This document shows, piece by piece, positions 1 through 64,000 of a stretch of DNA of 64,000 nucleotides (positions are counted from its first letter, which is position 1; the number at the start of each line of letters is the position of its first letter). The notes beneath the pieces were generated by a model, which was not told the origin of the DNA, made no database searches, and saw only the letters and a program-made list of their open reading frames with translations. The position numbers and the translations under genes are program-made. This DNA comes from Methanobrevibacter millerae (GTDB lineage: Archaea; Methanobacteriota; Methanobacteria; Methanobacteriales; Methanobacteriaceae): contig NZ_CP011266.1 of the NCBI RefSeq assembly GCF_001477655.1, forward strand, positions 852,001 to 916,000. Reading direction: 5' to 3'.

Positions 1-3000
1 AGTTTTAAAAACAGAATCTTCCGCTGTTTTGATAGGTGTTGTCCAGCATATTTTGCTTGATGGGACTTCTTTATTTTCAATTATTCCTCATGAAATGGAT
101 AAGTGCATCGAATCTATTAAAAACAATAGTGAATATGTCCCAATTGATTATTCCTATGAAACTTATGTTGATGAAGAATTAAAATATTTAAAATCTGATG
201 AAGCAAAAAGTGATAAAAAATACTGGTTAAATACTTTAAAGGATTATTCCGGAGACTGGTATTCATTTGATAATTCGGAACTTGGGTATTTTGAAGTTCT
301 TTTAGATCAGACTTCAGATTTTAATTATTCGCCATTTGTAACATCTCTTGCATTAACCTTCTTGTATTTGGCAAAATTAAAACGTGGCAATAACTTATTC
401 AAAGATCTGGTTTTAAACACTTCAGTCCATGGCAGATACTTTGGACAAGATGATGCACTGGGAATGTTTGTAAACACTATTCCATTAAGATTAACCTATG
501 ATGAATATTTAACATTTGATGATTTGCTTGCATACTCTAAAAGCGTTTTAAAAGAGGGTTTGGCTCATGCGAAACTGCAGTTCAGCGAGTACACAACTGA
601 TTTGAGAAATGCGGGAATTGATCCTGATTGTATTTCTACTATTTCCATCGTGTCAAATTCTACAAATCATGATTCTAAATTCCTGACATATCAAAAGGAC
701 ATTAAATTCCCGCTTCACTTCAGAATAAATAAAAATTTCTCCGATAAAAATGGTTTGCATTCTATTTTCATTGAATATGATAAAGCATGTTTCCATAAAA
801 GTGAAATCGAATCAATCGGTCAAGGTTTAAAAGATCTATTAAAAGAGGTTAGCATAGATTCATCAAAAAAATGTCGGGATTACAATGTGGATGAAGTGGA
901 ATTTTTCAGGGCAGAAAATTATTATAATAATCTGATAAATTCATTTGATAATCCAACATCAATTTCACCGGATGTTAGTGGTGATAAGGTTAAATTTACA
1001 CAGATTTCTAAAGCAATTGATGAGGATAAGTTACAAAATTTGTCTAACCAGTATAAACTGCCTAAGGAAAAGCTATTGCTCGCAGTTTTCCTATATGATT
1101 TAACCAAATTTTCATTTTCAAAAGATATTTTAATTGCTTATAATCGTGTTGCTGCAGGATATCATTTTGACACTGATTTAAGCGTTGAAGAATACTTAAA
1201 TGATTTTAAAAATTCATTTAAAGAATTCAATAAATATCCCCTTTTAAACAATCAGAAATTAAACTTTGAAAGTGAAATATTATTTTTCATTGATGAATTT
1301 GACACTAAAGACTACAAACTTGTCTTTAATTATGAAAGTGGAAAAATCAATATCAGTTATGACGAATCATTCTATTCAAAAGAATTAATGGACGTATTTT
1401 TGGAGTCCATTGATGTATTATTGGATAAATTTACCATAAATGAGACATTACTTAATTCTATTTCAATAAGACGTGAAATTGAACTTGATGAGGACTTTGA
1501 AATTGATCTGGCTAATGAAGGCGTAATAAATAATATATTTGAAAAGATATCTTTGGAAAATCCGGATAAAACAATACTTTATACAGAGGATGGCGAGTTA
1601 ACATATGATGAATTAAACAGAAAAGCAAATAAAATAGCCAACAGTTTAATTAAAAATGGGGTTGAAGTTGAAGATAAAGTAATGTTTATGATGAGGAGAA
1701 ACAGTGATTTGATAGCGGCTGTTTTAGGTATTGTCAAAGCGGGTGCCGCATTTATTCCGATTGATCCGAACTATCCGAAAAACAGGATTGACCAGATATT
1801 GGAAGACAGCGATTCAAAATTTGTCATTACTTCTGAGGATATCGAATACGATGGTGAAAACAGATTTGATGTTGGAAAATTACTTGAAGAAAGCGATGAT
1901 TCAAATCCGAATGTAGAATTAACTCCTGACAATTTATGTTTCTTAATTTATACTTCAGGGTCAACCGGAAAACCTAAGGGGGTAATGATTACTCATAGGG
2001 GAATATCAAACTATATTGCCAATGTGGATGAAAATGTTCCGATTTATGAGCTCAACCGTAAATGTGATAAGTTCATATCAATTTCAACAGTGTCATTCAT
2101 TGTATTTTTAAGGGAGATATTCGGTACAATTTTAAACGGTTTGCCGGTGGTATTTGCAAATGATGATGAGGCTATTGACCCATTACAATTAGTGGAACTG
2201 TTTAAAAAGACTGATGCGGATGGTTTTGGCTCAACACCGACAAGACTGCTTGAATACTTGCAGCTTGAAGAAATTCAGAATGTTGTTGGCGGATGTAAAG
2301 TAATTATTGTAGGTGGTGAAGGATTCCCTCCAGTTCTCTATGATAGATTGTCAAAATACACTAAAGCAGATATCTACAATTCATATGGTCCGACAGAAGT
2401 TACAATAGCATCACATTACAAATTAATTGACTCTTCTGAAGTAACTGCTGGTTGGAAAATGCTTAATGTAGTTGATAAAATTATGGATATTGATGGAAAT
2501 CAGCTGCCTGCTTATGTTTCCGGTGAAATATATGTTGGTGGTGCCGGAATTGCAAGAGGATATCTGAATAATCCTGAACAGACCGAAAAGGTGTTCATGG
2601 AGTTAAACAACATTCCATATTATAACACTGGTGATTTGGGTAAAAAGGATTCAAAAGGCGAACTGTATGTTGCAGGACGTAACGATACTCAGATTAAACT
2701 CAGAGGATTGAGAATTGAGTTATCTGAAATCGAAAGTGTAATAGCAAACTATGAAGGCATTGCATTGTCAAAGGTTGTTGTTAAAAAACTTAACAGTATT
2801 GAACACCTTTGCGCATACTTTACTGCAACTTCACAAATTAATTTGGATGATTTAAAACAGCATTTAATCGATTCACTTCCGAAGTATATGGTGCCGTCTT
2901 ATTTAATACAATTGGACGCTTTTCCAAAAACTCCAAATGGAAAAACTGACTTCAAAAACTTGCCGGATCCTGAAATAAATCTAGATGATTTTATTAAACC

Positions 3001-6000
3001 GAGAAATGATATTGAAAAAGAACTGTTTGACATTGTCTCAGATATTTTGGGAATGGATGAATTTGGTGTTAATACTGATTTATTCAGCATTGGTTTAACT
3101 TCTTTGACAGTTATCCAGCTGACCTCTGCAATATATTCCAAATTAAATGCCCAATTGAATGTTACTGAAATTCTTAAATACAAAACTATTGAAAAAATAG
3201 CTTCTGAAATTAAAATTGAAGATGATGAATCGCAGGATATTAAAGAACTTTATCCTTTAACTCCAAATCAACTTGGAGTTTACTTTGACTGCATTAAAAA
3301 TCTGGATAACACTGCATATAACCTTCCGAAGAAAATGGAATTTAGTGAAGGAATTGATGTTGGCAAACTTAAATCATCAATCATTAAAGCTATTGAAAAT
3401 CATCCGTATCTCAAAACAAGAATAATAATGGATAACGGTGAAGTATATCAGCAAAGAAGGGATGATTTAAAAATTGATGATATGATTGAAGTTGTTGATG
3501 AAGCTGATGTTGATGAGTTTGTAAAACCATTCAAACTGGATGAGGGTCCATTATTCAGATTTAAGATAGTTGGAAACTCAATGCTTTTAGCTGATTTCCA
3601 CCACATTATTGTTGATGGAACCTCTTTAAACATTTTATTTGATGAAATCTCAAAAATCTATGATGGAAAAGATTATGAGATTGAAGAGCTTGACGGATTT
3701 GAATATTGCTTAAATGAGATTAAAACACGCCAATCCGGTTTATATGAGGAGGCAAAATTATTCTTCAATAACAGAGTCAAAGAGTTTGATGATGTAACAT
3801 TAATTCCACAGGACATTAACGGTGATGAATCACAAGGTAAAGTCGCAATGAATGATATTTTCCTTGAAAAAACCAGTATTGATGAGTTCTGTTCAAAAGC
3901 AAATATCTCTCAGAACAATTTGTTCCTGGCAGCAACATCATTTGTTATAAATAAATTCGTATATAATCGTGATACATTAATCGCAACTATCACTAATGGT
4001 AGATTCAATCCAAATCAACAGAAAACATTGGCCATGATGGTTAAAACATTACCATTAGCATTGAAATTAAATTCTGATTCAACTCTTAAGGAATACTTTG
4101 AATATATAAATGGGGAATGGCTGAATGTATTGACATATTCCGCATATCCTTTAACTGAAATTTCAAATGAATTCGATATTGCTCCTGAAATATTATATGC
4201 TTATCATGGAAAAATCATTGAAGACATTGAAATCGGTGGAATGAAAGTTGAAAGACAGTCTATTGATTATGAAGGACTGAAATTCAAAGTCAACATTAAT
4301 GTTGTGGAAGTTGATGGTCAATACAGAATTTTCTGCGAATATAATGATCAGTTATACTCTGAAACTTTAATCAGCACTTTCCTTGAATCAATTAGAATAG
4401 TTTTAAACAAATTCCAGACATTTGATGAAAGCACATTGATGAAAGATATTTCAATCATTGAAAACGATGACTGGGGTGTCGATGATTTGGCATATGATGA
4501 TGTTCCTGAAGACAGATTAAATAAAATATTTGAAAATCAGGTTGAAATGCATCCTGACAGAGTAATATTATATGCCACTGACGGGGAATTTACATATGAT
4601 GAACTAAATAAAAAAGCTAACAGAATTGCTCACAGCCTCATTAAAAGGGGTGTCGGTCCTGAAGACAGAATAATGTTTATATTAAATAGGGACAGTAATG
4701 TGGTTGCATCAATATTTGGTATTCTAAAATCCGGTGCAGCATTCATTCCGGTGGATTCAGAATATCCATCTGAGAGAATTGAGCATGTTTTAACAGACAG
4801 TGAATCCAAATTTATCATTGTGGATGATGTGATTGAGAAGAAAGGTATAGATTTAAGTGGATATGAAGATAATTTGCTTGATGTTAATGAACTGCTCAAA
4901 GAAAAAGACACTGCTAACCCTGATCCGGATGTGCATGCAAACAATATGGCATATCTCATTTACACTTCAGGTTCAACAGGACTTCCTAAAGGAGTAATCC
5001 TTGAACATGGAAACATTGCAAACTTTGTGTATCCTGACCCAAGGAATGTTTGTACTTATGAACTGGTTCATAATCTTGAAAAAGAAGATTATAAAGTATT
5101 GTCCACAACAACAGTTGCATTTGATGTATTCCAGCAGGAAATTATGGGATCACTTTTGAATGGTGTTCCAATGGTATTTGCTAATGATACTGAATATAAA
5201 GATCCAATTGAAATGATGGATTTAATCCACAGAACCGGTGCAAATGTTTACATTGCAACCCCATCAAGACTGCTTCAGTATCTTGAAATTGAAGCGATGC
5301 AGGAGACTATGTATGGATTTAAGGTATATATTCATGCTGGAGAACCTTTCTCTAAAAGATTATATGAGCTTCTCTCACAAAATTCCAATGGAAAATTCTT
5401 TAATATGTACGGGCCAACAGAAACAACTGTCTACTGTAACGGTGTTCAGCTTGAAAGCTCAGATATTCACATTGGAAAAGAATTATTCAACGTTCATGAA
5501 ATGGTCATGGACTTTGACTCCAATCCATTGCCTCCAAATGTAATAGGGGAGTTATATATTGCAGGAAAAGGGGTTTCAAGAGAATACTTGAATCGTCCTG
5601 AGAAAAATGCTGAGGCATATGAAGTTATTAACGGAATAAGATTTTACCGTTCAGGAGATTTTGTTAAGGTCACTGAAGAAGGAGATTATTATGTATTCGG
5701 AAGAATGGATAATCAAATCAAACTCAGAGGTTTAAGAATAGAAATTGGGGAAATTGAAGTTGGACTTTCAAAATTCCCAGGAATCAAATCCGTTGCAGTT
5801 GTTGTTAGAAAAATCAAAGGCAATGACCATTTATGCGCCTACTTCACAGTTCATGATGAATACAGGGAGGAAAACCGTGGAGAAAACGAATACTCAATTA
5901 ATATTGATGATTTAAAAGCTTCCCTTGCGGAAAAATTGGTATATTATATGGTTCCAACAGTTTATATGGAACTTGATGAAATGCCTCAAACAGCAAATGG

Positions 6001-7486
6001 TAAAACAGACCTCAGAAACTTACCTGAACCTGTTTTAATAACAGAATATGTGGCTCCTGAAAATGACATTGAAGCATTCTTTACAAACCTGTTTGGTGAA
6101 ATCTTAGGACTTGATGAAGTAAGTGCTACAGATAATTTCTTTGAAATTGGTGGAACCTCACTTTTAGTGACCAAAATTACAATGGAGGCACTAAACAGAA
6201 ACTATAATCTGAACTATGGGGATGTATTTTCAAATCCAACTCCAAGAGCATTGGCCGAATTGGTATTATCCGACCAGTCTGAAGAGAAAAAAGCTGAACT
6301 GTCATATGATTATTCCGATATTGATTCATTACTTAAGAAAAACACTCTTGAAAACTTACTTGATGGCGAAATTCAGGATAGTTTGGGAAATATTTTACTC
6401 ACTGGAGCTACAGGATTTTTAGGAATTCATGTTCTTCGTGAAATATTGGAAAATGAAACTGGTGATGTATACTGTTTCATAAGATCAAACAAAGTATTAA
6501 GCGGAGAGGAAAGATTAAAATCACTTCTCTTCTATTATTTCTCCAATGAATACGAAGAGCTTTTCAATGAGAGATTGCACATTATTGAAGGGGATATTAC
6601 AAACTTTGAAGACTTTGAAAAACTTATTAATGTAAACATTGATACCATTGTCAATTGTGCAGCTAATGTGAAACACTTTTCATCTGGAACGGACATTGAG
6701 GACATTAACCTTGGTGGTGTTGTAAACGGGCTTAAGTTTGCTAAAATGAAAAATGCAAAATATGTTCAGGTTTCAACCTACAGTATTGCAGGTGAAAGTA
6801 TTAACAATTATCCTCCTGTCGATGTTCCGTTCACAGAGCAGGACTTATTCATTGGTCAGGCTGTGGACAATCAGTATCTTAACTCCAAATTCCTCGCAGA
6901 AAGGGCAGTTCTTGAAGCTGCGGTAGAGAATGATTTGGATGTTAAAATCATGAGGGTTGGAAACCTGATGGCAAGAAGCTCTGACAGTGAATTCCAAATT
7001 AACTTTGAATCAAACGGATTCATTAACCGTTTAAAAGCATTTGTTACAATTGGAAAAATGTCTTACTCAATGATTATGGGCAATGTTGAATTTTCACCAA
7101 TTGATATGACTGCAAAAGCAATTATTAGTCTGTCAAAAACTCCAAAGGATTGTACTGTATTCCATCCATATGATTATCACAGTATCAGTTTTGGAGATAT
7201 AATTGAAATCATCAAACCTCTGGGATTGAATATTGAATATGTGGAGGAAGATGAATATCAAAAAGCATTGGATGATGCATTGGCAGATAAATCAAAACAA
7301 GAAGGAGTTTCAGGTTTAATTACTTCAATCGGTTCTGGTAAAGTTAAAAAAATCTGGCTTCCTGTATCAAATGATTATACCGTACAGGCATTGTATCGTT
7401 TGGGAATTAAATGGCCGTATGTGTCTGAAGAGTATGTCTATAACTTTGTGAAATATTTGGATGATCTGGACTTCTTTAGTATTTAA
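1..7486 (+). CDS. Non-ribosomal peptide synthetase, C-A-T-C-A-T-reductase (5' end outside window)
   Basis: The reading frame is open to the left edge, so the true start lies upstream. Numbering from the TTG at 29, the order is: the rest of a condensation (C) domain (1-310, motif QHILLDG, where the first His is Gln but the catalytic second His is kept); an extra half-C-like segment (325-485); A1 (core LIYTSGSTG near 641, A10 NGKTD); T1 (Ser1025); C2 (HHIIVDG at 1191-1197); A2 (core near 1643); T2 (Ser2044). It ends in an NAD(P)H-dependent thioester reductase (GATGFLG at 2126-2132, YLNSK at 2283-2287). The reductase should release the chain as an aldehyde or alcohol. A starter C domain is usual in N-acylating synthetases. 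The same architecture followed by a MatE gene has been reported in M. ruminantium M1 (from memory). The product is unknown. Confidence 0.95.
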   Translation, partial: VLKTESSAVLIGVVQHILLDGTSLFSIIPHEMDKCIESIKNNSEYVPIDYSYETYVDEELKYLKSDEAKSDKKYWLNTLKDYSGDWYSFDNSELGYFEVLLDQTSDFNYSPFVTSLALTFLYLAKLKRGNNLFKDLVLNTSVHGRYFGQDDALGMFVNTIPLRLTYDEYLTFDDLLAYSKSVLKEGLAHAKLQFSEYTTDLRNAGIDPDCISTISIVSNSTNHDSKFLTYQKDIKFPLHFRINKNFSDKNGLHSIFIEYDKACFHKSEIESIGQGLKDLLKEVSIDSSKKCRDYNVDEVEFFRAENYYNNLINSFDNPTSISPDVSGDKVKFTQISKAIDEDKLQNLSNQYKLPKEKLLLAVFLYDLTKFSFSKDILIAYNRVAAGYHFDTDLSVEEYLNDFKNSFKEFNKYPLLNNQKLNFESEILFFIDEFDTKDYKLVFNYESGKINISYDESFYSKELMDVFLESIDVLLDKFTINETLLNSISIRREIELDEDFEIDLANEGVINNIFEKISLENPDKTILYTEDGELTYDELNRKANKIANSLIKNGVEVEDKVMFMMRRNSDLIAAVLGIVKAGAAFIPIDPNYPKNRIDQILEDSDSKFVITSEDIEYDGENRFDVGKLLEESDDSNPNVELTPDNLCFLIYTSGSTGKPKGVMITHRGISNYIANVDENVPIYELNRKCDKFISISTVSFIVFLREIFGTILNGLPVVFANDDEAIDPLQLVELFKKTDADGFGSTPTRLLEYLQLEEIQNVVGGCKVIIVGGEGFPPVLYDRLSKYTKADIYNSYGPTEVTIASHYKLIDSSEVTAGWKMLNVVDKIMDIDGNQLPAYVSGEIYVGGAGIARGYLNNPEQTEKVFMELNNIPYYNTGDLGKKDSKGELYVAGRNDTQIKLRGLRIELSEIESVIANYEGIALSKVVVKKLNSIEHLCAYFTATSQINLDDLKQHLIDSLPKYMVPSYLIQLDAFPKTPNGKTDFKNLPDPEINLDDFIKPRNDIEKELFDIVSDILGMDEFGVNTDLFSIGLTSLTVIQLTSAIYSKLNAQLNVTEILKYKTIEKIASEIKIEDDESQDIKELYPLTPNQLGVYFDCIKNLDNTAYNLPKKMEFSEGIDVGKLKSSIIKAIENHPYLKTRIIMDNGEVYQQRRDDLKIDDMIEVVDEADVDEFVKPFKLDEGPLFRFKIVGNSMLLADFHHIIVDGTSLNILFDEISKIYDGKDYEIEELDGFEYCLNEIKTRQSGLYEEAKLFFNNRVKEFDDVTLIPQDINGDESQGKVAMNDIFLEKTSIDEFCSKANISQNNLFLAATSFVINKFVYNRDTLIATITNGRFNPNQQKTLAMMVKTLPLALKLNSDSTLKEYFEYINGEWLNVLTYSAYPLTEISNEFDIAPEILYAYHGKIIEDIEIGGMKVERQSIDYEGLKFKVNINVVEVDGQYRIFCEYNDQLYSETLISTFLESIRIVLNKFQTFDESTLMKDISIIENDDWGVDDLAYDDVPEDRLNKIFENQVEMHPDRVILYATDGEFTYDELNKKANRIAHSLIKRGVGPEDRIMFILNRDSNVVASIFGILKSGAAFIPVDSEYPSERIEHVLTDSESKFIIVDDVIEKKGIDLSGYEDNLLDVNELLKEKDTANPDPDVHANNMAYLIYTSGSTGLPKGVILEHGNIANFVYPDPRNVCTYELVHNLEKEDYKVLSTTTVAFDVFQQEIMGSLLNGVPMVFANDTEYKDPIEMMDLIHRTGANVYIATPSRLLQYLEIEAMQETMYGFKVYIHAGEPFSKRLYELLSQNSNGKFFNMYGPTETTVYCNGVQLESSDIHIGKELFNVHEMVMDFDSNPLPPNVIGELYIAGKGVSREYLNRPEKNAEAYEVINGIRFYRSGDFVKVTEEGDYYVFGRMDNQIKLRGLRIEIGEIEVGLSKFPGIKSVAVVVRKIKGNDHLCAYFTVHDEYREENRGENEYSINIDDLKASLAEKLVYYMVPTVYMELDEMPQTANGKTDLRNLPEPVLITEYVAPENDIEAFFTNLFGEILGLDEVSATDNFFEIGGTSLLVTKITMEALNRNYNLNYGDVFSNPTPRALAELVLSDQSEEKKAELSYDYSDIDSLLKKNTLENLLDGEIQDSLGNILLTGATGFLGIHVLREILENETGDVYCFIRSNKVLSGEERLKSLLFYYFSNEYEELFNERLHIIEGDITNFEDFEKLINVNIDTIVNCAANVKHFSSGTDIEDINLGGVVNGLKFAKMKNAKYVQVSTYSIAGESINNYPPVDVPFTEQDLFIGQAVDNQYLNSKFLAERAVLEAAVENDLDVKIMRVGNLMARSSDSEFQINFESNGFINRLKAFVTIGKMSYSMIMGNVEFSPIDMTAKAIISLSKTPKDCTVFHPYDYHSISFGDIIEIIKPLGLNIEYVEEDEYQKALDDALADKSKQEGVSGLITSIGSGKVKKIWLPVSNDYTVQALYRLGIKWPYVSEEYVYNFVKYLDDLDFFSI

Positions 7487-7494
7487 GGGGATTA

Positions 7495-9225
7495 ATGATG
7501 TATGAAAGAAATTATGAATTATTGAGGAGTAAATTCAGTGAATTTTTCCTCCCGACATTATTTACTTCAATGGCAGGAAATATCTGTTTATTTGTGGATG
7601 GTTTGATAGTGAGCTTTTTAATTGGTGCATCTAATCTTGCACCAATTCAGATTGTAGCTCCTGTGATTACTTTTGTCAATCTAATCTATTGGATGATTGG
7701 ATTGGGTGGTAGTGTACTTTGTTCTGTTGCAAAGGCAGAATTTGATGATGAAAAGAGTAATTCATATTTTTCAACATCCATTATTTCACTTTTAGTAATT
7801 GGAATACTGATTTCGATATTCGGTTTGATATTTTCAGGCAGTATTACACAGTTTTTATGTTCCTCCCAGCCCGAACTGATTCCTGAGGTAACTTCATATT
7901 TCAATTCATTAATTATTGGTATGCCGTTTTTATGTTATATGATGAGTTTATCATACTTTATAAGGGCAGATGGTATGCCGTCACTACCGTTCAGGGCAAT
8001 ATTGATTGCAAATATTGTTAATATATGTTTTGATGTAATTTATATTTCATATTTCCATTTAGGACTTTCAGGAGCAGCATTGGCTACTTCAACAGGTTAT
8101 CTTGTTGGATCAGTTTTAATTTCATATTACTTTTTTAAAAAGGACCGTACATTGGAATTTATTAAATTAAAATTAGGCAAATTCTTCGCTTTCCTTAAAA
8201 AAATTGCAACTTCCGGATTTTCATCTTCTTCAACACAGTTATACTTAACTTTAAAATTGCTTGTAATAAACTTTTTAGTTGGAATATATGTTGGAAAATC
8301 AGGTATTGTGGCATTCGGTATCTGCTATAATAGCCTGTTCATATTATATATATTTTTAATAGGAACTGCTCAGACAATGTCTCCAATAGTGTCTGTTTAC
8401 TTTAAAGAAGAAGACTATTCTGGAGTTAATTACATTATTCACAGGTCTTTAAAAATCGTTGTAATTGCAAGTTTGGCTTTATCTTTGTTATTTATTGTGT
8501 ATCCTCGGGCGTTATTGTTCCTGTACAGTGTTAAAAATCCTGCAGATGTTCCTGTTGTATTGAATGCTCTGCGAATATTTGCAATAAGTTATGTGGGAAC
8601 AGCCATTACATTTTTATATACTTTTTATGCTCAGGCAATTCAGAAAAATAAATTATCCACTATTATTTCCCTGCTTGAAGGTTTGGTCTTGCCTATTGGG
8701 CTTGCATGCATATTGTCCATTCCATTTGCAGGAAACGGTATTTGGATTTCATTTGCAATCGCTGAAGCATTAACAATACTGTTCATCTTTGCTTATTCAA
8801 AATATATCCATAAAAAAACAGAGGGTGAATATTCCGGATTCTTTATCAACAAGCACAATGATGATGAAAAAGTATTTGAACATACAATTAATGGTAATGT
8901 AAAAGATGCTGTGGAATTGGCACAAAATGTTCAGAATTATTTATCAGACAATAAATCTGCAGCAATAGTCAGTTTAGCTATTGAAGAGATGCTTGTAAAC
9001 ATCATCAACAACAATGAAACAGTTAATACAATTGACGTAATTGTTAGAAATAATGCTGACAATATTTTAATATCAATTAAGGATACTGGTGTCGATTTCA
9101 ATCCAGTAGTGGAAAAAGATAATCTTGAATTTGATAATATCAGTGTTTTAAATAAAATTGCAGACAATGTTGACTATTCAAGAGTATTAGGGTTAAATAG
9201 TACTGTAATAACTATTAAAAATTAA
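7495..9225 (+). CDS. MATE-family exporter fused to an anti-sigma-type HATPase domain
   Basis: The N-terminal ~445 residues are a polytopic MATE/DinF-like membrane protein with about 12 hydrophobic helices. The C-terminal ~125 residues look like a GHKL ATPase of the RsbW/SpoIIAB (HATPase_c_2) type, with an N-box EEMLVN (Glu497-Glu498 to Asn502) and a G1 box DTGVDFNP (Asp530). The gene follows the NRPS stop by 8 nt behind an AAGGGG Shine-Dalgarno, so the two are surely co-transcribed and export of the peptide is the likely role. ATG codons at 7495 and 7498 are both possible, and 7498 has the better spacing. The fusion is unusual: in related loci anti-sigma/phosphatase proteins are separate genes near MatE. 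The cytosolic ATPase could gate transport or signal, but this is inference. Confidence 0.9.
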   Translation: MMYERNYELLRSKFSEFFLPTLFTSMAGNICLFVDGLIVSFLIGASNLAPIQIVAPVITFVNLIYWMIGLGGSVLCSVAKAEFDDEKSNSYFSTSIISLLVIGILISIFGLIFSGSITQFLCSSQPELIPEVTSYFNSLIIGMPFLCYMMSLSYFIRADGMPSLPFRAILIANIVNICFDVIYISYFHLGLSGAALATSTGYLVGSVLISYYFFKKDRTLEFIKLKLGKFFAFLKKIATSGFSSSSTQLYLTLKLLVINFLVGIYVGKSGIVAFGICYNSLFILYIFLIGTAQTMSPIVSVYFKEEDYSGVNYIIHRSLKIVVIASLALSLLFIVYPRALLFLYSVKNPADVPVVLNALRIFAISYVGTAITFLYTFYAQAIQKNKLSTIISLLEGLVLPIGLACILSIPFAGNGIWISFAIAEALTILFIFAYSKYIHKKTEGEYSGFFINKHNDDEKVFEHTINGNVKDAVELAQNVQNYLSDNKSAAIVSLAIEEMLVNIINNNETVNTIDVIVRNNADNILISIKDTGVDFNPVVEKDNLEFDNISVLNKIADNVDYSRVLGLNSTVITIKN

Positions 9226-9227
9226 CA

Positions 9228-9254
9228 ACTTCATTATATATCGTATAATGAAGT
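9228..9254 (+). terminator. Hairpin after NRPS-MATE operon
   Basis: A perfect 11-bp inverted repeat (ACTTCATTATA / TATAATGAAGT, loop TATCG) begins 3 nt after the MATE stop codon. No strong T-tract follows at once, so it may act as an RNA 3'-end stabiliser or a weak terminator. Confidence 0.5.
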
Positions 9255-9854
9255 CATTAATCCATCATCTTATTAGCTAATGCAATATGCTAATGGTGAT
9301 GAGATTAATTCCACTTTTGATATGTGGGGTCGGTGTTTATGTTTGAATTAAATGTAATTTTTTTAAAGTCTTGTTTTGGCCTAATTATGTATGACTTGAA
9401 ATTTAAAATATTAATCATGTAATTATTTGGAGAGGAATATATGAAAATTCATGTGATAGTTGTATAACTTTTGTTCTCTCTACACTACCTTATCTAGAAT
9501 CTATATTAATTAGATATTTTCATTCATCAATATTATATTGGGGAATTTTAAAAAATAGAATTAATAAAATGAATGTATTAACTTTTTGTTATTATTTAAA
9601 TGTTTATATTAAATTTACTAAAGGTTATTAAAAAATAATACTTTTAATCTTTAATTTTTCATTTAATTAATAAGTTATTTTGTAAAATTCTGAAATTATT
9701 TTCTTGATATTGATAATGGAGGTTATTTGATGGTTAAAATTAAATAAAATATTATTTTAATATCTATTGAAAATTCTTTTAATAGGATGGTAAGTATGTA
9801 ATTTTTTCAGTTTCGAATATTTGGGCTGAAAACATTCAATCCATCAATTAAATG
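9255..9854. other. 600-bp AT-rich intergenic region, no gene recognised
   Basis: The region lies between the converging MATE genes. No ORF of useful length is seen on either strand. An 8-codon ORF behind a GGAGAGG-like site (near 9440) is too small to call. One copy of a GGTAAGTAT motif (9789-9797) recurs at 11690 and 11790. Confidence 0.6.
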
Positions 9855-11591
9855 CTATGATTTTACTTTTTCAGTTAATTTATGTAATGTTGACATGATA
9901 TACAATAGTAACATGTTAATAACTATTAATAAAACGGTAGTGACATAACTGGTGTGATTTAAAAGCAAATAGAACACAACGGTTAAAATGATTACTTCAA
10001 TAATATGTAATTTCATTAAATTTACTCTTCGCCTCAAGAAACTACCAATGCTTATACAAATTATAGCAACAATTCCTATGAGTACAATTGAATTAGGATG
10101 TAATTTTATAATTAAATATAAAATTAACAAGGTAGCAATAACTGACAATATTAAAGTAAATAAGAATAATTTTCTTTTTAAAACACTTTCATCATCTTCA
10201 CCATCTAATTTAATTTCATCAATACTTTGATCTTCTTTTGTGAATGTTTTAACTGTGGATTTGCCATCATATTTTTTATCAAAATTCTTGAACAAATGTC
10301 TTAAGAATAAATAATATACAACCCCTATACCCACCTCCGTTATGACAATTGAAATCAAAACACTGCTTGCATTATTCAAAGTAACATGCAACACAATGAT
10401 TAAACCCATTTCAAAGAAAATTTTAACCGCTGTAAAAAGCAGTGAATACATGCTCTTTCCAAAACCGTCCAACATTTTTGCAGAAATCATAGCAAATGGA
10501 ACTGCAAGCATGGAAACTATCCCGAATAATGCTATCCAGTATATTTCAGTTTGCATTCCTGTAATGGAGAATAAATTAAATATATAATCTCTCATAAAGA
10601 AGAATAAAATCACTAATGCCAGTGAAGTAAAAACTGATAATTTAAGCACATATTTATACATGTCATTTAATTCGTTGAATTTACGTGCTCCAAACAAATG
10701 TCCGGTAACACTCATCAAGGCCCGGCCATAACCTCTAACAGGGACAATTAACAGATTTTTTAATTTATTCTATACAGAATATAGAATGGGGCCAATATTG
10801 TTCATAGATATTAGCAATGTAGCATTAACATATGAAGCTGAAAGAAGCCACAGAGCATTATCTAAAAAATTAGGAAGCGCTACCTTAAAGATTTCAATAA
10901 TGATATATGAACGGAATTTGAAGTATTTGGTAGATAATGGAACTTTTGTCCTGCCTGAAAGATATAAATACAAAATTGGAATAAAAACAACAAAAGCTGA
11001 AAAAACAGTAGCATATGCCGCTCCTTTGATTCCCATATTCAAATTAAAAATAAAAATAGGGTCCAGAATCAGATTTAAAATATTAGATCCTATTATTAAT
11101 GCAGTTGGAGTTCTTGAATTTCCTTCGGCCTGCAATGTTTCTGAAAACAGATTATTAAAAATAAAAAGGTATGCAAAAACTATAATCGGAACCAAATAGT
11201 CAAAAATCAAAATATATGAGTTTTCAGCATCCACATAAAACAAAACTCCATTTGCAAACAAAAAGAGTAATACAATAATAAACCATGCCAGATTACATGC
11301 CAATAATCCATGAATTAATGCATTGTATGAACTTTCATAATCTCCCGCCCAGATAAAACGGGACATGATTGAATTAGTTCCCTGACCTATTGAATCGCCC
11401 ACTGAAAAAACAAATGTAACAAATGGAATTGATATTCCCATTGCATAAAATGCTTCCATACTTATTTTAGACACCCACAACATGTCCACTATTCCATAGA
11501 TGGCATCAAAAATGCAAAATGCAATTATGGGCAAACTTAATGTCCAGAAAGATTTCTTAGGTAGGGTTACCAAATCAATTTTTTCTTTCAT
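9855..11591 (-). pseudogene. MATE-family exporter interrupted by one in-frame amber codon
   Basis: Two stretches (11591-10770 and 10718-9855) are in the same frame, separated only by a TAG at 10772-10770 and 17 sense codons. Read through, they give one MATE protein of about 578 residues. The joint reads ILYSV-stop-NKLKNLLIVPVRGYGRAL, with typical MATE helix 7-8 sequence continuing smoothly on both sides. After the MATE core there is a charged linker and four more hydrophobic segments (last ~100 residues). It is a pseudogene, a sequencing error or a recoded gene. Pyrrolysine decoding is not known in Methanobrevibacter, so loss of function is the simplest reading. It probably served one of the two neighbouring NRPSs. 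A downstream TTG/ATG start near 10718 could in principle make a half protein. Confidence 0.85.
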
Positions 11592-11972
11592 ATATACAAT
11601 ATATTTTTTTAATAATTAATAACTTTTAACTTTGATTATATGTTTTATGAAGTCAAATAAGTTTCATTAAATTTTGATTTTGAGAGAGTGGTAAGTATAC
11701 AATTATTCCTGTGATTAGCATTTGTAAATAAAATTTTAAAAATATACTAAACACAAAATGAAATTTTATGGCTTAAATCCTGAAAATAGGGTAAGTATAT
11801 GATTTTAATTTTCACTAATTTCATTCTAATTTTTCTTTATTTTTAATTTAAAGCAGTAAATTAATATATGATGTGGAAATTAATATAATGGATTTAATCA
11901 AATTCAATAAAAATATGATTTCTACAAATCTTTAAAAAATTTAAATAATATCAATTGGTATAAATATACAAC
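11592..11972. other. Divergent intergenic region with two GGTAAGTATA motifs
   Basis: This 381-bp AT-rich space separates the minus-strand MATE pseudogene and the plus-strand POT gene and must hold both promoters. Two copies of GGTAAGTATA (11690-11699 and 11790-11799) lie exactly 100 bp apart. TATA-like stretches occur near 11935-11948. No ORF was found. Confidence 0.5.
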
Positions 11973-13460
11973 ATGAGCAAAGACCGAGAAAGCATGAAGG
12001 GAACATACTTCATCTCTTCAATTTCAACAACTTCATACCTAGTGGAATATGGGGTTTTATCAATTTTTACTTTATTTCTACTTTATGTTTTGGATTTCTC
12101 AATTCCATTGACATCACGGGTTTATGGATATTATTACGGCTTTGCATATCTGATTCCAATACTAATCGGATACATTTCTGACAAATACCTGAATAAATCC
12201 ACTTCACTGACCATTGGCTTTGTTTCAATGATAATAAGCCAAGTGATTCTATGGTTTTCAGCCTCATTATATGACCCCAACAATCCTGTTCGAGATACAA
12301 TAGTCCTTAATTTGCAAAACATTGCGTACTTTATAGGATTGCTGTTCCTCGCATTGGGAATGAGTTTTTCATCCCTTTCAATTACACATATGATTAATTC
12401 TATCAATAACGAATCATCAAGACTTAAAGGATTCTCCATTTATTATCCCATTTTGAATTTTGGAATATTGGTAGGAGTAATCATAACAAGTGTGGTGGTG
12501 GGAAATGAAAATTATGAATTATATGAATGGATTTTCTTCATATTCACAATTATTCTAATTATCGGACTAATCATCTTTAGATTAGGCAAAGATAAGTATC
12601 TGGTTGACAATGACGGAAATCCTATGAATGATGACCGCCCTAAGGAGTCCATAATTGAGGAGTCAAATAAACTTCTCAGGAACATATCACATGAAAGCAT
12701 ATTCAAAATCAAAAATCTAAACTTTAATCAAAGAATAAGGCTTTTTCGTGATTCACTGACACTCAAGGAAAAGGATAGGATAACGGTCTTTTTCATATTT
12801 TTAATGATAATAATCTTTTATAGAATTGCATTTTCTCAATCCAGCATATCCCTTGTCTTTTTTATAAATACTTATGTCCAAAGGGATTTGAGCTTTTTTA
12901 CAATACCTGTACAAATGTTTTCCCTGCTTAATCCTCTATTCATTTTAATTTTAGGCCCTATTTTTATTAAAGTCACTGATAAGCTGGAGAAAAAGAAAAT
13001 CAAACTGGGATTCATAAAAAGAACCATATTGGCCCTGTTGGTCATGGTGCTCTGCTTTACGCTGCTAACCGTAATTGGCTATTATATAGATATTGATTCT
13101 GTGGATAAAATCAGCTTGATTTGGATTGTTGTTTTTGAATTTTTTATAGCAGTATCTGAACTTCTTTTCTCGATAGCGGGTTATGCTATGGTTGGTGATT
13201 TGGCCTCTGAAAAATATTATTCCTTGTTTTTCGGATTTTTCCTGGCTACAAAGTCTGTTGCAATGTTCTTGTCCGGATTTATATCCTCACGTTTCCCACC
13301 GGAAGGAACTGAGTCTTTTATTTTTCACATGCCGGTTCATGGACTGATGGACTTTTTCATGATATTTGTAATTATGAATCTATTTACTGCATTAGTTCTA
13401 ATCATTTATAGAAAAAAATTGATTGAAAAAATGCATCTTGAAGATTCGAATTCTGCATAG
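11973..13460 (+). CDS. POT/PTR2-family proton-dependent oligopeptide transporter
   Basis: A 495-residue polytopic membrane protein. The start matches the POT pattern of an N-terminal helix with EYG (residues 24-26), followed by a YGYYYGFAYLIPILIGYISD stretch equivalent to the family's gaYl-P-iGG-iaD signature. Further on comes a GFSIYYPILNFGILVG segment. POT proteins symport di- and tripeptides with protons. No Shine-Dalgarno is seen before the ATG and a TATA-like element lies ~30 bp upstream, so the message may be leaderless. Its position between the two NRPS genes suggests handling of a small peptide product or precursor, which is inference. An MFS drug transporter is the main alternative. 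Confidence 0.75.
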   Translation: MSKDRESMKGTYFISSISTTSYLVEYGVLSIFTLFLLYVLDFSIPLTSRVYGYYYGFAYLIPILIGYISDKYLNKSTSLTIGFVSMIISQVILWFSASLYDPNNPVRDTIVLNLQNIAYFIGLLFLALGMSFSSLSITHMINSINNESSRLKGFSIYYPILNFGILVGVIITSVVVGNENYELYEWIFFIFTIILIIGLIIFRLGKDKYLVDNDGNPMNDDRPKESIIEESNKLLRNISHESIFKIKNLNFNQRIRLFRDSLTLKEKDRITVFFIFLMIIIFYRIAFSQSSISLVFFINTYVQRDLSFFTIPVQMFSLLNPLFILILGPIFIKVTDKLEKKKIKLGFIKRTILALLVMVLCFTLLTVIGYYIDIDSVDKISLIWIVVFEFFIAVSELLFSIAGYAMVGDLASEKYYSLFFGFFLATKSVAMFLSGFISSRFPPEGTESFIFHMPVHGLMDFFMIFVIMNLFTALVLIIYRKKLIEKMHLEDSNSA

Positions 13461-13546
13461 TTCCACATTTTAAATACAAATAATTTGTGATATCATTGAT
13501 TTATTAACTATAATCCTTGAAAAAATAGTTCATTACGAGAAATAAT

Positions 13547-16500
13547 CTAGGTGATATCTTCCAAATTCTCCTTATCCAGCATTTGTGTTAAAATTCGAGC
13601 ATACATCCTGACAAAACTGGCGGCAGTATCGCTTGAAAACATGTCTGTATGGTTTATGTGAATGACATATCCGTCATCCAAATCATTGATTACGCAGAAG
13701 AATTCGGAAAATGAATCCTTAAATGCATCCCTTATGATTATGTCGTTTCCAACATCGGATACATCATTCAAATCAAAATTATACTCAAACAGTACAGTAT
13801 TATTCAAGTTGAATTCCTTTTCAAGCAATCTGAATGGATAGACATTGCTAAGCATTGATTTTAAGACCAAATCGGAAAAGTAATCCAGGTATGTTTTAAT
13901 GTCATCGTTTTTGCAGTCTACAAGAATTGGGGTTGTTCGGGCAAACATTCCCAGAGAATTCTGAATATAATTTTCATGACGACCATGCTCCACAAAGTTA
14001 TAGTAGACCTTAGGGCTTCCTATAAATCGGGAGTAAGTATATGCAAATACTGCATTTAGGAAAGTACCAATGGTGATGTTATTGTTTCTAGTGAACTCTT
14101 CAACATCACTTCGAATTCTGCGAATTGGGAGAGAAACTATTCCTTGAGAACCGTTTGAATCTTTTTGTATTGAATTGACTTCGCCAATGCCTGCCAGTTG
14201 TTTGGCATAAAACTCATGTGAAGAATCATAAGTCTCTTCGAATTTGGATTCAAAAGAATCACGGCTGGCATAAAGGAAGCCCAAATCAACATCTTTGTTC
14301 AAATTACCTTCAAAAGCATCAGTGAAATTATTGCCAATTATAGTGTATCCTATAGCGTCATTAATCACATGATGGATATCATAGACAATTCGATTGGATT
14401 TCTCATTGCCGATAATGAAGAAACGGGCCAAATACCTTTCCAAATCAAAAGGCTTTATAAGGTCAGTGAAATCATCGGTATTGCAAACCTCAACTAAAGG
14501 ATAGCTATCACAGATTAAAAGGGGCATGTCCATGTCATCCAAAATACGTCCTTTTAAGATAGGATGCTTTTCAATCAAGGAATGAATTGAATCCTTAATG
14601 TCATCAACGGATTTATCCAAAGGACATTTAACAAGATTACATGTAGAATATGCGTTGCCCATATCATAGTCTTTTTCATTGAAATAAATTTCAAGCTGGG
14701 ATTCAGAAAGGGCACAGATAACATTGTTATCATTAAAATTGAAATTTCCAATGAATTCTAATTCGGATTTGATGTTTTCAATGAATTCCGTGAGATTATC
14801 GGCTATATATGTGTCTTTTGGATACGTGCCGCTAATGTAATAGGAATCATCAGCACGATTGATGTTGAAAACAATACCATATGTGTCCACATCTTTCAAA
14901 TCATCTTGAACTAGATTATGATTGGCCGATTTGAATAGCTCATTTTCAAAAGCAAATTCTGTGCTTAGGAAATTGAATGTAACTGGACAGTGCCTATACT
15001 CCAATTCATTGGTGATGTAGATTAATGATCCATAATTCAAACCCAAATTCCTTATATCTCCAAATGCGGTTTTAATTTTATAAACATCTCTTACAATGGA
15101 AACATCATCATAATCATTGCCGATATCGACATGTACTGGATACTGGCTGGTAAACCACCCTACGGTTCTGAAAAGATTTGCAAGATTATCATCACGCCCA
15201 TAAGATTCTCGATTAAATATGATATCTTTCCCGTAAGTCTTTTTATATGCACGTGCAATAGCTAATGCCCAATATTCCTCCTCTGAAAGCATCAATAGGT
15301 TATCGACATCATATCCTACATCAGCATTGAAATTAAATCCCTTGGCATTTCCTCTAATCTGTGAATCGTCCAATAGTCCATTAACTTCAATCCAATGCAA
15401 TTTCTCTTCTTCAGAAATGTTATCAACCAATCCTTTTACATCTTCAATCCAATCCTTATATGAATATGGTCTGGTGAGTTCAATATTCCCATCATTCGGG
15501 TCATGATAAGCTTCTTTTATTGATAATCCATTACCTTCGATAATCTCTGATGAAATTTCTTGAGTATTTTCAATATTCTGAGCAATCCTATAAGGTGTTC
15601 TATAATTCAATATGTCTCTTGCAGGATATGTTATGCCGTTTTTGTTGAGCAATGAGATTACACGTATCGCCGTGATGGAATCTCCACCGAGATTAATGAA
15701 GTCATCATTTAATCCAACGAACTCCTGATTAAACACAGCCTTGAATGCATCAGCCACCATCTTTTCCACGGCATTTGTTGGAGCAACATAATCAACAAAA
15801 CTATCAACTTGATATTCATTGCCATAAACGTCTAGGGAATTCTCACTTTGACTTGGGGTAGAGAATATTTTCAAATCTTCACTGATGCAATAGTCAATAT
15901 CAGAGAGCATCTCCTTTTCCAACATTTGGGTTAAAATTTTGGCATACGCTTTAGCAAAACTGATTATGGTTTTTCTAGAAAACTTATCGGAATGCTGAAT
16001 CCCTACAACATAGCCATCATCCAAATCATTAACGACACATAGCAAATCGGAAATTGAATCTATGATGTTTTCGCTTGCAATAATGTCCTCATTTAAACTG
16101 AAAACATCAATGAGATTCAAGTTATACTCAAACATCACATCATTATTCAGATTGAATTCGGAAGCAAGCATTCTGAATGGATAAACATCATTTAACATGG
16201 AAGATAATGCCAAATCTGAAAAATAGCTTAAATATTCTTTGATGAAATCATTTTTGCAATCAACCAGAATTGGAACAGTTCGAGTGAACATCCCTACTGC
16301 ATTTCGAGCATAATCCTCATGTCGCCCATGCTCAGTGAAATTAAAGTAAACTTTGTCACAGCATAAAAAACGAGAATAAGTATAAGCAAAAGCGGCATTT
16401 AAGAAAATTCCTGCAGTTATCCCATTAGCACTAGCGAACTCTTCAACACTGTTCTTAATGCCTAGAATAGGAATGGAAACAATGCCCTCACAACCCTCAG

Positions 16501-19500
16501 ATTCATTCGGCAATTGCTTTACTTCATCGATATCTGTCAAGTGTTTGGCATAGAATTCATGGGCTCGCTCATAGCCGGATTCAGATTTGGATTTGAAAGA
16601 ATCATAACTTGCATGAACAAAACCTAAATCAATACTTTCATCCAGATTATCTTCTAAAGCATTAATCAAATCATTTTCAACAAATGTGCATCCTACAGCG
16701 TCATTTATGATATGATGTGCCTCAAAGAATACCTTTTTTTCTTCATTTTTATCAATAATATAAAAACGTGAGAGGGATTTTTCCAAATCAAATGCCTTTA
16801 AAAGATTAGAAATGTCATCATCAGAAGTTATATTAATATCAGGATTGCTGTCGCAAATTAAAAATGGAGTAGTGTCATTATCTAAAAGTCTTGACTTTAA
16901 AATAGGGTGTTTATCAATTATTGATAAGATTGCCTCTTCAATTTCTTCAATCGAACTATCCGAACCGCAATCAATAGAGGCAAATGTGGAATATGCAGTA
17001 TTCTTATTGTTGACTTTCTCATCCAAATAAATTCCCAATTGAACTTCAGATAATGGACAGATTATTGTGGAATCATCAAATGAAGCATTTTTCTCCTTGA
17101 AAATATTTTTTGCTGAATTTCTAACATCTTCAAGCCATGATTCATATGAGCTAGGTTTATCAAGTTTCATTTTTGCATCTAAAGCCAAATGAGTGTAGAT
17201 ATATGTCAAATCATCCAATAAAATACTCCAGCTTACCCCATCCACAATCAGATGATGAATGACAAAAACAAGATAACATTTATCTTCGCAGCGAGCCAAA
17301 CTGACATCCATCAGATTATTGAAAACATCAAGTGAATCTTTAGCTTTCTGGATGATTTCTGCAATGCCTTCATCAATATTGCCAGTTATCTCATATTCAT
17401 TGATTTCACAGATTCGAGTATTCAACGGTAATATTTCCTGCACATACCAATCATCTTTAACTTTGAATCTCGCCCTCAGCATGTCGTGCAGTTTTGTTAA
17501 TTCATCCAAAGCAGCCTGCAGTATAGCGATATCCAAATCAACTGCAGATTCCAAAACAAATTCCTGTGTGAAATTATTCCTGTTTATTTGATCAAAGAAA
17601 TAATCCTGAATTGGAAGCAAATCAAAAATGCCTTCGACATATTCATGGGATTCTTCAAATTTATCTCTCGCATTCTGAGCAATGAGATAGGGGGTCTTAT
17701 ACTTTAAAATATCACTTGGATTACAAATGATTCCTTCATTTTGAAGCAGGGAGACTATGCGTATGGCCTTAATTGAATCTCCACCCAAACGATAGAAGTT
17801 ATCATTGATTCCGACCTTCTTTACATCCAGAACATTTTCCCATACTTTAACAACTGCATCTTCAACCGCATTTGTCGGTGAAGCATATTTGTATTTTGCT
17901 GCTTTAGGTTGAGGCAATCTTTTAATATCTATCTTTCCGTTGTTGTTTAGAGGTATGGAATCAATCTGCATTATTGAAGTGGGAACCATAAACGGAAGTA
18001 GCACATTTCCCAAATCATTCAATAGTTTATCCGTATCAATGACATCATCACTAACGATGTATGAATACAATTGAGTATTTCTGGAATCCGCTACTGTGAC
18101 GGCCTGGTTTATATTCTCATTTCTCTCAATTTGCCTGTTGATTTCATCCACTTCAATTCTTTGACCATTGATTTTGATTTGCGTATCCATCCTTCCGATG
18201 AAATTTATTTCGCCATTACTATCAAGATATGCTAAATCTCCAGTGCAGTACAATGTGCCTTCATCAAATGGATTTGCGATGAAATGTCTGTTTGTTTCAT
18301 TCTCATTGTTTAAATAACCATCAGCCACCTGTTTTCCACCAATGCACAATTCTCCAGGAATGCCTATTGGGCATAATTGTCTTTTATCATTTAAAATATA
18401 AATTTGAGTATTTATATTGGCTTTTCCAATGGTGATTTTATCATATAGGACTCTTTTAATGCTTGCGAATATTGTTGCTTCGCAAGGTCCATATGCATTG
18501 TAGATAATTGGATTGTAATTTTTCCGAATTTCGGCTACCAGACCTTCATTTAGGACTTCTCCTGCAAGTATCAGCTGTCCCACATTTTCCATAATCCTTT
18601 CAAAATTTGGAAGCTTTAAAAACATTTTCAATTTGGCCGGAACCGTATTGACAATTGATTTTTGATTCAATACGTCTCTAGGAATTCCTGAAAAATCATA
18701 ATTCTCATTGATTACATGCAGCTGAATGCCATTCAACATTGAAAAGATAATCTCAAAAAGCGATGTGTCAAATCCTATATTTGTCGTGTGGTAAAAAATC
18801 CTGCTGTCTTTATCATAAAATTGCTTTTTAGCACTTATCAGGAAGTTTTCAACATTTTCATGAGTGATTTGCACACCTTTTGGGACCCCTGTAGTTCCTG
18901 AAGTATGAAGTATGCACAGCTTGCCTTGAGAGGACAATTCGAATTCGCCATAATCATAATCATATAATGACTTTTGGTTCAAATCAACAATGTCGACATC
19001 ATCCATGTCCAAATCCAGATTCGTCAATACAACTTTTGCGTCAACCTCATCAATGATGCGCCTTATCATTCCCTCTGGAGCTGATGGGTTGATTGGGACA
19101 TAAACCGCATTCAGTTTCAAAATGCTATAGAAGCCCAAAACAGATTCTATACTACGGTTAGCTATCAATACGATATTATCTTGTTTTTTAACACTGAATT
19201 TGTCCTTCAGATAATTTGACAAGCTGTTGGTTTTCAAATCAAAATCATTATAGCTTAAAGAAGATTCATGATTGGACAAAATTTTCATTGTAGGGTTTTT
19301 AGCAATTTGCTCTTTTAATGCTATCAGGATTGGGTCATATTTCACGTCCTCCTTAACGCCAGTCATTTCGATTATCCTTTCCCGCTCGCCAGATGATAGA
19401 ATGTCAATGTCATCAATTTTCATACCCATATTTTTGCCGATGTTGTCAATCAAATTAATATAATGGCCCAGTAGTCCATTAATCTTATCAAAGGAATACA

Positions 19501-20749
19501 AATCAGTATTATAATCGAATTCAACAGTCAAATCGGATGGACTATTCTTTATTGTGCATGTCAAATCAAATTTGGATCCATCCCACTCTAAATTATTGTC
19601 AAAGTCATCGGCAGTGTTCTGTATAAATGCTATGTTGAACAGAGGATTGAATGAATTGTTGGTTGGTATGTTATGGTCTTCAACTATCTGTTCGATTGAA
19701 TAGTTCTGATTGGCGAATAAGTTGGCCAATTCTTCTTCGGTTTTCATTAAAGTCTCTTTTAAGGTATCCCTGCCACACATGGTCTGTGCAAATGGCAGTG
19801 TATTGGCAAACATTCCCAAAGTCTTTTTCAGAACTGGAGATGTTCTTCCGTTTGTTATGATTCCAATTTGAATGTTCGATTCGTCTGTGTATTTGTGAAG
19901 CAAAATGCAGAATTGCAGAAGTAATAATTTGTAAACTGTGGTGTTGTTGTCCATTGCTCGTTTTTCTATAATTTCTTTATCCAGAATGTATGCAATCTTG
20001 CTTCCGTTAAAAGTCATTTCTAGTGGCCTTTCAAAATCTGTCATAAGTACGGTTCCATATTCTGAAAGTTCTCTGTTTTTCCAGTAATCCGCTTCCTTAG
20101 TCTGCTGATTCTTAACCCATAATACATTAACCGGAGGGTTTCTTTTAAGTTCATATTTTATGGATGGCTTTTCACAAATGAGTAAGATATCTTCAACCGT
20201 TAGATTTTCGATTCCACAACTGACAAATTGATTTAAAACCTTTTTGATGCTCCTTAAAAATGAGTGGACATATGGAAAAGTGTATTTGTTGGCATCGAAC
20301 TTTAATTTCAAGAGATATTTCTGGGATGATTCGCCGATAATCAGTGAGGGGTTTGAATCATTGTCTTCCAAATCATTATAAATATAATTAAAATGAGATT
20401 GGATGGTCAATTTCCTTAACAATTCATTATACTCCTTTGGATTGGAAAAATCATCACTGAGATTGGCAATATACTCAATGACATTCCTTTTTCTGTTTTC
20501 ATCATTGAATTTCAATGGGGCCTCAATGGATTTTCCATTGATTTTGGACTTTGTTTTGATGAAAATTTGGCTATCTTCACTATATTTTGTCAATGTAATG
20601 CATGTAGCTGTCAAAAACAACAAATTAGGGTCTAAATCGTATTTTAAAGCTAAATCATTAATTTTTGATTTGATTATGGAAATGCAAACATATTCCATTT
20701 TTGAGATGTTGTCATCATTTTTATTAAACATAAGGGCTGAAGATTGCAT
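13547..20749 (-). CDS. Rearranged NRPS: (half-C)2-A-T-E(N)-C-T-E(C)-C
   Basis: 2400 residues with no stop but an irregular order: 1-195 half-C-like segment; 205-465 C-terminal half of a C domain without HHxxxDG; A (core LHTSGTTG at 614, A10 NGKID); T1 Ser992; N-half of an epimerization domain (LLPIQDYFF ~1043, HHLIVDG at 1165); C (1229-1640, HHIINDA at 1345); T2 Ser1691 with no A domain before it; C-half of an E domain (RTVGWFTS from 1861); terminal C (2010-2400, HHVINDA at 2126). No thioesterase or reductase follows. The two C domains are clear tandem duplicates and both have Ala for the Gly of HHxxxDG. The ATG at 20749 has no clear Shine-Dalgarno, and the N-terminus may be truncated. It may be a decaying synthetase, or one that works in trans with the first NRPS. 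Confidence 0.9.
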   Translation of the reverse strand: MQSSALMFNKNDDNISKMEYVCISIIKSKINDLALKYDLDPNLLFLTATCITLTKYSEDSQIFIKTKSKINGKSIEAPLKFNDENRKRNVIEYIANLSDDFSNPKEYNELLRKLTIQSHFNYIYNDLEDNDSNPSLIIGESSQKYLLKLKFDANKYTFPYVHSFLRSIKKVLNQFVSCGIENLTVEDILLICEKPSIKYELKRNPPVNVLWVKNQQTKEADYWKNRELSEYGTVLMTDFERPLEMTFNGSKIAYILDKEIIEKRAMDNNTTVYKLLLLQFCILLHKYTDESNIQIGIITNGRTSPVLKKTLGMFANTLPFAQTMCGRDTLKETLMKTEEELANLFANQNYSIEQIVEDHNIPTNNSFNPLFNIAFIQNTADDFDNNLEWDGSKFDLTCTIKNSPSDLTVEFDYNTDLYSFDKINGLLGHYINLIDNIGKNMGMKIDDIDILSSGERERIIEMTGVKEDVKYDPILIALKEQIAKNPTMKILSNHESSLSYNDFDLKTNSLSNYLKDKFSVKKQDNIVLIANRSIESVLGFYSILKLNAVYVPINPSAPEGMIRRIIDEVDAKVVLTNLDLDMDDVDIVDLNQKSLYDYDYGEFELSSQGKLCILHTSGTTGVPKGVQITHENVENFLISAKKQFYDKDSRIFYHTTNIGFDTSLFEIIFSMLNGIQLHVINENYDFSGIPRDVLNQKSIVNTVPAKLKMFLKLPNFERIMENVGQLILAGEVLNEGLVAEIRKNYNPIIYNAYGPCEATIFASIKRVLYDKITIGKANINTQIYILNDKRQLCPIGIPGELCIGGKQVADGYLNNENETNRHFIANPFDEGTLYCTGDLAYLDSNGEINFIGRMDTQIKINGQRIEVDEINRQIERNENINQAVTVADSRNTQLYSYIVSDDVIDTDKLLNDLGNVLLPFMVPTSIMQIDSIPLNNNGKIDIKRLPQPKAAKYKYASPTNAVEDAVVKVWENVLDVKKVGINDNFYRLGGDSIKAIRIVSLLQNEGIICNPSDILKYKTPYLIAQNARDKFEESHEYVEGIFDLLPIQDYFFDQINRNNFTQEFVLESAVDLDIAILQAALDELTKLHDMLRARFKVKDDWYVQEILPLNTRICEINEYEITGNIDEGIAEIIQKAKDSLDVFNNLMDVSLARCEDKCYLVFVIHHLIVDGVSWSILLDDLTYIYTHLALDAKMKLDKPSSYESWLEDVRNSAKNIFKEKNASFDDSTIICPLSEVQLGIYLDEKVNNKNTAYSTFASIDCGSDSSIEEIEEAILSIIDKHPILKSRLLDNDTTPFLICDSNPDINITSDDDISNLLKAFDLEKSLSRFYIIDKNEEKKVFFEAHHIINDAVGCTFVENDLINALEDNLDESIDLGFVHASYDSFKSKSESGYERAHEFYAKHLTDIDEVKQLPNESEGCEGIVSIPILGIKNSVEEFASANGITAGIFLNAAFAYTYSRFLCCDKVYFNFTEHGRHEDYARNAVGMFTRTVPILVDCKNDFIKEYLSYFSDLALSSMLNDVYPFRMLASEFNLNNDVMFEYNLNLIDVFSLNEDIIASENIIDSISDLLCVVNDLDDGYVVGIQHSDKFSRKTIISFAKAYAKILTQMLEKEMLSDIDYCISEDLKIFSTPSQSENSLDVYGNEYQVDSFVDYVAPTNAVEKMVADAFKAVFNQEFVGLNDDFINLGGDSITAIRVISLLNKNGITYPARDILNYRTPYRIAQNIENTQEISSEIIEGNGLSIKEAYHDPNDGNIELTRPYSYKDWIEDVKGLVDNISEEEKLHWIEVNGLLDDSQIRGNAKGFNFNADVGYDVDNLLMLSEEEYWALAIARAYKKTYGKDIIFNRESYGRDDNLANLFRTVGWFTSQYPVHVDIGNDYDDVSIVRDVYKIKTAFGDIRNLGLNYGSLIYITNELEYRHCPVTFNFLSTEFAFENELFKSANHNLVQDDLKDVDTYGIVFNINRADDSYYISGTYPKDTYIADNLTEFIENIKSELEFIGNFNFNDNNVICALSESQLEIYFNEKDYDMGNAYSTCNLVKCPLDKSVDDIKDSIHSLIEKHPILKGRILDDMDMPLLICDSYPLVEVCNTDDFTDLIKPFDLERYLARFFIIGNEKSNRIVYDIHHVINDAIGYTIIGNNFTDAFEGNLNKDVDLGFLYASRDSFESKFEETYDSSHEFYAKQLAGIGEVNSIQKDSNGSQGIVSLPIRRIRSDVEEFTRNNNITIGTFLNAVFAYTYSRFIGSPKVYYNFVEHGRHENYIQNSLGMFARTTPILVDCKNDDIKTYLDYFSDLVLKSMLSNVYPFRLLEKEFNLNNTVLFEYNFDLNDVSDVGNDIIIRDAFKDSFSEFFCVINDLDDGYVIHINHTDMFSSDTAASFVRMYARILTQMLDKENLEDIT

Positions 20750-20888
20750 AAAAACACACTATAATAGTAGTTTTTACTGATTATTATTAAAAAATTTTTT
20801 CATTTAGTTCACAATTTTTAATCCTAAAACAAAATTGATTTGACTTTGGAGGGAATCCTATTGATTTTGCAATTTTTTTTTAAATCAG

Positions 20889-20907
20889 GAGTGTTGGCGG
20901 AAATTAT
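20889..20907 (+). repeat. Left terminal inverted repeat of the IS
   Basis: 19 bp, perfect complement of 22711-22729. Confidence 0.92.
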
Positions 20908-20952
20908 TTAATTTTGAACATTTTTCATTTTCTCCATTTTATTTTTCTTATA

Positions 20953-22422
20953 TTAAGTTAATGATATGAATCTTATTGCGTTAATAACTGAATTTAAATC
21001 CATTTTATTTATTTTTATTAGATTAAATAATCTTATTAGATTGTATGATGCTACAATGGCGAACATTAGGTTCTGTACTCTTTTTAATCCAATTATTGGG
21101 ATATGGTCATAATCATAGATTCTTTTGAAAGTTCCGTTGTGTGCTTCTACTGTCTTTGAACGTAGTTTATAGTCTTTTATTCCTTCTTCTGTGGACATTA
21201 ATCGTTCTACTTTGTATTTGACGTCGTGAACGTATCTTGTTATTGTTCTGTGGTTTGTTGTGTAGCAGGTTCCTTTGTGTTTGCATTTTTTGCAAGCTGT
21301 GTAGTTGGAATAGACTAATTTGATTTTATTTCCTCCTCCTTTTTCTTGTGGTGCTGGATATGAGCCGTCAAGGGTTAATTCTTGTTTTTCTGGGCAAATA
21401 AAAACATTTTTATATTCATCAAAAACAAAGTAATCTATAGCAAATGGATTGTCAGGTTGATTGCCTGAATTTTGTCTATTTTGCTGTTTTGTTGGAATTA
21501 AGGCAGTGATATCTAATTCTTCGAGATATTGCAGATTTGCTAGTGTTGAATATATTGTATCCGTGCTAATTTTTTGGGGTTTAAGTTGTAAATTAACGAG
21601 TATTTGATTCATTAATGCTGGGATTTGGTAATGGTCTGTGGGATTTTGAACTGCATTAACTCCACAAATTAACTTTGATTTTGTATCTGTCCCCAATTGT
21701 ATGTTATATGCAAATTTTGGATATTTTTGTCCTTTATCTTTTATTTTCATTAATCGAGTGTCATGATCATTTAAAGCCAGTGACACTTGGCCAGAATAAT
21801 CTAACAACTGCCACCAATGAAACAAAATATCGACTTTTTCTTCGTCAGATAATGAATTATCCATTAGAAATTTTCTTGCTGTTCTTCTAAGCTGTTTAAT
21901 TTCATTTTTTGACAATTCTTCAACCATATAATGTCTAATTAATAGACTAATGTCTTTTTCTTTAATTATATTAAATGGTGAATTATATGCCTTTTTGATT
22001 GTCCCATCAATCGCAATATGTTCAAAATCAGTTAAACCCAGTTTATTAGCCACAATTAGAATAAAACTCATAATAAACTGGAAAATTCCTTGAAAATCCT
22101 CACGATAATCTCGAATAGTTCGATCTTTAGGTTCAATAGCATGTGAAATTAAATTATATAAATAATTAAATTTTGCATTATGGGCCAAGACCACAGAACT
22201 TGTTATTTTATTAATATAACCATAAAAAATTAGTTTAATCATATCTTTAAGTTCAAATGGTGGTTTTCCTTTATCAGACGTTATTCGTTCAATTTTAAAG
22301 AAATTAAAAGCACTATCAACAATAATGGATGTAAGATACATAAGCTGAAATTCTTCATCCATTTCATCAATTTCCCTACTTTTATCACTCAGAATAAGTG
22401 AATTCAAAATCATATAAATCAA
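20953..22422 (-). CDS. IS1182-family DDE transposase
   Basis: 489 residues, apparently intact. The N-terminus has the DUF772-type segment of IS1182/IS1478-like transposases (PFELKDMIKLIFYGYIN, then TIRDYR). The DDE core is visible as AIDGT (first Asp), STDTIYST (second Asp) and KTVEAHNGTFKR (Glu). A CxxC-type cluster (ACKKCKHKGTC) lies before the last acidic residue, as in relatives. It lies within the matched terminal repeats, in the same direction as the NRPS downstream. ISM1 of M. smithii is a different family, so this is a separate archaeal IS. Confidence 0.9.
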   Translation of the reverse strand: MIYMILNSLILSDKSREIDEMDEEFQLMYLTSIIVDSAFNFFKIERITSDKGKPPFELKDMIKLIFYGYINKITSSVVLAHNAKFNYLYNLISHAIEPKDRTIRDYREDFQGIFQFIMSFILIVANKLGLTDFEHIAIDGTIKKAYNSPFNIIKEKDISLLIRHYMVEELSKNEIKQLRRTARKFLMDNSLSDEEKVDILFHWWQLLDYSGQVSLALNDHDTRLMKIKDKGQKYPKFAYNIQLGTDTKSKLICGVNAVQNPTDHYQIPALMNQILVNLQLKPQKISTDTIYSTLANLQYLEELDITALIPTKQQNRQNSGNQPDNPFAIDYFVFDEYKNVFICPEKQELTLDGSYPAPQEKGGGNKIKLVYSNYTACKKCKHKGTCYTTNHRTITRYVHDVKYKVERLMSTEEGIKDYKLRSKTVEAHNGTFKRIYDYDHIPIIGLKRVQNLMFAIVASYNLIRLFNLIKINKMDLNSVINAIRFISLT

Positions 22423-22710
22423 AACTCCATATAATTAATTAAATAATTATAAAATTAACTATAATTAATTATATATTTGTAATTTGTAATATAAATAGAT
22501 TTTAATAACTTATAGTAAGAATAAAAAATAAATAACTAATATTATCAAATATTAACAATAATATTAATAGTATAGAAAAATTGAAGTTTAAAATCTCAAG
22601 AAATGAAAAAAATAAGAAAAAACAAGCAAAAAAATTGAAAATACATGATTGAACATTATTTAAAATTAATTTAAAAAATTAGTAAAAAGTTGAACAGTTA
22701 TTAATAACTA

Positions 22711-22729
22711 ATAATTTCCGCCAACACTC
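22711..22729 (-). repeat. Right terminal inverted repeat of the IS
   Basis: 19 bp, perfect complement of 20889-20907. Confidence 0.92.
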
Positions 22730-22801
22730 ATAATAAAATAGCTATTTATATATAATTTAAAAAAGTAAAATAATATTAATTAAGATAATTGAGGTTATTA
22801 T

Positions 22802-23131
22802 ATGAAAGGTGAAGTATATTATGGTAAAGGCATTCGTGAATTGGAAGATCAATATCCTGATTTGTACGAACTTGTAACTGATATGAATGAAACTGTATGG
22901 GATGGAAAAATTCTCGATTATAAAACTCAAAAATTAATAGCTATTGGAATTACTGCTTCCCGTGCAGACCCAAGAGCAACTAAAAAGCAAATTAAAAGTG
23001 CAATTGAAGTGTTAGGTATCAGTAAAGATGAAATTGTTGATGTTTTAAGAGTTGTTTTATTAACCTCAGGTATGCCAGCATTTTCAAAATCCTTACAAAT
23101 TTTAAACAGTGTTTTAGAGACTATGGATTAA
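22802..23131 (+). CDS. Carboxymuconolactone decarboxylase (CMD/AhpD)-family protein without CxxC
   Basis: 109 residues, a single all-helical CMD domain (LIAIGITASRADPRATKKQI region, then DEIVDVLRVVLLTSGMPA). The redox CxxC of AhpD-type members is absent, because ASRADPRAT occupies its place, so peroxidase activity is unlikely. A GAGGT Shine-Dalgarno lies 6 nt before the ATG. The gene is monocistronic, with a hairpin terminator after the stop. Function is unknown. Confidence 0.8.
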   Translation: MKGEVYYGKGIRELEDQYPDLYELVTDMNETVWDGKILDYKTQKLIAIGITASRADPRATKKQIKSAIEVLGISKDEIVDVLRVVLLTSGMPAFSKSLQILNSVLETMD

Positions 23132-23132
23132 G

Positions 23133-23164
23133 CTTCAAAATCATTTTGAAGTTTTCTTTTTTTC
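23133..23164 (+). terminator. Intrinsic-type terminator after CMD gene
   Basis: 8-bp perfect stem CTTCAAAA/TTTTGAAG (23133-23151) with TCA loop, followed by a T-rich run, in the gap between two convergent genes. Confidence 0.75.
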
Positions 23165-24118
23165 TTATATTATTTTTAAAGTCATTACTATTCTGAATAT
23201 ATGGTATGCTATAAAAAGGATCATTCCGATGTTTAATAATGAGGTTACTATCGGTTTTTCAAGATATATTTCTCTTTTAGATTCATTTATTTCAACCTTA
23301 TCATATTTTGTAAATATTGCATTCAGCCCTACAATCCAAGCAAAAAGTAGAATTATCAAATAAGTTGCTACTATGCCAATGTCTCCAATGTTTGCTGAAT
23401 TTATGTTTTGTGTTATGTTGCTTAGTGATGTGGAGAAAAATATACTGGCTACTGATCCGAAGAAATTGACGAATGCATGTAATGATATTGAATATATGAT
23501 TTTTCCGGTTTTAATATAGACGAATGCAAAAAATCCGCCCAGTAGGAATGCATAGAAAAATTGGCTTAGGTTTCCATGGAATAATGCAAATATTAATGCT
23601 GATAGAAATATTGATAGCTTCGCCCCGTATTTTATTGTCCTGTCAATCAGTAGTTTTCTAAAGAACAGTTCTTCAAATATCGGTGCCAGTATGCTTATTA
23701 CAAGCAGATTTACGTAAATACTTGAATTTTGAATTATTTGTTCTATGGGATTAATCACATCATTTGTAAGTGTGTTTCCTATTATTGTTGTAATGATAAG
23801 CCCAATCATGTTTCCTATCCACATTAATGTTAGGGCTATGCAGAAATATTCTATTGTTGTTTTTAAACTTAGATTTTTCTTATTTATTGGTGTTGATTCG
23901 ATTTTTCCCATCAGATACATGAAAATTGGCAATATTAATAGGTAATTTGTCAGGGAAGATAGGACTGTTTGAATATTGGTGTTTCTTATTAATGTCACAT
24001 CCCATAATGCAATGATATTTACCAGCAATATTTGGAATAGTATCGGTATCAGTGCAAGGGCTAAGTAATTAAATCCTATTCTTGAGAAAATTTTTCTGTT
24101 TTCGTCCAATTTCTCCAC
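23165..24118 (-). CDS. CPBP-family (CAAX/Abi) intramembrane protease-like protein
   Basis: 317 residues with about eight hydrophobic helices. The three signature motifs of the family are present in order: EELFFR (EExxxR), ALFHGNLSQF (FxxxH) and HAFVNFFG (HxxxN). Members include Rce1-like prenyl-CAAX proteases and bacteriocin-immunity proteins; the substrate is unknown here. The reading frame opens at a GTG (24118). A TTG at 24109, with GGTGG just upstream as Shine-Dalgarno, is an equally good start and would shorten it by three residues. Confidence 0.88.
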   Translation of the reverse strand: MEKLDENRKIFSRIGFNYLALALIPILFQILLVNIIALWDVTLIRNTNIQTVLSSLTNYLLILPIFMYLMGKIESTPINKKNLSLKTTIEYFCIALTLMWIGNMIGLIITTIIGNTLTNDVINPIEQIIQNSSIYVNLLVISILAPIFEELFFRKLLIDRTIKYGAKLSIFLSALIFALFHGNLSQFFYAFLLGGFFAFVYIKTGKIIYSISLHAFVNFFGSVASIFFSTSLSNITQNINSANIGDIGIVATYLIILLFAWIVGLNAIFTKYDKVEINESKREIYLEKPIVTSLLNIGMILFIAYHIFRIVMTLKII

Positions 24119-24468
24119 CTTTAAAATTAATGTAATTAATATTTAACTTTTAATATATATACTTTAATAATGTTTGGGTATAGTTAAATTTTTTTGATGA
24201 ACGTAAATTTAAATTAAGTTTAACCTAATAATTATTCTTTGTTTTACCTAAAAAAGATTTAAAACAGAATAGTTTATATATTACTTATTATTTAATAGTA
24301 TATTGGACAATACATTATTTAGACAAAAATAAATTTTGGTATTCAAAAAAATACACTATTTAGGTTTACCTAAAATTTATATATTGTTGTTTATAAAAAT
24401 ATATGTGTTATTGGATTTTTTTTGAATTTTATCCAATATCATATAAAAAATATACGGGAGATAATAAT
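24119..24468. other. 350-bp divergent regulatory region
   Basis: Between the CPBP gene and the PacL-like/P-type ATPase genes. It holds two TATA-like boxes facing right and the AGGT/ACCT-containing motifs listed separately. No ORF is supported. Confidence 0.55.
24359..24374 (+). promoter_or_regulatory. Palindromic operator TTTAGGT-TT-ACCTAAA at the metal-ATPase promoter
   Basis: Perfect 7-bp half-sites separated by TT, immediately upstream of a TATA-like TTTATATAT (24377-24385). A related decamer TTTACCTAAA lies at 24243-24252 ahead of a second TATA-like stretch (near 24273). The site resembles DtxR/MntR-family metalloregulator boxes, which suits the metal-transport genes downstream. The binding protein is not in the window. 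Confidence 0.6.
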
Positions 24469-24735
24469 ATGATTGAAAAAGAATATGTTGAAAAAGTAAT
24501 GAAACATAAACATGCACTTATTTTTGTCGGTGGAATTGCAACTGCTATTGTTGGTAAAAAAATCTTAGAATCAAAAACTGTAAAAGATGCTTGTACCCAA
24601 GGTATGGCTACTGTTATGGCAGCTAAAAAAGATGCAGAAGAATGCTTCCAAGATATGAAAGACAACGCTGAAGACATTGTTGTTGACGCAAATTCCGAAG
24701 TAAAAAAAGAAATTTACGTAGAAGATAAAGAATAA
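24469..24735 (+). CDS. Small PacL-like/DUF6110-type partner of a P-type ATPase
   Basis: 88 residues. The start chosen is the ATG at 24469, with a GGGAG Shine-Dalgarno 6-7 nt upstream; an upstream in-frame extension has no support. One N-terminal hydrophobic helix (HALIFVGGIATAIVGKKIL) is followed by an Ala-rich and then an acidic/Lys amphipathic tail. The layout matches small proteins encoded beside metal P-ATPases (DUF6110; the mycobacterial PacL/DUF1490 proteins that scaffold CtpC-like pumps). It lies 22 nt before the ATPase gene, so the two form one operon. The homology call rests on recall of the pattern. Confidence 0.7.
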   Translation: MIEKEYVEKVMKHKHALIFVGGIATAIVGKKILESKTVKDACTQGMATVMAAKKDAEECFQDMKDNAEDIVVDANSEVKKEIYVEDKE

Positions 24736-24757
24736 ATTTTTTTCTGGTAGTGTAGAA

Positions 24758-26899
24758 ATGAAATATCAAGTAATGTATGATAAAGGAACTCGTTTAAGAG
24801 TTCGATCAGGCCAATGGGCTTTCACTAAAGAGGAAGGCTATGGTCTTGCTTCATTACTTTTAGAAAATGATTTTATCCATGAAGTATACACATCACATAG
24901 AAACGGAAGCATTTTAATTTATTATGATGATGTTGAAAATAAACAGAAAATTTTCAATATTTTAAATTCAATCACAATGGATGATTTGGTTGAAGGTGAA
25001 GCTTCACAGCTTCAAATTTCAAGAGAAATCACTGATGATTTTATATTGAAATTAACTAAAATGTTTACTTACAGACTATTGGGAAGGATATTCTTACCTA
25101 TTAGGATTAAAAATATTTTGACTATTATGCGTGCTACAAAATATATTTGGGAAGGATTGGATAGTCTAACCAGTTTCCGTATTGATGTTGCACTTCTTGA
25201 CGGAGCGGCTGTTGCTGGAGCATTATATATGAGAGACTTTGCACCAGCAAGTTCAATGATGTTCTTATTGTCCATCTCCGATGCATTAGAAGACTACACT
25301 GTTCAAAAAGCTAAAAGTACATTAAAAGATAGTTTAGCTTTAAATATTGATACTGTATGGGTAGTAGGAGAAGATGGAACAGAAGAACAACGCCCGGCTT
25401 TAGAGGTTAAAAAAGGAGATAAAATCAAAATCCACATGGGAGATGTCATTCCTGTGGATGGTAAAGTAGTGGACGGAGATGCAATGGTTAATGAGGCTTC
25501 AATGACTGGAGAACCATTGGCTGTTCATAAAAGTTCAGGTAAGACAGTTCACGCAGGAACTGTACTTGAAGAAGGAAACATTGTTGTTGAAGTGTTTTCA
25601 ATCAATAAGGAAACCAGATTAAACAAGATCATTGACTTGATTGAAAACTCAGAAGATTTAAAGGCTGATGCTCAAAGTAAAGCTGAAAAATTAGCTGATT
25701 CTATTGTTCCTTATAGTTTCCTTGCTACAGCAATTACTTATTTAATTACAAGAAATCCTGTCAAGGCGTTATCTGTATTGATGGTTGATTTCTCATGCGC
25801 AATTAAATTAACAACTCCATTATCAATCATATCTGCAATGCGTGAAGCATCTGATAATCGTATGATGGTAAAAGGAGGTAAATTCCTTGAGAAATATGCA
25901 ACTGCAGATACTATTGTGTTCGATAAGACTGGAACTTTAACAAATGCTTCTCCAAAAGTCGTTCATGTATTCCCTATGACTAAAAAATACACAAGGGAAG
26001 AAATTCTAAGAATGGCTGCCTGTATTGAAGAGCACTTTGCTCATAGTATTGCAACAGCTATTGTAAAACAGGCTGAAGAAGAAGGAATTAAGCATGAAGA
26101 AGACCACAGTGAAGTTGAATACATTGTAGCTCATGGTATTGCTACTACTTATGATGGTAAACGTGTTGTAATCGGTAGTAGACACTTCTTGTTTGATGAT
26201 GAGGGCATTAAGATAAATAAGACTCAGGAAAAGAAAATCAAAAAAGAAGTTAAAGAGCATTCTGTTGTTTACATGGCTATTGACGGTAAACTTCAAGGTC
26301 TTATCTGTATAGACGATCCTGTTCGTGAAGAAGCAAAATATGTCATTGAAGAACTTAAGTCATTAGGCATCGAAAATGTCATAATGCTTACTGGAGACAG
26401 TGAAAGCGGAGCTAAATCCAGTGCTGAAGCTTTAGGAATCACGGAATACAGATCACAAGTACTTCCAGAAGATAAATCAAGGATTGTTGAAGAATTAAAA
26501 GCTGAAGGTAAAACCGTTATCATGGTCGGTGATGGTATAAACGATTCACCCGCACTCGCTGCAGCTGATGTATCAGTATCGATGAAAAATTCCTCAGATA
26601 TTGCTCGTGAAGTAGCTGACATTTCACTTTTATCTGATGACTTGAATGATTTGATAACATTAAGAAAGTTAAGTACTGGTATGTTTGATAAGATCAATAC
26701 GAATTATCGCAGAATTGTTGCGGTTAACGGAACCTTGCTTGTATTGGGAGTATTAGGTGTAATTCAACCATCTACGTCCTCAATGATACATAACTTATCA
26801 ACAATGCTGTTTGGTGCTTTAAGTACTAAATCAGTCCTTGGTGATGATAATCCGAATGAAATTAAAGTTGAAGCTATTGAAGTGACTGATGCTGCATAA
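24758..26899 (+). CDS. P1B-type heavy-metal ATPase (CtpC-like)
   Basis: 713 residues. The N-terminal ~90 residues are an HMA-like fold without a CxxC metal site. The actuator motif TGEP, the phosphorylation motif DKTGTLT (Asp389) and the hinge GDGINDSPALA are present. In the transmembrane metal site the usual CPC is replaced by SCA (Cys347, context DFSCAIKLTTP), as in CtpC-type pumps linked to Mn/Zn rather than Cu. It is co-transcribed with the PacL-like small protein behind a metalloregulator-type operator. Metal efflux is likely and the metal is not determined. Confidence 0.9.
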   Translation: MKYQVMYDKGTRLRVRSGQWAFTKEEGYGLASLLLENDFIHEVYTSHRNGSILIYYDDVENKQKIFNILNSITMDDLVEGEASQLQISREITDDFILKLTKMFTYRLLGRIFLPIRIKNILTIMRATKYIWEGLDSLTSFRIDVALLDGAAVAGALYMRDFAPASSMMFLLSISDALEDYTVQKAKSTLKDSLALNIDTVWVVGEDGTEEQRPALEVKKGDKIKIHMGDVIPVDGKVVDGDAMVNEASMTGEPLAVHKSSGKTVHAGTVLEEGNIVVEVFSINKETRLNKIIDLIENSEDLKADAQSKAEKLADSIVPYSFLATAITYLITRNPVKALSVLMVDFSCAIKLTTPLSIISAMREASDNRMMVKGGKFLEKYATADTIVFDKTGTLTNASPKVVHVFPMTKKYTREEILRMAACIEEHFAHSIATAIVKQAEEEGIKHEEDHSEVEYIVAHGIATTYDGKRVVIGSRHFLFDDEGIKINKTQEKKIKKEVKEHSVVYMAIDGKLQGLICIDDPVREEAKYVIEELKSLGIENVIMLTGDSESGAKSSAEALGITEYRSQVLPEDKSRIVEELKAEGKTVIMVGDGINDSPALAAADVSVSMKNSSDIAREVADISLLSDDLNDLITLRKLSTGMFDKINTNYRRIVAVNGTLLVLGVLGVIQPSTSSMIHNLSTMLFGALSTKSVLGDDNPNEIKVEAIEVTDAA

Positions 26900-26935
26900 A
26901 TGTAGAATTTTTTCTACATTTTTTTCTATTTTTTT
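26898..26935 (+). terminator. Intrinsic-type terminator after P-type ATPase
   Basis: 10-bp perfect stem AAATGTAGAA/TTCTACATTT with TTTT loop (26898-26921), followed by long T-runs. Confidence 0.8.
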
Positions 26936-26997
26936 CTTAAACTTTTAATATTAAAACATTCATATTATTTAATGTATAAAATTTTAGATTAAGTGAT

Positions 26998-27741
26998 GTG
27001 ATGAATAAAAGAAAATTTTTACCATTAATTCTGCCGATTGCAATTCTTATTTTTTGGTATATCATAACTGACGGTATTTCTTTGGTTAAACCTTATGTAT
27101 TGCCGAGTCCGGTTGCTGTATTATATTCTGCAATCAGCATTATACAATCTGGAAAATTGCTTCAAAATACTATTGATACATTATTTAAAGTATTTGCCGG
27201 TTTGATTTTAGCGTCCCTTGTTGCTATTCCTTCTGGTATTCTTTTAGGATGGTATGAAACTTTGGAAGAGTTGTGTTCTTTTGTAATCAGTATTTTAAGG
27301 CCTATACCTCCTGTTGCATGGATTCCATTTTCAATTTTATGGTTTGGAATTGGTACTGTTCCTGCAGTATTTATTATCTTTATGGGGTGTGTTTTCCCGA
27401 TTTTGGTTTATACCATGGATGGTGTAAAGAGAACTGATAAAGTATTAATTGAATCTGCACAGACATTAGGCGCAAATGATTGGAATGTTCTTAAAAGAGT
27501 AATATTGCCTTCTGCTGTTCCTTATGTTATTTCTGGACTTAAAGTGGGTGTTGGAATTGCTTTGATGTGTACAATTTCAGCAGAAATGATTGGTTCAAGC
27601 AGTGGTTTAGGATATATGATTTTAACAGCTACAAACTTATTTGATCCAGGTACTACAGTTGTTGGTATGCTTGTCATTGGTTTGATTGGTCTTGTTCTTG
27701 ATTATGTATTTGGACTTGCACAAAAAAGGATTTTCTGGTAG
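26998..27741 (+). CDS. ABC importer permease, nitrate/sulfonate/taurine-type
   Basis: 247 residues, about six helices. The inner-membrane EAA loop is visible as ESAQTLGANDWNVLKRVILPSA (split here as ESAQTLGANDW and VILPSA), typical of SsuC/TauC/ThiX permeases. Two adjacent ATG codons open it, with GTGATG context. The ATPase gene follows at 9 nt. No periplasmic binding protein is encoded next to the pair, so the substrate (sulfonate, taurine, pyrimidine precursor or other) cannot be told. Confidence 0.88.
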   Translation: MMNKRKFLPLILPIAILIFWYIITDGISLVKPYVLPSPVAVLYSAISIIQSGKLLQNTIDTLFKVFAGLILASLVAIPSGILLGWYETLEELCSFVISILRPIPPVAWIPFSILWFGIGTVPAVFIIFMGCVFPILVYTMDGVKRTDKVLIESAQTLGANDWNVLKRVILPSAVPYVISGLKVGVGIALMCTISAEMIGSSSGLGYMILTATNLFDPGTTVVGMLVIGLIGLVLDYVFGLAQKRIFW

Positions 27742-27750
27742 GTGTTTTGA

Positions 27751-28497
27751 GTGTCAATTGAAATTAAAAATATTAACAAGTCCTTTGATGGAAGAGGAAA
27801 AAACTTATCTGTTTTAGAGGATATTAATTTGACAATTGATGATGGGGAGTTTGTATGTTTGCTTGGCCCATCAGGTTGCGGTAAAACAACTCTTCTTCGT
27901 TTGATTGCAGGTCTTGACAATCCTACTTCCGGTGAAGTTGTAGCTAATGGTGAAGTTGTTGAAAAGCCTTCTGGTGATAGAGCAGTTATTTTTCAGCAAT
28001 ATTCATTGTTTCCTTGGCTCACTGTACTTCAAAATGTAACTTTTGGTCTTGAAATGTCAGGCGGTTCAAAAGAGGAAAATATTCAGGCCGCAGAAAGATA
28101 TCTTCAAAGTGTTGGTTTGCTTGAGTTTAAAGATAGCTATCCTCATGAACTTTCAGGTGGTATGAAACAGAGGGTCGCAATTATTAGATCTTTGCTTAAC
28201 CATTCACCTATCTTGCTTATGGATGAGCCGTTTTCTGCATTGGATATGCAAAATAGACATAAGCTTCAGGAACAGCTAATTGGTGTTTGGAAAAGATTCG
28301 AAAATACGATTGTTTTTGTAACTCACGATGTTGATGAAGCCGTTTATCTTGCAGATAAAATAGTTTTGCTTGATAAAAATCCGGGTAAAATCGCAGAAGT
28401 GATTTCTGTCGATTTGGAAAGGCCAAGAAAAAGAGAATCTCAAGAATTTTTAGAAATTCAAGAATCAATTGTTGAAAATCTTGATATGGAAGAATAG
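27751..28497 (+). CDS. ABC importer ATP-binding protein, SsuB/TauB-type
   Basis: 248 residues, GTG start 9 nt after the permease. Walker A GPSGCGKTT, Q-loop FQQYSLFPW, signature LSGGMKQR, Walker B LLMDEPFSALD and the switch His (FVTHDVDEA) are all intact. It energises the permease encoded just before it. The stop codon is embedded in a palindrome shared with the convergent neighbour. Confidence 0.9.
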   Translation: MSIEIKNINKSFDGRGKNLSVLEDINLTIDDGEFVCLLGPSGCGKTTLLRLIAGLDNPTSGEVVANGEVVEKPSGDRAVIFQQYSLFPWLTVLQNVTFGLEMSGGSKEENIQAAERYLQSVGLLEFKDSYPHELSGGMKQRVAIIRSLLNHSPILLMDEPFSALDMQNRHKLQEQLIGVWKRFENTIVFVTHDVDEAVYLADKIVLLDKNPGKIAEVISVDLERPRKRESQEFLEIQESIVENLDMEE

Positions 28498-28513
28498 TTA
28501 ATTAACTATCTTC
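28489..28513. terminator. Bidirectional palindrome between convergent genes
   Basis: The perfect 16-bp palindrome ATAGTTAATTAACTAT (28494-28509), flanked by GAAG/CTTC, overlaps the stop region of both converging genes. T-rich sequence follows on the plus strand. Confidence 0.55.
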
Positions 28514-28888
28514 TAATTCATTTTTTATTTTTAAAATTTCATTTTTAACTATATTAACGCATTTTTCATCATTTTCATTAATTCTGACTGTGCATTCTGC
28601 ATGCAAGTCATATTTTTTTAATAGTTTACTCACATTCAAATTATATTCTACTGTCACATCTTTTGTTTTTAATATTGTTTCAGGACAGCAGTTTTCACAG
28701 CCATTTACGGCTATGACTTTATTATTTTTTGCCAGTTCAATGAATTTTTTGTAATTGCCTCCGCTTGCAACTACACAGCAATATTCAATGTCTTCATGTT
28801 CAATGGACAAGTCGTAAACACTGACTCGTGATACTTCACCTCTTGGGTTCATGCCGCTGCAGGCACATAATACAATCTTTTCATTCAT
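28502..28888 (-). CDS. DGC-domain putative zinc-binding protein
   Basis: 128 residues, rich in Cys: CACSGMNPRGEVSR at the N-terminus, YCCVVASGG, and NGCENCCPE in place of the family DGC motif. This matches the small DGC (Pfam DGC) family of proposed zinc-binding proteins. It is the last gene of the proS-cofC-thiD operon, 4 nt after thiD. The biochemical role is unknown. Confidence 0.75.
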   Translation of the reverse strand: MNEKIVLCACSGMNPRGEVSRVSVYDLSIEHEDIEYCCVVASGGNYKKFIELAKNNKVIAVNGCENCCPETILKTKDVTVEYNLNVSKLLKKYDLHAECTVRINENDEKCVNIVKNEILKIKNELEDS

Positions 28889-28892
28889 GTTA

Positions 28893-29627
28893 TCACAATT
28901 TAGCTATTAAGGTACCATAATTTCCATTTTTAATGCCTTCATATACATAATCCAATGCCTTTAGGATTGAATCGTTTAAATCGTTATCTTTTGCAAGATA
29001 TGCAGTAATTGCTGCGGATAAATTACATCCTGTACCATGAAGATTGTCTGTTTCAATCAATTCCTGTTTTTTGATTGTTGTTTTTCCATCAATGTTTATT
29101 GTGTTGATGCCATCCAAATGTCCTCCAGTAATTAAACTATTGCATTTGATATTTTTAGAAGCTTCAATAGCATCCTTTTTGTCATTGATTTTCATGCCAC
29201 TTAATTTTTCAGCTTCACTGATATTTGGTGTGGTTAAAATTGAATTTGGAAGTAAATATTTGTTTAAAGCATCTGCTAAATCCTCTTTGGTTAAATCTCC
29301 TCCTGAAGTAGCAACCATGACTGGATCAACAACTGCCTTTAAATCATACTCTTTAATCTTTAGAGAAACCAATTTGATTATTTCTGGTGAGTAAAGCATG
29401 CCTGTTTTAATGAATTCAACTTCATATGAATCCATAACTGAATCAATCTGCTCTTCAATGTATACTGGTGAAATGGGTTTGGTTGAAAAAAACTTATATG
29501 GATTTTGAGCTGTAAGGGCAGTTACTATTCCTGTTCCATAAACTCCAATTGCCTGAAATGTTTTTAAATCAGCAAAAACACCTGCTCCTGCTGATGGATC
29601 AACACCTGCAATTGACATTACAATCAT
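28893..29627 (-). CDS. thiD: Hydroxymethylpyrimidine (phosphate) kinase
   Basis: 244 residues, ribokinase-fold. N-terminal SIAGVDPSAGAG (substrate and Mg site), PVMVATSGG, and the C-terminal catalytic stretch HGTGCNLSAAI are present. It phosphorylates HMP/HMP-P for thiamine biosynthesis. It is the stand-alone form, not fused to ThiN as in many archaea. It starts 3 nt after the cofC stop with GGGG upstream. An ATG four codons later is possible. Confidence 0.93.
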   Translation of the reverse strand: MIVMSIAGVDPSAGAGVFADLKTFQAIGVYGTGIVTALTAQNPYKFFSTKPISPVYIEEQIDSVMDSYEVEFIKTGMLYSPEIIKLVSLKIKEYDLKAVVDPVMVATSGGDLTKEDLADALNKYLLPNSILTTPNISEAEKLSGMKINDKKDAIEASKNIKCNSLITGGHLDGINTINIDGKTTIKKQELIETDNLHGTGCNLSAAITAYLAKDNDLNDSILKALDYVYEGIKNGNYGTLIAKL

Positions 29628-29630
29628 TGT

Positions 29631-30302
29631 TTAGCCCCTAGTAACTTTTAGGCGTTCACTTCCACGGAAAGGCTCAACGTTAACTTTCAGCTCTTTCAGG
29701 TATTTTCTTGTATGGGTCTTTTCACCGTGAATCATGATTTCGCCTAAATCTTCAGCAGTATTAACATCTAATGCCATGAAAAATGAATCATGCACCTGAG
29801 GATTTAATTTTTTTCTTTCAGCAGCTTGTACATGTTTCTTATAGCTTAATCCTTCAAATCGTGTGTGGATTGCCATTGGCTTCATGATTATCATATTTGT
29901 TCCGCCTCCTTTTGACGGAACTATGATAAAGTCAAGACTTTTGGATGCGTCAATTAACATTTGAATATTGGTTTTTCCAATTAAAGGCACGTCTGATGGA
30001 ACAATGATAATTTTTTTTGCTTTTCCTTTACAATATTTCATTGCCTGTTTTAAAGCTTTGTTTAAATTGGAGTTTTCATCTTCCAAAATAGTGTCTAAAT
30101 TCAACTTTTTAGCATAATTCAAAACATCTTCATCCCGACTAATGATGAATATCCTATCAACATGCTTTTTTAAAGTATCTGTAACATCCTGAAGCATAAC
30201 CTTTAGAAGATTTTCTCTTTCTTCATCTGATAAAAAGGGAGATAATCTTGTTTTAGCATTTTTAAACTTGCTTACAGGAATTATAGCATAAATATTATCC
30301 AT
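29631..30302 (-). CDS. cofC: 2-phospho-L-lactate guanylyltransferase (F420 biosynthesis)
   Basis: About 223 residues from the ATG at 30302. A GTG at 30311 is in frame, but its GTGAT serves better as the Shine-Dalgarno of the ATG. Nucleotidyltransferase features are visible: IPVSKFKNAKTRLSP at the N-terminus, VPSDVPLIG for metal/GTP binding, and FEGLSYKKH. CofC makes the activated lactyl- or enolpyruvyl-guanosine intermediate for coenzyme F420, an essential hydride carrier in methanogenesis. It begins 9 nt after proS. Confidence 0.93.
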   Translation of the reverse strand: MDNIYAIIPVSKFKNAKTRLSPFLSDEERENLLKVMLQDVTDTLKKHVDRIFIISRDEDVLNYAKKLNLDTILEDENSNLNKALKQAMKYCKGKAKKIIIVPSDVPLIGKTNIQMLIDASKSLDFIIVPSKGGGTNMIIMKPMAIHTRFEGLSYKKHVQAAERKKLNPQVHDSFFMALDVNTAEDLGEIMIHGEKTHTRKYLKELKVNVEPFRGSERLKVTRG

Positions 30303-30311
30303 TTTAATCAC

Positions 30312-31718
30312 TTAATATGTTTTGGCGACTAATGCAACATATTTTGCATCTTTTCCACTAACAATACATTTAGCACCATCTTCAGCATCCTTGTGAATTC
30401 CTAAAACATCATAACCGGTTTTTTCTTCGATTTCTTTTCCGCAATCTTCATCACCGCACCAGTTTACTGCAGCAACGTTTCCTGCTTCAACCAGTTCTGC
30501 AATCTCATCAATGTTTTCTGTAAATTTGACATGCTCTTCCTGGAATTTCCATGCTGAACCTTTGAGATTTTCATATGATTTGTCAAGTAAATCCTTAACG
30601 TTATCAACTAATGTATCATCCAATGCCAATTCAATTTTTTCTCCTTCGTCACGTCTCATGGCTATAGTAATATTGTTTTCCAAATCTCTTGGTCCAAGCT
30701 CTAGTTTTAAAGGAGTTCCTTTCAATTCCCAGTCATAGAACTTTTTACCTGGTCTGATGTCTCTGTCATCAATGTTTACGCGCAAGCCCGCATCTTCCAA
30801 TGCCTCTTTGATTTCTGTGCATTTTGCCATAACTTCCTCTTTTCCCTTCTTGAATAGGATTGGAATGATCGTGATTTGGTTAGGTGAAACCATTGGTGGA
30901 AGGCGTAAACCTTTTTCATCACCATGAATTCCAATAATTGATGCAACAACACGGTCTGACAATCCTGCACAGGTCTGATAAACATATTTGTGCTCCCCAT
31001 CCTTATCTTCGAATGTGATATCAAATGTTTTTGCGAAAGTTTGACCTAAATTGTGTATTGTACCAATTTGTAAGGTTTTTCCGTCAGGCATTATGGCATC
31101 AAAAGCCATAGTATAGTCAGCACCAGGGAAAGTATCCCATACAGGTCTTTTTGAAATCAGATATGGGATTCCAAAGCTATCTAAAAATTCCTTATAAATT
31201 TCAATGAAGTCCTCAATTTGCTCATCACACTCTTCTTTTGTTGCATGTGCAGTGTGCGCTTCCTTAAATGTAGTGATTTCACGTACACGAATTAAAGGTC
31301 TTGTATGTTTTGTTTCATATCTGAAAGTGTTAACAACCTGATAATATTTTTTTGGTAGGTCAATGTGTGATCTAATCCATAATGCATACATTGGATAGAT
31401 TGCAGTTTCGCTGGTAGGTCTTAAAGCTAATTTTTCATTCAAATCATTTCTTCCACCTTTTGTAACCCAGTAAACTTCATCTTCAAATCCTTTAACATGC
31501 TCCCCTTCCTTTGCCAGTTCCGCTTCAGGAACAAGTAATGGGAATAAAACTTCGTCATGGTCTTTATCCAAAAGTTCTTTAATTTTCTCAAGCATGTATT
31601 TTCTTATTTTAAATCCGTATGGCATCCAAATTGCCATTCCCTTAATAGGGTATCTTGAATCAGTAATATTTGCTTCTTCTAAAATATCATGAAACCATTC
31701 ACTAAAATTTTCCACCAT
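30312..31718 (-). CDS. proS: Prolyl-tRNA synthetase, archaeal/eukaryotic type
   Basis: 468 residues, class II synthetase. Motif 2 ([28 protein letters not shown], seen as TFRYE and [13 protein letters not shown]) and the anticodon-binding domain are present, with the short Cys-containing C-terminal zinc-like domain ending in Tyr (VALVAKTY) typical of the archaeal type. The ATG at 31718 directly follows AGGTGAT. The next codon, GTG at 31715, has better Shine-Dalgarno spacing. First gene of the operon with cofC, thiD and the DGC protein. Confidence 0.95.
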
Positions 31719-31850
31719 ATCACCTAATTTATTTATAATATTATTATATTTGTTTTTAATAGTTATATAATTAAAGTAGTGACAGGATAATTCTGCACTT
31801 ATTTTATATTTTTAAAAAATTTAAATAAATAGAAAGTCAAAATTAATGAT

Positions 31851-32942
31851 ATGTCACGACAAGAAAAAATTGTAAAAACTAGCATAATAGGCATTGTTGT
31901 TAATCTTATTCTTGTTGCATTTAAGGCGTTTGTCGGCATTGCTACTAATTCTATTGCTATTACTTTGGATGCAGTAAATAATTTAACTGATGCATTATCA
32001 TCCATTATTACGATTATTGGGGCAAAACTCGCAGGAAAAGCTCCTGATAAAAACCATCCATATGGTTATGGCCGTATTGAATATTTCTCATCTGTAATAA
32101 TTGCAGCTATTGTCTTATGGGCAGGCATTACTGCACTGATGGAGTCCTGGCCTAAAATTTTCACACCTGATGTGACAAATTATACTAATGTTTCTCTTTT
32201 AATTATTGCTGTTGCAGTTGTTGTAAAATTTGTTTTGGGTCAATATGTAAAACGTGTGGGTGAAGATATTAATTCCCAGGCTTTAGTTGCTTCAGGTAGT
32301 GATGCATTCTTTGATTCAATTCTATCTCTTTCAACTTTAATCGCAGCTATTATTTCAATATTTTTTAACATTTCTCTTGAAGGAATTCTTGGTGTTATCA
32401 TTTCTATTGTTATTATCAAAGCGAGTATTGATATGCTGAGAGAAACTTTAGACAGCATGATCGGTGCAAGGGTGGACTCTGTTTTGTCCAAAAAAATCAA
32501 AGATTCCATTCTAGAAATTCCCGGTATTTATGGGGTATATGATTTAAGCCTGCATAACTATGGGCCTGAAGACATGCAAGGGTCTATTCATGTTGAAATT
32601 GACGACACGCTAACTGCACTTGATATTCAAAAATTATCAAGACATATTTCAGCTAAAATATTCAAGGAATTCTCAATTATTTTAACTGTTGGTATTTATG
32701 CTCATAATGATGTACACAAAGATATTCGTGATGATTTGTACAATATTGCTTCACAATATCCTGAAATCTTGGAGATACATGGTTTCATTGTTTATGAAGA
32801 TGAAAATTTAATCACATTCGATATCATTGTTGACTTTGATGCAGACCGTGAATCAGTAAAAGAAAAAATTTTAAGTGAAATTAAGACCAAACATCCTGAA
32901 TTTAATTATCTGATGATTGATGATTACGATGTCAGTGATTGA
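31851..32942 (+). CDS. CDF cation efflux protein, Mn/Fe-type motif
   Basis: 363 residues: six hydrophobic helices (1-210) plus a cytosolic ferredoxin-like domain with an extra C-terminal repeat (to 363). The metal site in helix 2 reads NNLTD (NxxxD) and in helix 5 DAFFD (DxxxD), where zinc transporters have His in the second. N/DxxxD-DxxxD is the pattern of manganese or iron CDF exporters such as MntE. Monocistronic, divergent from proS. Confidence 0.88.
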   Translation: MSRQEKIVKTSIIGIVVNLILVAFKAFVGIATNSIAITLDAVNNLTDALSSIITIIGAKLAGKAPDKNHPYGYGRIEYFSSVIIAAIVLWAGITALMESWPKIFTPDVTNYTNVSLLIIAVAVVVKFVLGQYVKRVGEDINSQALVASGSDAFFDSILSLSTLIAAIISIFFNISLEGILGVIISIVIIKASIDMLRETLDSMIGARVDSVLSKKIKDSILEIPGIYGVYDLSLHNYGPEDMQGSIHVEIDDTLTALDIQKLSRHISAKIFKEFSIILTVGIYAHNDVHKDIRDDLYNIASQYPEILEIHGFIVYEDENLITFDIIVDFDADRESVKEKILSEIKTKHPEFNYLMIDDYDVSD

Positions 32943-33091
32943 ATATCTTAATCTTGCAGAAGCCAAAATAATTTAAATATGCTTGTAATTTAAATGTGGT
33001 ATTCCTCCACATCTCTTTTTTTAATTAATTTTCAGACAAAACAATCATATTATAGTTATACTTTATATATAGTTTATACATAAAATAAATT

Positions 33092-33403
33092 ATGATAAAT
33101 TTGATTATTTCTGCAGTGTATTATGGCTCCAACAGTCACATTGGTGATTTGATTGGAGGCATACTTGGTATTATACTTTGTCTAATTATTTCTGCATTTT
33201 GTTCTAAAACAGATTCATCAAACAATAATTCATCAAAAACAGATGGGTATAACTCAAATTCATATACCAATATGCATCGCTCATCCTATGATGATTTCAT
33301 TGAACAGACAAACTACGACCCTACATGGGATGATCCATTTTTTGAAAAGACAGGAATCGACCCTTGGTTTGATGACAATCCTTGGGACCATGAGAAAAAA
33401 TAA
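33092..33403 (+). CDS. Hypothetical small membrane protein with Asn/Ser-rich and Trp/Asp-rich tail
   Basis: 103 residues. One or two hydrophobic helices (residues ~1-40: LIISAVYY, then IGGILGIILCLIISAF) are followed by a polar Ser/Asn stretch and an acidic aromatic tail (PTWDDPFF, PWFDDNPWD). A TATA-like region lies ~30 bp upstream, with no clear Shine-Dalgarno. Not recognised. The internal PxWDDPFF / PWFDDNPW near-repeat might be a short binding motif. Confidence 0.6.
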   Translation: MINLIISAVYYGSNSHIGDLIGGILGIILCLIISAFCSKTDSSNNNSSKTDGYNSNSYTNMHRSSYDDFIEQTNYDPTWDDPFFEKTGIDPWFDDNPWDHEKK

Positions 33404-33506
33404 TTATATTTTAATTTTTTATTTCTATTTTCATTATTTAAAAGAAAGTTATTTAATATATTTTAATCATATATAAAAAATGTATAAATAATTTTAGGAG
33501 ATATTT

Positions 33507-34550
33507 ATGAGTAATAGGAAAATACAAATGCCTCGTGAAGTTTACATAGATCCCGGTATTATAAATGATACTGCGGATATCTGTAAGTCTCTGCATTTAG
33601 ATAAAAAGATTTTAATTGTGACTGGTTCTCATACATATGATATTGGTGCAGTTCCGGTTATTGAAAGCCTTGAAAAAGCAGATATTGATTGTGATGTTAT
33701 CAAAGTTGATAAGGCATCATTCGAATCAATTTCTGAAGTTGAAGAATTGATTACACCCGACACTACAGTTTTAGGTATTGGTGGAGGAAAAGTAATTGAT
33801 GTAGCTAAATTGTCTTCTTATAATCAGGGTGTTTATTTTGTCTCTATGCCGACTACAGCTTCACATGATGGTATTGTATCTCCTTTGGCTTCAATTAAAA
33901 ATCCTAACTCATCCACATCCGCTAAGGCACATTCTCCAATTGCAGTAATTGCTGATACTGAAATCATTGCCCAATCTCCATTCAGATTATTGTCTGCAGG
34001 TTGTGCTGATTTGATTTCAAACTTTACAGCTATCAAGGATTGGAAACTAGCCCACAGATTGAAAAATGCACCGTTCAGTGAATCTGCTGCTTCCCTTTCA
34101 ATAATGTCTGCTCACTTAATAACGGATAATGTCAGCAACATAAAGCCTAACCTTGAGGCAAGCGCACGCATTGTAATGAAATCTCTGTTTAGCGGAGGTA
34201 TGGCAATCAGCATTGCAGGCACAAGCAGACCTGCTAGCGGGTCTGAGCATCTCTTTTCTCATGCATTGGATAAGATACTTGATAAACCTGCTTTGCACGG
34301 TGAACAATGTGGTATAGGTACAATATTGATGATGTATCTTCATGATGGTGACTGGAGGGCTATCAAAAATTCCCTAAAAGCGGTTCAAGCTCCAACCACT
34401 GCATCTGAAATTGGCATTGCTGAAGAGGATATTATTGAAGCATTGATGGTAGCTCATAAAATAAGGCCTGAAAGATATACTATTTTGGGAGATAATGGAA
34501 TTTCGAAAGAAGCTGCCTATGAATTGGCATATAAAACAGGGGTGATTTAA
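33507..34550 (+). CDS. egsA: sn-Glycerol-1-phosphate dehydrogenase
   Basis: 347 residues. NAD-binding IGGGKVIDVAK, PTTASHDGIVSP, and the zinc ligands of the family (Asp in GCADLIS, His in GSEHLFSHALD, His in LHGEQCGIG). It makes sn-glycerol-1-phosphate, the stereospecific backbone of archaeal lipids, so it is a strong marker of Archaea. Its stop overlaps the next gene's ATG by one base. Confidence 0.95.
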   Translation: MSNRKIQMPREVYIDPGIINDTADICKSLHLDKKILIVTGSHTYDIGAVPVIESLEKADIDCDVIKVDKASFESISEVEELITPDTTVLGIGGGKVIDVAKLSSYNQGVYFVSMPTTASHDGIVSPLASIKNPNSSTSAKAHSPIAVIADTEIIAQSPFRLLSAGCADLISNFTAIKDWKLAHRLKNAPFSESAASLSIMSAHLITDNVSNIKPNLEASARIVMKSLFSGGMAISIAGTSRPASGSEHLFSHALDKILDKPALHGEQCGIGTILMMYLHDGDWRAIKNSLKAVQAPTTASEIGIAEEDIIEALMVAHKIRPERYTILGDNGISKEAAYELAYKTGVI

Positions 34551-34987
34551 TGATTACATTAATTGGTAAAGATTTGGCTCAAAAAGGAACTGAATTTGTT
34601 TTTTTAGGTCCTGCTGAAGAATGTGATGATTGCAGATTCAAATCATCTTGTATAGGTAATTTGGAATTGAATAGGAAATATGTTATTACAGATGTTAAGG
34701 AAAATGAACAAAAATGTCAAGTTCATTCTCAAAATGTTGTAATTCCTGTTGAAGTCGAAAGAGCTGAAATCGATGTTTTAACAACATCCAAAAATATTTT
34801 TGAAGGCTCCACTTTTACATATGCTTCTCCTGAATGTGATGAATACTGTGAATATCATGACTTGTGCTTCCCTGAAGGTTTACTTGAAAATGATAAATGC
34901 ATTGTTTTAAAAAATCAAGGAAAACATAAAGGGGAATGTAAAAAAGGTCTTAATCTCAATAAACTTACTCTAGGTTTTGTTATTTAA
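34550..34987 (+). CDS. UPF0179 family Cys-rich protein
   Basis: 145 residues with regularly spaced Cys groups: [21 protein letters not shown] and GECKK, which could bind zinc or a 4Fe-4S cluster. The family is found almost only in euryarchaea and has no assigned function. It is translationally coupled to egsA (TAATG overlap) and closely followed by rpiA. Confidence 0.85.
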
Positions 34988-35001
34988 TTTTGGTGTTGAT
35001 T

Positions 35002-35688
35002 ATGAAAAATGCTAGTAAAAACGATTCTAGTAAAAAAAATGCAGGTTATAAGGCTGCAGAATATGTTGAAGATGGAATGGTTTTAGGATTGGGAACAGGT
35101 TCTACAACCCATTATTTCATTGAAAAAGTTGGTATGAGAATGGCTGAAGAAGGAATCAAAGTAAAAGGAATTCCAACTTCATTCCAATCATTACTGCTAG
35201 CTAAAAAATGGAATATTCCAATAACAACTTTGGAAGAAAATGATATTGACTTGTCTGTAGATGGAGCAGATGAGGTTGATAGTGATTTTAATCTTATTAA
35301 GGGTGGTGGAGCAGCACACACCAAAGAAAAAATTGTCGATTATGCTGCAAAAGAATTCATTGTAATTGTAGACGAATCAAAAGTTGTTGGAAAATTAGGA
35401 ACATTTCCTGTGCCTGTTGAGGTAATTCCAGATGCTTCACGTGTTGTAATTCAGGCATTGGAGGATATGGGTGCTGAATGTGAAATCAGGATGGCTCAAA
35501 GAAAGGACGGTCCTGTAATAACTGACAATGGCAATTTTGTAATTGATGCTAAGTTTAGTGAAATAGCCAGTCCTCAGCATTTGGAGATTGACTTGAATTC
35601 AATTCCAGGAGTTGTTGAAAATGGAATATTTACACAAATGGTAGATCGGGTCATTGTTGGAACCTCTGATGGTACAAAAGAGTTATAA
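35002..35688 (+). CDS. rpiA: Ribose-5-phosphate isomerase A
   Basis: 228 residues from the ATG at 35002, which has GGTG 7 nt upstream; in-frame TTG/GTG codons before it are less likely. Family motifs [20 protein letters not shown] and [12 protein letters not shown] are present. It interconverts ribose-5-P and ribulose-5-P for nucleotide synthesis. Third gene in the egsA run, followed at 9 nt by a small membrane protein gene. Confidence 0.95.
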
Positions 35689-35697
35689 GGTGATTTA

Positions 35698-35916
35698 ATG
35701 CCTATTCCGGGTTTAGATCCATATAATTTAAGGAGCTATTTAAATAAGGTTGTTTTGTTGATAGGCATAATAATTATTATTTATGCACTTTTGTGGCTGC
35801 TTGCTGAGTTACAGATAATTCCTAGGATTTTCTTTGCAATATTCCCGCAAATAGTTCTGTTGCTCATTGGAATATTCATTGTATATGTAGCATTGTCAAA
35901 AAGAAATACTTATTAG
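35698..35916 (+). CDS. Hypothetical two-helix membrane protein
   Basis: 72 residues with two hydrophobic segments (about 19-40 and 46-66) and short polar ends. Clear AGGTGAT Shine-Dalgarno 4 nt before the ATG. Last gene of the egsA-UPF0179-rpiA run; its stop overlaps the end of the convergent gene by a few bases. Function unknown. Confidence 0.65.
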   Translation: MPIPGLDPYNLRSYLNKVVLLIGIIIIIYALLWLLAELQIIPRIFFAIFPQIVLLLIGIFIVYVALSKRNTY

Positions 35917-37361
35917 ATATTTCTTTTAATTTCTTCTTTTATTTCATTAGAACATTCATCATCATATTGGTCTAAAAACTTTAAACAGATTTCTTCACCA
36001 CTTAAATCCGGATGGTTCCAGTAATACTCTTCAAATTTTGTATAGTCGATGATGTCCATTCGGTATTTTTCATAGTAATGTAGTGGATGGTTGTTTAAAA
36101 ACTCAATTCCTTCTTCCGTAATGCTTTCATCATTGATGTAGTTGTTTTCATTCAAATATTTCTTCAACACATTAAAATTAATATTGAAATTTTTTTCACA
36201 CATAAAAACGGAATATTCAAAGTCAATTTTTTCATTAATCATTTTCAGGAATTTATACGCAATGTATCTGATGTCTTCATCAGTATTGTTTTTATTGTAT
36301 TGATGGATTGAGTTAATTAAATTCTTTTCTGTTTCAATCAGATTATAATTTAAGTTTATTCCACAGTAATGGCAATACTTGTCATGCTTGTCAATAGGCA
36401 TTTCGCAGTATGGACATGTTTCATCATGTGTAATTAACGTAGGCTCTTCTGGAATGTTGAAGAGGTATGCTAATCTGATTAAAAGTGACTCATTAAAAAT
36501 CATTCCTGCTTCATATTCCTCCTTTATTTGTTCTTTGATTTCCAAAGCTCTGGAATATGTAACATGTGCATCATCAATTAATGTTTCTATATATGGTGAC
36601 AGTTCATCATCGTTCCCGATTACTTCTTCTAGGCTAAATTCTTTTAATGGAAGCTTTTCTTCTAATTCCACCAAAATTCCAAGAATTTTTTCGTCTTTTT
36701 CAATGAACAATTCTTTAATTTCATTAAAATAATCATCATCGAGTTTTGATCTTTTATTTATGCAATCGTATCTTATTATATCATCATTCAGCGGAAGGCT
36801 GTATGCTATAAGGCAGCTTTTCATGTCCAATAAATGTATAGGTGCACAGATATTCAAATCATAAAAATGGGTGGATAATTCTTCTTCAGTCTCTATTTCC
36901 TTATTGGCGATTACATGCTCTCCAGGGACAATCAGTTCAATAGCGCTTGCAGCAATATTTTCATTGATTTTTTTAGCATATCCGTATTTAATCAGCAGTT
37001 CTATTAGAAAACGTGTCGGTTCTATGATGCTTGGCTTATTATGCTCTTTCATTGTCTTTTCAAGCTCTTGAATAAAAAGTTTATTTCCTCTGAATTCGGG
37101 TAGGATGTAGATGTTGTTTAGGGCTGCTGTCATGAACTCCCTTGAAAAATCATATGAACAAAAACCTATAACATTATTGTCAAAAACCAGTTCCTTGAAT
37201 AAATTGCACTCTTCACTTTTCAATATGAAATGCTCATCTTTTATTGAATTGTAAATGTATTCATATTCCTTTTCTAAAAGTGGAGTAATGTTTATTGTAT
37301 TTTCGGTCAAGTAAACCTTTTGTGTGTTGTCTTCTCGTGTTAAATAATTAATTTTTTCCAA
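35913..37361 (-). CDS. Uncharacterised protein with GNAT-like N-terminus and zinc ribbon
   Basis: 482 residues. The N-terminal ~130 residues look like an acetyltransferase fold (NNIYILPEFRGNKLF resembles the acetyl-CoA loop). The middle is acidic and helical. A four-Cys zinc ribbon follows near residue 320 (CPYCEMP...YCHYCG). The C-terminal ~140 residues are helical and could be winged-helix-like (LKKYLNENNYINDESITEEG). It starts with TTG behind a TGTGAT Shine-Dalgarno. No specific function is recognised; the GNAT call is tentative. Confidence 0.6.
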   Translation of the reverse strand: MEKINYLTREDNTQKVYLTENTINITPLLEKEYEYIYNSIKDEHFILKSEECNLFKELVFDNNVIGFCSYDFSREFMTAALNNIYILPEFRGNKLFIQELEKTMKEHNKPSIIEPTRFLIELLIKYGYAKKINENIAASAIELIVPGEHVIANKEIETEEELSTHFYDLNICAPIHLLDMKSCLIAYSLPLNDDIIRYDCINKRSKLDDDYFNEIKELFIEKDEKILGILVELEEKLPLKEFSLEEVIGNDDELSPYIETLIDDAHVTYSRALEIKEQIKEEYEAGMIFNESLLIRLAYLFNIPEEPTLITHDETCPYCEMPIDKHDKYCHYCGINLNYNLIETEKNLINSIHQYNKNNTDEDIRYIAYKFLKMINEKIDFEYSVFMCEKNFNINFNVLKKYLNENNYINDESITEEGIEFLNNHPLHYYEKYRMDIIDYTKFEEYYWNHPDLSGEEICLKFLDQYDDECSNEIKEEIKRNI

Positions 37362-37506
37362 GATATCACATTTTATTTTAATTAATCTTATTTTAATGCT
37401 TGTTATATTTAAAATATTCGATTCATTGTTTAGTTTTAACTAAAAATTAACTTAAAATTTAGTTATTCCTAATTTATATAGTTTATGGCTACTTTTTTTA
37501 AGGTTA

Positions 37507-37549
37507 ACAAAAAAATAAAAAAAGAAGTAAATGAATTTTTCATTTACTT
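37507..37549 (-). terminator. Terminator of the large adhesin gene
   Basis: 11-bp perfect stem AAGTAAATGAA/TTCATTTACTT (37525-37549, 3-nt loop) overlapping the stop codon, followed on the minus strand by CTTTTTTTATTTTTTTG. Confidence 0.8.
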
Positions 37550-40500
37550 ATGCAGTGATTTTTATGGTATTTGCAATATTGCAGCCATTATATGATGATG
37601 TGATAATGTATTCTCCGGCCATTAAATTAATGTTTAATCTTGCTTCACCATTTTCGTTTGTTATTCTATTATAGAATACACCATTAATATTAAAACCTAT
37701 TGTCTGGTTTGCAAATGGATTTCCATTTCCATCAACAAGTTTTGCAACAAATTTTGTGCCATCACGATATTTCATATCAACATCACCTGCAGATAAAACA
37801 GGTAAAACAGTAATGTTATTGGCTACATTACATCCATCATAACTTGCAGTAATTACATAATCATCTGGAGGTAAATTAATGTTTAATTTTGCATATCCGG
37901 ATTCATTGGTTTTTCTTTCATACATTACACCGTTAATGTTGAAAGTAACTGTCTGATTGGCACCAACAGGATTGCCCTCATCATCCAATACTTTTACAAC
38001 ATATTGGGAATTGTTTCTGTAGTATTTAATCAAATCATTGTTTTCAGTTATTTTTGAAAGAACAGTAATATTGTTACTTCCCATTTCTTTAGTTTCTGGA
38101 TTTATTGCAGTAATAACATATTTTCCTTGGTTTAAGTTGATGTTTAGTTTTGCTTTACCTTCACTGCCATTGATTTGGCGTTTGTATCCTACACCGTTGA
38201 TGTTGAAAGTTACGGTTGTTCCAGCTGCTAATGGATTTCCTTGATTATCCAAGAATGTTGCATAATATTGGGTTCCATTTTTGAATATTTTGGTTATGTC
38301 GTTACCATATACTGTAGATAACACGGTAATTTTTGAATTTACTTTAGCAGGATCATATTTGTCATTTCCTTCATAGTAAACAACAGTATCATATTCGCCA
38401 CTGTTTAAGTTAATGTTCATATTAATAGTACCGTTTTCATTGGTTGTACGGGTGTTATTTACCCCATTAATGGAAATGATTACACTTTCATTCGCAATGC
38501 CCGTACCATTTGAAGTTAATGTAATTATGAATTTAGTACCGTTTTTATAATACATTTCAATTTCTGGAGCGGTTAATTCCACTGCATTTGGACTGTTCAC
38601 ACTGATTGTTGATTGTTCGGTTTTTTTACCAATTTTATCATTTCCAGCAAAGCTTACAACTGCAGTATAATTTCCATTTGGTAAAATTACATTAATTGTT
38701 GCAATACCTTTTGAATTTGTAATTGCTGAGTAACTTTCACCATTAATTTCAAATACTAATGTTTCATTAGCTATTTCGCTTCCATTTCTATCTTTTAAAA
38801 TGGAACTATAGTTAAATTTAGTACTATTGCTTGTTAAATCTTCAGCAATGATTGTTGCAGGTGCGGTATATGATGGAGAATCATGTGCTCCATCGCTATA
38901 AGTTCCTTGCACATCCTCCGCACTTTGGTATTGTGAGTCTGCAAATGCAATGTATGTTACGAATGTTGGAGGGAATGGTAAGAAGTCTAAATCATATTCA
39001 TTTTCTCCAATAGTCACATTATAGTATCCTCCACCAAGTAATAATGCAATTCTACTTCCAATCATTGTATTGTTAAATATATACTCATTTCCAGAACCAT
39101 ATGCTGTAATTGAAGATATTCTTCCATTTAGTATAGTGTTGTTATAAACCATATGTCCTTTGGAGTGCATTAAATAAATTCCTTCTTTTGCACCATTAAT
39201 TGTGTTATTAAATACTACAACATTCGGTCCGGTTCCATGTCTTACGTCAATTCCATGGTTTACCACATTGGTAATGGTATTGTTGGCTATTATGTCTCTA
39301 GGTGATCCAAAATTGATTATACCATTTGTATATTGGTCATGTATGTTATTGTCTGTAATTATTGAATCTCCGGAGTATTGCATGAATATACCGAATGATG
39401 CGCCTTCGATTGCGCATCCAGTAATAGTTAAGTTATTACTTGCATCAGCATAAATTCCAGCTGTTTTGTATTCGTCAGTTGTAGTTGTTGCTTTGGTAGG
39501 ATTATATCCTGGATATTTACTAATAATGTTTAAATCAGAAATTACTGTATGTGTATTATTTAAGGTGTATAGTACCGCATAGTATGCAACTGCATATCCA
39601 CCATTAGCACTTTGATTTCTTACTTTTTCGGGTACATTTTCACTATTGAGTTTATCATATCCAATTAATGTTGCATTGTTACCGATAATTTTTATATTTT
39701 TATCTGTGTAAATACAAATGTCATTATAAATTGCATTTTCAGCAAAATTTAAAGTATCTCCATCTTTCATTGAGTCAATGATTGTTTGAATGTCTGTTGA
39801 TGTAGCATCACTAGAAACATTGTATGTAGTACCTGTTGGGGTTAAGATATTATTATAATCAATTGAAATTTCTTTTGGGATTGGAATATTTGTTTTATTA
39901 GAATATACGTCTTCTGATAAAGTTGAATCAGTGTAAACTCCAATATCATCTGTTGCACTTTGATAATCTGATTCTGCACTTGCGATATAATAAACAAATG
40001 TTGGCGGGAATGGTAAATTATCTAATTGGAAAGTATTTTCTCCAATAGTGATGTTGGAATATCCTCCACCTAATAATACACCAATTCTTGATTTACGCAT
40101 TGTATTGTCATATAAATTAACTTCTGATGAACCATAACATGTAATTGAACTTATAGTACAGTTAATTAATGTGTTTTGTGTTGCAGTGTGACCTTTGGAG
40201 TGCATTAAATAAATTCCTTCTTTAGAACCAACAACTGTATTATTGATAATTTGAACGTTTGGTCCGGTTCCATGTCTTACATCAATACCGTGATTTTTAG
40301 CATTGATTACAGTGTTGTTTGCAATTAATGTTCTTGCTGATCCAAAATTTAAAAATCCTGTAGTTTTTTGATTTTGGATTTTATTGTTTGTAACTGTTCC
40401 ATCTGGAGAACTAGTCATATAAATACCCCAAGATGATCCTTCAATAGTGTTGCTGTCAATATTTACTCCATTAACTTGGCTGATGTATAAAGCAGCATTA

Positions 40501-40985
40501 GAATATGTTGTTGAATTTAAACCAACTATTGTTAATCCATTCATGGATATTTTTGGAGCATTTAAAAGATATACTGTTGCAAAATTTGTAACTGCATATC
40601 CTCCTTCATCTGTTGTTGCTTTAACTTGACTAGGAATGTTGGAGTTATTAACTCCTGGAGAATTAAATCCTATTAAAGTTGCACCATTTCCATTTATTGT
40701 TATGCTTTTATCTACATATATACAGATGTCTGTATATGTTCCAGATTCAAAATTTAATGTATCTCCATCAGACATGCCATTAATTGTATTTTGTATGGTG
40801 GTACTGTTAGATCCAGCACGTATTGTCTGTTGGGAAGCAGTTTGAATATTGTCATTATAACTTATAGCAAGAGTATTATCTTGTGATGATGTATCATCGG
40901 ATATATCTTCAGCAAATACCATGCTTGAACCCATAAGGACAATAAAAACTATAAAAATTCCTAATAATAATTTTTTACAATCCAT
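37548..40985 (-). CDS. Adhesin-like secreted protein: duplicated beta-helix plus five Ig-like repeats
   Basis: 1145 residues. A signal peptide (MDCKKLLLGIFIVFIVLMGS, cleavage after ~25) is followed by two homologous right-handed parallel beta-helix blocks (about 64-385 and 397-715). Both open with DGDTLNF and DICIYxDK and carry the same RHGTGPNV and GIYLMHSKGH coils. The C-terminal ~430 residues hold five Ig-like repeats of about 80 residues (each with INGV-type and LNINL strands). There is no C-terminal anchor, so it may be secreted or held by other wall components. Adhesin-like proteins of this sort are abundant in gut Methanobrevibacter. Confidence 0.88.
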   Translation of the reverse strand: MDCKKLLLGIFIVFIVLMGSSMVFAEDISDDTSSQDNTLAISYNDNIQTASQQTIRAGSNSTTIQNTINGMSDGDTLNFESGTYTDICIYVDKSITINGNGATLIGFNSPGVNNSNIPSQVKATTDEGGYAVTNFATVYLLNAPKISMNGLTIVGLNSTTYSNAALYISQVNGVNIDSNTIEGSSWGIYMTSSPDGTVTNNKIQNQKTTGFLNFGSARTLIANNTVINAKNHGIDVRHGTGPNVQIINNTVVGSKEGIYLMHSKGHTATQNTLINCTISSITCYGSSEVNLYDNTMRKSRIGVLLGGGYSNITIGENTFQLDNLPFPPTFVYYIASAESDYQSATDDIGVYTDSTLSEDVYSNKTNIPIPKEISIDYNNILTPTGTTYNVSSDATSTDIQTIIDSMKDGDTLNFAENAIYNDICIYTDKNIKIIGNNATLIGYDKLNSENVPEKVRNQSANGGYAVAYYAVLYTLNNTHTVISDLNIISKYPGYNPTKATTTTDEYKTAGIYADASNNLTITGCAIEGASFGIFMQYSGDSIITDNNIHDQYTNGIINFGSPRDIIANNTITNVVNHGIDVRHGTGPNVVVFNNTINGAKEGIYLMHSKGHMVYNNTILNGRISSITAYGSGNEYIFNNTMIGSRIALLLGGGYYNVTIGENEYDLDFLPFPPTFVTYIAFADSQYQSAEDVQGTYSDGAHDSPSYTAPATIIAEDLTSNSTKFNYSSILKDRNGSEIANETLVFEINGESYSAITNSKGIATINVILPNGNYTAVVSFAGNDKIGKKTEQSTISVNSPNAVELTAPEIEMYYKNGTKFIITLTSNGTGIANESVIISINGVNNTRTTNENGTINMNINLNSGEYDTVVYYEGNDKYDPAKVNSKITVLSTVYGNDITKIFKNGTQYYATFLDNQGNPLAAGTTVTFNINGVGYKRQINGSEGKAKLNINLNQGKYVITAINPETKEMGSNNITVLSKITENNDLIKYYRNNSQYVVKVLDDEGNPVGANQTVTFNINGVMYERKTNESGYAKLNINLPPDDYVITASYDGCNVANNITVLPVLSAGDVDMKYRDGTKFVAKLVDGNGNPFANQTIGFNINGVFYNRITNENGEARLNINLMAGEYIITSSYNGCNIANTIKITA

Positions 40986-41242
40986 ATTATTCCTCGATTT
41001 ATATATTATTAAATGTAGAAAAAATTAATTCGATATACATTTAATGTAATATTGTATATTAGAAATTGCTTAAATATATTTTCATAACTATGTTATATTC
41101 TTTATTTTTTCAAAACAAGTGTTATATATTCTTATTTTTTAAAAATTTTCAATAAACTTTATATTGCATAACGATAAATAAAATTAAGTGTAAATCAGTT
41201 AAATTGTTATGATTTAAAATACATATCGAGAGTAGATTTTGA
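40986..41242. promoter_or_regulatory. Divergent promoter region of the two adhesin-like genes
   Basis: 257 bp, very AT-rich. Two oppositely oriented copies of a YTCGATATR motif (41029-41038 and 41222-41231) sit near its ends. The same motif recurs upstream of modA. Individual TATA boxes cannot be singled out with confidence. Confidence 0.45.
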
Positions 41243-43066
41243 ATGAATATAAAAAAAGTTAACATTGTTTTTAAATTTTTTATAATTTGCCTATTTGCTT
41301 TATTTTTAGTTTCAACTGTATCTGCAAATTATGAAGTTGTTAATACTAATTTCAGTGATGGAAATAGTTATATTGTAACTTCTGATTTATCAAATGATGA
41401 AATTCAAAGCATGTTTGATAATGCAAATAATGGCGATACATTTCAATTTACTTCTAAAGATTATGATAATATTTCATTGATTGTCAATAAACAACTAAAT
41501 CTTCTTTCAAGTAAAAATAGTACAATTAATGTTGCATCATCTTTGAGTGAAAATGCTAAAAGTTTGGGGATAGGTAATACTTTCGGATTCTATTTTACTC
41601 AAAACAGTTCTGGTAGTATATTATCTGGATTTAATATAATAGCTACTTCTGCTGATTATGCTGTAGTCTTAGATAAGTCATCTAATACAATTATTGAAAA
41701 TAATATAATTTCTGAAGCGTTAAATAATGTTTTAGTCAGAAATGTTAGTGATGTTCAAATAAAGAATAATTATATTCATAATGCTTCTAAAAACAGTATT
41801 CAGGTTCAAGATATCAATAATATTTTAATATTTAATAATACTGTTTGCTTTAATGGAAGGTCAGGAATTGAAACATCTAACATGATAAATTCTTTAATTA
41901 GTTGGAATGAAGTTTATTCTAATGAATTTAATGGAATTTCAATATATAACGAATCTTTTAATAACAATGTTTCCTATAATCATGTCTATGAGAATACAAA
42001 TGGGATTTATTTAAATGCCCACTCATTGGGTGATAAGTTCTTATATAATACATTAGAATATAATCGTATGGATCCTGATTCTGAATTGGGTGGTTTTGAA
42101 ACTGGAAATGGATTTTTATTTGGTGAAGAGTTTGAAAGTAACAGAAAACAACTTCCTGATATTTCATACAATGCATTAATGCACAATGAGAATTTCCAGG
42201 CAAAAAACAATCCCTCAAAAGAACAATTTAAGTTAGGGCCAAATTATTTTGATTCGAATGATGGTGAACATACATTCATATGTCCGATGCTTCTTGCTAA
42301 AATATTAAAAATGGATTTTTCATCAGTTTCCAATGGTATTGGTATACAAATTTATGAAGATGGACAGCCTGTCAATGATTTTGCATTCTTTGACCAAAAG
42401 ATTTCTATAGATGGTAAGGAATATAGTGTAGAAATACAGAATGGTAAAGGGTTTGTGGAAATTGATTCAAGTCAAAGTCATGAGGTTGAAATCAAACATG
42501 GTGAAAAAGTACCTGATTATCGTAAAGAAACTGTAGAAAAATACACTCCTTCTTCTGATGATAACAAAGGTTCTTCATCTGGAAGTTCTGGAAATGAAAA
42601 AGGTTCAGGTTCTGGAAGTGGATCTTCTTCAGGTTCTGGTTCTGGTAGCGGTTCATCTAATTCAACGACTAGTTCAAATGATGGTAACCAAGGATCTTCT
42701 TCAAACAGTAATGGAAATGCTAATGCAAATACCCATTCAAATAGCAGTACTGTATCCAATAATCGGGGTCAAGTTATTGCTAATTATGGTACTAATAGCT
42801 CAGATATTTTATCTGAATCTGAATCTCAAACTGGTGAAGAAGAACAGTCTCAGGGACAGGAAAATGCTGCAGAGTCTGGAAGTATTGATTCTGGAGAATC
42901 ATCTTCTCCAGGTGATTCACAAAATGAAGGAAAAGTATATGAATTGGATTCTGTTAGTAAAAAAGCTAATCCTTTGCAGGACAATTCAATAGTGATTGTA
43001 TTGGCCATTGGATTTTTGGTTGGAATCTTTGTCTATGGGTACAGACGTAAAAATGAGTTCGATTAA
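41243..43066 (+). CDS. Adhesin-like membrane-anchored beta-helix protein
   Basis: 607 residues. Signal peptide (cleavage after ~30), a NosD-like parallel beta-helix region (about 55-310, repeated NxIxxN coils such as NTIIENNIISEALNNVLV), a globular stretch to ~430, a low-complexity Ser/Gly/Asn/Gln/Glu linker (~432-569), and one C-terminal helix (IVIVLAIGFLVGIFVYG) with a basic tail. The linker would span the pseudomurein wall. It is divergent from the larger adhesin and probably shares regulation. The ligand is unknown. Confidence 0.85.
   Translation: MNIKKVNIVFKFFIICLFALFLVSTVSANYEVVNTNFSDGNSYIVTSDLSNDEIQSMFDNANNGDTFQFTSKDYDNISLIVNKQLNLLSSKNSTINVASSLSENAKSLGIGNTFGFYFTQNSSGSILSGFNIIATSADYAVVLDKSSNTIIENNIISEALNNVLVRNVSDVQIKNNYIHNASKNSIQVQDINNILIFNNTVCFNGRSGIETSNMINSLISWNEVYSNEFNGISIYNESFNNNVSYNHVYENTNGIYLNAHSLGDKFLYNTLEYNRMDPDSELGGFETGNGFLFGEEFESNRKQLPDISYNALMHNENFQAKNNPSKEQFKLGPNYFDSNDGEHTFICPMLLAKILKMDFSSVSNGIGIQIYEDGQPVNDFAFFDQKISIDGKEYSVEIQNGKGFVEIDSSQSHEVEIKHGEKVPDYRKETVEKYTPSSDDNKGSSSGSSGNEKGSGSGSGSSSGSGSGSGSSNSTTSSNDGNQGSSSNSNGNANANTHSNSSTVSNNRGQVIANYGTNSSDILSESESQTGEEEQSQGQENAAESGSIDSGESSSPGDSQNEGKVYELDSVSKKANPLQDNSIVIVLAIGFLVGIFVYGYRRKNEFD
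42555..42760 (+). repeat. Low-complexity Ser-Gly coding repeat
   Basis: Repeated GGTTCTGG/TCTTCA-like units encode SGSG/SSGS runs in the wall-spanning linker of the adhesin-like protein. Such tracts are prone to length variation. Confidence 0.7.
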
Positions 43067-43116
43067 AATTTAAACTCTTTTTTTATTTTTTTATACTAGT
43101 TTTTACATATTATAAT

Positions 43117-43518
43117 ATGATGTCATATAAAAAACTAATTTTAAATACAAATAAAAATTTTGAAATTATTGATATCACATCAATGATAAATCAGGAAATT
43201 GATATTGATTCTGGTATTGTTAATGTTTTTTCCAAACATTCTACTTCAGCTATTGTTGTCAATGAAAATGAAAGTGGTCTTTTGGCAGATTTGGAATTGA
43301 TGCTGTCAGATTTAGTTTCAGATAAATACTCCTGGAAGCATGATAATATAGATAACAATGCAAAGTCTCACTTAAAATCATTTTTGTTATCTTCTAGTGA
43401 AACGATACCTATTACTCATGGTCAACTTGATTTAGGAACTTGGCAATCAGTATTTTTCATAGAACTTGATGGGCCAAGAAAAAATAGAACAGTTAATTTA
43501 AAATTCATCAGTGATTAA
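43117..43518 (+). CDS. YjbQ/UPF0047 family protein
   Basis: 133 residues, single-domain. Family signatures are HSTSAIVVNENE near the N-terminus and THGQLDLGTWQSVFFIELDGPR at the C-terminus (seen as HGQLDLGTWQ and ELDGPR), with conserved His residues. Some members have weak thiamine-phosphate synthase activity, but the physiological role is unsettled. Two adjacent ATG codons (43117, 43120), with no clear Shine-Dalgarno. Confidence 0.88.
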   Translation: MMSYKKLILNTNKNFEIIDITSMINQEIDIDSGIVNVFSKHSTSAIVVNENESGLLADLELMLSDLVSDKYSWKHDNIDNNAKSHLKSFLLSSSETIPITHGQLDLGTWQSVFFIELDGPRKNRTVNLKFISD

Positions 43519-43519
43519 A

Positions 43520-43666
43520 ATGAAAAGATGGGTGATAATTTTAATACTTATTATATTAATTATTATAATTTCAATAGTTTTAAGTAATTTACCATTTGAT
43601 GTTACACCAAATAACAATATTAGTTATCAAGAGATGGATGTACAAATGAGAAAATTGTGGTATTAA
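43520..43666 (+). CDS. 48-residue single-pass membrane peptide
   Basis: Begins 1 nt after the YjbQ stop with GTGAT 5 nt before the ATG, a typical Shine-Dalgarno here. Translation: a basic start MKRW, a long Ile/Leu/Val helix (residues 4-22), then a short polar tail ending RKLWY. The tight coupling and the hydrophobic helix support a real small gene. Function unknown. Confidence 0.6.
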   Translation: MKRWVIILILIILIIIISIVLSNLPFDVTPNNNISYQEMDVQMRKLWY

Positions 43667-43671
43667 AAGAA

Positions 43672-44709
43672 TTATTCCTCTAGTAATAGAATATCTTCAG
43701 GATTAATTTTCAGATACTTTGGAATTTCAAAGTCATGATTATGCATTTGCTTTTCAATTTTCCACCATAAACCATTTTCCAAAGTTATTTCCCATTCAAA
43801 AGGCATTTCTAATTTAGTTGCATTTGTAGTGTTGATGGAATTGACATCATCTTTTTCACCAGGTTTAAAATCATGTGCTCTTATTCCAACATGTGTGATG
43901 TTTGGTGTAATTTTTTTAGATACTTCAAATGTTGTTTCCCAATCTAGGGATTTAAAGTGATGTTCATCAATAATTTCTATTTTAGAAATATTTTTACATC
44001 CAGTAAGCCTTGCGACTTCAACTTTTTTAGGATCTTCAAATATTTCATGGGTTTCTCCTCTTGCTATGATTTTTCCCTGATCCAAGATTAAAAGTTCATC
44101 GCAAAATTGGAATGCCTCATCACGGTCATGTGTAACCAAAATGGAAAATCCGTAAAAATCTTTTAGCATATTTACAAGTTCAATACGTAATTGCTCTTTT
44201 AAATAAGTGTCAAGAGCACTGAACGGTTCATCAAATAAAATAACATCAGGACCATAGGCTAATATACGAGCCAATGCCACTCTTTGCTGCTGGCCTCCAG
44301 ACAATTGTCTTGGATACCTTTTCTCCAATCCTTCTAAATGAAAACGTTTTATCATTTCTGAAACGATTTTCCTATCATCATTTTTGGACAGTCCAATAGC
44401 AACATTTTCTTCTACTGTCATATTTGGAAATAGTGCATAATTTTGAAATAAGTAACCTACATTTCTTTTTTGAGGTTTTAGATTGATTTTACTATCCGAA
44501 TCAAAGTAAACTGTTTCTTCATCCATAGTTAAACTTACAATACCTTTATCGGGGTCTACAATTCCTGCAATAGATTTCAATGTCATACTTTTCCCACAAC
44601 CAGAAGGACCGAGAATACCCAAACACCCTTTTTTCAATTCAAAATCAACATCTAAGTCAAATTCTTTAAGTTTCTTTTGGATGTTTACTTTCAATAATCT
44701 ATTGCTCAT
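43672..44709 (-). CDS. modC: Molybdate/tungstate ABC importer ATP-binding protein
   Basis: 345 residues from the ATG at 44709 (GGGGATT upstream; an in-frame TTG at 44715 is less likely). Walker A GPSGCGKS, signature LSGGQQQR, Walker B ILFDEPFSALD and switch His VTHDRDEA. The C-terminal ~110 residues form a regulatory TOBE-like domain (VGIRAHDFKPGE). Third gene of modABC. Molybdenum or tungsten is needed for formylmethanofuran dehydrogenase, the first enzyme of methanogenesis. Confidence 0.92.
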   Translation of the reverse strand: MSNRLLKVNIQKKLKEFDLDVDFELKKGCLGILGPSGCGKSMTLKSIAGIVDPDKGIVSLTMDEETVYFDSDSKINLKPQKRNVGYLFQNYALFPNMTVEENVAIGLSKNDDRKIVSEMIKRFHLEGLEKRYPRQLSGGQQQRVALARILAYGPDVILFDEPFSALDTYLKEQLRIELVNMLKDFYGFSILVTHDRDEAFQFCDELLILDQGKIIARGETHEIFEDPKKVEVARLTGCKNISKIEIIDEHHFKSLDWETTFEVSKKITPNITHVGIRAHDFKPGEKDDVNSINTTNATKLEMPFEWEITLENGLWWKIEKQMHNHDFEIPKYLKINPEDILLLEE

Positions 44710-44780
44710 AGCCAATCCCCTATAATATTTAAAAAATGATATTTATTAAAAAATTTATTTCTATTAGTATAAATAGTAAA

Positions 44781-45455
44781 TTATTTCCATTGCTTTTCTT
44801 TCCGTATAGTAACATAGTCCATAATAAAAATAACAAAGAATGATATTATAACAATGAAAATTACATAATGGAATGCTTCCCCCATATTTCCCGCAGCCAC
44901 TTCTGAATAAACTGCCATAGGGAGAGTTCTGGTCTGTCCTGCTATATTACCTGCAATCATTGCTGTAGCACCGAATTCACCTAAACCACGAGCATAGGCA
45001 AGAATTCCTCCACTGATAATTCCCGGCAAGGCATTTGCAAATAGAACTTTCCAGAAAATTTTCCACTCGGACATACCTAATGTACGTCCAGCATCCAACA
45101 AGTTTGAATCAACTTGTTCAAATGCTCCTCGAGCAGAACGGTACATTAAAGGAAAAGACATGACGACAGCTGCAATTACTGTTGCAGTCCATGAAAATGC
45201 TATTTTCACAGTAAAAAAGTCTAAAAAAAACTTTCCTATTGGTCCTCTAACCCCAAAAATATACAATAAAAAGAACCCTACTACAGTAGGGGGCAATACA
45301 AGAGGTAGTGTAAAAACACCATCAAGTACAATTTTCACTGTATCATTTTTAATCTTAATGAGAATCCAAGCAACAATCAAACCTAAAAAGAAGGTTACTA
45401 AAATTGATAAGCTTGCAGTTTTCATTGATATGAAAATGGGAGACCAATCTGTCAT
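44781..45455 (-). CDS. modB: Molybdate/tungstate ABC importer permease
   Basis: 224 residues, five to six helices. LPLVLPPTVVGFFLLY and the EAA loop DAGRTLGMSEWKIFWKVLFA are typical of ModB. Between modA (56 nt upstream) and modC (71 nt downstream) on the same strand. Confidence 0.93.
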   Translation of the reverse strand: MTDWSPIFISMKTASLSILVTFFLGLIVAWILIKIKNDTVKIVLDGVFTLPLVLPPTVVGFFLLYIFGVRGPIGKFFLDFFTVKIAFSWTATVIAAVVMSFPLMYRSARGAFEQVDSNLLDAGRTLGMSEWKIFWKVLFANALPGIISGGILAYARGLGEFGATAMIAGNIAGQTRTLPMAVYSEVAAGNMGEAFHYVIFIVIISFFVIFIMDYVTIRKEKQWK

Positions 45456-45511
45456 GTCTTTATCACCTTTAATCTATTACTAATTATTTACATAATTAAT
45501 AATTTATAAAT

Positions 45512-46339
45512 TTATTTTTCGTGAATAGTAAATCCATATTCAACGAAGACATCTTTAGCTTCTTTGGTTTTTAAAAATTCCATAAATGCTTTTGCAGCTT
45601 CTGGATGTTTAGGATTTTTAAGTTCAGCTACTGGATAAATTACTGGAGTTTTTAAAGATCCTTCAGGAGCTTCACAAACTACTTTAACTTTATCATTTGA
45701 TTTAGCATCAGTAGCATATACAATACCGCAGTCTGCAGATCCTTCAGCTACTTGGTTTAATACAGCGGTTACACTGGTACCTAAGGACATTTTAGATTCT
45801 GTAGCGTTCCAAATACCTAAATTGGTTAATACTTCTTTACCGTATTGTCCTGCAGGAACGGATGCAGGGTCACCAATAGCAATGGTACCGTTTACTTTTT
45901 TCAAATCATCAAATGATGAGATGTTAGCACTTGAGTCTTTTGGTACAATTAAAACAACTTTATTTTCTAAAAATTGAACATTGGTGTCATTATTAATTAA
46001 ACTTTTATTTGCTAAAGCATTCATCTGTTTGTTTGCAGCAGACATGAAAACATCTGCTTCTAATCCGTTTTCAATTTGAGATTGTAAATCCCCACTTGAT
46101 GCGTAAGTAGGTGTAACTTTCACACCAGGATATTTTTGTTCAAACATTGGAATTAACTTTTCATCATATACATTTTTTAAACTAGCTGCAGCTGCTAGGT
46201 TAACTTCTTGTCCTGTTAAGTTAGAATTGGAACTGTTATTTCCACCTAAAAAGTCAAATAGGCCAGCAGAACAAGCACCTACACCGACAATTGCTACTAT
46301 AAAGATAGCAGCGATAATTAATATGTTTCTAGACTTCAT
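45512..46339 (-). CDS. modA: Molybdate/tungstate-binding lipoprotein
   Basis: 275 residues. N-terminal hydrophobic signal ending in a lipobox-like VGAC (Cys23), Asn/Ser-rich linker, then the ModA fold: LAAAASLKNVYDE, YASSGDLQSQIENG, ADVFMSAANKQM, IGDPASVPAGQYGKEVL, DCGIVYATDA. These carry the oxyanion-binding Ser residues. Strong AAAGGAGG Shine-Dalgarno. First gene of modABC. Confidence 0.94.
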   Translation of the reverse strand: MKSRNILIIAAIFIVAIVGVGACSAGLFDFLGGNNSSNSNLTGQEVNLAAAASLKNVYDEKLIPMFEQKYPGVKVTPTYASSGDLQSQIENGLEADVFMSAANKQMNALANKSLINNDTNVQFLENKVVLIVPKDSSANISSFDDLKKVNGTIAIGDPASVPAGQYGKEVLTNLGIWNATESKMSLGTSVTAVLNQVAEGSADCGIVYATDAKSNDKVKVVCEAPEGSLKTPVIYPVAELKNPKHPEAAKAFMEFLKTKEAKDVFVEYGFTIHEK

Positions 46340-46951
46340 AATAATCCTCCTTTAATATAACTAATGCTATTAAGATTAAATAAATAATAAAGATTAGCAG
46401 GAATGTGTTAAAAGTGTCTTTTTATTTTATTATACTTACTTATCAAAGTGACATCTCAGTATAACATGAAAATTATTGTTCAATTTTTTTTCCCGTTATT
46501 TTACAATCTCAAATTATTAATTTAATTTATTTAGATTAGTTAATATATGATTTAAAAAAAAGATATATAAAGTTTTTCATATCGAATAAAACTTTTAAAT
46601 TGAATTTTTTTAGGGTTATCTTAACATTTAAATTTCGATATGATTTTTTTAATTTTAAAAAATTTGATATTATAATGGATAATTTAATTTTTAATGGATA
46701 ATATAGTTGAATTTAAGATAAATACTCTGAATTTAGTAATGTTAAAGTTAATGTTCAACGAAAAATAATAAGCAATTCTTTTATATGTAACTGATTATTT
46801 ATTTTAATTTTTGATGTGTTATGAATAGATTTTTCTATTGGGTGGGTGTTTAAAATGAGATTTAAATTTTTCATTCTCGATATGAAGTTTTGTTAATATA
46901 TGGTGTGTGTAAGAGTATTTAAAAAAATATAAAATAAGGATGGTATGGTTA
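46340..46951. other. 612-bp intergenic region upstream of modA
   Basis: Holds the modA promoter (TATA-like TATAATAAAATA on the minus strand near 46425) and three copies of a YTCGATATGA motif (46577-46586 reverse, 46634-46643, 46876-46885). Two tiny plus-strand ORFs (46821-46853 and 46855-46896) follow GGTG-like sites but are too short to support. No RNA gene is recognised. Confidence 0.5.
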
Positions 46952-48613
46952 TTATTCCCTGTTGAGGAATTCAATTTCAAAGGCAATTACAGGATACTCT
47001 AATGTGAAGTTGGTAATTACTTCTGGTGAAATTTCACCAAAGAATCCTTCAATACTGCCGTTTTCAGATTCACCTATTAAATCAGCAGCTCTACCGTAAA
47101 TGAATGTTGGATTTTCACTGTCTGAAATTTCCATTGAATAGCCTAAATTGGAAACAACGCTTGTCACGACAGATTTAATTTCAGTAAAGTTTGCAGTTGA
47201 GTGACAGATTAGTCCGGCTAATTTTTTGGAAGGTCTGATTTTATTTTCAGTAGTTTCATCCATGTATAGAACATCACCGATTTCAAATATTTTTTGTGGC
47301 AAGTCTTCATGTTTGTTGTCTTCTAAAAATTCCATTAAACTGTTAATTAAGCTAGTACGAATCATTGTTCTGTCAATTGTTATTGGCCTTGCAACCTGAA
47401 CGTGATCCTGTTCAGCTTGTTTCATGAATTCATAATGGGATTCTTCATTAGTAAGCATTAAACTCATGACTTCCTGGAAGCCTAAACCTACCATTACTTC
47501 ACGAATTGTACTTTCTGATTTAAACCAGTCATTTTCATAAGCTACTGTATTGATGTCAGGTAATTCAGCTTCAATTGAATTAATTCTGTATTGAACAGCG
47601 ATATTTTCAACAACATCAACTTCATGCAATATGTCAACCCTATATGCGGGAACATAAACTTTCAATTCATTGTCGTTTAAGATTTCAGCATTAAAACGAG
47701 CTTTAAACAATAATTCTCTGATTTCTTCTGCATTTAAGTTGATTCCACCAATCAATTCATTTGCAGTATCAACATGAACATTGATTTCTTGTGGGGTTAA
47801 ATCCGGACTGACAACAGTTTTGTCTGAGTATTTAACTTCCATGGTTTTTATTTTTCCACCAACTTCTGCAAATGAGCAGCATATAATATTCAATGCCTGG
47901 TTAACTGCTCGCTCATCAGTACCTGTTACGTCAACGATAATGTTTTTTGTATCTTCTTTGATTTTGGTTAATTCTCCGTTAATAATTGGAGGCATTGATA
48001 ATATGTTATCATCACAATCTAGGATTAATGGGTATTTATCGAAATCTTCGATTAAATGAGCATAATCCTTACCTTTTTCATGTTCAGTTAGAATTTCTTC
48101 TGGAGTCATTGGAGTATCTTTTTCTAAAGGCACAAAGGAATTTTCCTGTTTTGGTGTTGCAATGTATTTGAATGGAGCTTTTACAACATCTGCATTGTGA
48201 ATACCTATAGCCACTTTTTTTCTGTCTCTTCCAATTACCCAGTGAAGGTTTTCCTGGAAATCCATGATGTATTTAAGCTTGTCTCCGGTAAAGTCAACAT
48301 CATCAATTTTTGCAAAGGCTATGTATGGTCTGATTTCTGCCACATCATCTTCCACGACAACGCTTTCACCAGATTCCGCAATTTCATATTTTGGAAGACC
48401 TACTTCTTGGCCTATAAAACCTTTAAAAGATCTAGCTACTCCTTCAACAGATAAATTGTCCGGACGATTAGGGAAGAATTCAACTTTTATTTCCTCATCA
48501 TCAAAGTCCTCTATGTCACTGGACATCATAGGCAATGTGTCTATTAATTCATCTTTCTCCATATCTATTCCTAAATCTTTTAAATCCTGATATTTGAATG
48601 TTATAACTGGCAT
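46952..48613 (-). CDS. pheT: Phenylalanyl-tRNA synthetase beta subunit, archaeal type
   Basis: 553 residues, the shorter archaeal/eukaryotic beta chain. [17 protein letters not shown] at the N-terminus, B3/B4 and B5 domains, and the catalytic-like core ([21 protein letters not shown]). GGAG lies 10 nt before the ATG. The alpha subunit gene is not in the window, so it must be elsewhere. Confidence 0.95.
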
Positions 48614-48637
48614 TTAAGTATACTCCATATAATTTAT

Positions 48638-48997
48638 TTATAATCCATATATTAACATAAAAACTACTGATTCAATAATAAAATGCAATGCTCTGTGTTC
48701 CAACTCGCCCATATGGCCAATCAAAACAGTATGGCTGACATCTATTACAAAATGAGTTAGGGCTGCTAAAAGTCCTATCGTCGGTGATAGGAATACTATG
48801 GACAATATGACAAAGTGAAATGCTGCTTCCATCAGTTCATGGATTACCCAAGTTTTCCAAGGTGAGTAATCAACTGAATGGTAAATTAATCCACCTAAAA
48901 TAACATAGAAGTCATTTAAAACTTTCCACATTAATTGTGTGTGTAATATATCGCTTATAGCTAAAAAAATTGCAACATAAAACCATATTAATTCCAT
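48638..48997 (-). CDS. Hypothetical four-helix membrane protein
   Basis: 119 residues, about four hydrophobic helices with several conserved-looking His residues in or near them (IYHSVDYSPW, HELMEAAFHF, THFVIDVSHT, GHMGELEHRALHF). The His/Asp pattern could bind a metal. AAAGGA Shine-Dalgarno. It lies 24 nt upstream of pheT and may be co-transcribed. Not recognised. Confidence 0.65.
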   Translation of the reverse strand: MELIWFYVAIFLAISDILHTQLMWKVLNDFYVILGGLIYHSVDYSPWKTWVIHELMEAAFHFVILSIVFLSPTIGLLAALTHFVIDVSHTVLIGHMGELEHRALHFIIESVVFMLIYGL

Positions 48998-49113
48998 TAT
49001 TCAACAGTCCTTTAAAGATTGATAATATAATTATTTATGAATATTTTATATAATATAATTATCTATTATTCATATATTTTTAAATAGAATATTGGATTAT
49101 AATAATTATTAAT

Positions 49114-50823
49114 ATGAAAAATTTAATCAGGGTTTTTAAAAATAAACTTCCACATGTTTTTATCATTTTTGCTCTTTTAATCCTCGAGGCTTACTGTGAC
49201 TTGTCTCTTCCATCATACACTGCAAGCATTGTTGATATTGGTATTCAAAATGCAGATTTGAATTACATTACAAATATTGGGACATTAATGCTAATAATGG
49301 TGGCCATTTCAGTATTTGCAACAATTGGAGTTTCTTATTTTTCTAGCAGAGTATCCTCTGGTTATGCAAAGGATTTAAGAAAGGTAATATATACTAAGGT
49401 TTTGAAGTTTTCCAATCATGAACTGAACAGGATTTCAAGATCATCACTCATTACCCGTTCCACAAATGATGTAAATCAGGTACAGAATGTTTTAGGATTC
49501 CTATTCACCACACTTTTCTTTGCTCCGATTTTAGGTGTTGGGAGTATTATAAAGGCATTTGAACTTGGCGGAAATCTGTCCTGGATTATTTTTATTACAT
49601 TTATTGCAGTTTTGATATTGCTGATTATTATTGTTATAAGAGTATTGCCTTATTTTAAGATAACTCAGGAAATCATAGACAAAATGAATAGGACCGCACG
49701 TGAAATACTTTTAGGAATACCTGTAATAAAGGCTTTTGTAAGGCAGGATTTTGAGCAGGAAAAGTTCGGGTATGTCAATGAGGAATTTAGGGATGTTAAT
49801 CTGTATGTTTTCAGAAACCTTTTTGTTCTGATGCCTGCAATGACTTTGATTTTGAATTTGATGATAGTTCTGATATTGTATTTTGGTGCATACGATGCCA
49901 TTTCAGGAAATATTTTGACAGGAGATATCATTGCGTTTATCCAGTATTCCACCCAAATTGTATTTTCATTTATCATGATTGGCGGTTTTATCATCATGCT
50001 TCCAAGATTTCTGGTATCTGCAAGACGTATTGCCGAAGTGCTTAATATGGAACTGTCAATTACTGACGGTGATATTACATCAATCAGCGACAATCCGACT
50101 ATTGAATTCAAAAATGTGTCTTATTCATATCCTGGAAGTGAAAAAGAGACCTTGAAAGACATTAACTTTAAACTCATTCCCGGCAAAACTACCGCTATAA
50201 TTGGAGGAACCGGAAGCGGCAAATCAACCATTCTAAATTTAATACCTAGGCTACAGGATGTGACTGACGGGGAAATTTTGATTGATGGTGTTAACATTAA
50301 AGAATTCAATTTGAAGGTTTTGCGTGATAAGATTAGCTTTACTCCACAAGAGGCCATACTGTTTCAGGGAACTGTCAAGTCAAACATGCAAACAGGTAAA
50401 CGCGATGCGACAGATGATGAAATAAAAAACGCTCTGAATTTGGCCCAGGCAGATTTCATTGAGGATATCGAGCAGGAAGTCGCCCAGGGAGGATCCAACT
50501 TTTCAGGGGGTCAAAAGCAAAGATTATCAATTGCAAGAGCCATTATCAACCCTCATGACTTTTATCTGTTTGATGACTGTTTTTCAGCATTGGACATGAA
50601 TACTGAAGCAATCGTCAAAAGCAATTTGGACAACATCGCTCAAAATTCTTCAATATTGTTTGTATCTCAGAGAATTTCAACTATTAAGGATGCGGATGAG
50701 ATAATCGTTTTGGATAATGGTGAAATTATTGATAAGGGATTGCATGAAGATTTGATTGACCGCTGTGAAATCTATTCAGAAATTGCATCATCACAAATGG
50801 AGGATTCATCATGCCACCTATAA
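49114..50823 (+). CDS. Heterodimeric ABC exporter subunit, degenerate Walker B
   Basis: 569 residues: a six-helix exporter domain (1-315) and an NBD (330-569). Walker A GGTGSGKST, signature FSGGQKQR. Walker B reads YLFDDCFSALD, with Asp in place of the catalytic Glu. This is the mark of the degenerate half in heterodimers such as TM287/288. It overlaps the partner gene by 13 nt. Multidrug or lipid export is likely; the substrate is unknown. Confidence 0.92.
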   Translation: MKNLIRVFKNKLPHVFIIFALLILEAYCDLSLPSYTASIVDIGIQNADLNYITNIGTLMLIMVAISVFATIGVSYFSSRVSSGYAKDLRKVIYTKVLKFSNHELNRISRSSLITRSTNDVNQVQNVLGFLFTTLFFAPILGVGSIIKAFELGGNLSWIIFITFIAVLILLIIIVIRVLPYFKITQEIIDKMNRTAREILLGIPVIKAFVRQDFEQEKFGYVNEEFRDVNLYVFRNLFVLMPAMTLILNLMIVLILYFGAYDAISGNILTGDIIAFIQYSTQIVFSFIMIGGFIIMLPRFLVSARRIAEVLNMELSITDGDITSISDNPTIEFKNVSYSYPGSEKETLKDINFKLIPGKTTAIIGGTGSGKSTILNLIPRLQDVTDGEILIDGVNIKEFNLKVLRDKISFTPQEAILFQGTVKSNMQTGKRDATDDEIKNALNLAQADFIEDIEQEVAQGGSNFSGGQKQRLSIARAIINPHDFYLFDDCFSALDMNTEAIVKSNLDNIAQNSSILFVSQRISTIKDADEIIVLDNGEIIDKGLHEDLIDRCEIYSEIASSQMEDSSCHL

Positions 50824-52589
50824 AAAGACGACCTCCAGAAAAGCCTGTGGATAATAAGAAAGCTATTAAAAACATATTATTCTTATTAAAGGATTATAAG
50901 CTAAAGCTATTCATTACATTTATATGTGCATTACTTTCAACAGTATTTTCAATCATTGCTCCATTGTTGATTGGTATGGCGACCACAACAATATTTGATG
51001 GACTCAATGCTATTGCAACCAATACAGGAACATTGGATTTAAACAGATTGTTTTTCCTTTTAAGTGTTGTTGTAATATTGTATGTTGTAAGCAGCATATT
51101 TTCATATCTTCAGACATGGTTTTTAATAGATATTTCAACAGATATCAGTTACAATCTAAGAACTCGGATAATGGATAAGATTACCTATTTGTCCATGGAT
51201 GATGCGGGTGAAAACAAACGTGGAGATATCCTATCAAGAATCACAAACGATGTGGATTCTCTCCAAACAGGAATTACCCAATCATTCATTCAGCTAATGA
51301 CAGCAGTAATTACAATCGTTGGTGTCTTAATCATGATGCTATACATTAACTTATGGCTGACGCTTGCTTCAGTGATATTAATCCCAATATCATTTTTGGT
51401 TATTCGATTCATTACAAAGCATTCTCAAAGTTATTTTTTAAAACAGTTAACTTTTAAAGGTTCACTGAATGCTCAAATCGAAGAAACTTTTACGGGGCAT
51501 GACATTATAAGAACATTCAACCAGGAAGATGCTGAAATGGAAATATTTGAAAGCGACAATGAAAACTGGTTCAAACATGAATGGAAATCACAGTTCTACT
51601 CAAGTCTTAATGGTCCTCTAATGAACTTCATATCCAATTTGGCTTATGTTATAATAGCTGTTTTGGGAGCGATATTTGTTATTCAAAAAGCCATAGCTGT
51701 TGGGGATATTTTAGCATTTTTCCAATACATCAAAAACTTTACACAACCAATTCAGCAGATTACTCGTGTGATGAATCTTGTTCAAACCGCAATGGCGGCA
51801 AGTGAAAGAATTTTTGAATTTTTAGAAATAGATGATGAGCCTAATCCATCCGATGCTGAAATTAGTGAATTGAATGATTCAATAACTTTTCAAAATGTGA
51901 GCTTTGGATATTATGAAAATGAAAAAATAATTAAGAATTTGTCATTTGATGTTAAAAAAGGAGATAAAATCGCTATTATTGGAGAAACAGGTGCTGGAAA
52001 AACTACAATCGTTAAATTGCTCATGAGATTTTATGATGTTGATTCAGGTGAGATTAAAATTGATGGTGTAAACATCAATGAATATGACAAGAATTCATTA
52101 AGGTCATTGATTGGTATGGTGCTTCAGGACTCATGGCTTTTCAGTGATACGATTGCAAATAATATTCGATATGGAAAACTGGATGCAACAGATGAAGAAG
52201 TAATTGATGTGGCAAAGCAGGTCCGTGCAGATGATTTCATAAGACAACTTTCAAATGGATATGAAACAGTTTTAAATGAGGATTCAGACAATATTTCCCA
52301 CGGACAAAAGCAACTGCTTACAATAGCAAGGACGATTCTCGCGGATAAGGAAATTCTAATTTTGGATGAGGCAACATCATCAGTTGATACGAGAACCGAA
52401 AAGCTTATTCAGGAAGCTATGGACAAATTGATGGAAAACAGAACCAGTTTTATTATTGCTCACAGATTATCAACCATTAAAAATGCAGATAAAATAATTG
52501 TAATTGAAAATGGTGAGATTATCGAGCAAGGTAGTCACGACGAATTATTGAATCAAAAAGGTTATTATTATAATACGTTGAATAGTTAA
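50811..52589 (+). CDS. Heterodimeric ABC exporter subunit, catalytic Walker B
   Basis: 592 residues, six-helix domain after a basic Pro-rich start (PPIKRRPPEKP) and an NBD. Walker A GETGAGKTT, consensus Walker B LILDEATSSVD, switch His AHRLST. The ABC signature is altered to ISHGQKQ instead of SGGQ, the expected complement to the degenerate partner, so the dimer has one consensus and one non-hydrolysing site. Translationally coupled to the upstream subunit. Confidence 0.92.
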   Translation: MPPIKRRPPEKPVDNKKAIKNILFLLKDYKLKLFITFICALLSTVFSIIAPLLIGMATTTIFDGLNAIATNTGTLDLNRLFFLLSVVVILYVVSSIFSYLQTWFLIDISTDISYNLRTRIMDKITYLSMDDAGENKRGDILSRITNDVDSLQTGITQSFIQLMTAVITIVGVLIMMLYINLWLTLASVILIPISFLVIRFITKHSQSYFLKQLTFKGSLNAQIEETFTGHDIIRTFNQEDAEMEIFESDNENWFKHEWKSQFYSSLNGPLMNFISNLAYVIIAVLGAIFVIQKAIAVGDILAFFQYIKNFTQPIQQITRVMNLVQTAMAASERIFEFLEIDDEPNPSDAEISELNDSITFQNVSFGYYENEKIIKNLSFDVKKGDKIAIIGETGAGKTTIVKLLMRFYDVDSGEIKIDGVNINEYDKNSLRSLIGMVLQDSWLFSDTIANNIRYGKLDATDEEVIDVAKQVRADDFIRQLSNGYETVLNEDSDNISHGQKQLLTIARTILADKEILILDEATSSVDTRTEKLIQEAMDKLMENRTSFIIAHRLSTIKNADKIIVIENGEIIEQGSHDELLNQKGYYYNTLNS

Positions 52590-52664
52590 ATTAAATATTT
52601 TTATTAACAATAAAAAATATATTTAATAATATTATTTTTACTTAATTATTTTAGGAGAAAATAT

Positions 52665-55379
52665 ATGTCAAACGAAGAAATTCCTAAAGACTATGATTTT
52701 AAAAAAGAAAAGGTTTGGGAGAAGAAATGGGAAGATGAAGACATCTACAAATATATTGGAGATGGCTCTCGTCCTAGATATGTAATCGATACTCCCCCTC
52801 CATACCCAACAGGTTCTATTCACTTGGGACATGTTTTAAATTGGGTTTACATTGATATGAATGCAAGATACAGAAGACAGAAAGGAGCAGATGTGCTATT
52901 CACTCAAGGATGGGACTGCCATGGTCTTCCTACTGAAGTTAAAGTTGAGGAAACTCATGGAATCAAGAAAAATGATGTTTCTCGTGCAAAATTCAGAGAA
53001 TATTGTGTTGACTTAACTACTGATAACATTGCTAAAATGAAAGCTCAGATGAGGGCAATGGGTTATTCACAGGATTGGAGTCGTGAATTTGTCACTATGA
53101 CTCCTGAGTATATGAAAAGAACCCAGTATTCCTTTTTAAAAATGTATGATGAAGGATTGATTTATCAGGGAATTCACCCTGTAAACTGGTGTCCTCGCTG
53201 TGAAACAGCTATTGCTTTTGCAGAAGTTGAATACAGTGACAATACAACATTTTTAAACTATGTAAACTTCCCTCCAGCAGTAGAAGACTCTTATGATGAT
53301 ATAGTATCCTCACAGGCATCAGGCAAACAGGCTGACCCTGCTGATGAAGGTATTTTAATTGCAACTACACGTCCTGAATTGATGTCTGCATGTGTAGCAG
53401 TTGTAATTCATCCTGAAGATGAAAGATACACTCATCTTTTAGGTAAATATGTTGAGGTACCTTTATCCCATCAGAAAGTTAAGATTATTGCTGATGAAGA
53501 AGTAGATCCTGAATTCGGTACTGGTGCAGTAATGATTTGTACCTTTGGGGATAAGACTGACGTAAGTTGGGTTCAAAAATATGATTTGGAAATTATTAAT
53601 GCAATCGATGAAACAGGTACATTGACTGCAGCATCAGGAAGATACGAAGGAATGGACTTGCAGACCTGTAAAAAACAGACCATTGAAGACTTGAAAGCTG
53701 AAGGATATCTATTAAAACAAGAACAGGTTGATCAAAATGTTGGTCAATGCTGGAGATGTAAAACTCCTATTGAAATTCTTGTAAAAAAACAATGGTTTGT
53801 AGCTGTAAGAGACTTGATTGAAAAAACAAAAACAGCTGCAGATGAAATGAACTGGGTACCTGAACATATGAAATCCCGTATGGTAAACTGGGCAGATTCC
53901 ATGGAATGGGACTGGTGTATTTCAAGGCAAAGAATATTTGCAACTCCAATTCCAGTATGGTACTGTAAAGACTGTGGAAAAGTAATTTTGCCTGATGTTG
54001 AGGACTTGCCTATTGATCCAACTCAGGACAAACCTAAACATCCATGTGAATGTGGCTGTGAAGAGTTTATTCCAGAAGAGGATGTATTGGACACTTGGAT
54101 GGATTCATCAATTTCACCGTTATCCATTGCAGGATGGCCTGATGAAGATTATATCAATCATTTCCCATCAAATATCCGTCCGCAAGGTCATGACATTATA
54201 CGTACTTGGGCATTTTATACAACACTCAGATGTTTGGCGTTAACCGGTCAAAAACCGTTTGATGACATTGTAATCAATGGTATGGTATTTGGTGAAGACG
54301 GAAACAAAATGAGTAAGTCAAGACCTGAATTTGTTGTCGGACCTGAAGAGGTCATTGAAAAATATGGTGCCGACTCTTTAAGAACATGGGCAGCTAACAG
54401 TGTTCCTGGATCTGATGTAATATTTGACTGGAAAGACATCAAACATGGATACAGATTCCTTAGAAAATTCTGGAACGCATTCAGATTCATCAGCATGCAA
54501 ATATTTGATGAAGAAGTCTCATATGATGTAGTTAAAGATAATTTAGGACCTCTTGATTTATGGATATTGTCAAAATTAAACAGCTTGAATGTTAAAGTGG
54601 ATACTGCATTTTCCGAATATAACTTTGCAGATACAATTACATCAATTGAAAGATTCTTCTGGCATGATTTCTGTGATGAATATATCGAAGCTGTAAAATA
54701 CAGATTATACAGTGACGTAAGTGATGAATCAAGACGTGCAGCTAAATATACATTAAGAATTGTTGTTGAAACTTCACTTAAACTGCTTGCTCCTATTGCA
54801 CCGTTCTTTACAGAAGAGGTTTATCAATACTTCTCAGATGAATCAATTCATACCACTTCATGGCCTGAAGTAAATGATGAATTAATCAGTGAAGAATTCG
54901 AAACTAAAGGAGATACCACTGTTGATTTGATTGATGAAGTAAGAAGATTCAAATCCGCTTCAAAAATACCATTGAATGCAGAACTTGCAGAAGTAAATGT
55001 CTATACTACTGATGATGAGTTAATTGGCATTTTCAAAGACTTTGCTGAAGATATTGAAGGTACTTTGAAAATCAAAGACTTGGCTATCAAATCCGGAAAA
55101 CCTGAAGTCCATGAAAAAATCATTGAAGTGGAACCGGACATGTCTCAAATAGGACCTAAATTCAAAGGAGGTGCTGGTAAAATCATTGGCTATTTGAAAT
55201 CAACTCCAATGGATGAAATTGATTCTATTTTAGCCGAAAATCATGAATTGGATATTGACGGTTTGGTAGTCAGTGAAGACATGTTGAATATCAAAAAAGA
55301 GATTGTAGGGGCATCAGGTAAAAAAGTTGATATCTTACAATCCGAAAACTTGGATATGATTATGGAAGTAATAAGGTAA
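52665..55379 (+). CDS. valS: Valyl-tRNA synthetase
   Basis: 904 residues, class I. HIGH-type signature [15 protein letters not shown], a WDCHGLPTE stretch, zinc-binding Cys pairs in the insertion ([21 protein letters not shown]), the VLDTWMDSS core and a KMSKS ([10 protein letters not shown]). AGGAG Shine-Dalgarno 9 nt before the ATG. Monocistronic. Confidence 0.96.
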
Positions 55380-55490
55380 ATTATTCTTCCAATTTTTTCC
55401 TTTTTTTATAATTATTTTTTCTAAACAATATTCTAATATCTTTATTTTTTTCTAAACTCATTATAATATTGTTATTTGATGTAATAAAAG

Positions 55491-55735
55491 TTTAAATAGT
55501 TTATTTTACAGAATAATTTTGAGGGTGAGATAAAACATACATAAAAATGTATGTGGTGATGTGTTAGTGAAAAGCATGTTTGACCTCCCACTTAATATTT
55601 TTAATTAATGATTCACATGAGCCTATTTTAATTATTTCTAATCTCACCCTATTTGCCTAATGAATTATCCATTAGGGCTAATGTTGAATTTTGGTATATG
55701 TTTGACATCAATTAGATGTCAATTTCTTTTATCAA
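55491..55735 (+). ncRNA. Candidate structured non-coding RNA with its own promoter and terminator
   Basis: A TATA-like TTTAAATA (55491-55498) lies ~25 bp before the first base of a perfect 10-bp helix AGGGTGAGAT/ATCTCACCCT (55522-55531 with 55641-55650). Inside is a hairpin CATACAT-AAAA-ATGTATG (55536-55553). Downstream are a second hairpin CCTAATG/CATTAGG (55656-55676) and a terminator-like 8-bp stem TTGACATC/GATGTCAA (55702-55722) followed by T-rich sequence. No ORF is present. Expected transcript ~200 nt, starting near 55518. It does not match RNase P, SRP or tRNA features known to me. Confidence 0.5.
55702..55730 (+). terminator. Hairpin plus T-run ending the candidate ncRNA
   Basis: 8-bp stem TTGACATC/GATGTCAA, loop AATTA, then TTTCTTTT. 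The T-run is on the plus side only, so it serves the plus strand and not the convergent acetyltransferase gene. Confidence 0.65.
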
Positions 55736-55820
55736 TATTTAAATATTTAAAGATTGTTGAACTCACTTGTAAATAATGTTCTGAGTGATAAAAATTGTCT
55801 TTACTCATAACAAAAAGTAT

Positions 55821-56384
55821 TTATATGACTTTTTCAATCTCTTTTATAACTCTTGCAGGCACACCAACAGCCATTGAATTGTCTGGTATATCTCGATTAA
55901 CGACCGCTCCAGCACCTATTATTACATTATTTCCAATAGTAACACCAGGCAGTATGCAGACATTAGCACCAATCCAAACATCATTACCAATTCTAACTTT
56001 ACTTGCTTGGCCTAATCTTTGCCTTCTTTTGTTTGGATTGATTGGATGACCTACTGTTGTGATGGTTGTTTTAGGTCCAATCATGACATCATTGCCAATG
56101 TAAACCTCATTAACATCTAATATAGTGACCTGGTAATTTGCAAGGAAATTGTCTCCTACATGTATGTTTTTTCCATTATCGCAGTAAAATCCCTGTTCTA
56201 TACACGTATTTTCACCAATGCTTCCAAGCATTTCCTTTAAAAAGTCATATTTTGCTTGTCTATCACATACATCAATATTGTTATATATTTCACAGTTTTT
56301 TACAGCATTTAATTTTAAATCCATCACTTCTTCATCATCAAAACAGTATTCGAGCCCTGCTTTCAGTTTGTCAATTTCTCTCAT
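55821..56384 (-). CDS. Maltose/galactoside O-acetyltransferase family protein
   Basis: 187 residues. N-terminal Mac domain (KLKAGLEYCFDDEE...RQAKYDFLKEMLGSIG) and a left-handed hexapeptide beta-helix (IGNDVMIGPKTTITTVGHPI, IGNDVWIGANVCILPGVTIGN), with the catalytic His in VGHP. It acetylates a sugar or related hydroxyl; the true substrate is unknown. Monocistronic. Confidence 0.9.
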   Translation of the reverse strand: MREIDKLKAGLEYCFDDEEVMDLKLNAVKNCEIYNNIDVCDRQAKYDFLKEMLGSIGENTCIEQGFYCDNGKNIHVGDNFLANYQVTILDVNEVYIGNDVMIGPKTTITTVGHPINPNKRRQRLGQASKVRIGNDVWIGANVCILPGVTIGNNVIIGAGAVVNRDIPDNSMAVGVPARVIKEIEKVI

Positions 56385-56482
56385 GTATTCTATTATATTT
56401 TTAATTAATTATTATATTTTTCTTGAACGATTTTTTTAGGTAAATTTATTATTTAAATAATTCATAATTATTTTTAGATAAA

Positions 56483-57799
56483 ATGAAACTTAAAGTAAAA
56501 AATATTTCTAATATTGGTGGAGTAGTTAAGGCACCTCCCTCTAAAAGTTATTCTCACAGAGCAGTAATTTTAGCTTCACTGGCTAATGGTACCTCTAAAT
56601 TGTACGATATGCTTTATTCTGAAGATACATTGGCTTCAATCAACGTTTGTAGAAGTTTAGGGGCTAAAATTACTAAAACTGATGAATGCTTGGATGTTGT
56701 GGGTACTGGTGGAAAGTTGCATAATTCAAGCACAAATCCAATTGATTTGGCCAATTCCGGAACTACTCTACGTTTGATGACAAGCGTATCAGCATTATCT
56801 GACAATGATGTTATTTTAACCGGTGATGAATCCCTGCAAACACGTCCTATGGGTCTTCTTATGGAATCAGTTAAAAGTCTGGGGGTAACTGCAGAATCTC
56901 TTAAAGATAATGGAAAGGCTCCAATTTTGATTAAACCTGGATATGCTGGTGGTGAAACAAATATTTCTGGAAGTGTCAGTTCACAGTATATTTCATCCAT
57001 TCTGATTTCTTCACCATTGTCTGATGAAGGAGTTACTTTATTTGTCTTACCAGAATTCAAATCACGTCCTTATGTTGATATGACTTTGGATATAATGAAA
57101 AAATTCGGTGTAAAAGTTCTTAAGGGTTTTTATATCAAGCATGATGACTGTACAAAAGAACATAAAAATTGTCGCATTGATGAGTTTAAGGTAAAAAAAC
57201 AATCATACATCCCATGTGATTATACTGTTGAAGGCGATTATTCATCTGCTTCATATTTGCTTGCAGCTATTGCTATTAATGGTGGTCATGCAAAGGTTTT
57301 AAACTTATTTAAAAACTCCAAACAGGGAGATAAATTGATATTAGAAATATTGGAAAAAATGGGGGCAGACATTACAGTTCATGATGATTTTGTTGAAATT
57401 TCGTCTGATGGAAATCTTAAGGGAATTGATATTAATCTATCTAATGCTCCTGATTTATTGATTACTGTAGCGGTTCTAGCAGCAATGGCTGATGGAACTA
57501 CCAACATCACAGGAGTTAACCACGCTAGAGTAAAGGAAACTGATCGTATTGACACTACATGCAGACAGCTTGAAAAGCTCAATTGTAAATTGGAAGAGTT
57601 TGAAGATGGCATGAGCATCACCGGCGGAGTCACAGGGGGAGTTGTTGATTCATGCGGTGATCATAGGCTGGCTATGGCATTTAGTTTAATCGGTCTAAAG
57701 CATGATATTGAAATAGATAACGGGGAAGTTTTTGATGTATCTTTTCCTAATTTTATTGAAGCAATGGCAGAAATTGGCTTGGAGTTAGAGTTGGTGTAA
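56483..57799 (+). CDS. aroA: 3-Phosphoshikimate 1-carboxyvinyltransferase (EPSP synthase)
   Basis: 438 residues. PPSKSYSHRA (substrate Lys/Ser/Arg), NSGTTLRLM, TGDESLQTRPMGLL, and KETDRI plus DHRLAMAFS near the C-terminus are all present. Shikimate pathway to aromatic amino acids. Its stop touches the ATG of nth, so the two are co-transcribed. A TTTAGGTAAA motif lies in the promoter (56435-56444). Confidence 0.96.
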   Translation: MKLKVKNISNIGGVVKAPPSKSYSHRAVILASLANGTSKLYDMLYSEDTLASINVCRSLGAKITKTDECLDVVGTGGKLHNSSTNPIDLANSGTTLRLMTSVSALSDNDVILTGDESLQTRPMGLLMESVKSLGVTAESLKDNGKAPILIKPGYAGGETNISGSVSSQYISSILISSPLSDEGVTLFVLPEFKSRPYVDMTLDIMKKFGVKVLKGFYIKHDDCTKEHKNCRIDEFKVKKQSYIPCDYTVEGDYSSASYLLAAIAINGGHAKVLNLFKNSKQGDKLILEILEKMGADITVHDDFVEISSDGNLKGIDINLSNAPDLLITVAVLAAMADGTTNITGVNHARVKETDRIDTTCRQLEKLNCKLEEFEDGMSITGGVTGGVVDSCGDHRLAMAFSLIGLKHDIEIDNGEVFDVSFPNFIEAMAEIGLELELV

Positions 57800-58423
57800 A
57801 TGAGTAAAACTGATCGGATTATTAAGATTGTTGAAGAGTTAAATGAGGTTTTTGAAATTAGAGTATTTTTAGACCAAGACCCGTATAAGGTTTTGGTTAG
57901 AACTATTTTATCTCAAAGAACCCGTGATGAAAATACTGACCAGGCTACTAATAATCTTTTTGCTAAATATAAAGATATTTATGAAGTTGTTGAAGCTCCA
58001 ACTGAGGATATTCAGGAACTAATTAGGCCGGCAGGTTTTTATCGTGTGAAGGCAGGACGTATTCAGGAAGTTTCACAGATTTTAATTGACGAATATGGTG
58101 GTGAAGTTCCAGATACTTTAGATGAACTTGTCAAACTTCCGGGAGTTGGCAGAAAAACTGCAAACTGTGTTTTGGTTTTTGCTTTTGAACTTCCGGCAAT
58201 TCCAGTGGACACTCATGTTCACAGAATTTCCAATAGGATGGGATTGGTTAATACAAAAAATCCTGATGACACTGAAAGGGAATTATCCAAAATCGCTCCT
58301 AAGGAATTATGGATTAAGCTAAATGATTTGATGGTTCAATTTGGTCAAAACATCTGTAAACCTACCTCACCTCAGTGTGAGACCTGTCCTGTGAGTTATT
58401 TATGTGACTATGATGGAAGCTAA
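57800..58423 (+). CDS. nth: Endonuclease III (DNA glycosylase/AP lyase)
   Basis: 207 residues. Helix-hairpin-helix [13 protein letters not shown] with the catalytic Lys, the catalytic Asp in [11 protein letters not shown], and an intact 4Fe-4S motif C-x6-C-x2-C-x5-C ([17 protein letters not shown]). It removes oxidised pyrimidines. It begins directly after the aroA stop. Confidence 0.95.
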
Positions 58424-58436
58424 TTTTTAGAAATGT

Positions 58437-58494
58437 TTATATATAAAAACAATGTTATATAACAATGGTTATAAATAAAATAACTATTGTTATA
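58437..58494 (+). promoter_or_regulatory. cysK promoter with two ATAAC-N4-GTTAT operators
   Basis: TATA-like TTTATATATAAA (58437-58448) followed by two inverted repeats, TATAACAATGGTTATA (58458-58473) and AATAACTATTGTTATA (58479-58494). Their centres are 21 bp apart, about two helical turns. The second 16-mer is identical in the metY promoter. Sites between TATA and gene suggest repression. Confidence 0.75.
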
Positions 58495-58545
58495 CTAACC
58501 CCTTTAATATACCTCAAAACATATTAAAATTTAGGAGTAATTTAT

Positions 58546-59493
58546 ATGGTAAACGTCCCAGAATTAAAAAGAGGAGTCTTGGATAGTGTTGTTGATGCAA
58601 TTGGAAACACTCCAATCGTAAGATTAAACAATCTAACTAAAGACTTGGAAGCAGAAGTAGATGTGAAAATGGAATCTTTCAATCCAACTGGAAGTGTAAA
58701 AGATCGTGTTGCAGTTGCAATGATTGAAGATGCAGAGCAAAAAGGTTTGATTAAGGAAGGTTCTGTTATTGTTGAGCCAACAAGTGGAAACACAGGTATT
58801 GGTCTTGGTTTTGCAGCAGCTGCAAAAGGTTATAAACTGATTTTAACCATGCCTGAAACAATGTCTATTGAAAGAAGAAAATTGCTAGCTATTTTTGGTG
58901 CTGAAATAGTTTTAACTCCTGGTTCAGAAGGAATGGGTGGAGCTATTGCAAAAGCAAATGAAATAGCTGAAGAAAATCCTAATGCAATTATCTTAGGTCA
59001 ATTTGATAATCCGGCAAATGTTGAAATCCATGCAAAAACCACTGCTCAGGAAATATTAAGAGACACTGAAGGAAATGTGGATATCGTTGTTGCAGGTGTC
59101 GGAACCGGTGGAACTGTTACTGGTATAGGTAAAGTCTTGAAAGAGGAAGTTCCTGATGTTAAAATTGTTGCAGTTGAACCTGAAGACTCACAAACTTTAG
59201 GAAAAGGCGAAAAGGGACCTCATAAAATCCAGGGTATTGGTGCAGGTTTTGTTCCTTCAATTTATGATGCAGAAGTCATTGACGAGATTTTCCCAGTTGC
59301 AAATGATGATGCTGGCAAAACATTGGTTAACCTTGCTAAAAATGAAGGTATATTTGCAGGTATTTCATCTGGTGCTGCAACTTTCGCTGCTTTGGAATTG
59401 GCTAAAAGAGAAGAAAATAAAGACAAAAGGATTATTGCAATTTTACCGGATAATGGTGAACGTTATCTCTCCGTTGAATGGTTATTTGAATAA
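58546..59493 (+). CDS. cysK: Cysteine synthase (O-acetylserine sulfhydrylase)
   Basis: 315 residues, PLP fold II. The PLP Lys lies in NPTGSVKDRVA, with EPTSGNTGIG and the phosphate loop GTGGTVTG. Makes Cys from O-acetylserine and sulfide. AGGAG Shine-Dalgarno. First gene of cysK-cysE-regulator. Many methanogens lack this route, so the trait is probably of bacterial origin (inference). Confidence 0.95.
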   Translation: MVNVPELKRGVLDSVVDAIGNTPIVRLNNLTKDLEAEVDVKMESFNPTGSVKDRVAVAMIEDAEQKGLIKEGSVIVEPTSGNTGIGLGFAAAAKGYKLILTMPETMSIERRKLLAIFGAEIVLTPGSEGMGGAIAKANEIAEENPNAIILGQFDNPANVEIHAKTTAQEILRDTEGNVDIVVAGVGTGGTVTGIGKVLKEEVPDVKIVAVEPEDSQTLGKGEKGPHKIQGIGAGFVPSIYDAEVIDEIFPVANDDAGKTLVNLAKNEGIFAGISSGAATFAALELAKREENKDKRIIAILPDNGERYLSVEWLFE

Positions 59494-59552
59494 GATTAAT
59501 TATTTATACTATATGTTATATAATTAATTAGTAAATACTTTGGAGATATATA

Positions 59553-60266
59553 ATGTTCGATAGGTTGAGAAGTGAAATTAAGGCTATTAAGCAAAACGAT
59601 CCGGCAGCACGTTCAACAATTGAAATATTTTTGTGCTATCCTGGATTTTATGCATTATTGTTCCATAGGCTTAGCCATTATCTGTGGAATCATTCATTCA
59701 AATTATTGGCCCGTTTTATCTCAACCATATCTCGTTTTCTTACAGGTATTGAAATACATCCTGGTGCACAGTTTGGTAAAAGAGTTTTCATCGACCATGG
59801 GATGGGTATTGTTGTTGGTGAAACAACAATTGTTGGTGATGATGTGCTGATTTACCAGGGTGTTGTGCTTGGAGGAACTACAACCCAAAAGACTAAAAGA
59901 CATCCAACCATTGAAAAAGGTGTTATTATTGGAGCTGGAGCTAAAGTAATGGGAAATATTACTATTGGCGAATATTCCAAAATCGGTACTGGTGCTGTGG
60001 TTTTAAAAGATGTTCCTCCTGAATCAACATGTGTTGGTGTCCCGGGAAGAATCGTTAAAAGTAAAAATAAAAGTCATGTCGTTGACTTGGAGCATAACAA
60101 ATTACCTGACCCTGTTGCCGATGCAATCAGAACTTTGGAAAAGCAGATTCATGATAATGAGGAACTTATTAAAATATTGCTTGATAAGAATGGAATTTGT
60201 TTAACTGATGGCCAAATCAATGAAAAGGTTGATTGTGGTGATTTATTAAAAAAAGATGGTGATTAA
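59553..60266 (+). CDS. cysE: Serine O-acetyltransferase
   Basis: 237 residues. Helical N-terminus, then a hexapeptide beta-helix with HPGAQFGKRVFIDHGMGIVVGE (catalytic His in IDHG), VLGGTT and GAKVMGNITIGE. The C-terminal tail (~170-237) is longer than in minimal enzymes and ends in acidic/Lys residues. GGAG Shine-Dalgarno. It supplies O-acetylserine to CysK. Confidence 0.95.
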   Translation: MFDRLRSEIKAIKQNDPAARSTIEIFLCYPGFYALLFHRLSHYLWNHSFKLLARFISTISRFLTGIEIHPGAQFGKRVFIDHGMGIVVGETTIVGDDVLIYQGVVLGGTTTQKTKRHPTIEKGVIIGAGAKVMGNITIGEYSKIGTGAVVLKDVPPESTCVGVPGRIVKSKNKSHVVDLEHNKLPDPVADAIRTLEKQIHDNEELIKILLDKNGICLTDGQINEKVDCGDLLKKDGD

Positions 60267-60268
60267 AT

Positions 60269-60643
60269 ATGAAACCACCTTGTGAAATTGTTGTATGGTA
60301 TGTTATACCTGCTATTAGATCAGAATTAGCAAAGGAATTATTGAATTTAGGAATGAAACAGAAAGATGTCTCTGAACTTATGGACATTACTCAACCTGCA
60401 GTATCACAATATATCACAGATAAACGTGGTAGCGGTATTAAACTTGAAGATGATGTTAGGCAGATGGTTAAGGACTTTGCTGCCCAACTGTCAAATGGCG
60501 AAGCTACCAAAGCGGATTTGATTCCAAGGACATGTAAAATATGTAAAAATGTAGAAACTTCCACTGTTCTTGAACAACTTGGTATTGATACTGATGATTT
60601 AGGTGAAGATTGTCAATCTTGTATGGGCTCAGAAGCAAAATAG
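60269..60643 (+). CDS. HTH transcriptional regulator with Cys-rich C-terminus, putative sulfur regulator
   Basis: 124 residues. N-terminal helix-turn-helix (LGMKQKDVSELMDITQPAVSQY, seen as KQKDVSEL and TQPAVSQY), similar to COG2522-type archaeal regulators. The C-terminal domain has CKICKN and, 40 residues on, CQSC, which could bind an Fe-S cluster or zinc. GGTGAT Shine-Dalgarno inside the cysE end; third gene of the cysK operon. Autoregulation through the ATAAC-N4-GTTAT sites is likely by context. Confidence 0.82.
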   Translation: MKPPCEIVVWYVIPAIRSELAKELLNLGMKQKDVSELMDITQPAVSQYITDKRGSGIKLEDDVRQMVKDFAAQLSNGEATKADLIPRTCKICKNVETSTVLEQLGIDTDDLGEDCQSCMGSEAK

Positions 60644-60681
60644 GAAAATATTGGAATTTTTAGTAATGTTTATATACTATT

Positions 60682-60710
60682 AAAGTCTAATATTTTATTA
60701 GACTTTTAAT
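60682..60710 (+). terminator. Hairpin ending the cysK-cysE-regulator operon
   Basis: 10-bp perfect stem AAAGTCTAAT/ATTAGACTTT (60682-60706, loop ATTTT) followed by TAATTTTA. A TATA-like TTTATATAC (60670-60678) just upstream probably drives the tRNA-Cys. Confidence 0.65.
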
Positions 60711-60717
60711 TTTACTT

Positions 60718-60789
60718 GGCAAGTTAACCGAGCGGCTTAGGTGCGTGGCTGCAGACCATGAAACGGGGGTTCAAATCCCTCACTTGCCT
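60718..60789 (+). tRNA. tRNA-Cys (anticodon GCA)
   Basis: 72 nt without CCA. Acceptor GGCAAGT/ACTTGCC, D stem ACC/GGT, anticodon stem CGTGG/CCATG around loop CTGCAGA (anticodon GCA), T stem GGGGG/CCCTC around TTCAAAT. Discriminator U73, the hallmark identity base of tRNA-Cys. No intron. cysS follows. Confidence 0.96.
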
Positions 60790-60824
60790 CTACTTATATA
60801 ATTATTTTTTTTGAGGAATTTTTT

Positions 60825-62165
60825 ATGGATATTTATTCTACATTAACTCGTAGTAAAGAGAATTTTGAAACCATGAACAAGAATCGTGTAAACTTTTTTG
60901 TTTGCGGTCCTACTGTTTATGATGATGCCCATATTGGTCATGGAAGAACTTACATTTCTTTTGATACAATTAAACGATATTTGGAATACTCTGGATATGC
61001 GGTATTTTATATTCAAAATATTACCGATATTGATGATAAGATTATTAACAGGTCAAAAGAATCTGGAATTCCAGCACATGATATAGCTAGGAAGTTTGAA
61101 AAAAGATACATTGAAGACATGGCTAAATTAAATGTAACAGGTGTTAATTTATTTGCAAGAGCAACTGATCATCTTGATGAAATAATTGACCAAATTCAAA
61201 GATTAATCGATAAAGGTTTTGCTTATGAAAGTGATGACGGTGTCTACTTTGAAATTGAAAAATTTGAAGAGTTTGGAAAATTGTCAAACCGTAAAGTAGA
61301 CGAAATGGAGTCTCACCGTGAATTGGCTGAAACCACTAAAAAAAGTGAACAGGATTTCGCTTTATGGAAGAAAAGGGAAAATGTAGATGAACCAACTTTC
61401 CCATCTCCTTGGGGTGACGGCAGACCTGGATGGCACATTGAAGACACTGCAATAACTGAATATTACTTCGGTGAACAGTATGATGTTCATGGTGGAGGGC
61501 TTGACTTGATATTTCCTCATCACGAAGCTGAAATTACTCAAATGGAAGCTGTCAGTGGAAAATCTCCTATGGTAAGATACTGGTTACACACAGGATTTTT
61601 AAATGTTAACGGAGAAAAGATGTCCAAATCCCTCCATAATTTTATTACTATACGTGAATTGTTAAAAGATTGGGATGCAGACACATTCAGGTTCTTTGTA
61701 TTGTCAACTCATTACAGAAGTCCTATTGATTTTTCAAAAGATTCTCTTCACCAGTCAGAAAAAAGTTTGGAAAAAATTAAAAAATTCTATACAGCACTTG
61801 ATGTTGAAGTTAGTGATGTTGAATCTGATTTTGAAGCTTTAAAAGTAGCTAAAGAAGAGTTCTTTGGAAGTATGGATGATGATTTTAACACTCCAAAGGC
61901 CATTGCATCTTTATTTGTTTTAATTAATGATTGTAAAAACATTGATTTGTCAGATGATGATAAAGCAGCTATTAAATCATTTTTAGATGATGTTTCTCAA
62001 ATTTTAGGTATTGACTTTACTTTGGAAGAGACTTCCGCAGGTTCAGATGACTTGTTTGATTTGATTACAGATGTCAGATCTGAGTTAAGGGCTGCAAAGC
62101 AATATGAATTGTCTGATAAAATACGTGATGAGTTAATTAACTTAGGTTATGAAATAAGTGATTAA
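60825..62165 (+). CDS. cysS: Cysteinyl-tRNA synthetase
   Basis: 446 residues, class I. CGPTVYDDAHIGHGRTY (HIGH and zinc Cys), HGGGLDLIFPHHEAE (zinc ligands) and GEKMSKSLHNF. GAGGA Shine-Dalgarno. Directly downstream of tRNA-Cys and near cysK/cysE. Having CysRS plus cysteine synthase means the SepRS/SepCysS route need not supply Cys here. Confidence 0.96.
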   Translation: MDIYSTLTRSKENFETMNKNRVNFFVCGPTVYDDAHIGHGRTYISFDTIKRYLEYSGYAVFYIQNITDIDDKIINRSKESGIPAHDIARKFEKRYIEDMAKLNVTGVNLFARATDHLDEIIDQIQRLIDKGFAYESDDGVYFEIEKFEEFGKLSNRKVDEMESHRELAETTKKSEQDFALWKKRENVDEPTFPSPWGDGRPGWHIEDTAITEYYFGEQYDVHGGGLDLIFPHHEAEITQMEAVSGKSPMVRYWLHTGFLNVNGEKMSKSLHNFITIRELLKDWDADTFRFFVLSTHYRSPIDFSKDSLHQSEKSLEKIKKFYTALDVEVSDVESDFEALKVAKEEFFGSMDDDFNTPKAIASLFVLINDCKNIDLSDDDKAAIKSFLDDVSQILGIDFTLEETSAGSDDLFDLITDVRSELRAAKQYELSDKIRDELINLGYEISD

Positions 62166-62258
62166 AGGAGATTTATATCTCTAATTCTTCTATTTTTTCT
62201 ATTTTTCTTTTTAGTTTTATCAATTCTAAAAAATAATTTTTTCATTTTCGAGAAAAAT

Positions 62259-62369
62259 ATAACAATGTTTATATAGTAAAATAACATATGTTATAATATA
62301 ACAGTGTTTATTTTTTTATGTTATTTAGGTAAATCAAAACATTTATATATAAAAAATAACTATTGTTAT
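62259..62369 (+). promoter_or_regulatory. metY promoter with four ATAAC-N4-(G/T)TTAT operators
   Basis: Sites at 62259-62272, 62281-62294 (perfect), 62298-62311 and 62356-62369 (perfect; the 16-mer ending at 62370 equals that in the cysK promoter). A weaker half-site follows at 62379. A TATA-like TTTATATATAAA (62342-62353) lies just before the last full site. TTTAGGTAAA at 62324-62333 is a further promoter motif. Confidence 0.75.
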
Positions 62370-62425
62370 ATTGTCATTATAACACGTGACATATTTTATA
62401 AAAAAATTTATAAGGTGATGATTAA

Positions 62426-63721
62426 ATGACTAACAAAAATTATGGTTTAGCCACTTTAGGCGTAAGAGCAGGTCAAGAACCTGATCCCGTAACTGGGGCA
62501 CAGGCTGTCCCAATATACCAGACAACTTCATATGTATTTAAAGATTCCGATGAAGCTGCAAGACGTTTCGCCCTTCAAGAATTTGGTCAAATTTATTCAA
62601 GACTTACAAATCCAACCAGTGATGTATTTGAAGCAAGAATTGCTGCTATAGAAGGTGGAAATTCTGGTCTTTCAACATCAAGTGGTCTTGCTGCTATCTC
62701 ATACGCAATCTTAAATATCACACAGCCTGGAGATAATATCGTTTCAGCAGATAACTTATATGGTGGAACTTACCAATTGTTTGATTACACATTCAAGGAT
62801 TTGGCAAGAGAAGTTAAATTTGTCAATTCTCAGGATTTACAAGCATTTGAAGATGCAATTGATGAAAAAACAAAGGCAATCTACTGCGAATCTATTGGTA
62901 ATCCAAAATTGGATGTACCGGACTTCGAAGCTTTAGCTGAAATTGCACATTCACATGACATTCCATTAATAGTAGATAATACTATTGGTGTAGGTTTAGT
63001 AAGGCCTTTGGAACATGGTGCTGATGTTATCGCAGCATCTGCAACAAAATATGTTGGAGGACATGGAACTGCTGTGGGAGGATACATTGTAGATTCAGGT
63101 AAATTCAACTGGGGAAATGGTAAATTCCCAAATTTCTCTGAACCTGATCCAAGTTATCATGGATTAGTGTTCTGGGATTCATTCGGAGATGTACCTGAAC
63201 TTGGTAATCTTGCATTTACTGTAAGAGCAAGAGCAAGATTATTGCGTGACTTGGGAGCAACTCAGGCACCTGTGCACAGTTTTATTTTCCTTCAAGGTCT
63301 TGAAAGTTTGGATGTACGTGTAAAAAGACATTCTGAAAATGCACTTAAAGTAGCTAAATTTTTAGAATCCCATCCAAAAGTAAAATGGGTTAACTATCCT
63401 GGTTTGGAATCTCACCCAACTTATGAAACAAATAAAAAATACTTAAAAGATAACTTTGCAGGTATTTTAGGATTTGGAGTAGAAGGCGGTGAAGAAGCAG
63501 GAAGAAAAGTTATTGAAAACTTGGAATTATTCTCAATTCTTGCTAATATTGGTGATGCAAAAAGTTTGGCAATACACCCTGCAAGTACTACTCACCAACA
63601 GTTAACTGTTGAAGAGCAAAAGGCAACTGGTGTAACACCGGATTTCATCAGGTTATCCATTGGTCTTGAGGATGTAAATGATTTAATTGATGATTTAAAA
63701 CAAGCATTAGATAAAATATAA
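62426..63721 (+). CDS. metY: O-acetylhomoserine sulfhydrylase
   Basis: 431 residues, Cys/Met metabolism PLP enzyme. [10 protein letters not shown] and [10 protein letters not shown] at the N-terminus, the PLP Lys in [10 protein letters not shown], and [14 protein letters not shown] at the C-terminus. Adds sulfide to O-acetylhomoserine to give homocysteine. AGGTGAT Shine-Dalgarno. The cysteine desulfurase gene follows at 26 nt. Confidence 0.94.
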
Positions 63722-63747
63722 ATAATTAAAAATTAGGGGAGATAAGG

Positions 63748-64000
63748 ATGTATTTAGATAATTCAGCAACAACAAGAGTAAATGATGAAGTATTGGAAGA
63801 AATGTTACCTTATTTTAATGAGGAATTTGGTAATCCATCAACTTTGTATTCAATAGGTCGTGAATCTAAAAAAGCTTTAGAACTAGCAAGGCAAAGAATC
63901 GCAGATTCTATAAATGCAAAAAGTGATGAAATTATTTTCACCAGTGGTGGATCTGAATCTGATAATTTAGCCATTAAAGGTATTGCCTTCAAATTGCAAA
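63748..64000 (+). CDS. Cysteine desulfurase (3' end outside window)
   Basis: The first 84 codons of a NifS/IscS-type enzyme: MYLDNSATTRVNDEVLEEM, FGNPSTLYSIGRESK and EIIFTSGGSESDNLAIKG are all family signatures of the N-terminal part. The catalytic Cys and PLP Lys lie beyond the edge. Likely co-transcribed with metY; mobilises sulfur for Fe-S clusters and thionucleosides. Confidence 0.9.
   Translation, partial: MYLDNSATTRVNDEVLEEMLPYFNEEFGNPSTLYSIGRESKKALELARQRIADSINAKSDEIIFTSGGSESDNLAIKGIAFKLQ

Follow-up and report, generated by a model that had tools for sequence, protein, structure and literature searches.

Can a synthetase whose epimerization (E) domain is cut in two by other domains still be a working enzyme, and how did such an arrangement arise? 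Archaeal NRPSs are, to our knowledge, rare, and we know of no product made by one. The question is raised by sm9_0760, an NRPS gene of Methanobrevibacter millerae SM9, a methane archaeon of the cow and sheep gut. The window (the whole 64,000-nucleotide stretch of DNA that was analysed) belongs to a closed genome of 2,543,538 bp, described as that of a rumen archaeon in the genome report (PMC4987999). The gene is a single open frame, and the annotated length in that report corresponds to a start at the methionine of residue 7. The domain order reads C-lobe, C-lobe, A, T, E (N-lobe), C, T, E (C-lobe), C, and Pfam returned one AMP-binding match, two PP-binding matches and five stretches of Condensation. 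The split E domain as a whole occupies 14732-17638 on the minus strand. Its two pieces enclose a complete C domain, with the motif HHIINDA, and a T domain, with GGDSI; Pfam found no A domain between them, that is, between C3 and T3. The protein stops in a C domain without a release domain, and in all orthologues covering that end the alignment places the protein end directly after C4.

A profile of 417 positions, built from nine intact archaeal E domains of relatives, matched sm9_0760 in two pieces (Table 1). The N piece covered model positions 2-200 (250 bits, E-value 2.7e-74) and the C piece positions 157-416 (426 bits, E-value 7.4e-128). Both CAT-like lobes are present with the E-type motifs PIQxxFF, HHxxxDG, ExxGR, RTVGWFT, LGLNYxSL and FNFL. 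They do not form one continuous domain: the N-half with the catalytic His and the C-half with the catalytic Glu are parted by the 540 residues of C-T in SM9, and by C-A-T in one relative (G037). The end of the N-half and the start of the C-half coincide with the normal inter-lobe connection of an E domain. This two-piece match bears out a first-pass annotation, which had read from the sequence an E domain with its halves separated by a C and a T domain. The interval it gave, 13547-17260, was too short, since the N-half begins at 17638, about 380 bases before it. The motifs it had picked out lie where it placed them: HHLIVDG at residue 1165, SYESWLEDV at residue 1201 (17123-17149), SYKDWIEDV at residue 1763 (15437-15463) and RTVGWFTS at residue 1861. 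The near-repeat SYxxW, seen there as marking both joints, is the same inter-lobe helix, of which one copy was kept from each of two ancestral E domains.

Table 1. Features of sm9_0760 and of the convergent transporter gene, in window positions
Feature	Position	Strand	Basis
NRPS gene sm9_0760, 2400 aa (2394 annotated)	13547..20749	-	ORF list; Pfam; PMC4987999
Orphan C-lobe of first C domain (C1), remnant	20138..20749	-	alignment; dN/dS 0.32-0.42; about 45% of conserved C-lobe residues kept
C-lobe of second C domain (C2), fused to C1 by deletion	19361..20119	-	alignment with G094, G096, G013, G037, G075; breakpoint DNA
Adenylation domain A2, sole A domain left in sm9_0760	17885..19360	-	Pfam AMP-binding; dN/dS 0.14-0.23
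Carrier domain T2, GGDSI, Ser at 17774-17776	17639..17884	-	Pfam PP-binding; motif position
E N-lobe (E1N), catalytic HHLIVDG at 17237-17257	17102..17638	-	HMM 2.7e-74; 23/23 invariant residues; dN/dS 0.12-0.20; groups with first E of G075
Joint 1, site of E1 C-lobe deletion	17078..17101	-	alignment to G075
Complete C domain (C3) between the E halves, HHIINDA at 16697-16717	15881..17077	-	Pfam Condensation; alignment; dN/dS 0.14-0.31
Linker remaining after loss of A3 (A3 present in G037, G075)	15797..15880	-	alignment
Carrier domain T3, GGDSI, Ser at 15677-15679, without own A domain	15530..15796	-	Pfam PP-binding; motif position
Joint 2, site of E2 N-lobe deletion	15482..15529	-	alignment; disordered in AlphaFold model
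E C-lobe (E2C), RESYGRD at 15191-15211 (catalytic Glu), RTVGWFTS at 15146-15169	14732..15481	-	HMM 7.4e-128; 54/54 invariant residues; dN/dS 0.10-0.20; groups with second E of G075
C-terminal C domain (C4)	13550..14731	-	alignment
Convergent POT/MFS transporter	11973..13460	+	Pfam PTR2/MFS

The search for relatives covered 139 genomes from the family and 152 from the phylum. The same split was found in nine of them (SM9, G074, G103, G099, G094, G096, G013, G090 and G037), in copies of 53-99% identity from independent assemblies; six of the nine are metagenome-assembled genomes from rumen and goat-gut projects. In all split members the cut falls at the same place: the N piece runs as far as model positions 186-213, and the C piece in general begins at 142-159 of 417. 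The other E domains of the genus are intact. The un-rearranged orthologue that the first-pass annotation had called for was found in G075, whose synthetase reads half-C, A, T, C, A, T, E, C, A, T, E, C and has the same two ends. In G037, from another genus, the E halves are parted by a whole C-A-T. The transporter gene next to sm9_0760 has a clear homologue adjoining the NRPS in G013, and in G037, G075, G094 and G096 a gene of 492-496 residues takes its place, which indicates that these loci are orthologous. Outside the archaea, a plasmid search found no E domain split in a like manner and no record covering 80% of the query, and a scan of viral contigs with a DNA pattern for RTVGWFT gave chance matches only.

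Three of these relatives show local peculiarities. The C domain between the E halves of G037 (L071) has HYIIIDA in place of HHxxxDA and may be inactive. The split orthologue of G090 (L078, 4193-13616) has a frameshift between C3 and T3, reflecting either real decay or an assembly error. In G013 (L031), a radical-SAM gene at 336-1577 with a match to the C-terminal part of lysine 2,3-aminomutase lies directly upstream of the NRPS, and it might supply a beta-amino acid.

Comparison with the unsplit synthetase of G075 revealed how the split form may have arisen. Relative to G075, the alignment shows clean, in-frame deletions: the split lineage lost the C-lobe of the first E domain (E1) and the N-lobe of the second (E2), and all members but G037 also lost A3. 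In the lobe trees, the two kinds of split lobe fell with different E domains of G075, the N-lobes with the first (support 97/93) and the C-lobes with the second (80/85). On these trees the E halves are shown to come from two different ancestral E domains. The history fits successive in-frame deletions, at least three of them separate, which would have taken the C-lobe of E1, the N-lobe of E2 and then A3. Since G037 has the split E with A3 still present, loss of the A domain was later than the split or separate from it. Judged from the trees and the joint positions, the split in G037 and that in the other genomes are likely one event. The earlier proposal of unequal crossing-over between two modules with removal of one A domain thus stood as to the two ancestral modules and the lost A domain, and fell as to the single crossover, because at least three deletions are needed. 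A single unequal crossover between E1 and E2 would remove or duplicate the C-A-T between the joints and leave an intact E, and it is further rejected by the lobe trees and by the C-A-T between the halves in G037. We likewise reject the entry of a pre-formed C-T into a single E domain, because the halves tree with two different E domains and G037 has C-A-T between them. A further deletion, of A1-T1 and the N-lobe of C2, occurred only in SM9, G074 and G103. It sets two C lobes in tandem (19361-20749), the second of which precedes A2 as the lone C1 lobe precedes A1 in relatives.

We then asked whether the two halves bear the marks of a functional domain. Invariant residues were defined on 20 intact archaeal E domains, 23 in the N-lobe and 54 in the C-lobe. 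Aligned to these, both halves of SM9 match and keep all 77 (23/23 and 54/54). The other split members retain 96-100%, with a leave-one-out mean of 97% for the intact domains, and the catalytic His and Glu are kept in every split copy covering them. Among SM9, G094, G096 and G099, dN/dS of the E halves was 0.10-0.20 (dS 0.3-0.6; upper 95% bound 0.38), compared with 0.14-0.23 for A2 and 0.13-0.21 for the terminal C domain. By dN/dS and motif retention, the pieces of the host domain are under selection to keep their function. The lone C1 lobe provides a contrast, with dN/dS of 0.32-0.42 and about 45% of the conserved C-lobe residues kept versus 85% in intact C domains. Next to this decayed lobe, the E halves show the pattern of components of a functioning domain, not that of remnants. 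Of the two copies of the inter-lobe segment RPYPYKxW, the one on the N-half has drifted and the one on the C-half is kept, as expected if only one copy serves a joined E domain. Just before RTVGWFTS (region 15170-15172), at least 90% of intact E domains have Asn, and every split member has Phe, Tyr or His; this replacement is possibly an adjustment to the split.

With the same cut in nine genomes and both halves kept, the enzyme is probably working and not broken. As far as sequence data can tell, we consider it rather probable that the two lobes make up one composite E domain, pairing around a C-(A)-T insert into a working E. The N-lobe, from the ancestral first E, would supply the catalytic His, and the C-lobe, from the ancestral second E, the catalytic Glu; His and Glu are the acid-base pair of canonical E domains (PMC8807600). 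Flexible linkers, at the point where the two lobes of an E domain are normally connected, would let them come together across the insert. An insert at this place is topologically easy, as the joints are short or disordered. The composite E would then epimerize the residue on T2, and possibly that on T3 too. A more extended version, in which a single composite E wraps the C-(A)-T, serves both the outer carrier T2 and the inner carrier T3, and so stands in for two E domains, is doubtful, and we put it forward tentatively.

Structure prediction left the arrangement of the lobes loose. In an AlphaFold model from an 80-row alignment, the greater part of each lobe was well folded: much of the N-lobe reached a pLDDT of 84-92, the C-lobe was patchier and the joints were disordered; at a pTM of 0.46 the lobe arrangement was not fixed. 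The 80 rows included intact E domains, which would favour pairing anyway, so that even a positive result from them would have been weak. C3 was thinly covered, because MAFFT drew the added C-domain rows onto the E halves. The Foldseek match of the model does not bridge the insert, and prediction from six split orthologues only gave a pLDDT of 30.

It seems unlikely that the lobes are constrained for another reason, serving as docking or scaffold elements (the N-lobe for T2, the C-lobe for T3 and C4) with no D-residue made at this point. Lone C lobes at the N terminus of these NRPSs do show that single lobes are tolerated, and the joint arrangement is not fixed by AlphaFold. However, both halves retain His, Glu and all E-specific motifs as fully as intact E domains do, the acid-base pair would not be needed for scaffolding, and the lone C1 lobe has lost its conserved residues. 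Pairing of the halves between two chains, as a domain-swapped dimer, is quite improbable. The sequence holds nothing against it, and some NRPSs are dimeric, for example PchE (PMC8807600); against this, an insert at the normal inter-lobe connection with flexible linkers makes pairing within one chain topologically simple.

A dead synthetase, which the first-pass annotation had set beside pairing of the halves as the alternative, is very unlikely, whether the decay is laid to the whole split lineage or to SM9 alone. In favour of decay, three or four in-frame deletions have accumulated, SM9 is also without A1-T1 and the N-lobe of C2, a transposase lies 204 bp upstream, a MatE gene nearby is broken, and G090 has its frameshift. 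Purifying selection and full motif retention contradict decay, and the same split in nine genomes argues against it. The frame is open over 2400-3628 codons in eight of the nine (contig ends allowed for), the E halves stay at the low dN/dS given above, and among the signs of a pseudogene (dN/dS near 1, stops, frameshifts) the one frameshift in G090 was found. Between SM9 and G103, after their extra N-terminal deletion, there are 16 non-synonymous and 15 synonymous changes; 15 of 31 synonymous, against about 20% expected under neutrality (p about 4e-4), again points away from decay, the few changes making this weaker evidence. The pair SM9 and G074, with 13 versus 5, is not informative by itself. 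Upstream of the gene, 20750-20880 is conserved with G094 until shortly before the transposase at 20953. The promoter thus seems to have escaped the insertion element, and that it is shared with G094 speaks for a working synthetase. Misassembly, for which repetitive NRPS modules and several metagenome-assembled relatives might be cited, has a negligible probability, given the closed SM9 genome with gap-closing PCR and a pulsed-field gel check (PMC4987999) and the same order in independent rumen and goat-gut assemblies at 64-99% identity.

The carrier domain T3, its own A domain lost, would receive its amino acid from A2 or from some other A domain in the cell. This missing A domain weighs against the composite reading, as do the frameshift of G090 and the altered C3 motif of G037. 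The SM9 genome holds three full-length AMP-binding genes outside the NRPSs, all acyl-CoA or acetate-CoA ligases, and no stand-alone A or A-T partner was found among these three; three further matches are partial. On the full-length genes, SM9 therefore does not show the separate A or A-T partner expected for an A-less module loaded in trans. This would leave A2, the neighbouring NRPS or no loading at all for T3. SM9 carries one PPTase-family gene.

Precedents exist for nested A domains, for modules lacking an A domain and for cuts engineered between the lobes of C domains, and we rate sm9_0760 as ordinary in its parts and unusual in its arrangement. In TioS (methyltransferase) and PchE (epimerase between motifs A8 and A9), an A domain is interrupted (PMC8949500, PMC8807600); as in sm9_0760, a catalytic NRPS domain is split in sequence by another domain, and both enzymes still work. 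Their host is an A domain with a tailoring domain as guest at a loop, whereas in the split NRPSs the host is an E domain cut between its lobes, the guest is an assembly-line C-T or C-A-T, and the host halves stem from two different ancestral domains. The E domains of tyrocidine synthetase TycA and gramicidin S synthetase GrsA (T-E-C) share with sm9_0760 the T-E order and the complete set of E motifs, HHxxxDG and the Glu motif among them, but are single continuous domains of about 450 residues. The cut lies at the same place in XUC exchange units, engineered NRPSs cut between C-domain lobes (PMC11546977), which likewise form a hybrid domain from lobes of different origin at the inter-lobe connection; there the lobes are rejoined directly, whereas in the natural case of SM9 they stay parted by other domains. 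The C-T without its own A domain resembles syringomycin SyrE module 9 and albicidin, loaded in trans (PMC8949500), and differs from them in that the full-length AMP-binding genes of SM9 outside the NRPSs include no stand-alone A-T partner. The open-licence literature searched yielded no interrupted, split or truncated E domain (the matches concern truncated C domains), no report of an interrupted C domain, and no nested NRPS domains with a host other than an A domain.

If the composite reading holds, the two lobes of a C/E-superfamily domain can lie apart in the sequence, and engineering cuts of the XUC type between lobes would have a natural precedent. Unusually, living lineages among the relatives represent three stages, namely unsplit, intermediate with the A domain still there, and final, which makes stepwise remodelling of an assembly line directly testable.

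Three further features of the window deserve mention. The binding-pocket residues of A2 (17885-19360), assigned by eye, read D-T-F-T-I-A-A-I-F and look close to Phe/Tyr codes. A broken MatE transporter gene at 9855-11591 on the minus strand now forms two ORFs. In each of the two NRPSs of the window, an additional, isolated C-terminal lobe of a C domain stands ahead of the first A domain (20138-20749 in sm9_0760; 29-1500 in the first NRPS). Since the orthologues also start with a lone C lobe, such lobes seem to be a habit of these archaeal starter modules.
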